Assembly: GCA_963924555.1 (NCBI GenBank)
Contig: OZ004586.1
Location: 248,001-312,000 of the forward strand
Length of the DNA stretch: 64,000 bases
Origin: Crambe crambe
Lineage: Eukaryota > Porifera > Demospongiae > Poecilosclerida > Crambeidae
Direction: 5' to 3'
This document shows, one piece after another, positions 1-64,000 of this stretch (its first letter is position 1; each line of letters starts with the position of its first letter). The position numbers were made by a program, and so were the translations under genes. The notes below the pieces were generated by a model. It saw nothing but the letters and a program-made list of their open reading frames with translations. It searched no databases and was not told where the DNA came from.

Positions 1-434
1 CCAGCATATTATGTGTGCATGCTTAATGAGGGTGTGGTTCGATTTTTAATTTCTGTACAGCATTCAGATTATACGAAAATTCAGAGTTCTCCCCAAAGGG
101 TGTTAGAGAGGTGCAACACAACTCTGATGGGGCCCATTTTTCATGTGGTTAAAACTAATAGTCACAAGAATATCAAAATAGGCCTTTAATGTATTCAAGC
201 ACCACTCTGATCAGTTTCACTGGGGAGAACCCTGAAATTTGGACCATTCAAAAAATTTCCCACTATGTGGTAGGCAAGGAGGAAGTGGGCATGGAGCCAT
301 TGCAAACAAGTACACAGACTCAATAAAAACAGTAATACTGGTGGTGGTCAGCCACAACGAAACCTGCCATAAGTGACCACACATACATGAATTCACAGGA
401 TGACCACACCGTACCACATTATAATCAGTCTTAC

Positions 435-871
435 ACTTTAATTCCAGGGGAGTCATCTCCAGTGTAAAACTTCCACATTGAGCCGGCAGATCCACCAGCT
501 GTTTTAGTCCCTGTGGATTTACTGACAGTATTTGTACGTCTAAAGAAGAAAGAGAGGAAAAAAACCAATTTGACCCTCTATAACATAATACGAAGGGAGC
601 TTTCATTTTATGTGAAGTATTTCACCATCATATCAAGCACTTTTTAAAAAAAGAAACTCTGAAGCACTAAGGGGGTTCCTTCTTCAGTTATGCACACTTA
701 CCTTTGTTTGAGACCCCCTCCTGATCCCCTTGGCGATCTCGAACCTCCACGACCCCCGCTACCTACTGTCGTTGCTGAGGGTGATCTCTGCATAAAATAA
801 AACCACAATCCTGACAGCTTTGTATAAGCTTAGTTGCAAGATCTAGGTCAAGATCACAGCTAACTCACCAT
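435..871 (-). CDS. SEC61B: Sec61 translocon beta subunit, 5' three exons (partial)
   Basis: Small tail-anchored subunit of the ER Sec61 protein-conducting channel. Three exons are seen: 869-871 (the ATG alone), 702-787 and 435-539. Splice phases agree throughout. The joined reading gives an RS/G-rich N-terminus (start RSPSATTVGSGGRGG) followed by a segment containing MWKFYTGDDSPGIKV, matching the family's conserved MW+FYT-(E)DSPG(L/I)KV block just before the tail anchor. A donor at 434 implies another exon. The C-terminal membrane segment was not found in positions 1-430, so the last exon is probably left of the window. The ATG sits alone in exon 1, with a phase-0 intron directly after it. 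The gene is divergent to STX17. Identification rests on the conserved block and the N-terminal style. Confidence 0.8.
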
Positions 872-1111
872 TGCTTGCTTGTTGCCGAGGAGGAGATAAA
901 GTGAGTTGTAACACAAGACAAAAGAGCTTTAGAAGTTTATTGTATCGCTTTGGCTAGCATGTGCATGTGACGAACGCGGTGGGCTTTATATAGAACAGTT
1001 CCGTTATAGTAAACAAAGAATAATCCAACACCTCCTGCTCTAGCCAGCAAACGCAAATTAGAGGAGGTATGGAGTATATAAGGAAGAGATTATCAAGGTG
1101 GGTCAACAATT

Positions 1112-2214
1112 AGTGAGCAGCTGGAAGTTATATCACTATCTGAATCTCATAATAGGGAGTCTGAACCTAATAGCAACCCAGCTTCAAGTCCTTCCAATTC
1201 AACCAATGAGGATGGCTTCACTGAGGATGACGCAGAATGGAGTGTGATTCAGGAACATGTCCCAATCCGATTCCTAGAGAATCGGATCCAGTCTCTGTCT
1301 CGGACTAGTGTCCCCCATGACTTGAATCGCCTGAAGCAGCATATGGAGAACATGTCGCAGTTTCATGAGAATGGGGAGTGGGCCAGACTCAATGCAGAAC
1401 AGATCAATGCAAGTAGAACAGTTCAGCAGTTGAAAGGATATCTACAGACGGTTGATGAGTTGAGCCATCAGGTCAGACCCAGTGACTTGCTATTGTTTGA
1501 TCGTCTCACTGAATCTCTTCGAAGAGATATCCTCTCAGCTGTCCAGGACTATCAGGTTGTGACTGCCAGACTAGAACTGGAAAGGGAAGGAGAAGGGGGA
1601 GGAGAGAGAAGGGGGGAGGGGGCCAGGGAGGAAGAAGAAAGTCAAAGGTTGCTGGACGCTGTGCAGAAAGATGCTACTCACTGCCAATCACTAGAAGACC
1701 TCAGAGCGGTATGCATTGCTGTGCAATAGCCAAACATAAATATATGATAATTTTACAGGATTTGGAGGAACTAAACGATTTAGTAACACGTCTCAACATG
1801 TCTGTCAATGTAAGTACAAATCACATGACCAGTGCATGACTATCACATGATTTTTATCATTTGATTAAGGCACAGTCACAGACAGTTGCAATGGTGGATC
1901 AAAGAACAGATGCTGCAGAAATAGCTGTCCAGGGTGGAGTGTCACAACTCAGGGGAGTTCAAAAACTCAAAGCATATGTACTTCCTGTGGGTGGGGCTGT
2001 GGTGGGAGGAGTCTTAGGGGGTGTGGTAGGCGGTCCCGTGGGAGCTTTTGCTGGACTTAAAATTGGAGCCTTGACAGCAGCTACAGCAGGTACTGCTGGG
2101 GCACTAGGAGGGGCTTTCCTTGGGTATCGTGTCAAGAAAAGTCAAGCTAAAGCTGATGGAGCAGACGTGCAGATGGCAAATGGCAGCAATCCACAGCAGA
2201 AAAAGGACAAGTGA
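1112..2214 (+). CDS. STX17: Syntaxin-17, Qa-SNARE with hairpin membrane anchor
   Basis: SNARE of autophagosome-lysosome fusion and ER-mitochondria contacts. Exons are about 1112-1708, 1759-1809 and 1870-2214. The N-terminal helical part holds DLNRLKQHMENMSQ and EQINASRTVQQLKGYL, matching the family's DLERLR and INAGRTVQQLR signatures. The SNARE helix begins at DLEELNDLVTRLNMSVN and continues into exon 3. The C-terminus has two glycine-rich hydrophobic helices (VGGVLGGVVGGPVGAFAG and a second), the glycine-zipper hairpin typical of STX17, then a basic tail. A purine-rich, Glu/Gly/Arg low-complexity insert (about 1580-1640) separates the helical bundle from the SNARE helix. The true start is uncertain: the frame is open from 1082 but has no early in-frame ATG, so a 5' exon may be missing from this model. 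Confidence 0.88.
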
Positions 2215-2480
2215 CTCAATTTTCTCCTTTCTGTATCTTCCAGTCTGTCCTTTGCATGTGTATTAACTCAACATCAAATTCACTTCTATAATAATTGAAC
2301 TGTAGCTCTGAGCGCGCGCATTATTGCATGCTGATGTTTTCATCTAGGCATGCGCAGTTCACCTGATCAGTTTCCTTTTTTTCCTATAATTATAAGATCA
2401 ATGCTACCAGCAAGTCAAGTCATTTGCAGCAGGCAGAGCAAGAAGTAGCTGTTCAGGAATCCAGCAGTTCGGGAGCAACC

Positions 2481-4154
2481 ATGGGTGATGTGGATGAAGA
2501 AGTACGCCTCATGAAACAAAACATTGACAATACGCTCACCAAGAAGCGTGAACGTCTTAAGAATCTAGACTTCTTTCTTCTGGACAATTCCATCCGAGAA
2601 AGCACTGTTGGCCAACTTCGAAGTCACACGTTGCAAAATAAAATCGATATTTATGAGCAGATAAAGAAATGTGGAATCAAGCACGCCATCATTGCAACAT
2701 TTGGCAACTTGACTCGCGTGGATGACGACTTCGTCCAGTACTTGATTGACAAAGGAGAGGACTTTGAGAATTTTTATGCTTTTTCTGAAGTGGGTGTCAT
2801 CAAAAATGGTGCTTATGACCATGAAGCTATACCAGTTGGCATGAAAAAGAATAAGCAATACAAAATAAGACATACTGTCTTCGAAATCGATTTTGCAAAC
2901 AAAGATGTTCACTGGGGAGAGAAATTCACCATCAAAGATATGTGCAATTTTGTTCGCAAGCAAATGAAATGGGTTCGTGAGAATATTTACAAAGATGCTC
3001 GCATTGTCATCAATATGCGTGATATGCCAGTTGCCATGCTTTCTCATCCAGAGAGAATCATTGCTTTCGTCAAGTTTCTATCTGAGCTTCCTCCAGAAGA
3101 GAAGCTTTTTGCGCTAACTTTTGAAGATCCCTTAGGAGAGAGTGTCCAGGACGAGTTGGAGGCATGGACAGCTAGCATTCGCAAAACAATGGAAAAGAAT
3201 GGCTGGCTTAATGGTTTGCTGCTTGTTCACATCCATGAGAAGTGGGATCTCAAAACCGCTGCTCAGCTGAGCTGCCTGAGTGCAGGCGCTGATGGTGTGT
3301 GGACAAGCCTGTGTGAAGAAGGTGCTTCCTGCGGCCATGCTTGTGCCAGCGTGACCATGATGAATCTCATCCGCATGGGAAATAAGAAGATTCTGGAGAA
3401 GTTCAACTGTGTCCAGCTTCGAAATGCTGCCCGAGCTATTACTGAAATCACTACAGGCAAACCTCCTCCTCCTAAACAGCCGGTTTATGGTGACAGAGCT
3501 ATGGATTTGGTGTTTGGTGATTGGGGAGTTGGAAGCTTTGATTTGGCAAAATTCTTTAACGTGGAGACCCCTCAACGTATGACAACTCTTGCAAGCACAA
3601 AAATGATTGTAACAGCATTGACCAGGTTCTTTGGAGAGAACCCACAGTTTAATGAAGAGATTGCATTTAAGATGAAGGAGACAATGCTTCAAGATTTACG
3701 ACATGGAAGAAAGGAGGAATATATGAGTCGAGTTGGTCTCGCTATCCTATTTGATCGATCTGGAGGAAAGCTTACTGAAGCCATGAGTGACGAAATAGCA
3801 AAGGTTGAGCTCAAACGTGAACACCACAAAGTGCTGATAGACGAGATTCGCAAGGAGTGGGACGAATGGGACAGACGAGATGAAATAAAAGGCGACGACT
3901 GTCTAGAATTTGATAATTTCTATCATGGCTTCTTGGCACCTTACTTTAGCTGCTATCGCTGCACAGTCACAAAGAAGGCGTTTCAAGCCATCGATATGGA
4001 TAGCGATGGATTAGTGGATTGGAAGGAGTTCTGCCTGTATCTCAAATGGGCTTTGAATCAGTATCCTGAAACTGCTACAGCTGATGAATTGCTTACGATC
4101 ACGTTTGAAAAAGGAATTATCCCTGCCATCCATGATGAAGTCCTTCAGAAGTGA
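2481..4154 (+). CDS. DRE-TIM metallolyase-like barrel fused to C-terminal EF-hands
   Basis: Intronless 557-codon reading frame starting at ATG 2481; an upstream TTG extension has no ATG. The N-terminal 330 or so residues resemble the DRE-TIM superfamily (HMG-CoA lyase, isopropylmalate/homocitrate synthase). Near residue 30 LLDNSIREST stands where those enzymes have D-x3-RD/E. Near residue 260 LLVHIHEKWDL matches the HxH metal pair. It is followed by LSAGADGVWTSLCEEGASCGHA, aligning to the GAD-V-(D/G)-T-GxGERxGN strand, with His in place of the metal-binding Asn. The C-terminal 100 residues contain an EF-hand loop, DMDSDGLVDWKEF. Catalytic activity is unproven. A calcium-responsive lyase or aldol-type enzyme is an inference, and a non-catalytic barrel is possible. 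The uninterrupted frame contrasts with the intron-rich neighbours and could mean retroposition or transfer. Confidence 0.72.
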   Translation: MGDVDEEVRLMKQNIDNTLTKKRERLKNLDFFLLDNSIRESTVGQLRSHTLQNKIDIYEQIKKCGIKHAIIATFGNLTRVDDDFVQYLIDKGEDFENFYAFSEVGVIKNGAYDHEAIPVGMKKNKQYKIRHTVFEIDFANKDVHWGEKFTIKDMCNFVRKQMKWVRENIYKDARIVINMRDMPVAMLSHPERIIAFVKFLSELPPEEKLFALTFEDPLGESVQDELEAWTASIRKTMEKNGWLNGLLLVHIHEKWDLKTAAQLSCLSAGADGVWTSLCEEGASCGHACASVTMMNLIRMGNKKILEKFNCVQLRNAARAITEITTGKPPPPKQPVYGDRAMDLVFGDWGVGSFDLAKFFNVETPQRMTTLASTKMIVTALTRFFGENPQFNEEIAFKMKETMLQDLRHGRKEEYMSRVGLAILFDRSGGKLTEAMSDEIAKVELKREHHKVLIDEIRKEWDEWDRRDEIKGDDCLEFDNFYHGFLAPYFSCYRCTVTKKAFQAIDMDSDGLVDWKEFCLYLKWALNQYPETATADELLTITFEKGIIPAIHDEVLQK

Positions 4155-5280
4155 ACAGTTTTAAAACTCAAACTATATTGTTATAGCACCTAGCTAGCTA
4201 GTATTATCATTTATGATTTCTTTAGAGAGCTACATAGCTATTTAGCTTTAATGGTACATGTCTGTAATCTCTTTGAGTGGTTAGGTGACCATTTACTTGG
4301 GAGTAATATCACCAGGGCTAATGTTCCCCACAAACAGGGTTTTGTCATACCAAAAAATTACTCAATTTTAGTGTAATTATATTCCAATTCCCAAAGGTGC
4401 AGGACCAATGGAACACACACACACACTGTTTCCTCCTGTTTCTGTAACTTCTCTCATAGCACACATGTATAGGGTTACTATTCAGGGGAGTAGTCAGGTT
4501 TTTTTATTTCACTGAGGCAAAATTGGGGGTACAGTAGATCGCATGGCTGTAAGGCCATGGTGAGGGGGAGGGTGTGGAAAGGGGATGTGCCCCCTCCCGC
4601 ATGGAGTGCAAAGCAATTTTTAAAATATAATTTGGAGACTTAGAATCAATCATTTTACTGATAAGCTCATGCAGTACAAATCTATAATATTCATGTTGTA
4701 CATGTGTGTATGTATTAACCAATACTTTTTTTTCTGGTGAACCACAAACGACTATGCTAATGCAATATCTTGCCAGCTGAAGTAGAGAAAGTTAGTACTC
4801 ACTCTAATTCAGGAAGGGAGGCGAGTGCCTCCTCCTCTGCTATTGAACTTCAGGGTTGAAGGATGCAGATAAATAGAAAAGTCAAGCCACATCCTTGCTT
4901 TATAGTAAACATTCTTGTCTACAGAGACAGGTTCTTCCTGCTAGTCAGCTTTACAGTCTTAGTTTGACCTGTGGACCCTCCTGTCCTTTAATAATGAAAT
5001 TGTTTGCCCTTTGACTGGATGTGGTATAATTGGTAGTAAGTGGGCAAGGGAAACACTACAGGATATGAGTGGCCTGAGCCATCAAGGTATAACAGGGAAC
5101 ATCTGCAATTATTGCTAAGCTAGGTAGTGAGATCATTAAAAAAATTTTTTATGAATAATAGCTATTATTGAATCTAATGTCCACTCATTCTTTATAGCTA
5201 TAAGATAAGAGTCCACACTTTAGTTGGGTAATAGTCACACACAGCTTAGTCTATGCACACAGTTAATAGTCTGCATGGTA
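4155..5280. other. Intergenic, no gene seen
   Basis: Low-complexity AT-rich sequence with a short (AC)n tract near 4420 and a G-rich patch around 4555-4600 flanked by ccccctccc. The patch recalls a similar GC patch at 32165-32210, perhaps the same dispersed repeat. No reading frame with convincing splice sites or family similarity was found. Confidence 0.5.
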
Positions 5281-5286
5281 GTCCTT

Positions 5287-6590
5287 TCATCGAGTACGAG
5301 CTGGATCATAGATGTTTAGGGTGACATGTAGAGTCCTGCCCACTATAGACACCACTGGACTCTCATAGGCAACTCCAGCTACACCTCCAGTGATGTTAAA
5401 ATCTTTATTGTCACCAGAGAAGGAGAAGGTGCACGAATAAGAACCTTTTCCAAAGTACTCAAGTTTAAAAGACCCAGTCAGAGGGGGGAACTTCCATAGC
5501 ACTATGAAGAGAACAGAATTAAAGTGATAGCTGATCTGAGTTACTGTACTGCATGCAATGGGGTTACTATGACTTAGAAACCCTATAGTGTAAACTTAAC
5601 AAAACCTACAGCTTCCTATATGACCTAGAAACCCTATAGCTAGATCTAATTACTGTATCATGGTTCAGGCACTGTAGGTGAAGAACACATTATCATGCTC
5701 CTCTATTTCCTGAAACCTGATATACTTATAGCTATGTGGGGTGGGTTTAATGAAGCTGCTCATGCATATTAATTTATGTTAGCTGGCTAACTAGTTCACC
5801 TGCACATGACCTGAAGCACCGTCACTTGATATCTCACTTGGGTCTTGCACATATGTCCCTGATGACTTGTAGTCTAGTGCAGCTATTTGTGCTGCAGTAT
5901 TGTTGTTGATATCAATGCTCACATCTGATGCATGAAAAAGATTACAAAGCTGAATAAAAATACCAATATAATTAGCTAGCTATGGGTTTTACTCAGTACT
6001 GTTGACATTGTTGGATGATTTCAGTTGCTATAAAAAAGTGAAGTCACTCAGAGCAGTGTCTATGTTTTTGAGCTTCAAATTTGCCTGCTGCAGTCAGTGG
6101 ACTATAAATTTAGAGCAATTTTGACTTCTTTTATAGCTGTCCGCCATCCACCACTGACTGGGGAATGACGATGGTGACTGGTAGGCATGGTGATACATGC
6201 CTTCTTTCAGAGAACGTGACTAGCTGGCAAAATCATCAGGACCTTAATAGTATCACTCACAGCAGACATGATGGACTGATAAAATAATAAGTGCAATACC
6301 TTTTATGCTTACTCCAAAATACATTTAAGGGAACTTTCACTTTCTATGAGGATAACCCTGTTAATTTAGTTACTATGATCTGACCAGTGTTCTCATGATC
6401 TCATGATCTAGTGTTCTTAGTAAACTTTCACTTTCCAAATCTAGAAATCCTGGAGTATAGTTAGCTATGCATGCCTACTGGAGTACTCACTTGCTGCAGT
6501 AGGCACTTGTTCCATTGATTAGCTAAAAACTTCACAGGACTGTTATAGGCTGTAGGGTCAAACATCTCAATGCACCAATTCCTCATAGTG
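5287..6590 (-). CDS. Small unrecognised protein, beta-strand rich
   Basis: Four putative exons on the minus strand: about 6488-6575 (starts MRNWCIEMFDPTAYNSP), a short one near 6010-6035, about 5815-5930 (contains VSIDINNNTAAQIAALDY) and 5287-5493 (contains FSGDNKDFNITGGVAG, ends DPARTR-stop). Together they encode roughly 150 residues. Alternating hydrophobic/polar residues and conserved-looking glycines suggest a compact beta-sandwich. There is a loose resemblance in residue spacing to actinoporin/aegerolysin-type lectin-like folds, but no diagnostic motif is present and I do not assign a family. No clear signal peptide is visible in the first exon. The junction between the last two exons is ambiguous because several GT donors fit. 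It lies in a gene-poor gap between the EF-hand enzyme and EFHB. Confidence 0.4.
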
Positions 6591-6748
6591 GTTTGATTAG
6601 ATCCCAAGAAATATAATTTTTGGGTGGATTATAGGCTATGATCACAAAATTTAATGAAAGTTAGTTATGGCACATTTGGTGAGAAAATGTTAGCAATAAT
6701 ATGTATCAAGCCATGCACGGGACAGCATAATAATAATAATGCTAATTG

Positions 6749-8533
6749 TCATTTTTCTTCTCTGTCTTTCTCTTCTCTGTCTTTGTCTTTCTCTTCTTCA
6801 TCTTTCTCCTTGCTGGTATCATCACTGCTCAGTAGCACATTATTACGTCCCTGCACCTCCTCCATCACTGACCTAAAGGTCTCTACACATACCTACACAT
6901 CCATAACAGCCATGAGCAGCTAGCTTATTATCTGACTGACTGACTGACCTGTCCCCTAGGATCCTTCTTAGCTGCAAGCTCCCACAGCTCCTCAAATACC
7001 TCCCTTTTCATAGTCACTCCAATATTCTTAAAGATTTCTCGTATCTTCTCTGGTGGTTGTGGGATCAAGAAGTCCTTGTCATAGACACCATGGTTGGAAT
7101 AAACCGAGGGGTACATCAGTCCATACGAGTCACTCTCATCACCATAATTCTAAATACACACCCACAGGTATGAGCATGCCATAAAATACCACCACAGTAG
7201 CTGCTACTTACCTTCATGTCTGATACTCTCTTGATACGGGGAGCCGGCAGGTCAGAGCGAATTGTTGGCACCCCAAAGGACCTGTAGTTATCAGTGGAAA
7301 TGTTTCCCACTGTGGCCTTGACAGCCTGTGATGTTGTTTTGTACTGGTCCTTGAGATGTTGGTCAGTTGGTTGTTCCTCGGGTGACTTAGTCTTCGAAGA
7401 GACTGGGACGACAGCTGTGGTGTTTTGTGCTAATCTTTCCAAAATGTCCTTTTGTAGCGAATGTTTCCAGTCCATAAGTGTGACAAGGTCAGCATAGGCC
7501 ACACCCTCGTTGCTCTCTGTGTTCTCCTCCACACACTTCACTGTGCACCATGTGATGAGCATATTGAGCATGTCGAAAGTGAGAGGGACACTGAATTGGA
7601 AACACACTTCATGGATATCCTCGGCTGAAAGGACTCCACACTTTTTCTACAATTATTGAGTGAATTGAAAATACTAGCTAGCAGAGTAACATTAAGATTG
7701 CTAAATTAGGACTACATTCAAGCAGTAGAGGAAGCAACAAGAAATTCCCCTAGCTATGTTCTATGTAGCCACTTACATTGTCTAAGTGCTGGAATGCATC
7801 TAGGAGGCATGTGATGTTGTGGAATTTATTCTTCTTGAGGTGATTTCTGAGGGAGGTTAGTATTCCTTCGTCTACAGATACTAAGTGTTCTGCATAGTCA
7901 GTGGGTGGTTCTTTGTGGATACACTCCCCAGCAGCTGCCATGGGGGAGGGGGGGGAGGGGGAGGGGGAGGAGGAGGGGAGGGGGAGAGAGGGGAATGGGA
8001 AGGAGGGAGGGAGAGGGGGATCCGATGCATACAGTGTTAGCCAGCTATTGTTTTGGTCTGAACTTACTGTAAGAGTCTATAGGAACAGTCAAACCAAAAG
8101 TATGGTCAGACGGTACATCCAGTGTCTCCTTGATCCTGCATTACAAATGATAAGTACATTTGCCCTGGCCTGTTCTTAAGTAGAGGCACAGTTATGTTAG
8201 AGAACTTACGGGTCATGGACTTGGCCTACCTGAGGCCGCGATTTTTCTCTGAAATCATCCAATTGCTTGGCAATCAACTTCTTCCCATCACTAACGTGAC
8301 AACACAGTCATTATAGCTATGGTACCAAGAATGGTTAGCATAAGATACATACATGACAGGTGGCCAGTTTAGATTGGTTTTGACTTGGGTGCCTGAATTG
8401 TCATGTGGTATTTCAATCCCGTACAGGCTGTCCTTGGTGAAGGTCGACCAGTCATAGTTCCTGTCCACCATCTCACCAACATCCAAACGTCTGTGACTCT
8501 GTGGAGGGAGAGGGAGAGAGAGGAAGAGAGAGA

Positions 8534-8570
<37 letters not shown>

Positions 8571-9613
8571 ACCAATAAATAACAAACAAACAAGAACGTG
8601 TTTACCTTTTTATAGAGTTCACTTCCTTCGTAGTACTCCTTATCAACTTGTGCAGCTGTCTTTTGTGGGGATACCAACAATCCTGCTGGCTCTCCCTTCT
8701 CTGATAATATACCAAAGCCAACTCTCTCAGGATCGAACCCCTTTGGAAACCCAGAGGATTGGTCATGTGACTTCCCAAGGGGTCCATTACGCCTAGAATG
8801 GTAGACAAACTCGTCTTCTTCCAAATTCATTTGCTGGAATTTGGTCTTCATGGGAGGGTTGACCAAATCGTCTGCCTAAAATTATATGATAAAATGAATT
8901 TAAGCCATTTTCCTTGAAAAACAGTTAAAAATTTTTGGTGATTGTAACACTCAAAACTGAATGCTATAACTCACTGTTGTGTCTCGTAAAAATTTCCTAA
9001 GTCTATAGCCAAGCCATGACTATACCTTTTGAGATGATGCACTGCTGCATCCAAATGTTTTGTCCGGGTCAAGGGGCAGGTCTCCGTTCCTCATCCTCAT
9101 GTCTACAGACACCCCCAGTCTTGCTTGCCCCGCCCTCAGTCGTTGTATCCTGTCAGGGGTCACTCTCCCTCCACTAGGAGGCGCAAAACAATCCTTTGCG
9201 CTACCACCTTTTGGAAACACCTTCCCAGCCTGAATATTATACAGATAGTGAATATCATACAGATAGCTAATGGTATGGACTCACCATTATAAAGCTAGCT
9301 GGCCTACATTAACCATTAATCAATAATAATTGACTTTCAATAGAATTAGTTCTCATAAAATTAGCTTATGAAACAAACCACCAACGTTTCGACCAGAATA
9401 CTCTAGCCTTCATCAGGGTGATACTAAAACTGCAAGGCTAGAGTATTCTGGTCGAAACGTTGGTGGTTTGTTTCATAAGCTAATTTTATGAGAACTAATT
9501 CTATTGAATTTTTATCATGTTAGCTGAGAATAATAAGCAGAATAGCTAGCTAATTGACTTACTGGTCTGATTTCGGGAGCGTTATCTTTGATTTTCCTTT
9601 GACAAGCAAGCAT
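6749..9613 (-). CDS. EFHB: EF-hand family member B, ciliary microtubule protein
   Basis: Axonemal protein (CFAP21) that binds inside doublet microtubules. Ten exons join in phase: 9563-9613, 9026-9229, 8606-8875, 8353-8498, 8210-8290, 8068-8135, 7777-7934, 7212-7646, 6949-7149, 6749-6892. The start ATG is at 9613 (MLACQRKIKDNAPEIRP). Recognisable blocks are VFPKGGSAKDCFAPPSGG, FVYHSRRNGPLGK, VDRNYDWSTFTKDSLYGI, FRSFGVPT-type repeats and, near the C-terminus, VYSNHGVYDKDFLIPQPPEK followed by VCVETFRSVMEEVQ, all in family order. EF-hand-like helices lie around HLDNKKCGVLSAEDIHEV. The C-terminus is a Lys/Glu/Asp-rich tail. Introns hold a G-rich tract, a (GA)n repeat and a long palindrome, listed separately. 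Confidence 0.85.
7943..8020. repeat. Purine-only G-run tract in EFHB intron
   Basis: About 78 bases almost wholly G with some A, many runs of three to eight G on the plus strand. In the EFHB transcript it is a C/T tract ending a few bases from the acceptor at 7935, so it also serves as the polypyrimidine tract. The plus strand could form G-quadruplexes. Confidence 0.8.
8512..8568. repeat. (GA)n microsatellite at an EFHB acceptor
   Basis: GA/GGGA microsatellite. Read along the EFHB transcript it is (CT)n leading directly into the acceptor of exon 8353-8498. Confidence 0.85.
9337..9507. mobile_element. Near-perfect palindromic fold-back element (MITE-like)
   Basis: Two 74-base arms, 9337-9410 and 9434-9507, are reverse complements of each other as far as I can read, around a 23-base loop. 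The outer ends read tcaatagaattag and its complement. It sits in the first intron of EFHB. No coding capacity; the structure fits a non-autonomous fold-back element. Confidence 0.88.
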
Positions 9614-9983
9614 GATGGCTAGCCTAGTCTACTTGAATCTTTTAGGATTAATAAAGTTCCATTGATCAGAGGTCCTGGCCTGTGAAGCAAGCTGGACTGC
9701 AGAGGTAACGTGGGGGGCGGGTTAGTAAACATCACCATGGAAACAGGGTCGCGTGATCGAATGTTCAGCTCATGCTCATCGAGCGCATTGCATTGATGGA
9801 CGTTAGTCTACAGAAGTTAAACAATAATATTAGCATGACATTGGACAGTTCTTAGAATGCTTATGACGAAAATTAAAAAAAAATAGAGTTAAAAATTTAC
9901 ATGAGCCTAAACATTATTATTCATAGTGTATTGTGCAATGCAGTAGAGAGAAAGAGTAGATAAAAAGGAAGTCATGTGATGGA

Positions 9984-12327
9984 TCACATGATCCAGTTGG
10001 CAGGGACCCAGTGTTTGCCAGTGGAGAAGACTCTGATGGTAGCCACCAGTTCTTCGTAAGCCACGTCTATGTTCTCATTGATAATGGTAGAGTCAAAGAA
10101 ATGTCCATATGTCTTCTCAATACGTGCAGATTCTTGGGCACATTTGACATAGTCATCATCCTGTAACAGTAGGAAAGTATACTTGCTAATAGTTACTAAA
10201 TACACACTATCAAAGGATTGATTCTTACACTAAGCATGGAGTGTCCGGCAGGGTTGTCCACTCTGGCAGATTGGTGAAGTTTCTGCACGCCGTCAGGAGA
10301 GGAGGCTTTGATGAAAACTACAAGTGGCCGGAATTGAGGAGTCCGCAGCAACTTCAATGCCTGAAAAGTTGAGAGATGAAGAATTCGATTGATTTCGCTA
10401 TGGGGGGAAATGGGGATAAAACAATGGGGGCTTGGAGAGATTAGAACTTGAAATATCTGCTGGTCACTGGTCATTTTCTTGGAAATGACCAACCAAATTT
10501 CAGAGTAATTTCAGAGTTTTAAGTATTACAGAAAACTGAATATCCGACCGAATCTTTATAATGACCAATCAAATTGAGTGTCTACTTCTAGCTCTGGAAG
10601 GGAATAAGTAGTGAGTGACCTGAGGATGGACATCCAGGATACACATCTTGCCACTGTTGATGACATCCATGACAGAGTCGGCTTTGATTCCATAGAGATT
10701 CTGCTGGTGCTTCCCAAACTCAATGAACTTATGAGAAACGATGTCTTTACGCATGGCATCTTCTGACACAAAGTAGAAGCTCTGTCGGTCTTCGTCACCT
10801 TTGGGCACTCTTGTTGTGTCTATGGGAAGAGGAGGAGGAGGAAGAGGAGGGGAGAAAGGAGGTTTACAAGATAAAAATAGGGAATCTAAGAATGGTCTGT
10901 TGCTCACGAGCTTTGACTTCTCCAAATTTATGTCTCCACTCATTGAAGAGACGAGTTTTCAGGCTTCTCCGTCCAATATTAGGGGCCCCTGTGAATTAAA
11001 CAGGTACAAATTAACCCACCCCTTTCATTAAAGATTTGATCACTCCACACACCTATCATGATAAGCGACCTATACTGGAAATTCTCCACTTGAACGACAG
11101 GCTCATACAGGACCAAGTCGTAGCCCTCAAACTCTCCACTGTGGTGTGACGAGTACATGATCTTGCGTTTGGATTTTTTCTTTCCCAGACATCCGACATA
11201 TGAGTGTCCATCTAGATTATTATATGCCTTCCTCCTGCAAGGGTGGAGTCACATGATAGTCATGTGATCAAGTTAGAAATGACTTAGACTTGCCTCTCTT
11301 CAAGTATTTGACTTGGGATTAATCCGGCTACTGTGTGGTCCCCATATCTCACAGCCTACACAAAATAATATTCATACCTCGTTACTCATCTTGCCCCTTT
11401 CATTATTACCTGCCACCAGAAACTGTCCTCCTGGTTGAGTATCTTGATGATGTCACCACGCCTGAAGGGCATGCCAGCATCTTGTGAGGGGATGAGGCGG
11501 TCCTGGCGAGGGTTATAGTCGAAATGAACGCGGATAAACTGTTCTGTGATCCCAGCTGACTCCTGATAGCCTGGCTCAATCTTGATAACCAGCGAACCAG
11601 AGCTGTGCTTCTAAAATGAGAAGAAACGACAGTTTTTTTTAAAAAATCCTTGTTTGGTCTTCCCTACATACTTACCAGCATTTCTTGGAGTTCGCTGGGA
11701 TTCATGGCGTCCACTGACTCCTGGTTCACCTCTATGATCCTGTCTCCAACTTGCATCAAGCCCTGTCTGTGGATCAATCCTCCATACAGGATCCGAGCGA
11801 TGATCAGCTTGTGGTTGATCAGCTTCAATGTGACTCCCTATAGCAAAATACAACCACAATACATTGAAATACAACTACCACATCAAAATACAACCACAAT
11901 ACACTGAAACACAACCACCACACATTGAAATACAGACAACGATTATTGCATAAGATACTTATCTCCACTCAGGTTGCTAAGGAAATGTTTTGTAAACAGA
12001 ATACCACAGGGTCAAATTAGATCAGTATTTAATAGACCAGAATTCCAGATTCACTCACCAAGGGCTCATTGGCACTCTTATGAAGGCCTATGGTTCGATA
12101 AGCCGGGCCTTTTTTCCCACGACGTCCACTGCCACCACCACCACCACTGTTACTGGACTCGTTCATGGGGTGAAAGTTCTTTAAATCTAGGGTCGGGAGG
12201 GGAGATTCATAGCTACGAGAACGGACTGTGTCATGCACTGTAAGCACAGATTTGACGAAGGGGCGGGTCAAGATTTCAAGAAGTTCAGATTCTTCTTTCG
12301 AGCTGCAGGGAGCAGCTGCTTGCAACT

Positions 12328-12386
<59 letters not shown>

Positions 12387-12726
12387 TACACATTAGCAAG
12401 CTGACCATCTGAGACTTACCTCATGGAATGCTCGCTCAGCAGGACCTACAGGATTCTCGTACCCAATGGAATTAGCCACGCTGTCATTGACTTCTGCTAA
12501 GGCCTTAAAGTTTGGGTCTCTTACAAAAGACTGAAGGAAGTTTATATCCTCATCCCACGTAAACTCTTCAGTACGCAACACCTCAAGTGCTGAGCTCAAC
12601 TCAGAGAACACAGCTGAATGGCAGACAGGAATTTCAAACTTGTGAAAACTTAAAAATTTAACAACCTTTTGTGTTTTCCAAGTGATCTTCCTGAGGAAAC
12701 TGGTCTTCCTGTTCGTCAGTGGCCAT
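9984..12726 (-). CDS. MPP2/6-class membrane-associated guanylate kinase scaffold
   Basis: Polarity/junction scaffold with two L27 domains, PDZ, SH3 and guanylate-kinase-like (GK) domains. Exons: 12666-12726, 12420-12613, 12059-12325, 11676-11837, 11410-11610, about 11294-11355, about 11053-11225, 10908-10988, 10620-10819, 10229-10360, 9984-10160. L27 blocks: TWDEDINFLQSFVRDPNF and ELLEILTRPFVKSVLTVHD. PDZ: GVTLKLINHKLIIARILYGG, close to MPP2/6. SH3: VHFDYNPRQDRLIPSQDAG and NQEDSFWWQ. GK: the P-loop is degenerate (GAPNIGRRSLK), then HTTRVPKGDEDRQSFYFVS, ending WVPANWIM. The gene scaffolds partners rather than making nucleotides. The SH3-GK linker junction (11225-11294) fits only with a GC donor (AG|GCAAGT) or a small sequence frameshift. 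A tiny intron donor/acceptor uncertainty remains there. Confidence 0.9.
12331..12384. repeat. (GA)n microsatellite at an MPP acceptor
   Basis: About 27 GA units. In the minus-strand transcript this is a (CT)n tract a few bases from the acceptor of exon 12059-12325, acting as the polypyrimidine tract. Confidence 0.9.
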
Positions 12727-15700
12727 GCCACGCCCACAAAGAACTGAACAGGTGGGTGGAGCCCGAGAGGAGAATAATTAAGTGGGTGGAGCTTCTGGGG
12801 AGAATGGGTGATGCCTGTATATCAAGAAAGAAAAAACATTTCTCACTCCTGCTCCAAAGTGATTGGCATTCTTTGTGGTGAGTTGAGTGTGGGAGTGAAG
12901 GCTATCAAATCATAGCGTCACTGAAAACTACTCGCTTGAGAAAGCAAGAGAGACTTTCTGCAAACGATGCGTAATATTACACCAATAAATGTGGTCAGTG
13001 TCCAGACAACACATACATTTCCATAATACTCCTTGCTAAATATGTGGTGCATGGTGGAAAGTTATGTATTATAGAGGCCACCTACAGTCTAACAAAGAAT
13101 AGAGGGATTCTGAATGTCCTTATTTCAATAAGGGAACACTGCATTAAACAGAGGTACTCACTCTATTAAAATAGAGGTACTCACTGTTCATTTGACCAAA
13201 AATGGTTCAGTTTGCTATGCTGTTAACACACGCAGGACAGGACATGTAACTAGACAGCAAGGATGCTTTCCCATGTCAACTTATAACAATACACCTCTTT
13301 TCTCACAAGATTTTAGGCAATCTATAAAAGTTAAGCCCAAGTAATTTTGGTTATGTGATTTTTTTCGTTGAAATGTGGGTGGAGTATTGAGAAAAAGGTC
13401 ACCAGGAGATGAATCTAGTTAACAGGTTGTGAATGCATTCACCAGATGCCAGTAACCCATCAACACGGGGTATTTGCAAGGAAGATAAAATCCCTGTAAA
13501 GGTTCTCTCACATTGCCACCTAACCAGCTAATCTGTTTACCAAAATTAATAGTACTGACAAAGACATTACAATATCAAAGGGTTCCACTCACTCAAATGA
13601 TCGAATTAAGTTACCCATACTTGAGATTAAAGTATTTTGAACTGCAAATTTTCCACTAAATAAGACTTTGATAGGATAAAGACTCACTCAAAATACAAAG
13701 CTTGGCTCCTTATAGCATTTCTAATGGAGGCACTATTCACAACAGATAATTGGATCGAGCTAACTATTATGCTGAAAAATTGATTTTTACTCCAACCACA
13801 TTGCAGAAAAATAGTTCCCAGCCCTTGCTGTAATTCAAGCCACACAGGTCATAATGAACTCAATGGCAAGTTCCAGAGAAAGAACTGAAGCACTGGTGGA
13901 AGCCCTGACTGACATGAAAGGTACAAGCTATTAAAGGTGTAATTGGGTGGCCAGGACACTCTTATGTACATTAATTATTTCCCCACTTGACTTGAGTCTT
14001 GACCTATCTCAAATGACAAAGTACAGAGGGAGTTCAGACAACACATTCATTTGAATGTTAAACTATTATGGTCATAAATGGGCTACCGTTGCATGTAGAC
14101 ACACTCTAGGAACAACTACAATGATTCAAAATCCTGCTAAAACAAATGTAATACTTGGAGACCTCTCAACAGTGGGAGGCTCCCTCTCCATCATTATCAT
14201 TAGGTTGGGAGTTGAGTAATCTCATGGGATGGGAGATCCCTCGTGGGAGATCACAGGAGCATATTATAATTGGAGATAACAGGAACATGTGTACACCCTC
14301 ATGGGAGAGCATAGGAACATATTCCAGTTAATAAACCGATTTTGATTTCATATATCACTGTTACCATGGAGAATGGATAGGCCTCAACTTAAAGGGAGGG
14401 AGGTGTAATCTTATTCCAGGGAGGAGTTCATCTCAATTGCAGTAGAAGATACTATTATATTGCATTAGACCCCTCCAATCTGGAGATCAGGGAGAGTCAG
14501 TCTTCCCCGATATCTTTGTTGTATTAATTAGGGGTGAGAGTTTTAGAGTGGCTCAGTTTTGAGGTCAGTCAGGATTGGAATGAAGTGGCATGCCATTCCA
14601 AACAGTTCTGTTGCTATGAAGAGAGAGATTAACAGATCCTAAAGCCTCTGAAGATCACCCTATAATGCTAACAAGCACTGAAACTGAAGAAAAAGACTAT
14701 AAACTCAACAAGGAGTAAACCGAGCGTGATAAGGACTAAAGGAGTGAAGTTAGTGATGCGTGCGCTTTCTGTCATACACAATCCATTAACACAATCTACA
14801 CCAAACTACCTACCAGATATATATGTCAGTTAATGATCTATTGACATCTAGTTTGTACTCTATGTAGTAATTATTTGGTTTTGGCTTTTCCCCTTTGTTC
14901 AACTCCTGATGAATTCATAACAAAGAAGCGATATAAGTCAGAGTAGAAAAGGAAAGCATTGCTCTCGCACAAGCTAAGATGAATAGACCACCATGCGCAT
15001 CAACATTTACTTGCCACTTTGATCCACATCCAACTAAGCATAAATCAGGCGCCGATATACCAACCAATCAGTGCCTGATACAACCCAGCTAACTGTCAAC
15101 CAGCTGCCTTAAATAAACTACAAATTGTACAAGTATGTTGGGGCAGTAGCACCCAGCTATGTGCAAGTTTTCCTTTTTTCTTGAGAGGTAGTTTAATAGG
15201 TGGGAAGGAAGTTAGCTTGGTAGCTTGGTGGTAGTTTAACACTATTAGACCATACAGCATTACTTTATATCCAGCTAGCCCTGAAAGATAAGATTTGGAC
15301 ATGACTGATTACTAACTTGGATAAGTAATCTATTTCTAATACACTGTACTACTAAGTTGATAATATCTTGTTCTATATCACCACACCCATTATCAAATCA
15401 TTTACTGCAAAAAAAGACAGTCAATAGAAAGTTACTGTCCTTACTTCGAATAGGAGCGAATACCCTTCAGTTTCAGATGGAAGATTCGTTGGTCTTAGGC
15501 GCTGTGAATTCCAAGGCGAGGTGACAATCCACCTCCGTCGCTAGTATTTTAGTTCTTCTCCAACTAATCAAACGCTCGTTTAGTGTCATGAATATCATTA
15601 ATAAGATCACGTGAGTATCACGGTTTCTCAATATCCCTAGACAACCTAACAAAGACCCCATAGAAAAGGACCCTTTGGTACTGTTCTTAGGATATCGGGT

Positions 15701-15804
15701 TGAGATAGAGCGATCTTGTTGCAGTTAATGATCGAAATGGGGGCGAGGGATGCCACGAAAAGTAAGTAAAAGTAACACTTCTGAAATAGTGGGCGTGGCT
15801 GGTC
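12727..15804. other. Intergenic gap between two divergent MPP genes
   Basis: About 3.1 kb with no supported exon, the longest gene-free stretch of the left half. It contains repeat-like text around 14160-14330 (recurring gggag(a)t/catgggag phrases with inverted and direct short repeats). The distal promoters of both MPP genes should lie here. Several short frames exist but none has splice signals plus family similarity. Confidence 0.55.
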
Positions 15805-18712
15805 ATGGAGGTATGTGACTGTGCAGGTATTGAGCAGCTGTTGCAGTCACTTGAACAGCTGGAGCAGGGTGACCTCCAGCAAGAAAAGGCAGAAGATCTG
15901 GTTTTTCTCAGGGGCATGCTCAAAACACCAGAATTCCACTCCCTTCTCAAGGTAAAACCACACCTACTCCCAATAAGACTATCATTATCAGGGATTTCCC
16001 CTCTAGTTGATTAAATTTTCGTTATTGAAAATAGTCATCACAAGTGGCATCTTGCTGCAAGAGTTCAGTTTATATAATCACAAGCTCTTGTTTATACAAA
16101 TAAATTTGTTGTTAAAAAAACAAGTACCTGTTAGCTCTACATGTTTTGATTTCCTTAATTAATTTATTATTATGACTGTCACTTCCCTTTAATGGAACAT
16201 GAGGAATAAACTCTGAGTGTCAATTTATAGCCAATGCTCTCTTTCTAGTTTCATGATGTGGTTTCCATGAGTACCAGAGAAGATTCCACCCAGCCTTCTT
16301 CCCCCAATGCTCTTACTCTCACCAATTTCATCTGCTATGATACCGAGAGTGGTTCATCTCCTGAGGAGGAGGAGCTCTTCCAACTCCTCACCTCCCCCCA
16401 CGTTAATGCCATTATTGCCGCACATGACAGAGTGGCCAATAAGGAATATCCTTTCCAGTCTGTCACCACCAAGGGCAAAACAGATAGACGTCATCGTGAT
16501 CTCGAGATGAAGGCCCCAGTTAGAGTGGTACGCATGGACAAAAAGAAAGATCCACTGGTGAGAGCAGTGTGTTTCACTGAAAAGTCACAAAATCACCGTT
16601 TCTGATGCACCACCCTATATTAATTATAAGAGCCAATCTGATGTTCTTAGATGCATTTTGTACATTAATCTGCCTCATTTCCTGACCTGGAAGTGTTTTT
16701 TTTTTCTTGGCTCTTCAATTGAATGTGGTATTTCTTGATAGGGGGCAACTGTACGAAGGGATGACAAGGGACAGATTATTGTATCTCGTGTGCTGTGTGG
16801 AGGCGTGGCTGCACGGAGTGGAGTGCTGCATTCTGGAGACATCATCCACGAGATCAATGGAGAGTCCATCAAAGGGTGGAGCATCGATCAGGTTGCTACA
16901 CTCATGGTATGTGCGTGGATTGGGAGATGAATGGAGTTATCATTTAGCTATTTTCTCTTTCAGCAAGCGTTGACAGGAATTGTGACATTCAAAATCACAC
17001 CAGCTCTTGATGAGTTCACCCTAAAGAGAAGGAGACAGGTAAGAATTTTGCCAGCTTGCATGAACTATTAAGGGAAGTGGTAGATGATTAAAGGTTAAAC
17101 TCTCTCCCACCTCTCATCCTGTATTGGTAGCATACTAATACACTTTAAAGGGTTTTATTATTCCCCAGGAAAAAAATCGTGGTTACCACTCAATTTATTC
17201 CAATATCCAGGAATCCATTTACATCCGAAGTCTGGTGAACTATGACCCCAAGACTGACCGACACCACCCATGCCACGAGGCGGGGCTTGTGCTCAGGAAA
17301 GGTGCGATGTTCCAGGTGGTAGAGCAGGATGATCCGGAGTGGTGGCAGGCCATCAGGGAGGGGGACAAACAGGAAAGTGTGGGACTCATCCCAAGCAAGA
17401 AACACATGGAGTGGTAAGGAAATAATTTGAGATTCTTGGACATTCTTCACTGTATGAATAGTCCTGAAGTGTCAGTCTACATTCTTAGCTACGATTGTTC
17501 CCCTAATTCTTAGGATGAGAACTTTCTTGCTACAAAATTCCAGCAAGACCAAACGTTCTCTCGATAAGAAGAAAGCTTCTACTCCTTATAATAGTGAGTT
17601 TGAGAATCATGGTCACATGATATCATGAACTTGAGAGACATGGTCACATGACATTATTATTATTATTATTATGACTACGTCAATGTCTGTAGTTGTTGGT
17701 AAGGAGATAGTAACATACGAAGAAATGAGTAAAATAGATCCGCAACCAGGAAGACCACGCCCTATCATGCTTATAGGTAACCTCTTGACTAATCATATTT
17801 TTTATGCCAATTCATTTCCTCTTGCTAGCTCCTCGAAATGGACCGTTCAAGTTGGAAGATCTCAAAGCAAAACTTTTATCAGAAAATCCATCAGAGTTTG
17901 ATATACCCATTCCTCGTAAGTCAACAGTGATCCATTAGCCAGAGCTGAGAAATAATGGTTGATTGGCTCTCACACCCCACATGTGCACACAGATACCTCA
18001 CGAAAACCCAGCAGTGGTGAAGTGGAAGGACGAAGCTATCACTTTGTCCGGCATTCTCAAATGGAGAAAGATATTATGAATGGCCGTATGATCGAACATG
18101 CCTACCTCAATGGTTCCTATTATGGGACCAGTGTCTCCTCCATACGCAATGTTGTCAATTCTGGAAAGACCTGTTTGCTGCTCTTGGATCCCCAGGCTAT
18201 CAAATCTGTCCGCTCACCTGAACTTCGACCTTTCATTGTGTATTTTTCCACCCCTTCAGCAGACTACATGAAAAAGAACTGGTTACCTAAGAAGAAGATA
18301 AAGGTAATAATTGCATCAGGAAAAGGGGAAATTTATGCCATTACCTTTTAATCAAGTGTTAGTGAAACCTCAGAATAATGGAACTCAGCCTTTTATCCAA
18401 ATTGTCCATTATTTTTAGAGGTGGTATGTCCTATGTGGAGAGGTTTGTCCCCTTTCAGAGTGTCCTTTAATCAAAGGTTTAACCGGGCCATATCACTTCC
18501 AGTCTTCCACTTTGATTTCTTCCCTGTGTCCCCAGGACACTGCAATGCTGGACATTGTGAGACAAGCAACACACTTGGAGCAGACCTACAGTCACTACTT
18601 TGACCACCACATTTCCTTTGAAGACTTGGAAACAGCCTACAGAGAAATCGTCCAGTTGGCATGCAACCTCCAGACCAACCAGCAATGGGTCCCTTCTCAC
18701 TGGCTTAACTAA
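15805..18712 (+). CDS. MPP3/7-class membrane-associated guanylate kinase scaffold
   Basis: Second MAGUK, ten exons all in phase: 15805-15951, 16249-16557, 16742-16906, 16964-17038, 17169-17413, 17514-17593, 17693-17776, 17829-17915, 17993-18303, 18536-18712. Two L27 regions (VFLRGMLKTPEFHSLLKFHD and EEEELFQLLTSPHVNAIIAA). PDZ GATVRRDDKGQIIVSRVLCG, whose GAT-x-(R/K)-D style fits MPP3/MPP7. SH3 IRSLVNYDPKTDRHHPCHEA with DDPEWWQAIREGD. A polybasic hook follows, then a GK domain with a lost P-loop (APRNGPFKLEDLKAKLL), GRSYHFVRHSQMEKDI and the terminal WVPSHWLN. Like other MPPs it probably acts at cell contacts. The final exon has the same length (177 bases) and layout as that of the neighbouring MPP gene, supporting an old inverted duplication. 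Confidence 0.92.
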
Positions 18713-19067
18713 TTTAAAACTATAGAGAGAAACAAAATCTAGAAGAACCTAAGAAACGACAAATTTCACTTCATCCCCACCCACTTTATAATTAATCATC
18801 ATAATTATTATATTAATTAAGGGGACGGGGAAGTAATGATGAGTGTCAGTGAGTGATGGGGGGAGTTATATAGGAGGGGCTGGAATGTGATGAGTGGGCA
18901 GGGTGAATTAAAGGGATGATTCAGAGTGGGCAGGGTGAGTTCAGCAAGAGGTGAGTGAGTGTGCCACAAAGAAAAAAAAGAGGTTGTTCTGGTAGCAGTG
19001 AAGTGTAGATAACTAGATGGAACACTGGGTATAAAATTGTGGAGCTGAGCAAACCAAATGGGGGGAG

Positions 19068-20470
19068 TTATTTTGCGGTCTTTGCCTTTCTTTCTTGGGT
19101 GCAGTTTGGACAATACCATTTTCCCTTGGGCTTGGAGGTCAGCCCCACACACTGAAAATGAAACCACTCGAACTGACACTGCAAGAATGAGAATAGTATC
19201 ATAAAGCATTAGAATCTGATGCAACCAAGTCACTTACATCATCGTTGTCACAACCAATCATCTCGCCAAAGGAGACTTGTTGGCAGAGACAGTAGGTGGG
19301 TTCATCTGGGTCCAGGGGCTGGCTGGTCAGGTCGGGCATGGGCATGGCTTGAGCAGTAGGAGGAGGGGTCTCCTTTTCCTTAGCTACTGTTGCTCTAGCG
19401 CTAAAAATTAATAGGAATAACATCAAGATGATAATAAAATTGCTTTTATACTCACTTTTTCTTGACTGTCTTGACCTTCTTCTTTGGAGGCTTTCCATTT
19501 CCTCCCCCACCACCACCCCCTCCAGCAGCTGCCATTCCCCCCGCTGCCACCAGCATTGACAACCCCCCTTCCTTGCTCCGATTGACCACACCCTCTTTCC
19601 CCACACTCCCCCCATTGGGGAAGAGGGGTAGGTCATCGTCATGGCCTCTATCATTGGAGGCAACAGCAGGTTGTCGTGGCCTTTTAGAAGATGAAGTTCT
19701 CTTGACAGCAGTTTTGGACTCGGGTAGACCATTGCTCACTATAATAAAGAATAATAGCCATTTTGCCACTGGCCTGAGGAGGGGGGGAATCAGCTAACTC
19801 ACTTGGACTCTCTCCCTTGAAGCTGGAGTAGTGAGAACTGTTGTACCGAGGGGTGTGGAATAGGTCCTCCCCACGAGGGTTGTTCTCCAGGTCCTTGGCA
19901 CACAAACCTAACTGCTGAGTGTATTCCTCCGCCTAATCATAAAGCATAGTTGCTATGGCAGCACTGAATACTACAAATAATGCCCACCCATTATGTATGA
20001 AAAACTATAGTCTATATCAATTTGGTTCACAGTAACAATACTAGGACTCTCTCCACTGACTCACTGTGTCCAGCATTTCTGCTGATGTTTCTAGCTTTGA
20101 GTTTCCCACTTCTCTGATCTCAAGCAAACACTCCTGAAGCTGACGAAATAACAGCAGCTGATGCTTACTTCCACTCTCAACTGCTTTCACCAGCTCACTT
20201 CTCAGTCTTTCTGTCTCAAGGAACAAATCTATGGACGAGTAGAAAATGGAGAGCTAGAATATGCTATAATTATTAGAGTCGATGTAAATTTTTTACCTCT
20301 TTTCTCCATCTCTATTTCCCTGAGTTGGGTCACATGCCTTTGAAGATCTTGAGGCATGGCGTCAACACCTGTGCAGGTCAAAAAGAGAGCATAAAAACAG
20401 TCACAGTGTTCAAACCAGATGGCAAACTCTCACATTCGAAATATTTGTCCAGGAAAGAAGAAGTAGCCAT
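19068..20470 (-). CDS. ING-family PHD-finger chromatin reader (ING1/2-like)
   Basis: Subunit of histone acetyl/deacetylase complexes that reads H3K4me3. Exons: 20434-20470, 20297-20368, about 20065-20235, 19803-19932, 19456-19738, 19238-19400, 19068-19178. The N-terminal ING coiled coil runs from [12 protein letters not shown] through [20 protein letters not shown] and later helices. A Lys/Gly/Ala-rich nuclear linker follows, with basic KKKVKTVKK. The C-terminal PHD starts [20 protein letters not shown], then [14 protein letters not shown] and [11 protein letters not shown], giving all C4HC3 ligands. ING1/2 and ING4/5 share this finger; the (L)[21 protein letters not shown] text favours ING1/2, but paralogue assignment is tentative. 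Head to head with La: only 155 bases separate the start codons. Confidence 0.9.
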
Positions 20471-20625
20471 TATCACACTGATTAGGTAGGTCATAAATAA
20501 AGTGGATAGCTTCAGATGAAACTCTGCTGGCAGCGTCTTCGTACGAAAATTTTTAAAAATCAACTCTAATTAAAGCACACCTGCCTACTTTAGTGTGCGC
20601 TAATTAGAAATTAAAGTCTGCGATA

Positions 20626-23037
20626 ATGTCTGATACAGAGAAAAGCCAGGCCGACTCTACTACTCCAGGGACCGAAGATGAACCTAAAAAGGAAGAATCT
20701 CAATCGTCCGAGGCAACCGTCGGCAAAAGCGTGGAGAATGGCAGCGATCTCTCCGCGCAACTGGAAGAAAAAATAATCCGTCAAGTTGAGGTAGCTATGA
20801 CCACGTGGTATCGTAATTGTACTACAGTATAGTTTTTGTAATTATGTTGTGTAATGTTTCTGTACTATGTGCTAGTTATCACTGAAGTGCTATTGTCTCT
20901 GTAGTACTATTTTGGAGACAGGAATTTACCGAGGGATAAGTTTCTGCAATCAGCTGCGGCCGAGAATGAAGGAGGATGTATCCTAATAGACATGTGGGGG
21001 GTTTATATTGATCCCCTTGGCCCATAGCTAAATTTGTGGTCATGTTTTGCTGTTGAATTCCCTTTTATAGATGTCTATAATTCCTTGACCAAACTGCCCA
21101 TATTACCAGGGGTACCCATTGCTACGTTGCTCACATTCAACCGACTAAAGGTGTAGCACTTTACTCCCTTTAATAGTCATCATTTTACTGCAACAATCAT
21201 CCTAACAGGCATTATCTTCAAACCCTGACCTTATCGTCAAGGCTCTCCGGAAAAGCTCCGCTAACGTGCTGGAGGTGAACAGTGAAGGAACATCTGTTAG
21301 ACGTAGTCCTGACAATCCACCTCCAGACATATTCTCACCAGAACAGAGACAAAAAATGAAGGAGAAAACAGTCTATGTGGTAACTTGTAACTGAAGGATA
21401 TTGGTATGGTTTAGCTATGATACTTTACTCAATTTAGAAAGGATTTGCAGAAGATGCTCAGTTGGATGATATTCAGTCATTCTTTGATCAATATGGCAAG
21501 GTAAAATCATTCGTATTTTCAATGATGTTTGTGAAAAATTTGTACAATTCCTCCAGTTGGAGCATGTGCAGATGAGAAGAAATTTGACCGATCGGACGTT
21601 CAAAGTCAGTGAATTAGTTATAACGTGATCCAACTTTACTGATTGGTGTTTGTGTTCAGGGTTCAGTTTTTGTGGAGTTCAAACAGAAAGACAAAGCTAC
21701 TTCATTTTTAAGTCTTCCCACTGTTACATTCAAAGGCAACGAACTCGTCAAAGAATCAAAGTGAGCATGTGCAGTAGGTCATTACCTCGTTCAGTATTAT
21801 AGCCTAGACACATGTTTAACTGAAGTTGTATTCTATTAGGGAAACTTATTACGCTAGGAAAGCAGAGGAGCGAAAGAAAGCCAAGGAGGAAGCGAAGCAG
21901 GCCAGCGCCAAAACTGACCAGCCAGAGGTCAGCAGTGTACGTACTAAAGGAGCTATCCTCTTCTTCAAAGGCTCAGACTTGGACACCACCAGAGAAGACA
22001 TCAAGGTACTGTGTGTCTGCAAGTACACTTGAGGCCCTGTAGAGAGGTTGTCCTCTTTTGGAGGTTATTTTGTTGAGAGGTTTGTCCCTTCCTTTATTGG
22101 AGGTTTCACTGTTGGAGTCTTGCCGGGCTTCAGTGGGGTCTTAGTCTTGCCAGGGTCCGATGGGCTTTGGTGGGTCTTCAATATAGTTATCATTTTTAAC
22201 CTCTTTATTACAGGAAGTCACTCGGGAGTTTGCAACTGTAGCGTATATCGATTTCCAGAAAGGAGACAAAGAGGTGAAAGAGAAGTAGATGGGGGTTGGG
22301 GTTCACCGGCTGGTACATTCTTTAGGGTTATGTGAGGTTCGAAGAGGAGAATGGTGCAACTAAAGCCATGGATGGTCTCAAAGCAGCTGCCACCGAAGAT
22401 GGAAATCCGCAATTATGTGGAGCTGATGTGGAACTCAGGGTCCTGGAAGGTTGGTGAATTTATTACACTATGTACTACCTGGCACCTTGATCATTCGCTA
22501 TAACTGCTACCAAATTCCAAACACCAGCAGAGAGAGTGGATAATTAGCTCTCTGTTGATGCATTGAACTAGCCTCGTTCCCAGGCCTTCCTCTCTCACTT
22601 GTAATCTCTCAACAAAGAAAAAGGTACCTTTATCTTTGGTGAGAGACTATGAGAGACGCACATACTTTAACCTTTTTTTTCTTTGGTGAGAGACTACAAG
22701 TGAGAGAGGAAGGCCTGGGAATGAGGCTAGCATTAAACTAGAAATTTGGTTAAAGTTATAGCAGTTAGATAGCAAATAGACCTTTATTATTGGAGGCTTG
22801 ATTATAGGAGCTGAGGAGGAAGAGTACTGGACAAAAGCACTTGATTTTAGATCCAAAAATAAAAACAAAGGAAGGGCTAAGAAGCATGGTGGTCGCTTGA
22901 GCAACCTTAGAGACAGGAAGAGAAAGTACGGGTCTGACAAGGGGGCTCCCGTTCCAAAGCAATCAAAGCAGGACGATGAGGGAGATGGGGAAGCTAAGGA
23001 AGAGGCGGGGAACAGTGAAGTCACAGCCAGTACTTGA
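20626..23037 (+). CDS. SSB: La protein (RNA polymerase III transcript chaperone)
   Basis: Binds 3' UUU-OH of nascent Pol III RNAs. Eleven exons in phase: 20626-20790, 20905-20977, 21071-21150, 21209-21379, 21438-21500, 21557-21604, 21660-21760, 21840-22005, 22214-22273, 22326-22449, 22808-23037. The La motif spans QVEYYFGDRNLPRDKFLQ to NRLKALSSNPDLIVKALRKS and VRRSPDNP. RRM1 holds KGFAEDAQLDDIQSFFDQYG and GSVFVEFKQKDKA. RRM2 begins GAILFFKGSDLDTTREDIK, with GYVRFEEENGATKAM and ELRVLEG, and the tail is basic (KNKNKGRAKKHGGR) with a Glu/Asp end. Domain order and length (about 390 residues) match animal La. The intron 22450-22807 carries a fold-back repeat. Confidence 0.93.
22568..22730. mobile_element. 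Fold-back MITE in La intron
   Basis: Terminal inverted repeats of about 50 bases: ctagcctcgttcccaggcc... at the left and its complement ...ggcctgggaatgaggctag at the right, with one or two mismatches. The inner arms read ctctctcacttgta / tacaagtgagagag. Total 163 bases, no coding potential. Located wholly inside an intron. Confidence 0.85.
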
Positions 23038-23275
23038 AGTACTGCTATCATGCAACTTTATACTTTTAAGATTTATTATCACACATCACTATAACATAAG
23101 GGCACATCATTTATCAAGCATCTGAGCATGCCTAGTCATACCACAGACTTTAATAATCTATTAATACAACGTCTCCTTTGCTGTGATGTTTTTTTCCCCT
23201 ACTTTTTTCTTGTTCACTGTATAAGTTAATTGGGGCTGGTTAAGAAAATTAATGATGGCAAAGTACATTTAGATG

Positions 23276-23887
23276 TCATCTTCGTGACTTCTTGATTTGA
23301 TTCACTCTCTATAGAGATACGAGATGAGGAAGAGAGTGTGAATTATGGGAGAGGGACTTGCAAGCGCAGAATACAAGAGTTACCTGCTTATGTGCTTCTG
23401 TGGACGTGGCCTTCTTTGGAACAGTTTGAGTCTCCTCCCCTCCGAATCCCGGTATCTTTATGTTCCACGAACGCTCTGAAAACAAATCTTTTACACTTCC
23501 CCATACTGATCTGACGCAATATCACATACCTAAGTGGAGCTGCAGGTCTTTGGCCTCCAATGCATTTGATTTCCGATGACGTGCCAATTTACAGGACGAT
23601 GTGACCACACTCTCAATGAAATCATCAGCCATTTGCATCAAGAGCTTAAAAACAAGTTGCAAGAATGTTTGGTGGGTGGTGTTAGAAACCCTTTTCTTAC
23701 CTCTTCCACGTCTTCATCCAGAACTTGCTTTGGGTCCACTTCGCTCACCAAGTCCTGGATTTTCTGCTGAGTCAGCACGTCAGACTGATCTGGTCAGTAA
23801 AAGAGAGAGATCTGAAATGGACACTTCCCCTAGGATCTTTAACTTACTCGCACTCGTCTTAGAGCTACTTGAAGCTACACCGTCCAT
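23276..23887 (-). CDS. TAF12: TFIID/SAGA subunit TAF12, histone-fold
   Basis: General transcription factor subunit. Start ATG 23887 ([13 protein letters not shown]). Exons are about 23847-23887, 23701-23791, 23530-23670, 23386-23475 and 23276-23307. The histone fold reads [20 protein letters not shown], then [20 protein letters not shown] and [19 protein letters not shown]. The C-terminal signature [12 protein letters not shown] precedes STEAHKQ and a basic tail ending KKSRR. The order and the IPGFG and TEAHKQR motifs identify TAF12 confidently. The protein is short and lacks the long N-terminal Gln/Ser region of vertebrate isoforms. Convergent with La, divergent from COPS5. Confidence 0.92.
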
Positions 23888-23987
23888 TTTGGAATAGTGA
23901 AAGATTGTGTCTTGACCTTTGACCCATACAAGTGCTGAATCAGCTATCTAGTGGAGTCGAGTTCACCCAATTTGCCTAGTCTAGGTC

Positions 23988-24090
23988 TCTAGGCGCGCTA
24001 GGCGCGGCGCTAGGCGCTAGGCGCTAGGCGCTAGGCTGGCGTAGCGGCGACCCTTACCAACCCAAGGGTCGCCGGGCCGCTACGCCAGAC
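23988..24090. promoter_or_regulatory. GC-rich bidirectional promoter with gcgctag repeats and hairpin
   Basis: Between the TAF12 and COPS5 start codons (214 bases apart). First come about five ctaggcg-type units (gcgctag repeats, about 23988-24035). Then an inverted repeat: left arm 24036-24055 (ctggcgtagcggcgaccctt), right arm 24064-24088 with a five-base bulge ccggg. The GC content is far above the surroundings. A shared promoter or replication/recombination-prone hairpin is inferred. Confidence 0.7.
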
Positions 24091-24101
24091 TACAATTTGC
24101 C

Positions 24102-25571
24102 ATGGATTCTGCCACGGCTAAAGCGACTTTTGAGCTAGCTAACGATATCACTACCGTTTCCAGCGTGGACTCAATATTCAAGTACGACCACTCCCAACAA
24201 CAGGAGCTGTTATCAGCCAAACCATGGACAAAAGAGTCAGTTATAAAGCCGTTCTATGGATATTTCATAAGCCCTTTCTTTCTTCTCTAGTCTAAACTAT
24301 TTCAAAGAAGTGAAGATCTCGGCACTTGCACTTCTGAAGATGGTGATGCACTCTCGTTCTGGTGGGAGGTTGGAAGTGATGGGGTTAATCCTGGGGAAGA
24401 TAGATGGGCCAACAATGGTGGTAATGGATGTCTTTGCTCTCCCAGTGGAGGGAACAGAGACGCGTGTCAATGCTCAGACTGAAGCGTATGAATACATGTC
24501 AACTTACATAGAGTCTTCAAAGTTGGTGAGTAAAAGAAAACAGATTGGTGTATGAATCAGAATGACACTCTTTTTTTCCTTCTTTTTTTTCCTTCATTTT
24601 TTGCAGGTGGGTCGATTGGAGAATGCTATTGGTTGGTACCACAGTCACCCTGGGTACGGGTGTTGGCTCTCGGGCATTGACGTGTCAACGCAGATGACAA
24701 ATCAACAGTTCCAAGACCCATGGGTGGCTATTGTGGTAATAATGATCAAGTAAAATCATTTTGAGTGAGCAAATATGTGATTTATATTGACTCCAGGTCG
24801 ATCCCATTCGAACAATGTCAGCAGGAAAAGTCAGTCTGGGAGCATTCAGAACATATCCAAAGGTATGGTCGTCTCACCTTAGAGTATCAATTATTCTGGT
24901 CACAATTAGGGACACAAACCCCCCGATGATGGCCCGGGAGTGTACCAAACCATCCCGCTGGAGAAGATAGAGGATTTTGGAGTGCACTGTCGGCAATACT
25001 ACTCTCTGGATGTGTCTTATTTCAAATCTTCTTTGGATTCGCATCTTCTCGACCTTCTATGGAACAAGTATTGGGTCAACACTCTTTCCTCCTGTTCGTT
25101 ACTATCGGTATGTTGTCCCCTAATCTTGTTCGTACCCAGGCCTGCTTTTTTCGCAGAGCGGGAGAGCCTGTCTTCAAAGTGCTGAATGTTGAAATCAAAC
25201 TTGATTTCTCTGTAGAATGCTGATTATACCACTCAACAGATTTCAGATTTGGCACAGAAATTAGAGCAAATCGAACATCAGGTGATTTTGAGGCAAAATT
25301 ACACTGCGAGTTGAGACTTGTTTCATTTCTCAGAACATTGCAAGTAGTTTTGGGAAAGGAGGAATGACTGGTAGTCATGGTAACAAAGGAACAGATAACA
25401 AACTGAACAAATTGGCTCAGGATTGGTGAGTTGGTCTTCGAGGTAGTTTCAGTTTTTCACTGACATTTTTTTTCTCCTTTGTACAGTTCTAAAGCATCTA
25501 TTGAAGTGGTACATGGACTGATGGGACAAGTAGTGAAGGACAAGATTTTCAACTTCACAGCCTCCCCATAA
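24102..25571 (+). CDS. COPS5: COP9 signalosome subunit 5, JAMM deneddylase
   Basis: Zinc isopeptidase that removes NEDD8 from cullins. Eight exons in phase: 24102-24235, 24291-24525, 24607-24735, 24797-24862, 24910-25107, 25216-25281, 25334-25425, 25487-25571. MPN domain: [20 protein letters not shown], then the catalytic Glu in [12 protein letters not shown], and the JAMM core [14 protein letters not shown] with both His, Ser and Asp. Later blocks [32 protein letters not shown] and [18 protein letters not shown] match the CSN5 C-terminal helices. Full family length (about 334 residues) and all catalytic residues present, so it should be active once in the signalosome. Confidence 0.96.
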
Positions 25572-25807
25572 ACCATGCTTTCACCTTACATCTTGATAAT
25601 ATTCATCATTATCATAAGGGACTGTTCTTCTGATCTTCAAATAGCAACTATAACTTATTAAACTATGAGCAAATCATTTTGCTTGATCAGAGGGGTATGA
25701 AGATTTACCCTCCCAAAATACACCCACTAGCCAAGTTTCTGATAAATTTAATACTTCTGAGTGATTCATAGGGAAAAATTTAAGTCCGTATATTGAGGGG
25801 CCAATGG

Positions 25808-26594
25808 TTAGATGAGTAGCTTCTCGATGGAGTGCTGGAGTGATGTAATCTGAGGCTTTAACTGAGAGCCTTCGTTGATGGTCACTGCACATGCTATCAC
25901 TGGACGACCCACTCCACAAGCACGTCCAAGAGCTGCACAGATCATAATATAACGCCATTTAATGTATATGATAATGAGCCAGTTTGTACTAGAGAAGCTA
26001 GAACTGACCTGCTTTGGAGCGTATGAAGACATAAGGAACATTCTGTGGGGGGAAATCATTTGAGATCATAACATGTTGAGTTCCAGTAAAGTAGAACCTC
26101 CAAATAATGAACACACTTGAGACCCAGGCCTTTGTCTTTGTAGAGAGGTTGTCCTCTTTTTGCATCCATAGGATTGTCTTTTGTTGACTTATGCTCTTTC
26201 AGTGTGTCCTTTTTTGGAGGTTCCAGTGCACTGTTAAGTTCTGACCTTATCTTCGCACACAAGAGGCAAGTGAAGGAGAAGTTCCAATGGTTCTGTATCA
26301 GCTGCCATCACTATAAACTCTGCTATTCCTCTATTCAAACACTTTGTTGCTACAAAAATTAATAGTGAGGATAACCTCTTGAATGTTGTAGCTAATAGGA
26401 ACTGCGCACCTTCATTAGCTCCTTTGCGCATCTGTTTGTAGTTGGTGGCCTGCTCGAGCAAGTTTAGGATGGTATTAGTCAACTGCGGATCTGCAAGGGG
26501 GTAAGCCTTAGGGTTCACTTCAGAATCATCAGAAGCCTGAAACGGAATTTCACCTTATATTATTGGGTATGTATAGTTTAAGACATTGTACCAT
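25808..26594 (-). CDS. SNU13: SNU13 / 15.5K kink-turn RNA-binding protein
   Basis: L7Ae-family protein that binds the k-turn of U4 snRNA and box C/D snoRNAs. Exons: 26592-26594 (ATG only), 26410-26536, 26246-26349, 26009-26042, 25808-25932. The product begins [20 protein letters not shown] and holds [55 protein letters not shown] and [17 protein letters not shown], ending in SIEKLLI. Nearly every core residue of the family is there. Like SEC61B in this window, the first coding exon is just the ATG. Convergent with COPS5. Confidence 0.96.
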
Positions 26595-26885
26595 GGCACT
26601 AGAAGTAGTCGATCTGTGTTAGATGGAAGTGGAGTCCTCTCCGCAGATTCTGACGTATAGCTGCTTCACTGAGGATCAAGAAAAGCAAAAACAAAGATTC
26701 ACCACGTGACTAGTCTCGACCTTTTACGCGGTTGGTAAAGGGTCGACTAAGCAAGACTATCACATCACGTAACTATACGCATGCGCAATAACTAATTACA
26801 AAAACAATGCTTGCATGTAGGGGAGAATAAAATGCTATAAAAATAGTGAGATTTATTAGTTCCATGAAATTCTAATAGGTGGCAG

Positions 26886-29288
26886 TTAAAGAATAGTGAC
26901 CTGAAAAGTAAAAAGAGGATTTAAACATGGTGTCCTGATTATTATTATTTTGGCTTACATTCAGTATCTGCAGCATCTGGTTGGTAACTCTGGACTGCAA
27001 AGTTGAAGGAGAGTGCAGCAGGGCTGGGAATGTAGCTCATATAGGCAGGCCTCACCATGGGACGTGGTTTGGGTGGCTCATACTGGACGGCCTGCATTTC
27101 CTGACCTATAGAGTTCATAAAGTTAACCTTTTGATAAAAATTAAGTGTTTGAATTCTTCACCATAAACTCTCTGGACAAGTAGTTTCTGCCTGGCTGCTA
27201 TGACACTTGGACTCCAGTCATTCAACACCTTCTGGCGACGAAAGCTCCTTTTCAACAACTTCCTGCGCTGGTACTTCCTCCAAGCAAGTTGGATAATCAG
27301 AGCTGCTAGCTCTTTTCGCCATTCCAACCCACCTCGCTACAAAGAACTCAATTTATAATCATAATTATTAGACATATTCTGTAGTGTTTACATGAATTGC
27401 CCTGGCCTGTGCCTCCATGGCTCGGCGATACCTCTGCCTACGAATGTATCTCCTCCATGCCAGCTGGATCACCAGAGCTGCTTTGGTCTTCTGTCGATAC
27501 ATGTCCACCCTTTCCCTCTCCTTGGCAGCCAATCCACTGGCATAACCTCGCTAAAAAGTCACAAAGTATGATATTACACAATAGCATAAAATTAATGTTA
27601 TTGACAATAGATACTCACATTAATATTGGATGAACTCCAAGATTGAAGTTTCTTCATGTGTTGCTCACTCGCCAATAAGCGTGCCTCGAGCTCCCTATAA
27701 TGCAGATGATAGATATGACCTTTACCAAGAGTACATACAAAAACTTACTTTCTTCTCTCAACTGTCTTATCCTCTCTCATCTTCCTAGCAATCTCTGACT
27801 CAGTTGTTTCAGCACCATCCGGTTCTGATGTCCCCTTAGGACTTTGCCTACTTCCTCTGCTACTTGTAGTGGCAGTACTAGCAGGTTTGGAAACAGGTAT
27901 TTTGGATCGGTATTCCTGGAACATCGGAGCCGTCTTCTTTCGTGTAAAATAACCACGCACACACTTCTGTATCATGGTGGCTGCTAGCTCCCTGATACTA
28001 GAGATCGAGAGGGCCCCTTGCTCAATTAGCAATTGAGCTACTTCCTGGTGACCTCCGATGATCGCATAGTCGAGAGGAGTAAGTCTTTCTCCATCCAACT
28101 CCATCATATTCAGGTTGGCTCCTCCACTGAGTAGCAACTGGACAGCTTCCAAGTGTCCCGCTGAGCATGCCCAGTGTAATGCTGTTATTCCTTCAGCATC
28201 TTGGAGGTTGATATCTGCCTGTCCTTCGTTGAGGAGGACACTCAGACACTCAGTGTAACCTCCATAAGCAGCACAGTGGAGGGTGGTACGTCTAATTATA
28301 AAATGAGTTGATAAAACAGCTTATTCTGAACACAATTTAGAAGTTATCTCTCACCCTCCATTGTCCACATTATCCACAGGCAAACCATGATGAATCAATG
28401 AGGAACAGATCCCAGCATGTCCCCCTGAGGCAGCCCAGTGCAAACATGTCCGCCCATTGGTGTCCCGTAGGCTGACCGATGCTCCAGCATGACCTAGGAC
28501 GAGTACTACTTCCGTGTGCCCACGTTCACAGGCTCGGAATAGAGGGGTGTGGCCATTGGAGTCAACAGCATCGAGGTTAGCAGAGTGCTGGAGCAGGAGT
28601 TGGACACAACTAGCATGGCCTGACAAGGCTGCAGCATGTAATGCTGTAGTACCAGAAGATAGAAAAATCAGTAAGTGGTGATGATAGCAGAAACAGGTAC
28701 AGTGAATAATGGATAATCTGAATAAAGGACATATTTCTGTAAAGTGACACTTGTTGCTGTCCCACCATAGTACTTTGTGTATTAAATGACCTCTGAATAA
28801 AGGTCACCTCTCTGTAAAGGACACTTGTTGCTGTCCCACCATAGTACTTTGTGTATTAAATGACCTCTGAATAAAGGTCACCTCTCTATAAAGGACACTT
28901 GTTGCTGTCCCACCATAGTACTTTGTGTATTAAATGACCTCTGAATAAAGGACACCTCTCTATAAAGGACACTTGTTGCTGTCCCACCATAGTACTTTGT
29001 GTATTAAATGACCTCTGAATAAAGGTCACCTCTCTGTAAAGGACGATTTCAGTGGCCCCAACTTGTCTGTTATTTGGATGTTCTACTGTATATTTCCTGC
29101 TTACCAGTGGCTCCTAGCTTGTCACATGTATGCACATCACCATCTCTCTCCAGCATGGCCTTGAGGACGTTGTAGTTGCCTCGCTGGGCAGCCCACATGA
29201 GGGCCGTCCTTCCATCTCCGTCAGGCTGGTCTCCTACACTGGAGAAAGAGAGGAGAGCTGAAACACAGTCCACGTGGTTCTTCTGTGC

Positions 29289-29321
<33 letters not shown>

Positions 29322-31023
29322 ATGGGTATTCGATGACAAAACTAGGACTACTAACAGCATAATGTAAGGCAGTTGCTCCCACAGAATCAGCAAGGTTAGG
29401 ATCTGCCCCACTCTCCATGAGTATACCTACCACCTCCCTTAGCCCCAGCACAGCTGCCCAGTGGAGAGGCGTCCTGAACTGCATGTCCACTGCACTGATG
29501 TCACACTTCAGTCCAGCACTAGCACACTGCATGAAGTGGTGGATGACTAATCCTATCATTAAGTTTCCTGTATATTCCAATGGCTATCTCACCAGAGCAT
29601 CTATGACAGGAACATTGCCTGCTGCCACTGCTAAATGAAGAGCTGAAGGTAAGCAAAGAGAAAATATGTTAGGGATGATGACAGAGTTTGCAACCACACA
29701 CAACCTGAGGGAACCAACCTGTTCTCCCTTCTCTATCTTTCAGATTCACAGCTGTGGGAGCCATATCCTGTGTGTGACGTCAATGCATTCAGTAGTGGTA
29801 TATAAAATTTCATGGATTTCGTGGTTTGAATTTATATGGCAAAAACCACAAAAATTATATCCCACTAAAAATTTCATGGGCATACCAGGAGAGTCTTGAC
29901 TGTACTGTCATTGGGGTTATTGGCAGTCCAGTGTAATGCCGTCTTCCCATCTATATCCATCACCACTATATCAGCACCCTGATAATCACATGACACAATC
30001 GATCCATGAAACATACTACCCTAGGTGGTGGGACTCACAGCTTTCAAGAGCAAGCGAACGTTCTCCTGTGTGTTGTTGTAAGCACTCCAATGGAGAGCTG
30101 TCATCTGGGGAAGTGGGGGATGAAACATTCACAAGTAATGAAGGGACTGGACTCACTCCTTCACTGTCCACTTCATTTAGATGAACAGCTTTAAGTTTCC
30201 GCACGATGGCAGCCAAACACTGCAGCCAATGAAGAATCATTTGTGTAATTCAATTTCAAAAATGCTAGAAGAGATTTTTCACCTTCGAGTTAGCATGACT
30301 GGTGGCCAAATGAAGAGGTGTTCTAAAGAAAGGAAGTTAATATCATTATCGTTTGGGGAGGAATTTGACTTTTTGATACCTTCCATCATTATCCTTGATG
30401 ATGAGGTCTTCCGTCTGACTAAATTGGAGCAATGCCTTCAAACACTTGTGGTTACCCTGAAAAAATTTCCATACATAGCTTGATAAACAGCATATCAATT
30501 CACGAGACCTCACCGTGGCAGCAGCCCAGTGGAGAGCTGTTTGTCCGCTGGTGTCCTGGATGGATAACACAGCTCCTTTGTTGAGCAGGAGCTGCAGACA
30601 CTCCAGTTGGTCTGATATGGCACTGTACATGAGACCTGTGCGTCCATGTTCATCAGATTCATCCACATCACCTGCGGTATAGTATTCTCAGATGGAAGGG
30701 CCATTGATTGCACAAAGTTATGTAAAAGTGGTCAAAGTTTTTAATAACAACTCATTAATAGCTATGTCTCCCCTGCAAGATTTTGTTTATCTTCTTTTTA
30801 GCCGACTACAATTAACTCTTACTGTACCGGTTGCTTTACTCAAGACGCACTTGTTTCTAATGTCTCCAAGAGCCTCTCTTTGTCTCCACTGTACGCTGCC
30901 ACGTGGAGAGGGTTCTGCAGCACCCAGTCTTCTTGTCCACCATTCTCCCCAGGCTACAAATTTAAAAAGCGCTTTACTTTATAACACTTCTTTACACTCT
31001 CGATTCCAACTTCTCACCTCCAT
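26886..31023 (-). CDS. INVS: Inversin, ankyrin/IQ ciliary protein
   Basis: Component of the inversin compartment of primary cilia that links ciliary signalling to planar polarity. It starts with a two-codon exon (31018-31023), then [21 protein letters not shown] long ankyrin array follows (for example [78 protein letters not shown]), about 14-15 repeats. The exit from the array, [19 protein letters not shown] then [20 protein letters not shown], matches inversin. Three IQ motifs: [28 protein letters not shown] and [14 protein letters not shown]. The last exon is tiny (26886-26900) and ends VTIL. More than fifteen exons. Introns hold a (GA)n tract and a 74-base tandem array. It is shorter at the C-terminus than the vertebrate protein. 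Confidence 0.93.
28746..29042. repeat. 74-base tandem repeat, four copies
   Basis: Unit begins acacttgttgctgtcccacc and includes ctctgaataaaggtcacctc; four near-identical copies with two or three substitutions, inside an inversin intron. The ataaagg/cctctctgtaaagg wording also turns up singly at about 18416-18470, 22025-22090, 26140-26230 and 32325-32375, so the array seems to be a local expansion of a dispersed repeat. Confidence 0.85.
29290..29320. repeat. (GA)n microsatellite at an inversin acceptor
   Basis: About 15 GA units. In the inversin transcript it reads (CT)n directly followed by the acceptor AG of the exon starting AQKNHVDCV. Confidence 0.85.
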
Positions 31024-31123
31024 TTTGTTTAATAAGTCTGGTGTGCTCGATTTGGAATGCATTCATTTATGATCACCATAGCAACTGTGTATCAGATCTG
31101 CAGACGGACTCGTCGGCTCATGC

Positions 31124-31812
31124 ATGTCTACCACCATGGAAATAGCTACTAGGAGTTTGAAGGATGATGAGGGTAGGCGCCGAAGATTGAACTGGAAGGA
31201 GGCAGAAACTGTTGACTACGGGACGGTAGCTAGAGCAGGCGGAAGGAAAGGTGAGTTAGCAATCAGCTGGTTGCCTTTTCAGTATTCCATAATGGTAAAA
31301 ACCAGATCTCCTGGATCATATAGAAAAAACCCCGGAGAAAAGGCCGTTTTCAGAAAAAGAAGATTACAAATCACCGCTCAGAAATCACTGGAGTCACTGG
31401 AACACATCAGATAGTGCAAGCAATAAAGATAAGCATGTGCAACACAAAGACGATAAAGAAGCAGATGTCAAACTTCCTCCTCTGGTGGCAGGTGATAAGG
31501 AAGAGACTAACATTTCAAAGTTGCTTTCTTTGGATTACCAGCGGGAGTGGCTGGAGAAGAGAGATACTAAATTAAAAAATGAGAAGAAGAAAGCAAAGGT
31601 TGGTTTAATCACTTTAATCATTGGAGTGGGACTTGGGCAGACCCATGGTGTTTTCACAATTATACTACTTCATTCTCCCCCCTCAGGAGAAAAGGAAGAC
31701 TCAGCTTAAAAAATTACGAGATCACGGTGTCAAAAAACGCCAGGCAATCATAAAAAATAACAAGCCCAAGGAAAGATTTGTCATGAAGAGGTTTGCAAAT
31801 AAAGTACTGTAG
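31124..31812 (+). CDS. Unrecognised basic, charged protein next to inversin
   Basis: Three exons in phase: 31124-31250, 31306-31598 and 31687-31812, about 181 residues. The N-terminus reads MSTTMEIATRSLKDDEGRRR. The middle contains LNWKEAETVDYGTVARAGGR and SPLRNHWSHWNTSD, and the C-terminal third is strongly basic and probably helical (KKAKEKRKTQLKKLRDHGVK ... FVMKRFANK). I recognise no domain. The start codon lies only 100 bases from that of inversin in divergent orientation, so co-regulation, and perhaps a ciliary job, is possible but unproven. Exon use is supported by good GT-AG sites and preserved phase. Confidence 0.65.
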
Positions 31813-32040
31813 GTGCCCCTTTAAGCCTATTTCTTTGGTCCTTTAGATTTAAAAACATATCCAGTGTTGTAAAACTCCCTCCAATCTGATTAGCTTCTTT
31901 GTTCCAGAAACTTGCAACTAATCTGTCAGTTTTTAACATTTTCTGTTGATTCAATTCCAATCATTGTAAATTAATTACTTTGACTTTATAATACAAAAAA
32001 ACAAACAAACTTGTGCTAACTGGTAAAAGACCACACACTA

Positions 32041-34833
32041 CTAGGCAGCACGCACTTTCATGGATTTGAGTTTTGGCTGCATCTTCTTGCGAGCTCTCCT
32101 GTTCTCTTTCTCCTGTAACAAATCATGACTAGAGTAAAACTCTAATGCAATCAGGGTTTATTTCAAGAGGGGGTGAGGGGGCTTCTGCGCCCCCCTAGCT
32201 TCATAATGGGATTATCATAGAATTCCAAATACATGTACTGGTTTGTAGTTGCCCCTCCTCAAAAATTTTCACTAGGCATTCCTCAAGCACCCTGACAACC
32301 TTTGTATATTACAAAATAATGTCCAAAAGAGGATAACCTCTCTACAAAAGGACAAAAGGATGAGTCGTCCATGTTCACTGTATTTGTTTGTGCAAAATAA
32401 TAAAATGGAATACCTCCAACTTGCGAGCCTTTTCTGGATCACTTTCAGAGAGAAGCATCGTCTTCTCTTTCTGCGCACGAATCTTCTCTTCTTTCCTCTG
32501 CTGAGCAGCCTCCTGGCGCTGTGCATGCTGCAGCTTATCCAGTGATGCAGACACACTGATCCGGTTCTTCACAGCCTTGTCTCGTGCCTGGAAATGGAAC
32601 ACAGCCAGAATTTGTACATGGAATGTACCTACTTCTTGTGACTTACTTCTCTGCTAAGCCTGATGTTTTTCACCTGATCCAGCACTTGTAAGGAAAATTT
32701 CAAAAACGGACCTTCTTTATCAAAAGACGAAGCTGAATTCAACACGGCAAGAAGGTGTCATTAATAATACGGGTAGAATTTATTACTCACCATAAAAATT
32801 TAACTTGATTCTCTTTTCTGGCTTTCGCACCACCACAGTGTCGGAGTCCTCACTAAAATAGAACCATAATTATTCTCTTAAATCTTATTCCATTATCTTC
32901 TTAACTCACGAATCCTGAATGAAGCCAGTGTATTGATCGGATATGTGAATGCTTTCGATGACATCAGAATGCTTCGCCAGGAAAGTCTTATTCCTATCCG
33001 AAAGAAAACTCTGTGTTGCCTCGGTAATCTCTGATAACTGAAAAAGAGGCTCTGCTTTGTTGATTTGTCGTAGAGTAGGACAATAATTGTTCTAAAATAA
33101 TTAAAGAATAATAATCTTATATTAATTTTTTTCTTTGCTTGCTCACAAGATCTTCATATTCTTTCTGCATCTTGGTGAGCGTTTTCTTGCTGCCGATAGC
33201 TAGCACAAAACTGTCCATTTCATCGTCATCAGCCAGCTGAAACACAAAGGACTGCAACGAACAGTGAGGAAGAGGTTTGAAACTTATTCAGTTAAAAAAC
33301 ATACTTACAATCACATCTCTCTTGTGTTGAGCGAGACCCAGAAAGACAGACATCAAGTCATGTCTCCGACATAGCTACAAGAAAAAAAAAAAAAAAAAAT
33401 CCCACACTGAAATCATTCAAAGAATAATTTCTTTTTAAGGGATACCAAAAACTGATATATAACATGTAACCAACACTACCAAAAGAGATGTAGTTATTAA
33501 AGATGTCATCACTACATGTACATCTTTGAAAAGAACACTTGCCTTCAGGCTATTCTCTTTCTCTTTGTGGAAAACCACAAAAGTACATGCAGATGTAGTC
33601 AAAGGCAGTTCTACCAGGCTGCCACACCTCCTACATATAGTATTGTACTGAGGCTACTCTAGCGCAGTTCTACCAGGCTGCCACACCTCCTACATATAGT
33701 ATTGTACTGAGGCTACTCTAGCGCAGTTCTACCAGGCTGCCACACCTCCCAGATATAGCATCGTACTGAGGCTACTCTAGCCTTTGATGTCACCTGACCT
33801 GCATGTGGACAAGCATGCCAGCACAGTTCTGCCTCCCAGAGCACCAGAGGGTATATGTATCATCACACTCCTTAACCCACTCTCCCTCAGTAGGATCTTC
33901 CCCTTCACCATTATCACCTAATTAGAGAAAAAATGAATATCGAGATTTAAATTCCTAGGCATAAAAGCAGCATACAAAGGGGGGGGGGGGAGGAGATTAA
34001 CTCACCTACAACAGCAAAATTAGAGCTCAAGATATCCATATGAGCCGAGAGCCTGCGAAGAGAGTGGAAGGTGGGATTTAGTCATAACCACTATCGAATT
34101 TGTTGAACTCACCATGAGTTGGCCATAGACGAGTTCTTGGAGCGTCCAATGAAATAGTTCATAAGGTAAATGACCATGCCTAGGATCACGACCATTTCAA
34201 ATACATAAGTCTTCCAAACTGGCCCCATCTTCACCGCAGACTGGACAGACAGGATTAATATTACAATTATATCCAAAGTCTTCACATTGACTAACTTCTT
34301 ACCTCAGAGAGTTCAATATCTGGCATCTTCCCAGAATAGCTCGGTTTGGTCTGAAATAAATCAAGAAACAGTTGCATGGTGCCCTTAAAAAAAATTATGA
34401 TCATACCTCAAATTCTTCCTCGTCTAATTCCACCCCAAATCCTTCATCTTCACCATCCTCCTGGAGACGTGGCAGAAATAAATTTAATAAGAGAAAATTT
34501 GCAGACTCACTTGTACATCCACATCATCAAAGTCACCATCATCTATTGCTTCATCACCATCAACAACACTCCTTCCTTCTTCCTCAACTATCAATAAAAA
34601 AGAGAATCAAACTTGGGAAACAGCGTTCTACAGCTTAGCTTATCCAGCTCACAGTCCTGGTCCTCCTCAACATCATTCACTCCGAAATCGAATTCAGAAT
34701 CATCTTCAAACTCCGCGAAGTCATCATCTTTCACTTTAGCTGCTGCCAGGGGAAAGGAACCGTCTTTAGGACTGCTCCAGAAGTTGAGTGGAGATAAAAA
34801 GACCAACAAAACCAAAGCGCTCGAAACTGTCAT
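32041..34833 (-). CDS. CCDC47: CCDC47, ER multipass-translocon (PAT complex) subunit
   Basis: ER membrane protein that helps insert multipass proteins behind Sec61. About eleven exons. It starts at 34833 with a hydrophobic signal sequence (MTVSSALVLLVFLSP), followed by the acidic lumenal stretch DDDFAEFEDDSEFDFG and more Asp/Glu. There is a single transmembrane span (VFEMVVILGMVIYLMNYFIG), then the cytosolic SWLSAHMDILSSNFAVVGD, YTLWCSGRQNCAGMLVHMQL and SDVIESIHISDQYTG blocks. The basic coiled-coil end reads LQHAQRQEAAQQRKEEKIRA and finishes KLKSMKVRAA. All are in family order. It is head to head with HYPK. SEC61B, SRP19 and this gene all serve ER protein entry, although they are not adjacent. 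Confidence 0.93.
33606..33782. repeat. 59-base tandem repeat, three copies
   Basis: Unit starts cagttctaccaggctgccac; three copies at 33606, 33665 and 33724, the third slightly diverged. Lies in a CCDC47 intron; no frame or splice function seen. Confidence 0.9.
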
Positions 34834-34949
34834 CTTTCATTTCCCCTTTGATCCATGTGCCTAGTCAATTTGGAGGATCTAAATATGTTGACCCTTACCT
34901 ACATACTTGTCCATAAATTTGACGACCTTTGCCTAATCCAGAAGCATTG

Positions 34950-35493
34950 ATGGCCGAAGAGGTTCCAGAAGGCGAAGCAGGGACTGCTCTGAAGAAGAAG
35001 CATCAGGATGTCGAAACTCTAAATCTGGAGAAAGTCACTGACTATGTGGAGGAAGCGGAGAAAGAGGAGCTGGGGAAAGTAAGTAAGAGGAGGTCCAGTA
35101 TGATTGGATGTCCCTTTATCCTTCTTGTGAAAACACTGGTGGATGATACCAGAATAATAATTTCCACTTCACCAGGCTATGTCGCTGCTTGAAAGTGATA
35201 TGAAAAAGAAGAATGAAAGTAGGGCCAAAAAGTGAGCAATTAACAGGCTAAAATATACACACACCTACTCCAAATATTTTTATATGTAGAGATCAGGACC
35301 TGGCTAAAGTGGTGATCAGTAAAGCAGATGTTGAATTAATTGTAAGTGCTTAGCAACTGAACTACTGAACTCTCATATATATAATTATTGTTGCTAGATG
35401 AATGAGCTGGATGTTCCAAAGACCATGGCAGAGAGAAGCTTGAGAGAACACAATGGCGACCTCATAAAAACCCTGAACACCCTCACAAATTGA
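34950..35493 (+). CDS. HYPK: HYPK, NatA-associated UBA-like chaperone
   Basis: Small regulator bound to the NatA N-terminal acetyltransferase at the ribosome; also reduces aggregation of polyglutamine proteins. Four exons in phase: 34950-35078, 35176-35231, 35290-35341, 35398-35493, giving about 110 residues. LNLEKVTDYVEEAEKEE matches the family's DLERVTDY(A/V)EE block. AMSLLESDMKKK follows, and the C-terminal UBA-like part reads LAKVVISKADVELIMNELDV then AERSLREHNGDLIKTLNTLT. The first in-frame ATG (34950) fits family length. It is 116 bases from the CCDC47 start codon in divergent orientation, and about 120 bases upstream of RPS27 on the same strand. Confidence 0.95.
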
Positions 35494-35569
35494 TGCAGTG
35501 TATCAATATCGATACGCATGCGCAGTATATTGCACCACCACGAGGTATAATAAAGCTGAGCTCAGCATT

Positions 35570-35600
35570 TTTCTTCCTCTTTTTTGCTGATCCAGTATTG
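35570..35600 (+). promoter_or_regulatory. Pyrimidine-rich start region of RPS27 (possible 5' TOP)
   Basis: A run tttttcttcctctttttt lies about 25-45 bases before the RPS27 ATG. Animal ribosomal-protein mRNAs usually begin with a C followed by pyrimidines; this tract could supply such a 5' TOP. The transcription start itself cannot be seen. Confidence 0.4.
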
Positions 35601-35615
35601 AACAGCGTTGAAAAC

Positions 35616-36235
35616 ATGCCGGTGAGTTGGTAGCTTGAAGCACACACATATATCGTTATGGTTAGCTAAAAGCTTGAAGATACACCATTAAAAAGTAGTT
35701 TTAGAGCGTGAAACGAATAGAACTAGAGCCACGTGCTGTAATTCGACATGTTTTTTCATAACAGTTGGCGAAGGACTTGCTGAATCCAAATCCCGAAGAG
35801 GAGAAAAGAAAACACAAGTTAAAGAGGCTTGTTCAGAGTCCAAACAGTTTTTTTATGGACGTGAAATGCCCAGGTACGCCTGATTTTTCCAAATAAAGCC
35901 CATCGGGTTAGCAATTTGTTACCGTTGCCATATAGATTGCTACAAGATCACAACAGTGTTTAGTCATGCGCAAACAGTGGTGCTATGTGTCAGCTGTAGC
36001 ATGGTGCTTGCTCAACCTACTGGAGGAAGAGCGAGATTAACTGAAGGTAAGATGGGTCCAAAGGCTACACATAATCTTTGCAACCATTGCATTAAAACAT
36101 TACTCTTGCCTTCTCTCTCTTCAAAAAAAACCACAAAAAATATTGTCCTCCTCTAGAGTAGGGACGTCAGATCTTCCCTTCGATATTACTTTGCTTCTCT
36201 CTGCAGGTTGCAGCTTCAGACGGAAGCCTTATTGA
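35616..36235 (+). CDS. RPS27: 40S ribosomal protein S27 (eS27)
   Basis: Zinc-binding small-subunit ribosomal protein. Four exons in phase: 35616-35621 (ATG CCG only), 35765-35873, 35936-36046, 36207-36235, total 84 residues, the usual length. Sequence reads [20 protein letters not shown], then [20 protein letters not shown] with the first zinc-binding pair (CPDC), [20 protein letters not shown] with the second (CVSC), and ends GCSFRRKPY. The two-codon first exon is typical of this gene in animals. Confidence 0.97.
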
Positions 36236-36485
36236 ATGACTTTTAATTATTCAATGCATGTGCTTTATAACTGTGTACCATGAAGTATTAAATGTAAGAT
36301 TTTTTCAGACAATGAAACTTCAATAATTGTATTACGGAGGGATTCTCTTGGGATGGTGTTGGTTATACATGTATTGTGGATTGTATAAGATCACAGTATT
36401 TCCAGGGAATGTGTAAAGGAAAAATGATTTCATGAGATGGAGTATTTACACAAGAGTACAGAAAAATGTATTCAATTCTAGAAGT

Positions 36486-37446
36486 TCATTTACGTCCTTT
36501 TTTCTTCTTTTTTGTTCCTGCTGAACCTCCTCCTCCTGAGCTGCCACTCCCACCTCCACCACCATGTTCTGACCCCCCACTGCCACCACCTTGCCGAGTC
36601 TTCAACTTTGGAACCAACTCACAAATCACCTTGTAAAGATCTTTACCTATGAAGAATAAGGCCAGATTGTATGTTGCTCGGGTAAAAATATGCTGACTGA
36701 TGGGTAGGTCGGTCGGTTTGAAAATGATAATGATAATAACTAGCACTGATGGACAGAATGTGATGGATGAAATAAATACTGCACTTTTCTTCATCATCCC
36801 TATCCTTGGCATGCAATAATATGGCCGAAAGCTCAGTACTGACTTATTGTGAGGTAGTAAAAAGCAATTTGAAATTTTCCACAGTAATCATCATAGTACT
36901 TTCAGGCCTCACTAGCCAATATTGCAATGCAGAAATTAGGTATGCTTTATCTAGTATCATTATTGAATGCAATCTTGATTTTAGTGGGTCGGTAGGGCCT
37001 GAGCAACATAAAATCTTATTGGTACGGCCTAAGATCCATTCATTCAACGATAAAATTGAGCCACTTACGAGATTTTATATCACCATTCAAAGGAGATCCG
37101 TCATCACCTTTGATCTGAACTCTGACCCTACCGGAATGTATGTGGTCCCTGGCATGTTCTCTCGGGTAATGCTTGCTATTCTCGAACTCTACTGCCAAAT
37201 GCAGGCTGGAACACACATCTTTGATCTCTGTGCATAGAGGGTTGTCTACAGCTTTCTTCTTGGGTACTCTCCTACCCTCTGAGAGTGTCTTACGGGAGTT
37301 CAGATATGCAGGGTAGATACACAGCCACCTACAATATATACAGGAGGAAACCCTCACTTTAGACCTCATGATTAGGGAGTTATATACCTTTTCTTATCAC
37401 TGTAGGGAAGACCATCATAAGGGTTAGCCACCACATCAACTGCCAT
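36486..37446 (-). CDS. SRP19: Signal recognition particle 19 kDa protein
   Basis: Binds SRP RNA helices 6 and 8 so that SRP54 can join. Exons: 37388-37446, 37069-37328, 36486-36646, in phase, about 159 residues. MAVDVVANPYDGLPYSDKKR, then WLCIYPAYLNSRKTLSEGRR, VPKKKAVDNPLCTEIKDVC, KHYPREHARDHIHSGRVRVQ and DLYKVICELVPKLKTR follow the family order closely. The C-terminus is Gly/Ser-rich and ends with a polylysine stretch (KKKKKGRK), as in animal homologues. The 422-base intron contains a long plus-strand frame that I judge spurious. Head to head with MCRS1 (121 bases between start codons). Confidence 0.96.
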
Positions 37447-37567
37447 TGTTTTCAGACCGGAGTATTCTATATATTGCACACCTCTCTAATTAGAGAGCAC
37501 CAGACCCAGGCCACTCGATCGAGTATTTGCGAGAAGTATAACACGAATAACTGTCTGGTGGATAAGT

Positions 37568-40373
37568 ATGGCTACTCAGAATCTGCAGGAGATGAAGAAG
37601 GAAGTGACTCCTGTTACCTCCTCCCACTCTAGCTCTACCTTCTCCACTACCTCCTCTTTCACCAGCTCTCCAGTTCTAGCCATGGCTCTAACCACGCCCA
37701 TCACTTCCAGACCTGTCCTGATAACCACAACAGCTGGAAACGTGTCTCACAGTTTGGCCTCTCAGCTTGCCACCCTTCGAAAACCACCCCCTCTTGTTTC
37801 AGCTGCCCCTACTTCCCAGACAGTAAACCCCTCTTTAACTCGGGCTGTCAATGTCCCCTCAAGTCAGGGTACCAGCAATGTCATTATTAGTGCCAAACCC
37901 TCAGAAATATCTGAGAAACCTCTCCAGGCCATCTTGATATCCGAGTCTTCAAGTGATAAAATAAAGCTACAAAAACTGCCTGTGACTAGTGATTCTTCTA
38001 GTGTTATCGGAGTGACAGAAGCTGCTAAACCACCCACTACAGGTCCCCTCAATGCTAATGCTTCCTCCAGTGCTTCTGGAGTGCTGAATGTTAGTGCTTC
38101 CGGGATGCTGAATGTTATCAAAACCCTGAGCAGTTCCCCTAGTAGTAACAGTGGTGGAGGTCTGGGAGCTGGCAAACCGAAGGCATTTTTAGCTTTGATG
38201 ACCAGCAGTGCACCCAAGAAACAAACAAAGAGAGCTACAAACAATCGAGCTGGAGCATCCGGTTCCAAAGGACAGGGAACTACTAAGACTAAAGCATCAC
38301 CATCAAGTACTGTCAATTCTAAAAAGACGGAACAACTTCCAAGTCGTACTTCAAATAGAAATATCAAACGACCACGAACCTATGATGAAGAGTTGGATGA
38401 TTTGAAGGCTCTTAAGATGTCAGCCACCAAGAAGGCAAAGGGAACACCTAAAGGCAACATAGGGGTGAGTAAGGGTAGCTGTAACAGGGACACCTAATAG
38501 AGAGATACTTAGGATGAAGGCAACATAGGGGTGAATAAGGGTAGTTGTAGCAGGGACAACTAATAGAGAGGTACCTATGGATAGGGGTGAGTAAGGGTAG
38601 CTGTAACAGGGACGCCTAATAGAGAGATACTTAGGATGAAGGCAACATAGGGGTGAATAAGGGTAGTTGTAGCAGGGACAACTAATAGAGAGGTACCTAT
38701 GGATAGGGGTGAGTAAGGGTTGCTGTAGCAGGGACACCTAATAGAGAGAGATACCTAAGGTGATTTATTACACCAGGTTCCCAAAGGTATCGGCAAGAAA
38801 TCTTCAGCAATATCAGTGAGTTAACTGCTCTTCGTCTATGTTGGATCTTAAAATGAGATGTTTCATTGTTGTTTTATTGTGTAGGCGTCATCAGGTCTCA
38901 AGGATTTGGGGAGATGGCGGCCCACTGATGACCTGATGCTGATCAGCGCTGTTCAGCAGACCAATGATCTAGTTGCTGTACACCTGGGTGTCAACTTCTC
39001 CTGCCGGTTCACTCTGCAAGAGGTGGAGGAACGTTGGTACGCTCTCCTCTACTCCCAGCGTGTCTCCCAGTTGGCTATTGAGGCCATGCGAGGCCTCCAC
39101 CCTGGTGTGGTCACCATGGCACTCAACAATGCACTCTGGAGTCAAGAAGAAGAAGCAGTACTTGCTCGTATTCCCAACGTAAGCTAAAGTCTGACATAAG
39201 AGGTAGCCCCTTGTAACTTCGCTGTATATTACTCCCTCAGACTGACCCGGGTCACTTAGAAAAGTTTCAGGCAGTGCTTCGGGACAACCCAGCCGTATTC
39301 CACACTTGCAGGACAGCGACTTCACTGCACCATCACTGGGTCCTTATGGGTCACAATGGTCTCCTCAATAACCAGAAAGGTCTCTAAATAACGCATACCT
39401 AAGCGACTCTGAATAATGCACACCTATGAAACTATCTAAATAATGCACATCATAAATCATAGCATTTTATTTTCTTTTAGTGGATTTAATACCTCCTGAA
39501 GAGAATATCAAAGAATTTAAAGATGCCGAAGATCGCTTGGAAGACAGTGAACTCATGTAAGTTCTAACCACTATATATAACTTCTTGGTTTAACCCCTTA
39601 TCATTGCTCTGGTCTCCATGATAACCTCAGGAGACCTAGGGATGTGAAGGAGGAGGCATTGGAACAAGGTGGATCATATATAATTGTGGTGATGTGTAAT
39701 ACTGTCATGGTTTTCTTTTCCTCAGAGCTGATGATATCCGATCGGCAGGCTAAGGCAGAGATATTGCGACTGGAAGAGGAATTGCCTTCATGGCGGACAG
39801 TTATAGAAACAGGCTCTGGTCCGGGTAAGTATAAAGTGAGTTGTTTGGAGCAATATTAGAGGCTCAGTTCTTGATTTTCTCTCTCAAGAGTTCGGGCCAA
39901 GTGATTTTGCTGTATTTAAGGGAAGAGTTGTGGAGTTTCGTATGGTAAAGAGAATGGTTTGTCTTGGACGCGCCACCAGCACTAATGTAGTGGACTTTGA
40001 CCTTTCCCTGGAGGGACCAGCCTTCAAGATTTCACGCAGACAAGTGAGTATTGTCATTCTCAGTAGCATGTACCTTTACCCATCATAATACAGGCCACAA
40101 TACAGCTGACTGATAATGGAGAGTTTATGCTACATAATGAAGGAAGGAGGCCAATGTATATTGGTGGTAAAGCTGTCATGGCAAGGACCTCTGCCAAACT
40201 AGTCCACAACCAGGTCTTAGAGGTGGGCCCAATCACTACTCCATGTCCTGCTTCTACCCTTATCCTTAATCTTCAACCTCCACCTCCTCTTTCTCTCATT
40301 GCAGGTAGCGTCAATGTCCTTCCTCATTCTGTTGAACACTAAATTGGCAAATTCAGTCAAGAATTCTTCGTAG
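37568..40373 (+). CDS. MCRS1: Microspherule protein 1, FHA-domain chromatin factor
   Basis: Subunit of the NSL acetyltransferase and INO80 complexes, also at spindle poles. Ten exons in phase: 37568-38464, 38777-38815, 38885-39178, 39241-39379, 39481-39556, 39631-39668, 39726-39824, 39889-40043, 40094-40222, 40305-40373. A Ser/Thr/Pro-rich N-terminal 270 residues is probably disordered. The conserved core is GRWRPTDDLMLISAVQQTND, VHLGVNFSCRFTLQEVEERW, then DRQAKAEILRLEEELPSW. The FHA domain contains VCLGRATSTNVVDFDLSLEG, KISRRQATIQLTDNGEF and NEGRRPMYIGGKAV, keeping the Arg and Ser of the phosphothreonine pocket. The donor of exon 1 sits inside an intronic minisatellite (next entry). Convergent with ZC3H15. 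Confidence 0.94.
38457..38760. repeat. Minisatellite starting at the MCRS1 exon-1 donor
   Basis: About five units of roughly 60 bases built on ataggggtgagtaagggtag. The first unit overlaps the exon-1 splice donor (GGG|GTGAGT), so later copies repeat a donor-like gtgagtaag or its gtgaataag variant. Unit types alternate. Confidence 0.85.
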
Positions 40374-40548
40374 TCACAAGCAGCTGCAAAACTGTGTAGC
40401 CTGCAACATCTCCCTCATCATACAATACTGGTACTTCATAAAAATATTGATTCTGGGCAAGTAATCAAGACAAAAAAGAGCAGCATACAATAGAAATGGT
40501 CCATGATGACTTAAGAGCTTCACTGTTGCTTTGGTACATGAGCAACTA

Positions 40549-41701
40549 TCACGACTCTGGTAGTTCTCCAAGAATGGCAGGGTCATCTAGGTTCAAATCT
40601 TGCAGATTTTCAATGTCAAATAGAGATTCATCTACAGCCACTTCTTCATTGAGCACACCCACATGGGCAGGGTTCGAGGGTTCATGAGGTATTGTGTTCT
40701 GTTCTGTAGCACTTGCAATTGGAGGAATGTCATCAAAATCCTCTTGAAACAATCCTTCATCCACAGCCACCTCTTCCATCTCCTCACTTGCCCCTCTCAC
40801 AGCCACCCCCTCTTCATCCATTGTATCCACAGCCCCACTATCTCTGGTAGGACCATTAGAATCAACTGAAGTAAAAAAAAATTTTTTTAAAAATATAAAA
40901 ATCTTACACTGAAACTCTAAATAGAGAGCATCATTAAAGGTATAGTATTCCTTACCAGCATCACCTGATGTTTCTCCCTTCGACTGGACAGCTTCTGTTC
41001 CACCATTGGTAGCTATCATGTCAGTCACATCCACCACTCCCTCATCCTAATAAGAGCACACCATACCATATTTAAGATAACCAATGAGAGCCCTTTGATG
41101 GTCTCACCGTGTCTGAGTCCTCCCGTTCCACTTGGATGACATCCCCTCCTTCCTCGTCTTCATCATCCCCGCCTACCAGGTCCGGATTGAAGAGGAACAT
41201 CTCCCTGCCACTAATTCCCAGGGTTTTCCCCTGCTTAAATGCTTCCTTCTTTTTGGCCAACTCCTTCTCAACCTTATCACTCTTCTCTTTCAGCTACACA
41301 CCATGTGAGATGTAGTGTCAATGAAAAATCATTTATTGGGTATGTACCTTCCGCTTCTTCCATGCAAGAAATGACTCGAGTGTCACTTTGGTAAGACTCT
41401 TGCCAGATGATGCTAATGCTTCCCTCTATAACAAAAAGAACATTTTCTTTGATGAAAGCTACATTATGATGTTACAATAGGTGTCCATGATCTCCCTCAC
41501 CTGTTTCTCTACTAGTTCTTCAAGTGTGATGGTGTCCTGGGGTTGCAGCTCTTCTTGCTCTTTTTTGAACTTCTTCAAGACAAAGCCCGGGGGGAGGGCA
41601 TGTCGGTAGATACACTTGTCTCCTCCACTTGGACACTCCCAGAACCAACCATAAATACCCTTCTCAATGGCATGCAGAAAATGTTTACATACCTATGGAG
41701 A

Positions 41702-41761
<60 letters not shown>

Positions 41762-43029
41762 AAATCACAAGGGAAAGGGGCCATCAATGTTTAATGGAGG
41801 TAATTACGTAATTAGGGTGATGGGGAATAAATGGAGGTAAAATACAGGGGTAATTGGATGATGGGGAAGTAATTATTAGGTAATGAGGAATTAATGGAGG
41901 TAATTACAGGGGTAATTGGATGATGGGGAAGTAATTATTAGGGGAATTGGGTGATGGGAATTAATGGAGGTAATTATAGGGGCAATTGGGTGATGGGGAA
42001 GTAATTATTAGGGAAATTGGATGATGGGAATTAATGGAGGTAATTGGGTGATGGGGAAGTAATTATTAGGGAAATTGGGTGATGGGGAATTAATGGAAGT
42101 AATTACAGGGGCAATTGGGTGATGGGGATTAAGTAGCTATAGCACATACAATGTCTGTCTTTGTTCTGGCTTTCGCTGCATGTTTCTTATTCACTACTTG
42201 TTCGAGTTTATCGGTGTCCCACTTATCTATGGTGTCTGCAGGTCACATAAGAATCACATGATCATGAAACAAATCACATGATAATTAAATCACATAGACG
42301 GAATGGGAACATACCTTCTTGGAGTTCAGTATCCCTGGAATCAATATACATGCTCCGTTTCTCTGCCTTGTTTTCCAGGGAGAGGTCGTGGGAGAACTTG
42401 CACTTGTCCCCTTTACTGCACTGTCCTTGTTTGAAGAACAAACACAGAACAGACTTGGGGTCTGCACCTGCTGAGATCTTTTGCACTTGCTGAGTGGGTC
42501 TGAAGAGTGCATCCATTGCTGCTTTCTCCTTCTCTTTCTCCAATTTTTCTTTCTAAATGTCCATAGATGGATAACACCCAGCCCTAACTCAAACCTCAGC
42601 CAATAATCCCAAAATAACTCTTTGACATGCGTCTCTCGTTAAACTGATGCAATTTGAATATTTCGACTTACTTTTTGTTGGTACACATCTGCTTCTCTCT
42701 GTAAGGGCATAAAAACTGTATCATGTAACCATGGAATAACCAATTTGATTCACTTGACTCGCCTTAGCAATGCTCTGGCCACCACCATACTTGACTTGGT
42801 TTGTTACCTGCTTGATGTATGTCTGCTGTTTCCTTCCCTTTTTATTCTTTATACCAAAGGTTTTATCCTGGAGTGTCCGTGAGTGAGGAGATGTTCCAAT
42901 TAATGCACCCCAACTCATCAAGTAAGATAATAAAAATTAAAGGCAGCTATTACATACCTCTATGATCTTTTCTTTCTTTTTCTCTACCGTCTTCTTGTTG
43001 GGAACTTGGCCTGCCTTTTTGGGAGGCAT
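40549..43029 (-). CDS. ZC3H15: ZC3H15 / DFRP1, CCCH zinc-finger partner of DRG1
   Basis: Stabilises the translation GTPase DRG1. Exons include 42958-43029, 42763-42867, 42672-42698, 42315-42552, 42150-42235, 41501-41692 and several more to the stop at 40549. Start [20 protein letters not shown], then [20 protein letters not shown]. The first CCCH finger lies in [20 protein letters not shown], the second in [20 protein letters not shown] and [15 protein letters not shown]. The DFRP region holds [17 protein letters not shown] and [18 protein letters not shown]. An acidic tail of about 130 residues ends [11 protein letters not shown]. The intron at 42762 uses a GC donor (AAG|GCGAGT), required by phase. 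Head to head with RAB3GAP1. Confidence 0.94.
41698..41758. repeat. (GA)n microsatellite at a ZC3H15 acceptor
   Basis: About 27 GA units ending 5-10 bases from the acceptor of exon 41501-41692; in the transcript it is a (CT)n polypyrimidine tract. Confidence 0.9.
41798..42128. repeat. AT-rich minisatellite in ZC3H15 intron
   Basis: Irregular tandem copies of ggtaattggatgatggggaa / gtaattattagg / attaatggagg, roughly 60-65 bases per higher-order unit, about five units. Intronic only. Confidence 0.8.
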
Positions 43030-43136
43030 TATAATATAGCTCTTTTGACGCGAAGTTCAGAGTTCTCTCTAATTATGGGTTTAAAGCGCGAGCGACTATA
43101 ATCATAAGAGTTAGAGAGAAATTTTGAAAAGCATAA

Positions 43137-44931
43137 ATGGAGAGGGCGAAGGAAGAAGAATCAGGAGCGAAAGAAGAGATATTTGAAATCAATGATTTCA
43201 CCAACGCCACGCCGTGGGAAATGTAAGTGTTATACATTAGTAAGTAGCCCAAAGAGCTAGCCAATAACGCTATCAAGGGGGTTATTACGCTTTCTCTCCC
43301 TCTCCTGCGCAGTTTTATTGCCGACATCGAGAGAGTACTTCATCAGTGGGGTCTGGCTGCATCAGATGACCATGCATTGGTAACTATAAGTATAGATCAC
43401 AATATGCCACTTAAAAATGTACATAATACAGTATTCATAATCATGTCGACCCTTTACCTATTTCCAGCAGGACCTCTCACCTGGCAAGCAGCATTGTAAG
43501 TCTGAACAGTTAGTCTATGCAGGAAGAAAATTTATAATGAAGCTGGAAGTTTCTGGAGATTGGACCAAGAGCCACGCCCATCAGCAATTGGACAAACGGA
43601 AGGAGGCATGGTGTGCAGCCATGTCAGAAATGATGGACAATCGAGGGGATTTCCCTCCCAAGTCCCACCCCATTTCTAGATGGTAAATTTGTGATAGGAT
43701 TTAGAAAAAAGGAACCACTTACGAGACCCCATTATGTGTATCTAGGTTCACTTTTAACTATAAATTGGTCATGAAAAATTTTTCCGAAATCCCCAAGTCT
43801 AGACATGGGGAAATGGCCAATCTTTTAATGAGATCAATACCACTGATCTAAGTACTCGGTATGGTGCCTAGGTTCACTTTTGACTGTTAAAAAACTAAAT
43901 TGGTCACAAAAAAATTTTAGCCTTTTTTTTTTCACAGACTTGGGCAAAATTTTTACTAGACCAATACCACTCAAATATGGATCTAAGCACTTAGCATGAT
44001 GCCTAGGTTCACTTTTGACTATTAAAAACTTAGTTGATCACGAAAAATTTTTAGCTGTTTTTCAGAAATTTCCCAAGGCTATATATAGACTTTTTTTTAA
44101 AATGGCCAATTTTACGAGGCTAATAATGATCAAATGTCAATCTATGATGCTTAAGTTCACTTGCAACTGTTAAAAAAAGGTTGTAAACATAATTTGTGAC
44201 CAGGTATGGAGTGAAGGAGTTTGTTCTCATAGCACCAGACAAAGGGGTGGAAGCACTGACCAGTCAGGCACAAGCTAAACTGATGCTGAGCTCCATCTCC
44301 ATAGCAATCTCCAACACACAATGGTACAGGAACACAAGGAAATGTAACACAGGACCAGTCCTTCCATGTTATCCCTCCCCCCCCCTCAGTGTGGTACCAG
44401 TGTTCGTGCAGATGCACCAACAATGGCGACACATGTACCTTGGCATGTGCGAAGGGAATGGCATTCGTGTCAACTTCAACATGATCCACCTTAAGCGTCC
44501 ACCCCCCGACTTCACCCACCTCTCTGGACTCCTAGACATCTTCAAGGGGAAGATAGCCAGAGGCAAAGTAACCATGCTAGACAGGGTCACATTCTCCTGT
44601 TTAATATTCCTTCCTTTATGATTTAGAGTTTGCCATCATCTGGAACAGATTTGGTGCAGATAGCAGTGAGGTATACATACATCCTTGAACACTGGAGTCT
44701 GGACGACTGGCCTGTGGAACCTCTCAGTAAGGAACTACCATGTGATAATCATGCGGTAATCATGTGATAATCATGTGATTTCTCTCTCTCTCAGGTGATA
44801 TTGAAGGGGTAGGGAAAACTGCTCGTTTGAAGGTGTTACCAGTTGGAGCGATGTCAGATCCTATCCAGTCAGTGAGAGAGACTTCTTGTTCTTTCATTAT
44901 GAGATTCAACTAAACACACATACATGCATGT

Positions 44932-44986
<55 letters not shown>

Positions 44987-47900
44987 GAGTTGCATCTGTC
45001 TGCAGTGTGGCCCAACTTGAGTGAAGAAACAGTTGTGGATAGAGACGCACATACGTGAGTTAGTCACATGACTATCACATGATCAAAATAATGTGAAACA
45101 CAATTATCGTCCCCCCTCCTGCCCTCAGGGATCTCCTTCCCACTCACGCTCCCCTGTGGACAGTTACAGTCCACCTTGCAGATAACATCAGTTGCTTCCT
45201 GTCCGAGTGCCTGCACAACTTCCTGAAGGTGTGCTACAGACAGGAAACCATGGAACAACTCACCAGCACCTCCTACACCTCCTCTTCCTCCAACGACAAC
45301 ACTCAAGGTAAACTCACTCCATAGATGTAGCAAGAAGAAGTTGCTGGTAAAGTGCTATTGTTCTGATGTACTTGTCACTGGTAAAACTGAACCGTGAAGC
45401 GGTTGAAGTTTATAAAGCATTTCCAATGACAGTTGGACAACTGAAATGAAAAAAATCGTCTTGCTTTTGTGTGTTGAAATCACAAAATCCACGCATAATT
45501 TTTACCACATGAAGATTCCCGCTCCATGGTAACTTCTTGTATCATGACTTATTATTGATATAACCTTATAGGGACTATTTACCAGCCATTTTCCAATGCT
45601 CTGGAGAAACTGACAAACACTTCCGTCCCCACCATCGGCACTCCTTTCTTGTCCTCCATGGTACAAACTGCCTCACAGCGCCTGGAGATGGGTCTCAGGG
45701 GGGTTGAGGGGAGCAGCCTACCTGGCCAGACACACAGAGATCTTCTCAAGGTGTGCAATCTCTGTGTTCCTCTTGGGAGAGATCTTTTGTGACTTTATAA
45801 ATTTGTCTTCAGTATTTTTTCTCTACTGGTGATATCACAAGTGAAGAAGAAGCAGTGAATGAGCAAAGACTGAAGATAAAGTCAGCCCCTCGGGGGTCAT
45901 TCAGCAGACGACTTGCAGATACTCTCTGCATCATCAACAATGAGAATGGTGAGATATCATGATACACCTAGTACACAATGTGTATGGCTGATATGATGTA
46001 ATGGTGATGTAATGTTGTAATCTCCTCAAAGGCCTGAGGGTACTGGCTGAACTTTGGAAGGTGACGGTTCAAGAGCTGAGAAGCAAGTGGGACAAAGGGA
46101 CACCTATTAGCAGGTCAGGTAATAATGAGGTGACCTGTTGTATATCATGTGTCCTATAGATTTACTGGCCATGAGAGGACTTAAATAACTGCAGTCATGT
46201 GACTTGTGGTTATGTGACTTGCGGTCATGTGACTCAGTTAATTTCCTTTTTGTTCAGTATTTCGGAAGATATTCCAGACATGGGGGCGTGCCTTCTCCAT
46301 CAGAAGCTGCAAATGTTAAACTGCTGCATTAGGCACAAAAAATCTCACGAAGAGAAACTCCACACTCCAAACATTGGAACCAATCCGTCCCAATCCACAT
46401 CCGACCAAACTGCTCAGCAAGACCACACCCCTTCTGATGGAAGTGAGAGTGGCACAGATGACGAGTTTTACGAAGCATTGGAAACTCAGGAAGACTCTGA
46501 TGGGAAGTCAAAAAGTATGACAAAAACTGATCCAATTGACTCGTCTCGTCAAGTAATAATGAACATCGAGTCAAGTCCTGCTGTTTCTGATTTTGGTACC
46601 AAAGAAAGCTCAGAATCAGACTCAGTTCAAGGAAGAATAGGTGCTCTGCAGCAGTGTGGGGATCTGGTTCTCATAGGAACTGGAAAGCCTCTCTGTATAC
46701 CAGTTACTCAGGTATTTGAATGGATTTCAGACTACCTTTGTGAAATTGTACTGGGGGATTGCCCCTGACATTAGCACTTATGTTGACACTTTGACCTCTT
46801 TGACAGGACCACACCCCCATGACGGAGGACATGATGTGGGAGCAGCAGAATGTCCTGGCCAAGTTGGGCACGTCTGAGGAGGCAGCCAAAGTGAGGGCGA
46901 AGATGCAGAGCTCTTCGCTCCTCTCCGACATGCAAGCATTCAAGGTATGCAAAATAGTAAGGTACATCGGTCTGAACTACCTTTTTCTTAGGCTGCTAAT
47001 CCTGGCTGTCTCTTGGAAGATTTTGTTCGCTGGTACTCACCTCGAGATTGGCTGGAGGAAAACTTAGACACACCTCCTTCTCCCCCTAGGAACCCCTTGA
47101 ATACACCTTCCTCTCCCCCTAGGAGCACCTTGGACACGCCTTCCTCTCCCCCTAGGAGCACCTTGGACACGCCTTCCTCTCCCCCTAGGAACACCTTGGA
47201 CACGCCTTCCTCTCCCCCTAGGAGCACCTTGGACACGCCTTCCTCTCCCCCTAGGAGCACCTTGGACACGCCTTCCTCTCCCCCTAGCTACTCTGAATCT
47301 TGTGATAAGGGTGAGGAGGAAAGAGGTGGGGCTGCTCCTCTGTCAAATAGCGGGGAAGGAGTGGTTCCGAGAGATGGAGAAAAGGAGGAAGAGACGAAAA
47401 GAAACGATAAATTAGGAGATGAATCGTCATTACGATTGAAGGTGGAAGAGAAGGAGGAGAAGGAGGAAGAGGACGGATGGGGGGAGGAAGAGGGATGGGG
47501 ACAGAGCGATTGGGACGTGATCATTGATGATGACATAATACTTGATGCTTCTTCCACTGATGCTAAAGAATTAAAGAGAGTAAGTTTCTTTATCCTAAGA
47601 GTGTGCGACTGTAATCACTTGGTTACATGCAGTTTGTACAAGGTCGTCTTAGTGATCGGATGCTGCAACCCGACAACCTGTGGGTAGAGACGTGGCAACT
47701 AGCCACACCCCTTCCTGCATATCGCCAGAAGAGGATATTTGATGATACGAAAGAAGCGGAGAAGGTTCTTCATTTCTTTGCCAACTTGAAGCCGTCGGAA
47801 CTTGCCCTGGGGCTGATGCCTCTGGTGTTGCACTCTGCCATTGAAGTAGTCGGGCAGAGACAGAAACAGCAACCTCTGGCCAGGGTGGAAGGTCTCCTCT

Positions 47901-49222
47901 CCGATGCTTCATCACTATTAGCAACTGTCCAGTTCCCCTCACTGGACACATTGCCTCTATATCAGGTACATAAAACATAAACAGTGTTCTCCCTAAATCT
48001 TAGTGAAGGAATAGGGGAACCTTCACACATCAAAGGATATTGTGGTTAATTAACATTCTATTGACCACATCAAAGGGAAGATGTACTTAAGGCATATTGA
48101 TAATCACATTTGACCCTCAAGATAAACTTATTTTTGTTCTTTCTTGGGTGATCTTGTAGGAGTGTGTTAGTCTCATCTCTCAAGCTGAGCGGCTTCTGGC
48201 AGCTGCCCAGTCCCTGCGAGGGAAGCTCCACCAGGGGCTGGAACTAGCTGAGGCAGGGCAGGTAGGAGGAGAAGGAACGGGGAGGGTGACATCCTCATCA
48301 GCAGGGGGTGTAGCCAGTGAGGTGGCGGTGAGCACGGAGATGATGTTGGAGGGACCTGAACTGGTGATCCAGGATCCTGTCAACACTCTCGTGGGGAATG
48401 CCTTGAAAGGTCTATTGGCTGCTCAGATTGCAATCCAGGTAGCATTATGATAGCCCAAGATCAAAGGTCAAAGTGTGACAGTGTAGCCTCAAATAAAGGA
48501 CTCTCTGATTGAGTAAACAAAGGGGTCCCAAGTGTGTGTGCTGGTTATTTGATGGTATTCAGGAGGTATGTAGTGCTGGTTATGTGATGGTGTTCAGGAG
48601 GTATGTAGTGCTGGTTATGTGATGGTGGTGTTCAGGAGGTATGTAGTGCTGGTTATGTGATGGTGGTATTCAGGAGGTATGTAGTGCTGGCTATGTGATG
48701 GTGTTCAGGAGGTATGTAGTGCTGGTTATGTGATGGTATTCAGGAGGTATGAAGTGCTGGTTATGTGATGGTGGTATTCAGGAGGTATGTAGTGCTGTTA
48801 TGGGAATGTGATTCACATTATGAAATAGCTAGTGGGTGAGTGTTGTGTGGAACAATCATGGTTGCACTCGTACTCGTCATGTTGTGGTAGGTATTCACAT
48901 GATGGATGATAATTCGAGCTTTGATGTTGTTTACCATCACATGAACATTGTTGTTGTTTATTGTTTACATTTCCAGGACCTGGAAGGGCTTCAGGGAGAC
49001 AAGAAATCACCTGACAAATTTCGTCGCCCAGTGCTATCCCCTCACCTCCACACCTCAAACCTCTTCCCTCCAGCCACGTGGAGGGAATTCATCCTCCGAA
49101 GCTCCACCCCCTCCCCTTCCCCTCATTCGCAGCTCTCCCCGCAACGGATGTTCTGTGTCCTCCACAGAGGAGTGGAATTCAGAATAGCTGGGGGTTTTTC
49201 ATCAGACACTAACTTGTTCTGA
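43137..49222 (+). CDS. RAB3GAP1: Rab3 GTPase-activating protein catalytic subunit
   Basis: Catalytic subunit of the RAB3GAP complex (GAP for Rab3, exchange factor for Rab18); works in exocytosis, ER shape and autophagy. About seventeen exons. It starts MERAKEEESGAKEEIFEIND, with FEINDFTNATPWEMFIADIE equivalent to the family N-terminus. Then come YGVKEFVLIAP, MLSSISIAISNTQ, VFVQMHQQWRHMYLGMCEGN and DFTHLSGLLDIFKGKI. ACLLHQKLQMLNCCIRHKKS and MTEDMMWEQQNVLAKLGTSE precede LEDFVRWYSPRDWLEENLD. The catalytic end holds RIFDDTKEAEKVLHFFANLK, and the C-terminus reads WREFILRSS ... SPQRMFCVL ... GGFSSDTNLF. A repetitive, then acidic insert of about 200 residues follows PRDWLEENLD and is absent from the vertebrate protein as I know it. 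Internal exon limits are approximate. Confidence 0.93.
44936..44984. repeat. (CA)n microsatellite
   Basis: About 24 CA units in a RAB3GAP1 intron, just 5' of the exon starting near 44985. Confidence 0.9.
47063..47290 (+). repeat. In-frame 33-base coding minisatellite in RAB3GAP1
   Basis: Seven near-identical 33-base units encode repeated TPSSPPRSTLD (variants PPSPPRNPLN and TPSSPPRNTLD). The unit length keeps the frame, so the expansion adds 11 residues per copy. The segment is Ser/Pro-rich and probably disordered, with many SP sites. Confidence 0.92.
48536..48800. repeat. Intronic minisatellite in RAB3GAP1
   Basis: About eight units of 34-37 bases (gtgctggttatgtgatggtg + ttcaggaggtatgta), with an occasional extra gtg. 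Confined to the penultimate intron. Confidence 0.88.
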
Positions 49223-49477
49223 ATTGCAATGTTATTATTTTTGTATAATTATTAATTAATCAATATCATTCTATTTTTAAATTTTTTGGGATCGGTCATG
49301 ATGACGTAAAGATATACGTGGGAGGGTTTTTCCCAGCCTAATAATTATTGAAGCTTGTTTTAGCTCGAGGCAGTATAACTATTATAGTATCTTATTAATT
49401 TTATGCTGAATTTACAGCTATTTATTTTAATCGTGTATTGCTAGCCATTCACAGAGTAATAAAGAACGAATAGAGAA

Positions 49478-52400
49478 ATGTCGGCCAGCGCTGCTACATT
49501 GCAACCGACCACGATCAAGCTAGGATCCGAGGCCATCCATCCTTGCGAAAGTCTGCAAGAAGTTGTCATCACGGATCTGGATCAAGATCTTACTCCGACC
49601 ATGTCCCAGGAGGAGGAGGTGGGAACCCAAGACAAGGCCGTCTGTTATCAGTACTCCTCTACACATTACCAAGAAGCTGTCAATGCTGAATGGAAGAGAC
49701 TGAAAATGGAGAAAACAGCTGAGAGACATAGTCTTCCTCTTGCTGCTGGAGGTGATTGTGCCCAAGGCCGTAATAGTTCAGAGCATCAGTGCGTTTCTGC
49801 ATCTGGTGGAGGGTTGCTGTCATCTTCAGCTGTGGGATCGCAGTCCAGAGGTCATCAGAGACTTTCGGAAACTGATCTTGTTCTGCAGCCATCTCAAGTG
49901 GAAGAGATGCTTGCACAGCAACTGAGCAATGGAGGAGGAGGTGGAGGGAAGGATCAGGCAAGGAGAAGCACATCAAACTCACAGACTTATAGCAGAACTA
50001 ACTCTTCCACATCCACTACTGAAAGTTCTGCACAGATGGAGGAACAGGTCAACCAGCACTCCAGATCGCATTCTTCACCACTTACTCCTCGACGTTCGAG
50101 TCTGTGGGATGGATTCATGATGTGTTTGAGTCCTGTCGTAGGCCTCCTCAAGAAGGAGAAACGACCAATGGAGAAGAAGGATAAGTGGGAAATACCGTTC
50201 GCAGATATCCGAGAACTCAACTTCATTGGGTCTGGCTCCCAAGGTGCTGTGTTCGTTGGTGAGTATTTGAGTGAGAAAGTCGCTGTTAAGAAGATGAAGG
50301 ATGTGGCGTATTGCCAAGAGGCGAGACACCTGAGGAAGTTGAGTCATCCAAACATTGTGAAGTTCAAGTAAGTTTATTATAGGTATTAGCTGCAGCAAGG
50401 GAAATGCTCTGAGTTGCAGCATCTCATGTACACTGAAAGTCGGTCAGCTGTCACAAATTGACTGGAGAGTCACATGACACATTGATGCAATATTAGTTGG
50501 CAGTTTCTGTAAGCCAATGAGAAGTGATTGTTTGCAAGTACATTAGTAGTTCTATGAGGTCAATAAATACCTTTAGCAATAATGATGTCAAATGCTGAGC
50601 TCAGCAATGTGCTTGTATCAGATGGTGTTAGCATAAAGAGAACAAAGTTCCTATCATGCCACTTGTTTGGGGACATGTTGGATGTATTCATCCATCCCTT
50701 TACGGATGAGTCTTTATTTCCTTGTAGAGGAGTTTGCACTGAGCCTCCTTGCTTCTGCTTGGTCCTTGAATACTGCCCTGGGGGCACGCTCTATGACTAC
50801 ATACGATTGGACATCGAGATCCTCCCCCCTCAAGTGGTCGGGTGGGCAAGGCAGATCGGATCTGGCATGCTCTATCTCCACTCCAAGAAAATCATACACA
50901 GAGACCTGAAGTCACTCAAGTAAGTCATGGCATGCAATACAGAAAAATCAGTTAGTTATTTGACTTGAAGATTGCATCATCCCATGGGGAGAAATGGAGG
51001 ACTGGGTGGTACCATTTATAAAAATATAACAACTGGAATAAGGATACCACTCATTTCCCATCCACACCTCCTTACCATTGTATTAAGTGTAATGGGTATT
51101 CATAATAAGGTGATAACTATTGAAGTGTCCACAATAGGGTACACACAATAAGGGTATTCACTATTGGGTAGTCATGATCCCACATCAGTATTGTTTGTGT
51201 CCACACTAGAGACAGTGCCTTTGTATGTGGTCACCACAGTTACCAAATTATAAATATTTATGCCTGTTGCCATGAGATCAAGTCCTAAAGCGATTCATGG
51301 AGGTGTTGTTGGTCACAAGGTTTAATGAATATCAAGAAGGAGTTATGAATGATTATGACCTCTCTCTATCATAGTATTCTTCTCTGCAATAATGATGTCC
51401 TGAAGATCTCTGACTTCGGAGTGAGTCGTCATTTTGGTGAGAAGAGCATGAAGATGACTTTTGTTGGAACGGTTGGGTGGATGTCTCCTGAGATGATTAG
51501 ACATGAGTTGTGCTCGGAGAAGGTGGACATCTGGTCCTACGGTGTCCTGCTCTGGGAGATGCTCATGCAGGAGAAGCCATACAATGTAAGTGAGATATAA
51601 TGTGTTGAGAATCACCACCAAAGAAAGTTGGAGTAACTTTAGCATGTAGGGAGTTAGGAATTTGGAGTCCTCCCTTAGTGACATTTTGTTGAACACAGAA
51701 TTAGGTGTATCGCTATAGCAACCTTTGACATACTTGCAGAATGTGAGTTCCTCTGCAGTGATTTGGGGCGTTGGCAGTAACAGTCTCCACCTCCCCATCC
51801 CCTCGGGCTGTCCAGTGGGTCTCAAAGTCCTCTTGGAAATGTGTTGGTAAGGAATTAGTGGAGGGGCAAAGTCAGTGGAGGGTAAATATGGGTAGTTCAC
51901 AACATGGAGGAGTTGTTAGCAAGACCTTATGCAGTTCAGCATTCAATGGAATAATTAGCTCTTATCAGTTTATGTGGTGGGCATTCTTTATTGTTGTGGG
52001 GGGCACAGGGTTGGCTACTCCAAGGCTATTGATACCAGCAGCTGTGAAAAGTATTTTTCAGTGTCAGCAAAGTCTTGATAGATAATGTGTTTACCATAAG
52101 TGATATATATCTTATGCCTAATTAGTAACAAAAACATCTGTTTGATTGCATTCTCCATTTTGTTTCCTAGGCAACCCAAGCCTAAAAACAGACCATCTTT
52201 CCGGCAGATTCTGATGCATCTTGATCTCGTAGCTGGAGCATTTCTAACCATCCCTCCAGACACTTACCTCATGTCCCAGGCAAGTTCAGCTCACAATAAT
52301 TATGTTGGATGTACAGTGATATTGTTTTGTTTGCAGGAGAGTTGGAGAGGAGAGATAGAGGAGTGTCTTAGCAAGCTTCGTATCGAGGGGATCCCTCCTA

Positions 52401-54677
52401 ATGACTCTGAACTGATCCAGCAGAGGGAGGAGGAACTGAAACATGCTCAAGACGTCCGAGTCATGTACGAGCAGAAGCTGCAGACGGCAGACAAGCTCTA
52501 CAAGGAACTCAAGTCCTGCAAGAGTCAATTGGATGCAAAGGAGTTGGAACTGACAAGGTGAGAGAGTTAGTTAATGGTAACTAGGCTCCCTTTCAAACCT
52601 CTGGAACAGGATAAGCACATCCTTCCTGTGCCCACTCATTATGACCTTAAAGAGTATACAGAAACACTATATAAATGCATTCATGCTATGACCTCATTGG
52701 ATCCCATCTTCTCTGTTTTAAGAAGAAGGGCTACATCACCATTGAAAGTTTCCTAGGGATGGTGGGTGGAAAAATGAACCAGAAATGATCTTCATTACTT
52801 GTTTGCTGTTTCCAGACGGGAGAGACAGCTGAATGACACAACATATAAGATGAAGCGTCAATCTGCAGGTGGGGGTTTCCCCCATCACACAGCACTTGAT
52901 TGTGGGACGACTGACAGCAGTGATAATGAAGAGGACGGGACATTCCAACCACACGTGCCCACCATCAAATCATATGACTCACCAGGAGGACGCAAGAGGG
53001 TGTGGCGTCGGAAGAGAAAATCAAGCCAGTCCAAGGAAGACAAAGTTAAAGAATCGTCAGGATTTCTGGACAGGGTTCAGAACTCTGACCTCCTCGCTCG
53101 GAGAGAGTCCCTCCCCCCACTCAATAGTCTGATGACAACCACACATGCCCCTCACCACCTCTCCAAGCACAACCCGTCCACTCACTCCCTCCTCGATGAA
53201 CCAGCTGTGTTGGATACTTTCAGTCGAGACTCCACCCCCCGTCCAAGACACCCGACCACACCCCTTGCACCGGACGGCAGTTTCTCTCCTGAAGTGACCG
53301 AACTGATCGAAAGTGTTCGTCACCCACGTGGTCACCGTAGAAACGGATCCAATGGTTCCTTGAGGACTCATAAGAGACAAGGGTCAAGTGGATCAACCGC
53401 TAGCTCCAAGGGAGTGTTCGCAGATACCATGCCCCTCAGACCTCAGTCTCGTTCCAGTACCAATCTGAATAATACTCCAGTCAGACCTCAGTGTGGTACC
53501 AATCTCAGCAGCAGTCGAGTCAGTACTGCACATTCCAGTAAAAGAGGTTCACTTGAGCACACTCCATCACGTAGAGGGTCAGGTTCTGGAATTCCATACT
53601 CCAAGATGGATTCGTCCGATTCTGAGTCCAGTAGTTATAAAGAATCGAACATATCTACGTCTGTTGGCATCGGAAGTGGACTACAAGACTCAGTGGCCAA
53701 TCATTCTACTGGAGAGGACAGCAGTGGCAACATGGGAAGTAAATCTTCCATCGAAGACAAGAAGTCATCCCCTAAGGCTACCAGTCATCAGGGTCTCTAT
53801 AGCAACGAGAGCAGCATGGATACCCACGGGTCAGATGGAGATGGACATGATGCTGATGGAGAGTCCACCAGTGACGGCTATGAAAACCGGTTTGACCGGT
53901 TCAGTGGGACAGAGCCTAATGAGACCACGGAGTCTAATATCGAGTCTTCAGTAGCTTCTCCCTCCCAAGCAGAAAGTGACGAATTGACCTCGTGTTCCAC
54001 CCCAGACATAACAGAATCGGACATCACCTCCAGTCTCATTCCGAAAATCCATTCCAGTAGAACTGATTATAAGAATGTAACTGTGATGAGTACGACTGTA
54101 TCCAGTCATCCACCACCACCAACTAATGAAAGGGGCTCCCCTGGAACTACCCACAAGACTGATCTCTTTGTTTCAGGGAACATGCTCACATACGCACCAC
54201 AAATAGTACACTCCAACAGCTGGCAGGAGCTCACACCCCCTAGCAACACCCATAGCAAAGTCCAAGTCTCCTCAATGGTGTCGCAGTTTGAGAATAGTGG
54301 ACCACAATCGACTGAGCCAACAAGTTCAACCAGTTTGACCATTCCTGTGCACATTCGACGTGTGCAGAGCCCAGAAAGAAAGGACGACAGTAAGTGGACT
54401 TGTTTGGTGATATTAATATTGGAACCCTTTACCTATTATTGCAGTGGAGAGTTAGTTACACTAATATCAGGACTATTGACTAGATATCTCTCTCCCCTTC
54501 ACTCCAGGTGGCTCTGTAACGCCAACCATAGCCAAGCCTAAGATAAATTCCATGACTGCCATTGTTCGGAGTTTCTTTGAGAACATGTCCAAGAAGTCTA
54601 AGAGTAGTGGTAACCATCTCCAACACTCTGCTGAGCTGGAAGACAGTGGCTTCCAGGTAGAAGACTCACAGGATTAG
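49478..54677 (+). CDS. DLK/LZK-type mixed-lineage MAP3K
   Basis: Single bilaterian MAP3K12/MAP3K13-type kinase acting upstream of JNK/p38 in stress and neuronal injury responses. Exon 1 is 49478-50367, exon 2 50728-50919, then exons near 51375-51586, 51741-51842, 52171-52278, 52337-52558, 52816-54388 and 54509-54677. Kinase features: glycine loop [11 protein letters not shown], lysine in [37 protein letters not shown], and the family blocks [17 protein letters not shown] and [14 protein letters not shown]. After the kinase lies a coiled coil ([18 protein letters not shown] ... [14 protein letters not shown]), then about 500 Ser/Thr-rich residues in one long exon. All catalytic residues are present. 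I cannot say DLK versus LZK; it may predate that split. A decayed copy lies 9-10 kb downstream. Confidence 0.92.
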
Positions 54678-54829
54678 CAATCTGAGTGTATCTTAATGAT
54701 CATGCATTGTCTTTTGATGCAGAGTCCTCAAGCTGGTGTCCTGAATGATATATGAACCCTTTCCACTGTTCTGTTAAAAATAACATGACTGTGTGAAATT
54801 CATTGTTTTGTATAATACCATGATTAATT

Positions 54830-55066
54830 CTATGAAGCTCCACCCACCAGTGATTCAGAGGGTAATTAAACTAGAATATGACACATCAAGCATTCTGTTC
54901 ACCACATCAAAGGAAGTTCTCCACATCAAAGGATCTACCCACCAGTGTTTCAGAGGGGTAATTAAGACACAAAAGAATTCACCACATCAAAAGAAGGCAT
55001 GTCCACACCACATCAAAGGAAGGAATGACCACATCAAAGGAAGTTACGACCACATCAAAGGAATTT
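54830..55066. repeat. Degenerate tandem repeat, ccacatcaaaggaa
   Basis: At least six copies of (ac)cacatcaaagga(ag) with variable spacers, lying between the convergent kinase and death-domain genes. A single similar copy is at 48062-48080. Confidence 0.75.
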
Positions 55067-55281
55067 AGGTCCTGCATCATGTGAATGTCATTTTTTGGTG
55101 CTTTATTTTGAAATAATTTTAATAATTATACAAACAAAATCCACAAAATTATAATGTGAGAAGTGAAACAAAAAGTGTAAGTGAAGCAAATAGAACTGAC
55201 CATGTGAGTGAGGGGAACCAAAATTATTACAAAATGAACACAATACAATAACTAGTGGTAAGTGCATAGTTATGGAGGAGA

Positions 55282-58200
55282 CTAACAGTGTGAGTGGAAA
55301 TAATCCACCACTTCACTGTGACCCTCTGCTTGGGCCAGCTGGAGTGGAGTCTTGTTAAACATGTTTCTGATGTTTGGGGAGCAATGGAGATGTTCGATGA
55401 AATACTTGATAGTTGCAAGTTGACCATACTCTGCTGCCCAGTGAAGTGGAGTTCCAAGATCTTTGTCTTGTAACATAGCGTTGCATCCTTTGACTTCAGT
55501 TAGATATCGGATGATGGATAGGTGTCCATCAATGGCTGCAATATGTAAAGGTGTAGAATTGTTGTCATCCAGAGAATTGGGGTCACAGGCATGATTCTCT
55601 ATGAGATTCTTGATAAGGTGGAGGTGACCTTCTTGTGAAGCATAGTGAAGTGGTCGTCTTCCATACTGACCAGGAACATTAGGATTGCACTGCATAATGT
55701 TTATTAAATAGTCACAAACATCACTATGTCCATTACGGGCTGCAAGGTGAAGTGGTGGTGTGCTGTTCCACTTGTTCCTACAGAGAGGATCACACCTCAT
55801 GTCTTCACATAGGTATTGCACTATTGATAAGTGCCCATTCTGTGCAGCATAATGTAGGGGGGTGGCATGCACATCATTTCTACTCTCAGGGTCACACCCA
55901 CACTCCATTATCAGGAACTTGACAATGGACAAATGACCCTGTTGTGTGGCAGCACGGAGAGGACCTCCACCAAGCACACCACTAGAAAGGATGGGGTCAC
56001 AATTGCAGTCGTGGATAAAATATTTCAATATATTGATGTGACCACGCAGAGCTGCAATGTGGATGGGAGAAGTCCGATGCTTTGTAAAATCCTTGAAAAT
56101 ATCTTCCATCTTCATGAAGGTCAGCATTGTCTCCATCAAGTACTTCACTACTTTTAAATTTCCACCTATACAAGCTCTGTGTAGAGGTGAGGTACCTTCC
56201 TCGTCCTGCTCAAGGGGATCGACTTGGTGCTTTTCGACTAGATACTGTACTATGTTGAGATGACCTGCTTCAGCTGCTTGGTGTAATGGTGTTGTTCCTT
56301 GCCAGCCTAACACAGATGGGTTGCATAGCTCATTCTCAATCAGGTGCTCAAGCACTTCCAACTTTCCATAAAAAGCTGCTTCATGTACAGGTGCATTATT
56401 GTTCGCATCTTTTGTTAAGGGGTTGAGTCCTTTTGTGATGAGACGCTTCACTTCTTCCAGGTCTCCTATTTCGGCAGCATGATGCAATTCCAAGCTCTGC
56501 TTGGTGGTGGTTTCTGCTGAGACTATCATGTCCAGTCGTGGGTCCTTCAAGTCTCTCCCAACATAGTCCTGTCATGTGAGGGAAGGAAATTCTCACTCTA
56601 GTACTAACATAATAGAGGAATTGTTGACTTATTAGCTATAGAAGTCTGGAAATTTATGGACTGTGCCACAGACATTACAACCATTGTTTACAAGTAACAG
56701 CAATTAGAATTAAATTAATCAAGTACAAATAAGCCGTAACCATGGATATTAAAATTAGGTGTGAGTAGAATTACTATGCTCCATTGTTTTCTTGATCTCC
56801 AATTATGCTTCTTAAAAATTGTTCCATATGTAGCAATAAATTTATCAGCGTTGAAGATATTCTTCTCTCATTAAATGAATTGCCTATTAAGCTCAATTAT
56901 GCCCTAAAGTTATTATGTCTAAATGTAAAAGAATATGCTACATCATTTATTCCTCCTTAATTATTGAATTAGGTAGAACTAGTAGCACGTTGATATTCTT
57001 ACGTTAGGGGAATGATGATTTTAAAATCCTTACCTGGAACACAGACATTACAACCATTGTTTACAAGTAACAGAAATTAAAAAAATACATTGAAACTAAA
57101 TACAAATAAGCTGTAACCATGGATATTAAAATTAGTAAAAACCTGATGTAAATGAATATGCTTCCAAATAATATGTTTTTATATTAGGAGGAATGATGAC
57201 TTGTAAAATACTTACCTGGAACTCATCAGAGATATAGGTCCCGAGTCCTGATGTGAATATGTTTCCACCATCATCTGAGTGAGTGGCAATACCTGTTCCA
57301 GTGATGTCACTAACTGCACCAGATGCTGAGTCAGCATCATCATCACCATCTCTACCCTTCACCTTAAGGGCAGCCATTCCCCCCACTAGAGAGAGGACAG
57401 GGTCTGGGTAGGAGAAGAGACATCAGATGACATCTAATACCAATGGAGAGAACTCACCTTTTCCCTTATCATCAGTTGAGACCTGAGAAGAAAGATCGAG
57501 ACTCTGGTCTCCATAGCTGATATTCACGAACCCCAGACTTTGCAGAGCAAGCGGTTGTTCTTCAGTAATAACATCTATCATGTTGTTATCCAAAGTTCGG
57601 TATTTCATCTTGCAACCTTCATCAATATGTAGCAGTCGTAACACTGGACCTCCCAATGCAATTTTCATCCTTTTCTCTAGTTTTTCGAATTCTTCAATGG
57701 TCATTTTGTCAAGTTCTATTTCACATTTCAGAGAGAGAACTTTTTCTGATTTCTCTGCATTACCAAATGCATTACTTGGACATTCACAAACTCGTCTTTT
57801 AGAATACTCCTGGATCTTTTGTTTAAAACTTTTAAGTGCCTTTTTATTTTCCCTTCCACCAAATTTCTTAATCCAAAGCTTTATGATATGATGATCATGA
57901 AAAGAACAAAATCTAGCCACTCTGCGAAAAGCTTCAGTTATTGTATCAGAACCTTCCAACAATTCTTCTTCAAAATTCATATCATGAAATTTAAGGAGGC
58001 TTAGAAAGTCATCGAATGTGTACAATTCTCGTACAGACTTTTGAAGACCAAGGATGAGGTTAACAAATCTTATTTTCATCTGTTCAGTATCTTTGTAAAG
58101 CTGATTCATTTTAATCTTTTTTTCATCTTCTGACATTCCATGAGTAGAGAGAAAAGGAAAATGTGGAATAAGTTCCACAAGACTTAGCACTGAAAAATTA

Positions 58201-59021
58201 TAGTTATTAACACTTAGCATAGAAACTCTTCAAACAACATACCTGAACTGGAGCATGAACTGACAGTAGAGGCAGCAGATTCTTGATATTGAATTTTAAG
58301 TTGACCTGTTAAAGTAACAGTGAGAATTGTACTTCATAGTTAGCCAATCTTTACCTTGTGCAATCTTTTGAGCAAGTCCTTCATGACCAATAGTTCTGAG
58401 TGCTTTCATCAAGCTCTCCCAGGTGGGTTTACCACTCTCCTTCGTCACATTATCTTGCTGATTGAGCCAAGCCGAAACCATATCTTCACGAAGAGGGTTC
58501 ATCATCTTCAAGTTGTTATACTGAAGACCCAGTGCTAAACCCAACCGTATCAAGTGTTCTGGAAGTAGAGTTCCCAAATATTGGGTGACTTCAAAGAGAT
58601 CATTCACTGTTAGTTGTGCTACAAAAGACAAACAAATGAAAAACAAACAAAAAACAAAAACAAAACAAAAAGGTGAAGAGATGGATGAGCTGAAGTAACA
58701 GTGTATGGGGAACTTGATATTGTTAGACTTACTCTCTGGGCCTGGGTTAGATTCGACATCACCACAGAGTATCAAGAGAGAGGGGAGAACTGTCTGTGCA
58801 AAGGACAGGTTGAAAATGGAGCCATGATCCCCCAGATCAGATTGAACACAGAAGGTATTTGATGTGGGGGAAGAGAGATCACCAACAAGCACTGGATAAA
58901 GAAAGGATGAGTGTCTAGTCATCACTAAAAGAAGTTGGAAAATACTTATTTTTCTCTTATGTGTAGGCAGGAAATAAAAACATAGTTGCATACCTTTGAA
59001 GGTTTTTTCAGCTTCTTTCAT
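55282..59021 (-). CDS. 2A-leader / death domain / ankyrin-repeat protein
   Basis: Exons, minus strand: 58995-59021 or longer, about 58735-58891, 58355-58620, about 58242-58304, 57459-58191, about 57217-57388, 55282-56571; phases agree. The leader ends LPSLLILC then GDVESNPGP, the full D-V-E-x-N-P-G-P ribosome-skipping motif with the usual hydrophobic lead-in. A death domain follows (LTVNDLFEVTQYLGTLLPEH ... KPTWESLMKALRTIGHEGLA). Next is a 240-residue helical region I do not recognise (KIRFVNLILGLQKSVRELYT ... WIKKFGG ... FEKLEKRMKIALGGPVLRLL), an acidic linker, and about 11-12 ankyrin repeats in one exon (GTTPLHQAAEAGHLNIVQYL and so on), ending at a stop after HSEVVDYFHSHC. The first exon is uncertain; ATG 59021 is the earliest in-frame Met found, giving a leader of about 62 residues. 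Known 2A motifs in echinoderm and sponge NLR proteins act similarly; the immune or cell-death role here is inferred. Confidence 0.8.
56640..57135. repeat. Local direct duplication in the ankyrin/linker intron
   Basis: The segment at about 56660-56760 (cagacattacaaccattgtt ... ccatggatattaaaattag) recurs at 57043-57136. The donor-like text gaatgatgattttaaaatccttacctggaac (split at 57010-57040) resembles the true exon edge at 57188-57222. This suggests duplication of an exon flank. Confidence 0.7.
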
Positions 59022-59725
59022 GCTTGCACAATGAAATCCTGTCACTAGATTTATGGTAGTTATTCGTTTATTATAATTTATACCTTCTTGTACGAGCCCC
59101 ACCCCCTTAGCGATCTGCAATAGCTTGATCCGAACAAAGTTCCGGAAACTAGTAGCAAAAATCCGGATGCTATATAACTAGATATCACTGAGTTTATCAG
59201 TTCGATGGCAATTCCAGAGCTGTGAGTTATCAGGACAAAAAAAAAAAAAAAAATGAAAAGTAGGGTGTTCCCTTAAGTAAACAACTTAATGCGCATGTGC
59301 AGTTTTATTCATGAGCCCCACCCAGCTACATGGTGCGCATTGTATTTGTAGAGTAGAAGTTGGTCTACTTATCCTTCACGTCCATGATGGCTCCAGAACG
59401 GTACGCCAGAAAATAGTCCAGAAAACTTGTCCTGTCTCTTGATCTCATTCAGATCTGCTTCTATGAAAGCAAATGTCACTTCTGGGAGGTTAGTCTTCCT
59501 CCATCAATAGGTATGGGCATAAATGTCATGTTGTTGATTAGTATAAAAGATCAGTGAAGTGGTGTGGAGTGCTTCTTTAAAAATCAAGGTCATATAGGGG
59601 TTTAGAAATTAGACAATTTGACGTCCATGGAGTTCTCCTTTAGTGAGTGGAGGACATAACATTAGGTGTATTGTTCTAGAAGTTATCTAGTGACTTGTGA
59701 GTGTAACTTTGCATGGTTTTCTTAC
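59022..59725. other. Intergenic, possible upstream exon of the 2A gene
   Basis: A minus-strand frame open from about 59175 to 59094 with a good donor at 59093 could be a 5' exon of the 2A gene, but it lacks an ATG. A 16-base A run lies at about 59238. Nothing else recognised. Confidence 0.4.
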
Positions 59726-60479
59726 TTGTTAGTGCTGTGTTCGTTGATGACTATTTGAGTGAGAAAGTTGCAGGAAGTGGACTATTTGAGTGCGTTAAAA
59801 GATGAAGGATGTGTTGCATTTCCAGGAGGTGAGTCACCAGTGAAAGTTCCTTTAATATCTATGCATGTATAATATTTGTACAACAGGAAAGTTGACATCA
59901 ATACTGAGGAAGAGGAGTCATCCAAACATGGTGAAGTTCAAGTAAGTGTGGCTATTACTGGTAGCTGCAGTTAGAGAAAGAGGTCAGGTCATAGGTCATA
60001 CACAGAAATTCATAAGATTAATGACCTTGTGGAGCATGGGATAATAAATTGCATTTGATTGGCTGGAGAGTCACATGACACATTGATGCATTGTTATGGA
60101 AACATTTGGCAGTTTCTGTAACTGAAAGGTCATGAGAAGTTGTATCCCTTTAAGGCAATCAAGGATAGTCTTAAAGTGTTTATAATTAAATTGTATTCAC
60201 TCCCCCCTCAGCTTGAATTATAAGTACAGGACAACCTCTTCCTTATTATCCTGAGAAAAAATTTCATGTAAATAGATACATTGTATTTCCCTTTTTGTAA
60301 AGGAGTTTGCACTAAGCCTCCTTGCTTCTGCTTGGTCCTTAAGTGGTCAGTGGGTGAGGCAGATTGGATCTGGTATGCTTTATCTCCACTCCAAGAAAAT
60401 CATACACAGAGACTTGAAATCACTCAAGTGATGCAACACAGAAGAGTCTGAAAAAGTTAGTTACCTTGGTATTATCGGC

Positions 60480-61510
60480 AACCTGTTAATTTAGCGAATT
60501 TAGCGAGTAGGCCTTTATTCGCTAATAATAATAACTATAGCCTGCACCCACAGAAAATCTGTGGCAATCTTATTTTGCATTTGAAATTGCATGCTATTGG
60601 GGCTGGTTTCTTCTAGCTAAGCCAATGCTGTACTCTTCTTCCTTCAGTGAGGCTTTTCCTATGCAGTTTTCTGGCATCTTGCTTGCTAGCCTGCTACACC
60701 CCTGCATTCTTCGCTGGCCTAGGCTTACTGCAGCCTCTGGCCACTTGTTTCTATCTTCGCCAGCCTGGCTAGGTCATAGTAGCTATTGAACTTTTGAACC
60801 GTATTTCTCTTTTTATTTCTTTCTCCCCCTCACCTCTTTGTAACGTTGGACTCTTAGAGCATCAAGATTCATTGTTGAGTCATGTCCATAGCTAGAAACT
60901 TGAGTGCTTGGACGTATCGAGCTGCTCCTGATCCGCCCTTCCTTCCTTGCTTTGAATTTGCATGTTGCCACGAGTGACACGCATGCACATTACCAATTGA
61001 CCTTTGAACCGTAACGGACGTATGTACAAGCGTAGATATAAGCATGCATTAATAATAAAAATTTGTATAATTAGAAGTAATATTGAAGTGTCAAACTAGT
61101 GGAGTGTCCAGATGGTAGAGTTAGCTAGATCGCTGTTATCTTCATCAGAGTCTGTTTCAGATACTTGATTTCATGGACTCAAGAATGGCAGCAGTAGCAT
61201 CTTCAAATTCCCCTATAGTATTCTAGTACCAAGGACTCATACTTCTTCTTGCCGCAATAGGCAAGGTGGCCTCTCATTGATCAGAGGTGTGATAGGTGAT
61301 TCCCAGTGAAGATCCTTTTTGTTCAATCTACAAAAACTAGCTCTCCATTGATATATAGTTACTGACACAATAATGCACTGTATTGTTCGTGCCTGATATT
61401 CTTGAAGCAACTTCATATGAAACTACATTTAAGACTCAAAATAACTAAAATTAATACCTGCCAAATACAGTATCCCCTTAAAATTAGTAGCCGCCAAATA
61501 ATACGTATTT
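60480..61510. other. Unmatched insertion inside the kinase pseudogene
   Basis: About 1 kb with no counterpart in the intact kinase gene. It includes a short inverted pair around tagcgaatttagcgagta / attcgctaataata near 60495-60530. No coding exon seen. Confidence 0.5.
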
Positions 61511-61931
61511 GATGCATCATCCCATGGGGAGAAATGGAGGACTGGGTGGTACCAATTGCATGGAAAATGTAACAACTGGAGTGAGGATACCACTCATTTC
61601 CCACCCACACCTCCTTACCATTTGTAATAGGGTGTTCATAATAAGGTAATAACTATTGAAGTGTCCACAATAGGGTACACACTATAATCATAATCCCACA
61701 TCGATCAGTATAGTAGTCTTATTTGGTGTCCACACACTAGAGGCAGTCACAATAGGGTTAATGTCAGTGTAATTCATTACCTTTGTATGTGGTCACCACA
61801 GTTACCAAATTATAAATATTTATGCCCATTGCCATGAGATCAAGTCCTAAAGCAATTCATGGAGGTGTTGTTAGTCACAAGGACCACATACAGTGGTTTA
61901 ATGAACCTAATGAATATCAAGAAGTAATATT

Positions 61932-62111
61932 TAGTTCACTCTTTTCTAGCTCTAAGTGTTTTAATGCACCTGCACGAGAATGATGCTATAATGCTCGAGG
62001 TGAATGTAATGCACGAGCCGAAGGCGAGTGCATTACATCACCGAGAGCATTATAGCATCATTCGAGTGCACCATGCATTAAAACACATGGAGCTAGAAAA
62101 GAGTGATCTAA
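61932..62111. mobile_element. Fold-back element, about 83-base arms
   Basis: Left arm ttagttcactcttttctagctc ... gtaatgcac (61931-62014) pairs with right arm 62029-62111 (gtgcattacat ... gagctagaaaagagtgatcta) with a few mismatches; loop gagccgaaggcga. Inserted in the kinase pseudogene intron, no coding capacity. Confidence 0.85.
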
Positions 62112-62116
62112 ACATT

Positions 62117-62554
62117 TTAGTGCTGGTCACATGACTTGTGACCAATCAAATTCCAGTTGGTCCTTACAGAACCCTAGCCCTAGCCTAGCCCTAGCTAGCC
62201 CTGGTACCTAGCAAGCTCTGACACACTTTGGTTCAGTAAGAATGCTCTAATTTAATGATATTCAAAAAAATAAATGAGGTAAATTCCTGAGGTTTTCCTG
62301 TTTGAAACCCAATGTAAAAAATGAAATGCTAAAGTCTATAAAAGAAAACATTAAGACATACTTGCTGTAAGCACTAGGGACTGAGGCTGGAAGGTCATAG
62401 TCCTAGTGGATCTTCCACTAGGCTCCTATGTACCTTCAGCACAGTTTCTCAAGTGTGCACTAAATATTTAGTGCACATGAAAGTGTGCTTTATGAGATTT
62501 AAAGCACACTTTTCAGAGAATCTGATTGGTCACAAGTCATGTGACCAGCACTAA
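62117..62554. mobile_element. MITE with 37-base terminal inverted repeats
   Basis: Left end ttagtgctggtcacatgact (to 62153) and right end (62518-62554) are inverted copies with one mismatch in 37. The interior is about 360 bases without a reading frame. It directly abuts the preceding fold-back element, so the two may be one nested or composite insertion. Confidence 0.82.
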
Positions 62555-64000
62555 GGAGTTATGAGTGATTATGACCTCTCTCTATCATAGTATTCTTCTC
62601 TGCAATAACGATGTCCTGAAGATCTCTGATTTCGGAGTGAGTCGTCATTTTGGTGAGAAGAGCATGAAGATGATTTTTGTTGGAACGGTTGGGTGGATGT
62701 CTCCTGAGATGATTAGACACGAGTTGTGCTCGGAGAAGGTGGACATCTGGTCCTGCTCTGGGAGATGCTCATGCAGAAGAAGCCATACAATGTAAGTGAA
62801 ATACAAAAGAAGGTTGGAGTAACTCTAGCATATAGGGAGTTTGGAATTTGGAGTCTTCCTTTAGTGACTTTCAACAAATTGACATTTTGTTGAACACAGC
62901 ATTAGGTGTATCGCTATAGCAACCTTTGACTCTACTTTGCATACTTGCAGAATGTGAGTTCCTCTGCAGTGATTTGGGGCGTTGGTAGTAACAGTCTCCA
63001 TCTCCCCATCCCCTCGGGCTGTCCAGTGGGTCTCAAAGTCCTCTTGGAAATGTGTTGGCAAGGAATTAGTGGAGGGCAAAGTCAGTGGAGGGTAAATATG
63101 GGTAGTTGGAGTTGTTAGCAAGATCTTATGCAGTTCAGCATTCAATGGACAGTAATTAGCTCTTACCAGTTTATGTGGTTGGCATTCTTTATTATTGTGG
63201 GGGCAGCAGCTGTGAAAAAACAGCCCTCAGGTATTTTGCAGTGTCAGCAAAGTCTAGATAATGTGTTTACCATAAGTGATAGCTTAATTAGTAACAAAAA
63301 AACATCTGTTTGATTGCATTCTCCATTTTGTTTCCTAGGCAACCCAAGCCTAAAAACAGACCCTCTTTCCGGCAGATTTTGATGCATCTTGATCTCGTAG
63401 CTGGAGCATTTCTAACCATCCCTCATGTCCCAGGCAAGCTTCAGCTCACAATAATTATGTTGGATGTACAGTGATATTGTTTGGTTTGCAGGAGAGTTGG
63501 AGAGGTGAGATAGAGGAGTGTCTTAGCAAGCTTCGTATCAAGGGGATCCCCCTAATAACTCTGAACTGATCCAGCAGAGGGAGGAGGAACTGAAACATGC
63601 TCAAGACATCCGAGTCATGTACGAGCAGAAGCTGCAGACGGCAGACAAGCTCTACAAGGAACTCAAGTCCTGCAAGAGTCAATTGGATGCAAAGGAGTTG
63701 GAACTGACAAGGTGAGAGAGTTAGTTAATGGTAACTAGGCTCCCTTTCAAACCTCTGGAACAGGATAAGCACGTCCTTCCTGTGCCCACTCATTATGACC
63801 TTAAAGAGTATACAGAAACACTATATAAATGCATCCATGCTATGACCTCATTGGATCCCATCTTCTCTATTTTAAGAAGAAGGGTTATATCATCATTCTA
63901 GGGATGGTGGGTGGAAAAATGAACCAGAAATGATCTTCATTACTTGTTTGCTGTTTCCAGATGGGAGAGACAGCTGAATGACACAACATATAGGATGAAG

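Follow-up and report, generated by a model that had tools for sequence, protein, structure and literature searches.

We detected, in a 64,000-nt stretch of the genome of the sponge Crambe crambe (hereafter the window; C9:248001-312000), an exon that probably functions as an L-rich 2A (StopGo) element and so provides a host gene family with a co-translationally removable N-terminal leader. The core of this element is under sequence constraint, and throughout the genome 2A motifs are associated with death domains (DDs). The position of the leader before many death-domain genes suggests that the encoded proteins may be cut free of it during synthesis.

The original prediction had placed at 58735..58891, with no strand named, an exon reading LPSLLILC and then GDVESNPGP. 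Both are present on the minus strand, where these coordinates read ...FNLSFAQTVLPSLLILCGDVESNPGPE, and frame 1 of the plus strand has stops; the exon exists as described and really spans 58733-58891, 2 nt longer than proposed. Its octapeptide DVESNPGP (58737-58760, minus strand) is the sole such motif in the six frames of the window and fits the 2A core pattern (D/G/C/N)(V/I)ExNPGP, and the lead-in LPSLLILCG-D fits the L-rich motif class in which (A/S/C)G precedes D at p12. Flanked by the acceptor ttctttatccag and the donor gtaagtct, the 159-nt exon is in phase 1 on both sides, and predicted splice sites join it in frame to a 264-nt death-domain-type exon at 58355-58618, the in-phase junction that had been expected. 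The resulting 906-aa splice-site model comprises a leader, a death domain, a module without a Pfam match and ankyrin repeats (PF12796, E 1.3e-91 by Pfam), which agrees with the DD-ankyrin partner foreseen, and its leader of 60 aa up to the Gly of NPG likewise agrees with the estimate of about 60 residues. The 2A in this model is N-terminal to the death domain, which was called through relatives and a profile. The features of the gene are as follows:

58994..59021, minus strand: first coding exon, MKEAEKTFK-, with phase-1 donor GGTATGC (splice-site model; ATG and GGTA donor in 27/27 aligned C9 paralog leaders)
58733..58891, minus strand: 2A leader exon, 159 nt, phase 1-1 (translation, splice-site model, paralog alignment)
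58761..58787, minus strand: L-rich lead-in LPSLLILCG (six-frame reading, leader comparison)
58737..58760, minus strand: 2A core octapeptide DVESNPGP, with the predicted skip between Gly and Pro (six-frame reading, genome pattern search)
58355..58618, minus strand: death-domain exon, 264 nt, phase 1-1 (splice-site model, Pfam on relatives, profile)
58243..58305, minus strand: short linker exon, 63 nt, phase 1-1 (splice sites only)
57458..58189, minus strand: exon of a module without a Pfam match, by eye like the modules behind the 2A-DD exons of L070, L071, L074 and L083 (splice-site model, Pfam)
57216..57403, minus strand: acidic linker exon, phase 1 to 0 (splice-site model)
55282..56568, minus strand: ankyrin-repeat exon with stop codon (Pfam, splice-site model)

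All 27 copies of the leader on C9 retain the first-exon ATG, the donor, the acceptor and the core, and in one of them (L035) indels of 10 and 5 nt in exon 1 and the leader cancel in frame. A second in-frame ATG (58922) was considered as the usual start and rejected: an ATG stands there or one codon earlier in only 6 of the 27 paralog leaders (L009, L010, L012, L014, L018 and L032), versus 27/27 for the ATG of the first exon. The 114-nt intron between the 2A and DD exons is itself open and in frame in the window copy (293-aa ORF), so the reading frame of this copy is independent of splicing; the unspliced frame of several paralogs closes shortly past NPGP.

The death-domain exon of the window matched no Pfam family at E<=0.1 and so did not reach the cut-off of PF00531, and we therefore relied on its relatives and on a profile. 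The PF00531 cut-off of 22.6 bits was passed by the DD regions of two of eight relatives (L070, 28.0; L073, 24.9), those of L074 (16.2 bits) and L071 (17.3 bits) fell below it, and Pfam Death was absent from the four DD regions of L081, L083, L086 and L087. Profile A1, built from 12 DD exons including that of the window, matched the solved structures of FADD (E 5e-4), RIPK1 (0.0026), PIDD (0.02) and TNFR1 (0.42). Folded as a single sequence, the exon gave six helices at low confidence (pLDDT 61.5); the best Foldseek matches of this model were mostly death domains, none of them significant, headed by the DD of p75NTR at E 0.7.

A search of the 143-Mb genome with the pattern D[VIM]ExNPGP returned 208 exact sites (91+117) and none for the reversed-pattern control, which excludes a chance origin. 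When one mismatch was allowed, 238 sites were found (control 4), that is, 208 intact versus 30 one-off sites, and these 30 may be functional 2A variants or decayed copies. The original prediction had treated cellular 2A motifs as rare, which does not apply to this genome, where 2A is a genome-wide module with various partners. Used as a protein query at E<=4e-15, the leader exon recovered 27 copies on C9, most of which belong to a single tandem array. A DD was located within 4 kb downstream in sense of at least 107 of the 200 listed 2A sites (200 of the 208 were listed), as opposed to 4/200 with a same-strand DD upstream and 1/200 with an antisense DD among the matches listed. The figure of 107/200 is a lower bound because DD places came from the best ~150 scored candidates per list, plus 4 beside C5 2A sites, and comparison of the lists by eye added 10 more of the 200 (L037, L038, L048, L050, L051, L052, L054, L055, L082 and L085). 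Counting against our best explanation, 93/200 listed sites had no DD among the matches listed. Viewed from the DD places, a 2A lay within 4 kb, among the matches listed, in 43/131 (19 leader rows excluded; 150 of 160 matches listed), 27/115 (115 of 120 rows) and 35/150 (150 rows), and since most have none nearby, which likewise counts against our best explanation, 2A marks some DD families and not all.

Where individual loci were examined with the DD profile, a match followed downstream in sense in 26/27 C9 copies and in 27/52 other loci, and the sole other matches of 8 bits or more in these loci were a pair of antisense pieces in L077 (17.9 and 14.0 bits). The DD of L075 is ~3.3 kb off (L091). 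Nine leaders that form a group on C1 (L039-L047; C1 3.55-3.99 Mb) had no DD by profile in the stretch examined; these leaders end in LLLLSGDVELNPGP and have a strongly hydrophobic stretch, and in L039 together with L089 we saw no DD but, by eye, Ig-like regions. Also counting against our best explanation, three relatives of the leader on C5 stop short of the 2A core; the one of them that was read, L036 (C5:5100578-5103697), has lost the core at a TC repeat and has no DD in the 3 kb examined. A leader relative on C10 with a DD behind it (G000:C10:4395924 and 4396377) is not in the exact 2A list and may represent a natural variant of the 2A core.

Comparison of 57 distinct leader ends, drawn from 79 rows, revealed fixed positions beyond those of the search pattern: L(-5) and G(-1) were each present in 57/57, position -2 was only ever C (22), A (18) or S (17), and L(-3) was found in 51. 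A donor-like site past the core, sought with a loose pattern, occurred in 49/57 distinct leaders, all 49 in phase 1, and none was found in the other 8. Pairwise dN/dS among 24 C9 leaders (the 27 without L032, L034 and L035, which carry indels) fell from 1.00 in codons 1-27 to 0.43 in codons 28-44 and 0.08 in the core; for the DD exon it was 0.51 in 20/27 exons, those caught by a regular expression. Parsimony in the same leaders, for which the tree came from the flanking introns and DD region, counted nonsynonymous to synonymous changes of 37:16 in codons 1-27, 6:3 in codons 28-38 and 2:9 in codons 39-53, where one of the two nonsynonymous changes falls at the free x position; codons 1-27 and 39-53 differed at p 0.002 (one-sided Fisher test, codons 28-38 left out). 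The 6:3 ratio shows no constraint by parsimony in codons 28-38, which counts against our best explanation, and the apparent constraint on the core comes from few C9 substitutions and can be mimicked by gene conversion within a tandem array. The first half of the leader drifts neutrally, and the leader in the window's family is therefore better seen as a disposable N-terminus than as a product. The role of the leader may differ between leader families, and that of another family is conserved among its public relatives. Membrane targeting is weakly supported for the window gene because its leader has just a short hydrophobic stretch (Kyte-Doolittle mean 1.69 over 17 residues) that is not N-terminal.

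Residues 1-420 of the gene product had no match among public proteins at E<=0.001 (7992 candidates scored), but searches with leader and leader+DD alignments did give matches. Of 225 public proteins, 176 contained the 2A core and 20 had a 2A followed by a DD-profile match, mostly weak; two of the public proteins, P0025 and P0026, are members of the same leader family as the window gene. In P0165 (Halichondria panicea LOC135343203 isoform X2; ...LLMLLILAGDVETNPGPVHKLTLSNLYEELLEL...), 2A stands directly before a DD-like region that the DD profile matched at i-E 2.3e-5 among the 225 proteins. Since the single match of P0165 in this genome is weak (32% identity), 2A and DD seem to be arranged in this way in a second sponge too, where the leader is unrelated. 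P0165 matched Pfam Death only at E 0.18, which counts against our best explanation; a phmmer search with it found no solved structure. We also observed a tandem pair of 2A or 2A-like motifs inside one short ORF in the public proteins P0023, P0030, P0031 and P0178, and 2A followed by a PHD finger (PF00628) in P0062, P0077 and P0198, the last under the cut-off.

The partners encoded downstream are diverse. Pfam identified NACHT in L069 (E 4.3e-14) and NB-ARC in L078 (E 1e-8), the latter with a TPR match just under its cut-off (E 3e-6); by eye, we found Ig-like regions behind the 2A/DD in L070, L073 and L083 and a Roc-like GTPase in L086. Ankyrin partners were detected by Pfam in the window gene and by eye in L071. 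Considered as an NLR, the window gene has no NACHT match, its 268-aa ORF is without a Pfam match and its last exon contains ankyrin repeats. In the window gene, neither of the two long ORFs downstream of the 2A gave a reverse transcriptase or endonuclease by Pfam (other loci were assessed by ORF reading), and reading the window sequence as a transposon exon is unsupported since Pfam finds no retrotransposon protein in these ORFs. Downstream of the 2A of L051, long low-complexity repeats of the GGQMMRGQQQ type and a poly-Gln run lie behind a DD-like ORF.

Some of this evidence could also be read in other ways. The leader may itself be a functional product, which would make the gene a two-protein unit in which 2A produces both; we regard this as unlikely. 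A different leader family in this genome does have long leaders (92-139 aa in the public copies P0001-P0008), the WW motif and 2A are found in 9/9 rows of that family and its public relatives with Cys positions partly common, and P0171, P0175, P0181 and P0190 are 43-47% identical to P0004, but in the window's own family leader codons 1-27 evolve at a dN/dS of about 1 and some copies carry indels there. Two forms could also arise by splicing rather than skipping of the ribosome, as omission of the 159-nt phase 1-1 exon keeps the frame and would yield a leaderless DD protein, with the 2A motif secondary. This is very unlikely, as it leaves unexplained both why G(-1) and L(-5) are invariant from one leader family to another and why P0165 joins 2A to a DD-like region within a single protein.

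Less likely still is that the motif is an inactive relic of a retrotransposon or virus that spread by gene duplication. Such an origin would suit the 2A-PHD-finger proteins P0062 and P0077, which we take to be retrotransposon-like, as well as the C9 copies, mostly within one tandem array, but it fits poorly with 208 intact versus 30 one-mismatch copies, with the 9 synonymous and 2 nonsynonymous changes in C9 codons 39-53 (one at the free x position) and with two long downstream ORFs in which Pfam finds no reverse transcriptase. The least probable of these readings is that the conserved stretch serves solely as a signal sequence or signal anchor and has been maintained for targeting, not for recoding: all 57 distinct leaders have an L-rich stretch ahead of the core, with 17-residue hydropathy means of up to 3.1 in some families, but these means are just 0.6-1.5 in ten C5-group leaders and 0.9-1.0 in eleven P0001-like leaders, and signal peptides need no invariant DxExNPGP after their hydrophobic part.

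If the exon is a working 2A element, most ribosomes would release a 60-aa leader ending in ...ESNPG and continue into a cytosolic death-domain/ankyrin protein starting with Pro. The remaining ribosomes would make an uncut protein in which the hydrophobic stretch adjoins the death domain, where it would direct the protein to, or hold it at, the membrane, or hinder assembly of the death domain. We infer both skipping and these two product fates, and with them a role in immunity or cell death. A broader reading, which we offer tentatively and consider somewhat unlikely, is that 2A may be a general exon module in more than 100 DD genes, in which an interchangeable phase-1 leader exon is combined with sensor halves of the ankyrin, NACHT, NB-ARC-TPR, Ig or Roc-like GTPase type and acts as a translational gate on intracellular immune receptors. 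Each receptor would then be born as two molecules, and the ratio of cut to uncut protein, depending on elongation and release factors, would enable the cell to detect translational stress, for instance during viral infection. The 208 intact copies, with more than half of the listed ones before a death domain, provide natural variants of one 2A class and make it a testable idea that animals determine where immune-type signalling proteins begin and where they are located by means of ribosome skipping.

Rao 2025 (Cell Rep), as cited in PMC12846837, reportedly used profiles to survey the proteomes of viruses and cells for 2A, and sponge cases may already be included there. Among the titles and abstract starts of the matches listed, our literature search found 2A in sea-urchin NLRs and in retrotransposons, and none on sponge 2A, including the sponge NLRs named in the original prediction; as far as the literature searched shows, the scale, the modular exon and the non-NLR partners are new. 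Judging from its title, Odon 2013 reportedly describes virus-like 2A in APE-type non-LTR retrotransposons of cellular genomes; unlike these elements, the window motif is followed by two long ORFs without a retrotransposon protein.

According to the available excerpts of PMC4981915, N-terminal 2A is already known in sea-urchin NLRs. SpNLR2A of Strongylocentrotus purpuratus, like the window gene, places a 2A near the N-terminus of a DEATH-domain immune-type protein behind a hydrophobic lead-in, and both occur in many gene copies (SpNLR2A in 85/241 NLRs). Unlike SpNLR2A, the window 2A has a DD-ankyrin partner with no NACHT match, and it closes a separate phase-1 exon with a 60-aa leader, compared with 26-aa N-termini in the 14 given in those excerpts. 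SpNLR2A6 showed ~80% skipping in vitro, a qualitative estimate, and its uncut product enters the exocytic pathway (PMC4981915); by hydropathy, the window leader may have a similar signal activity. The excerpts of PMC12846837 describe L-rich StopGo motifs 2 and 6 of RNA viruses, which end in (A/S/C)G before D at p12, with motif 6 active in vitro; the window motif shares the L-rich lead-in, this ending, D at p12 and S at p15, but is cellular and stands before host death domains and not in a viral polyprotein.

The portion available of the Dysidea avara NLR repertoire (PMC12909245) describes sponge expansions of DEATH-domain and NACHT proteins, with transmembrane domains in NLR architectures, and 'NPGP', 'signal peptide', 'ribosom' and 'skipping' are all absent from its main text. 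In the parts available of two further sources, NLRs are named as the cellular case of 2A (PMC11512398), and sponges are mentioned in connection with frameshifting in mitochondria, and StopGo in connection with cardioviruses and one secretion-signal case (PMC5009743); in those of PMC5890393 and PMC9925728, the 2A-type and sponge words are parts of unrelated gene names. Elsewhere in the window, a kinase-type C-terminal segment occurs twice on the plus strand in near-identical form, at 52100-52561 and ~63340-63720, the second copy reaching the end of the window.
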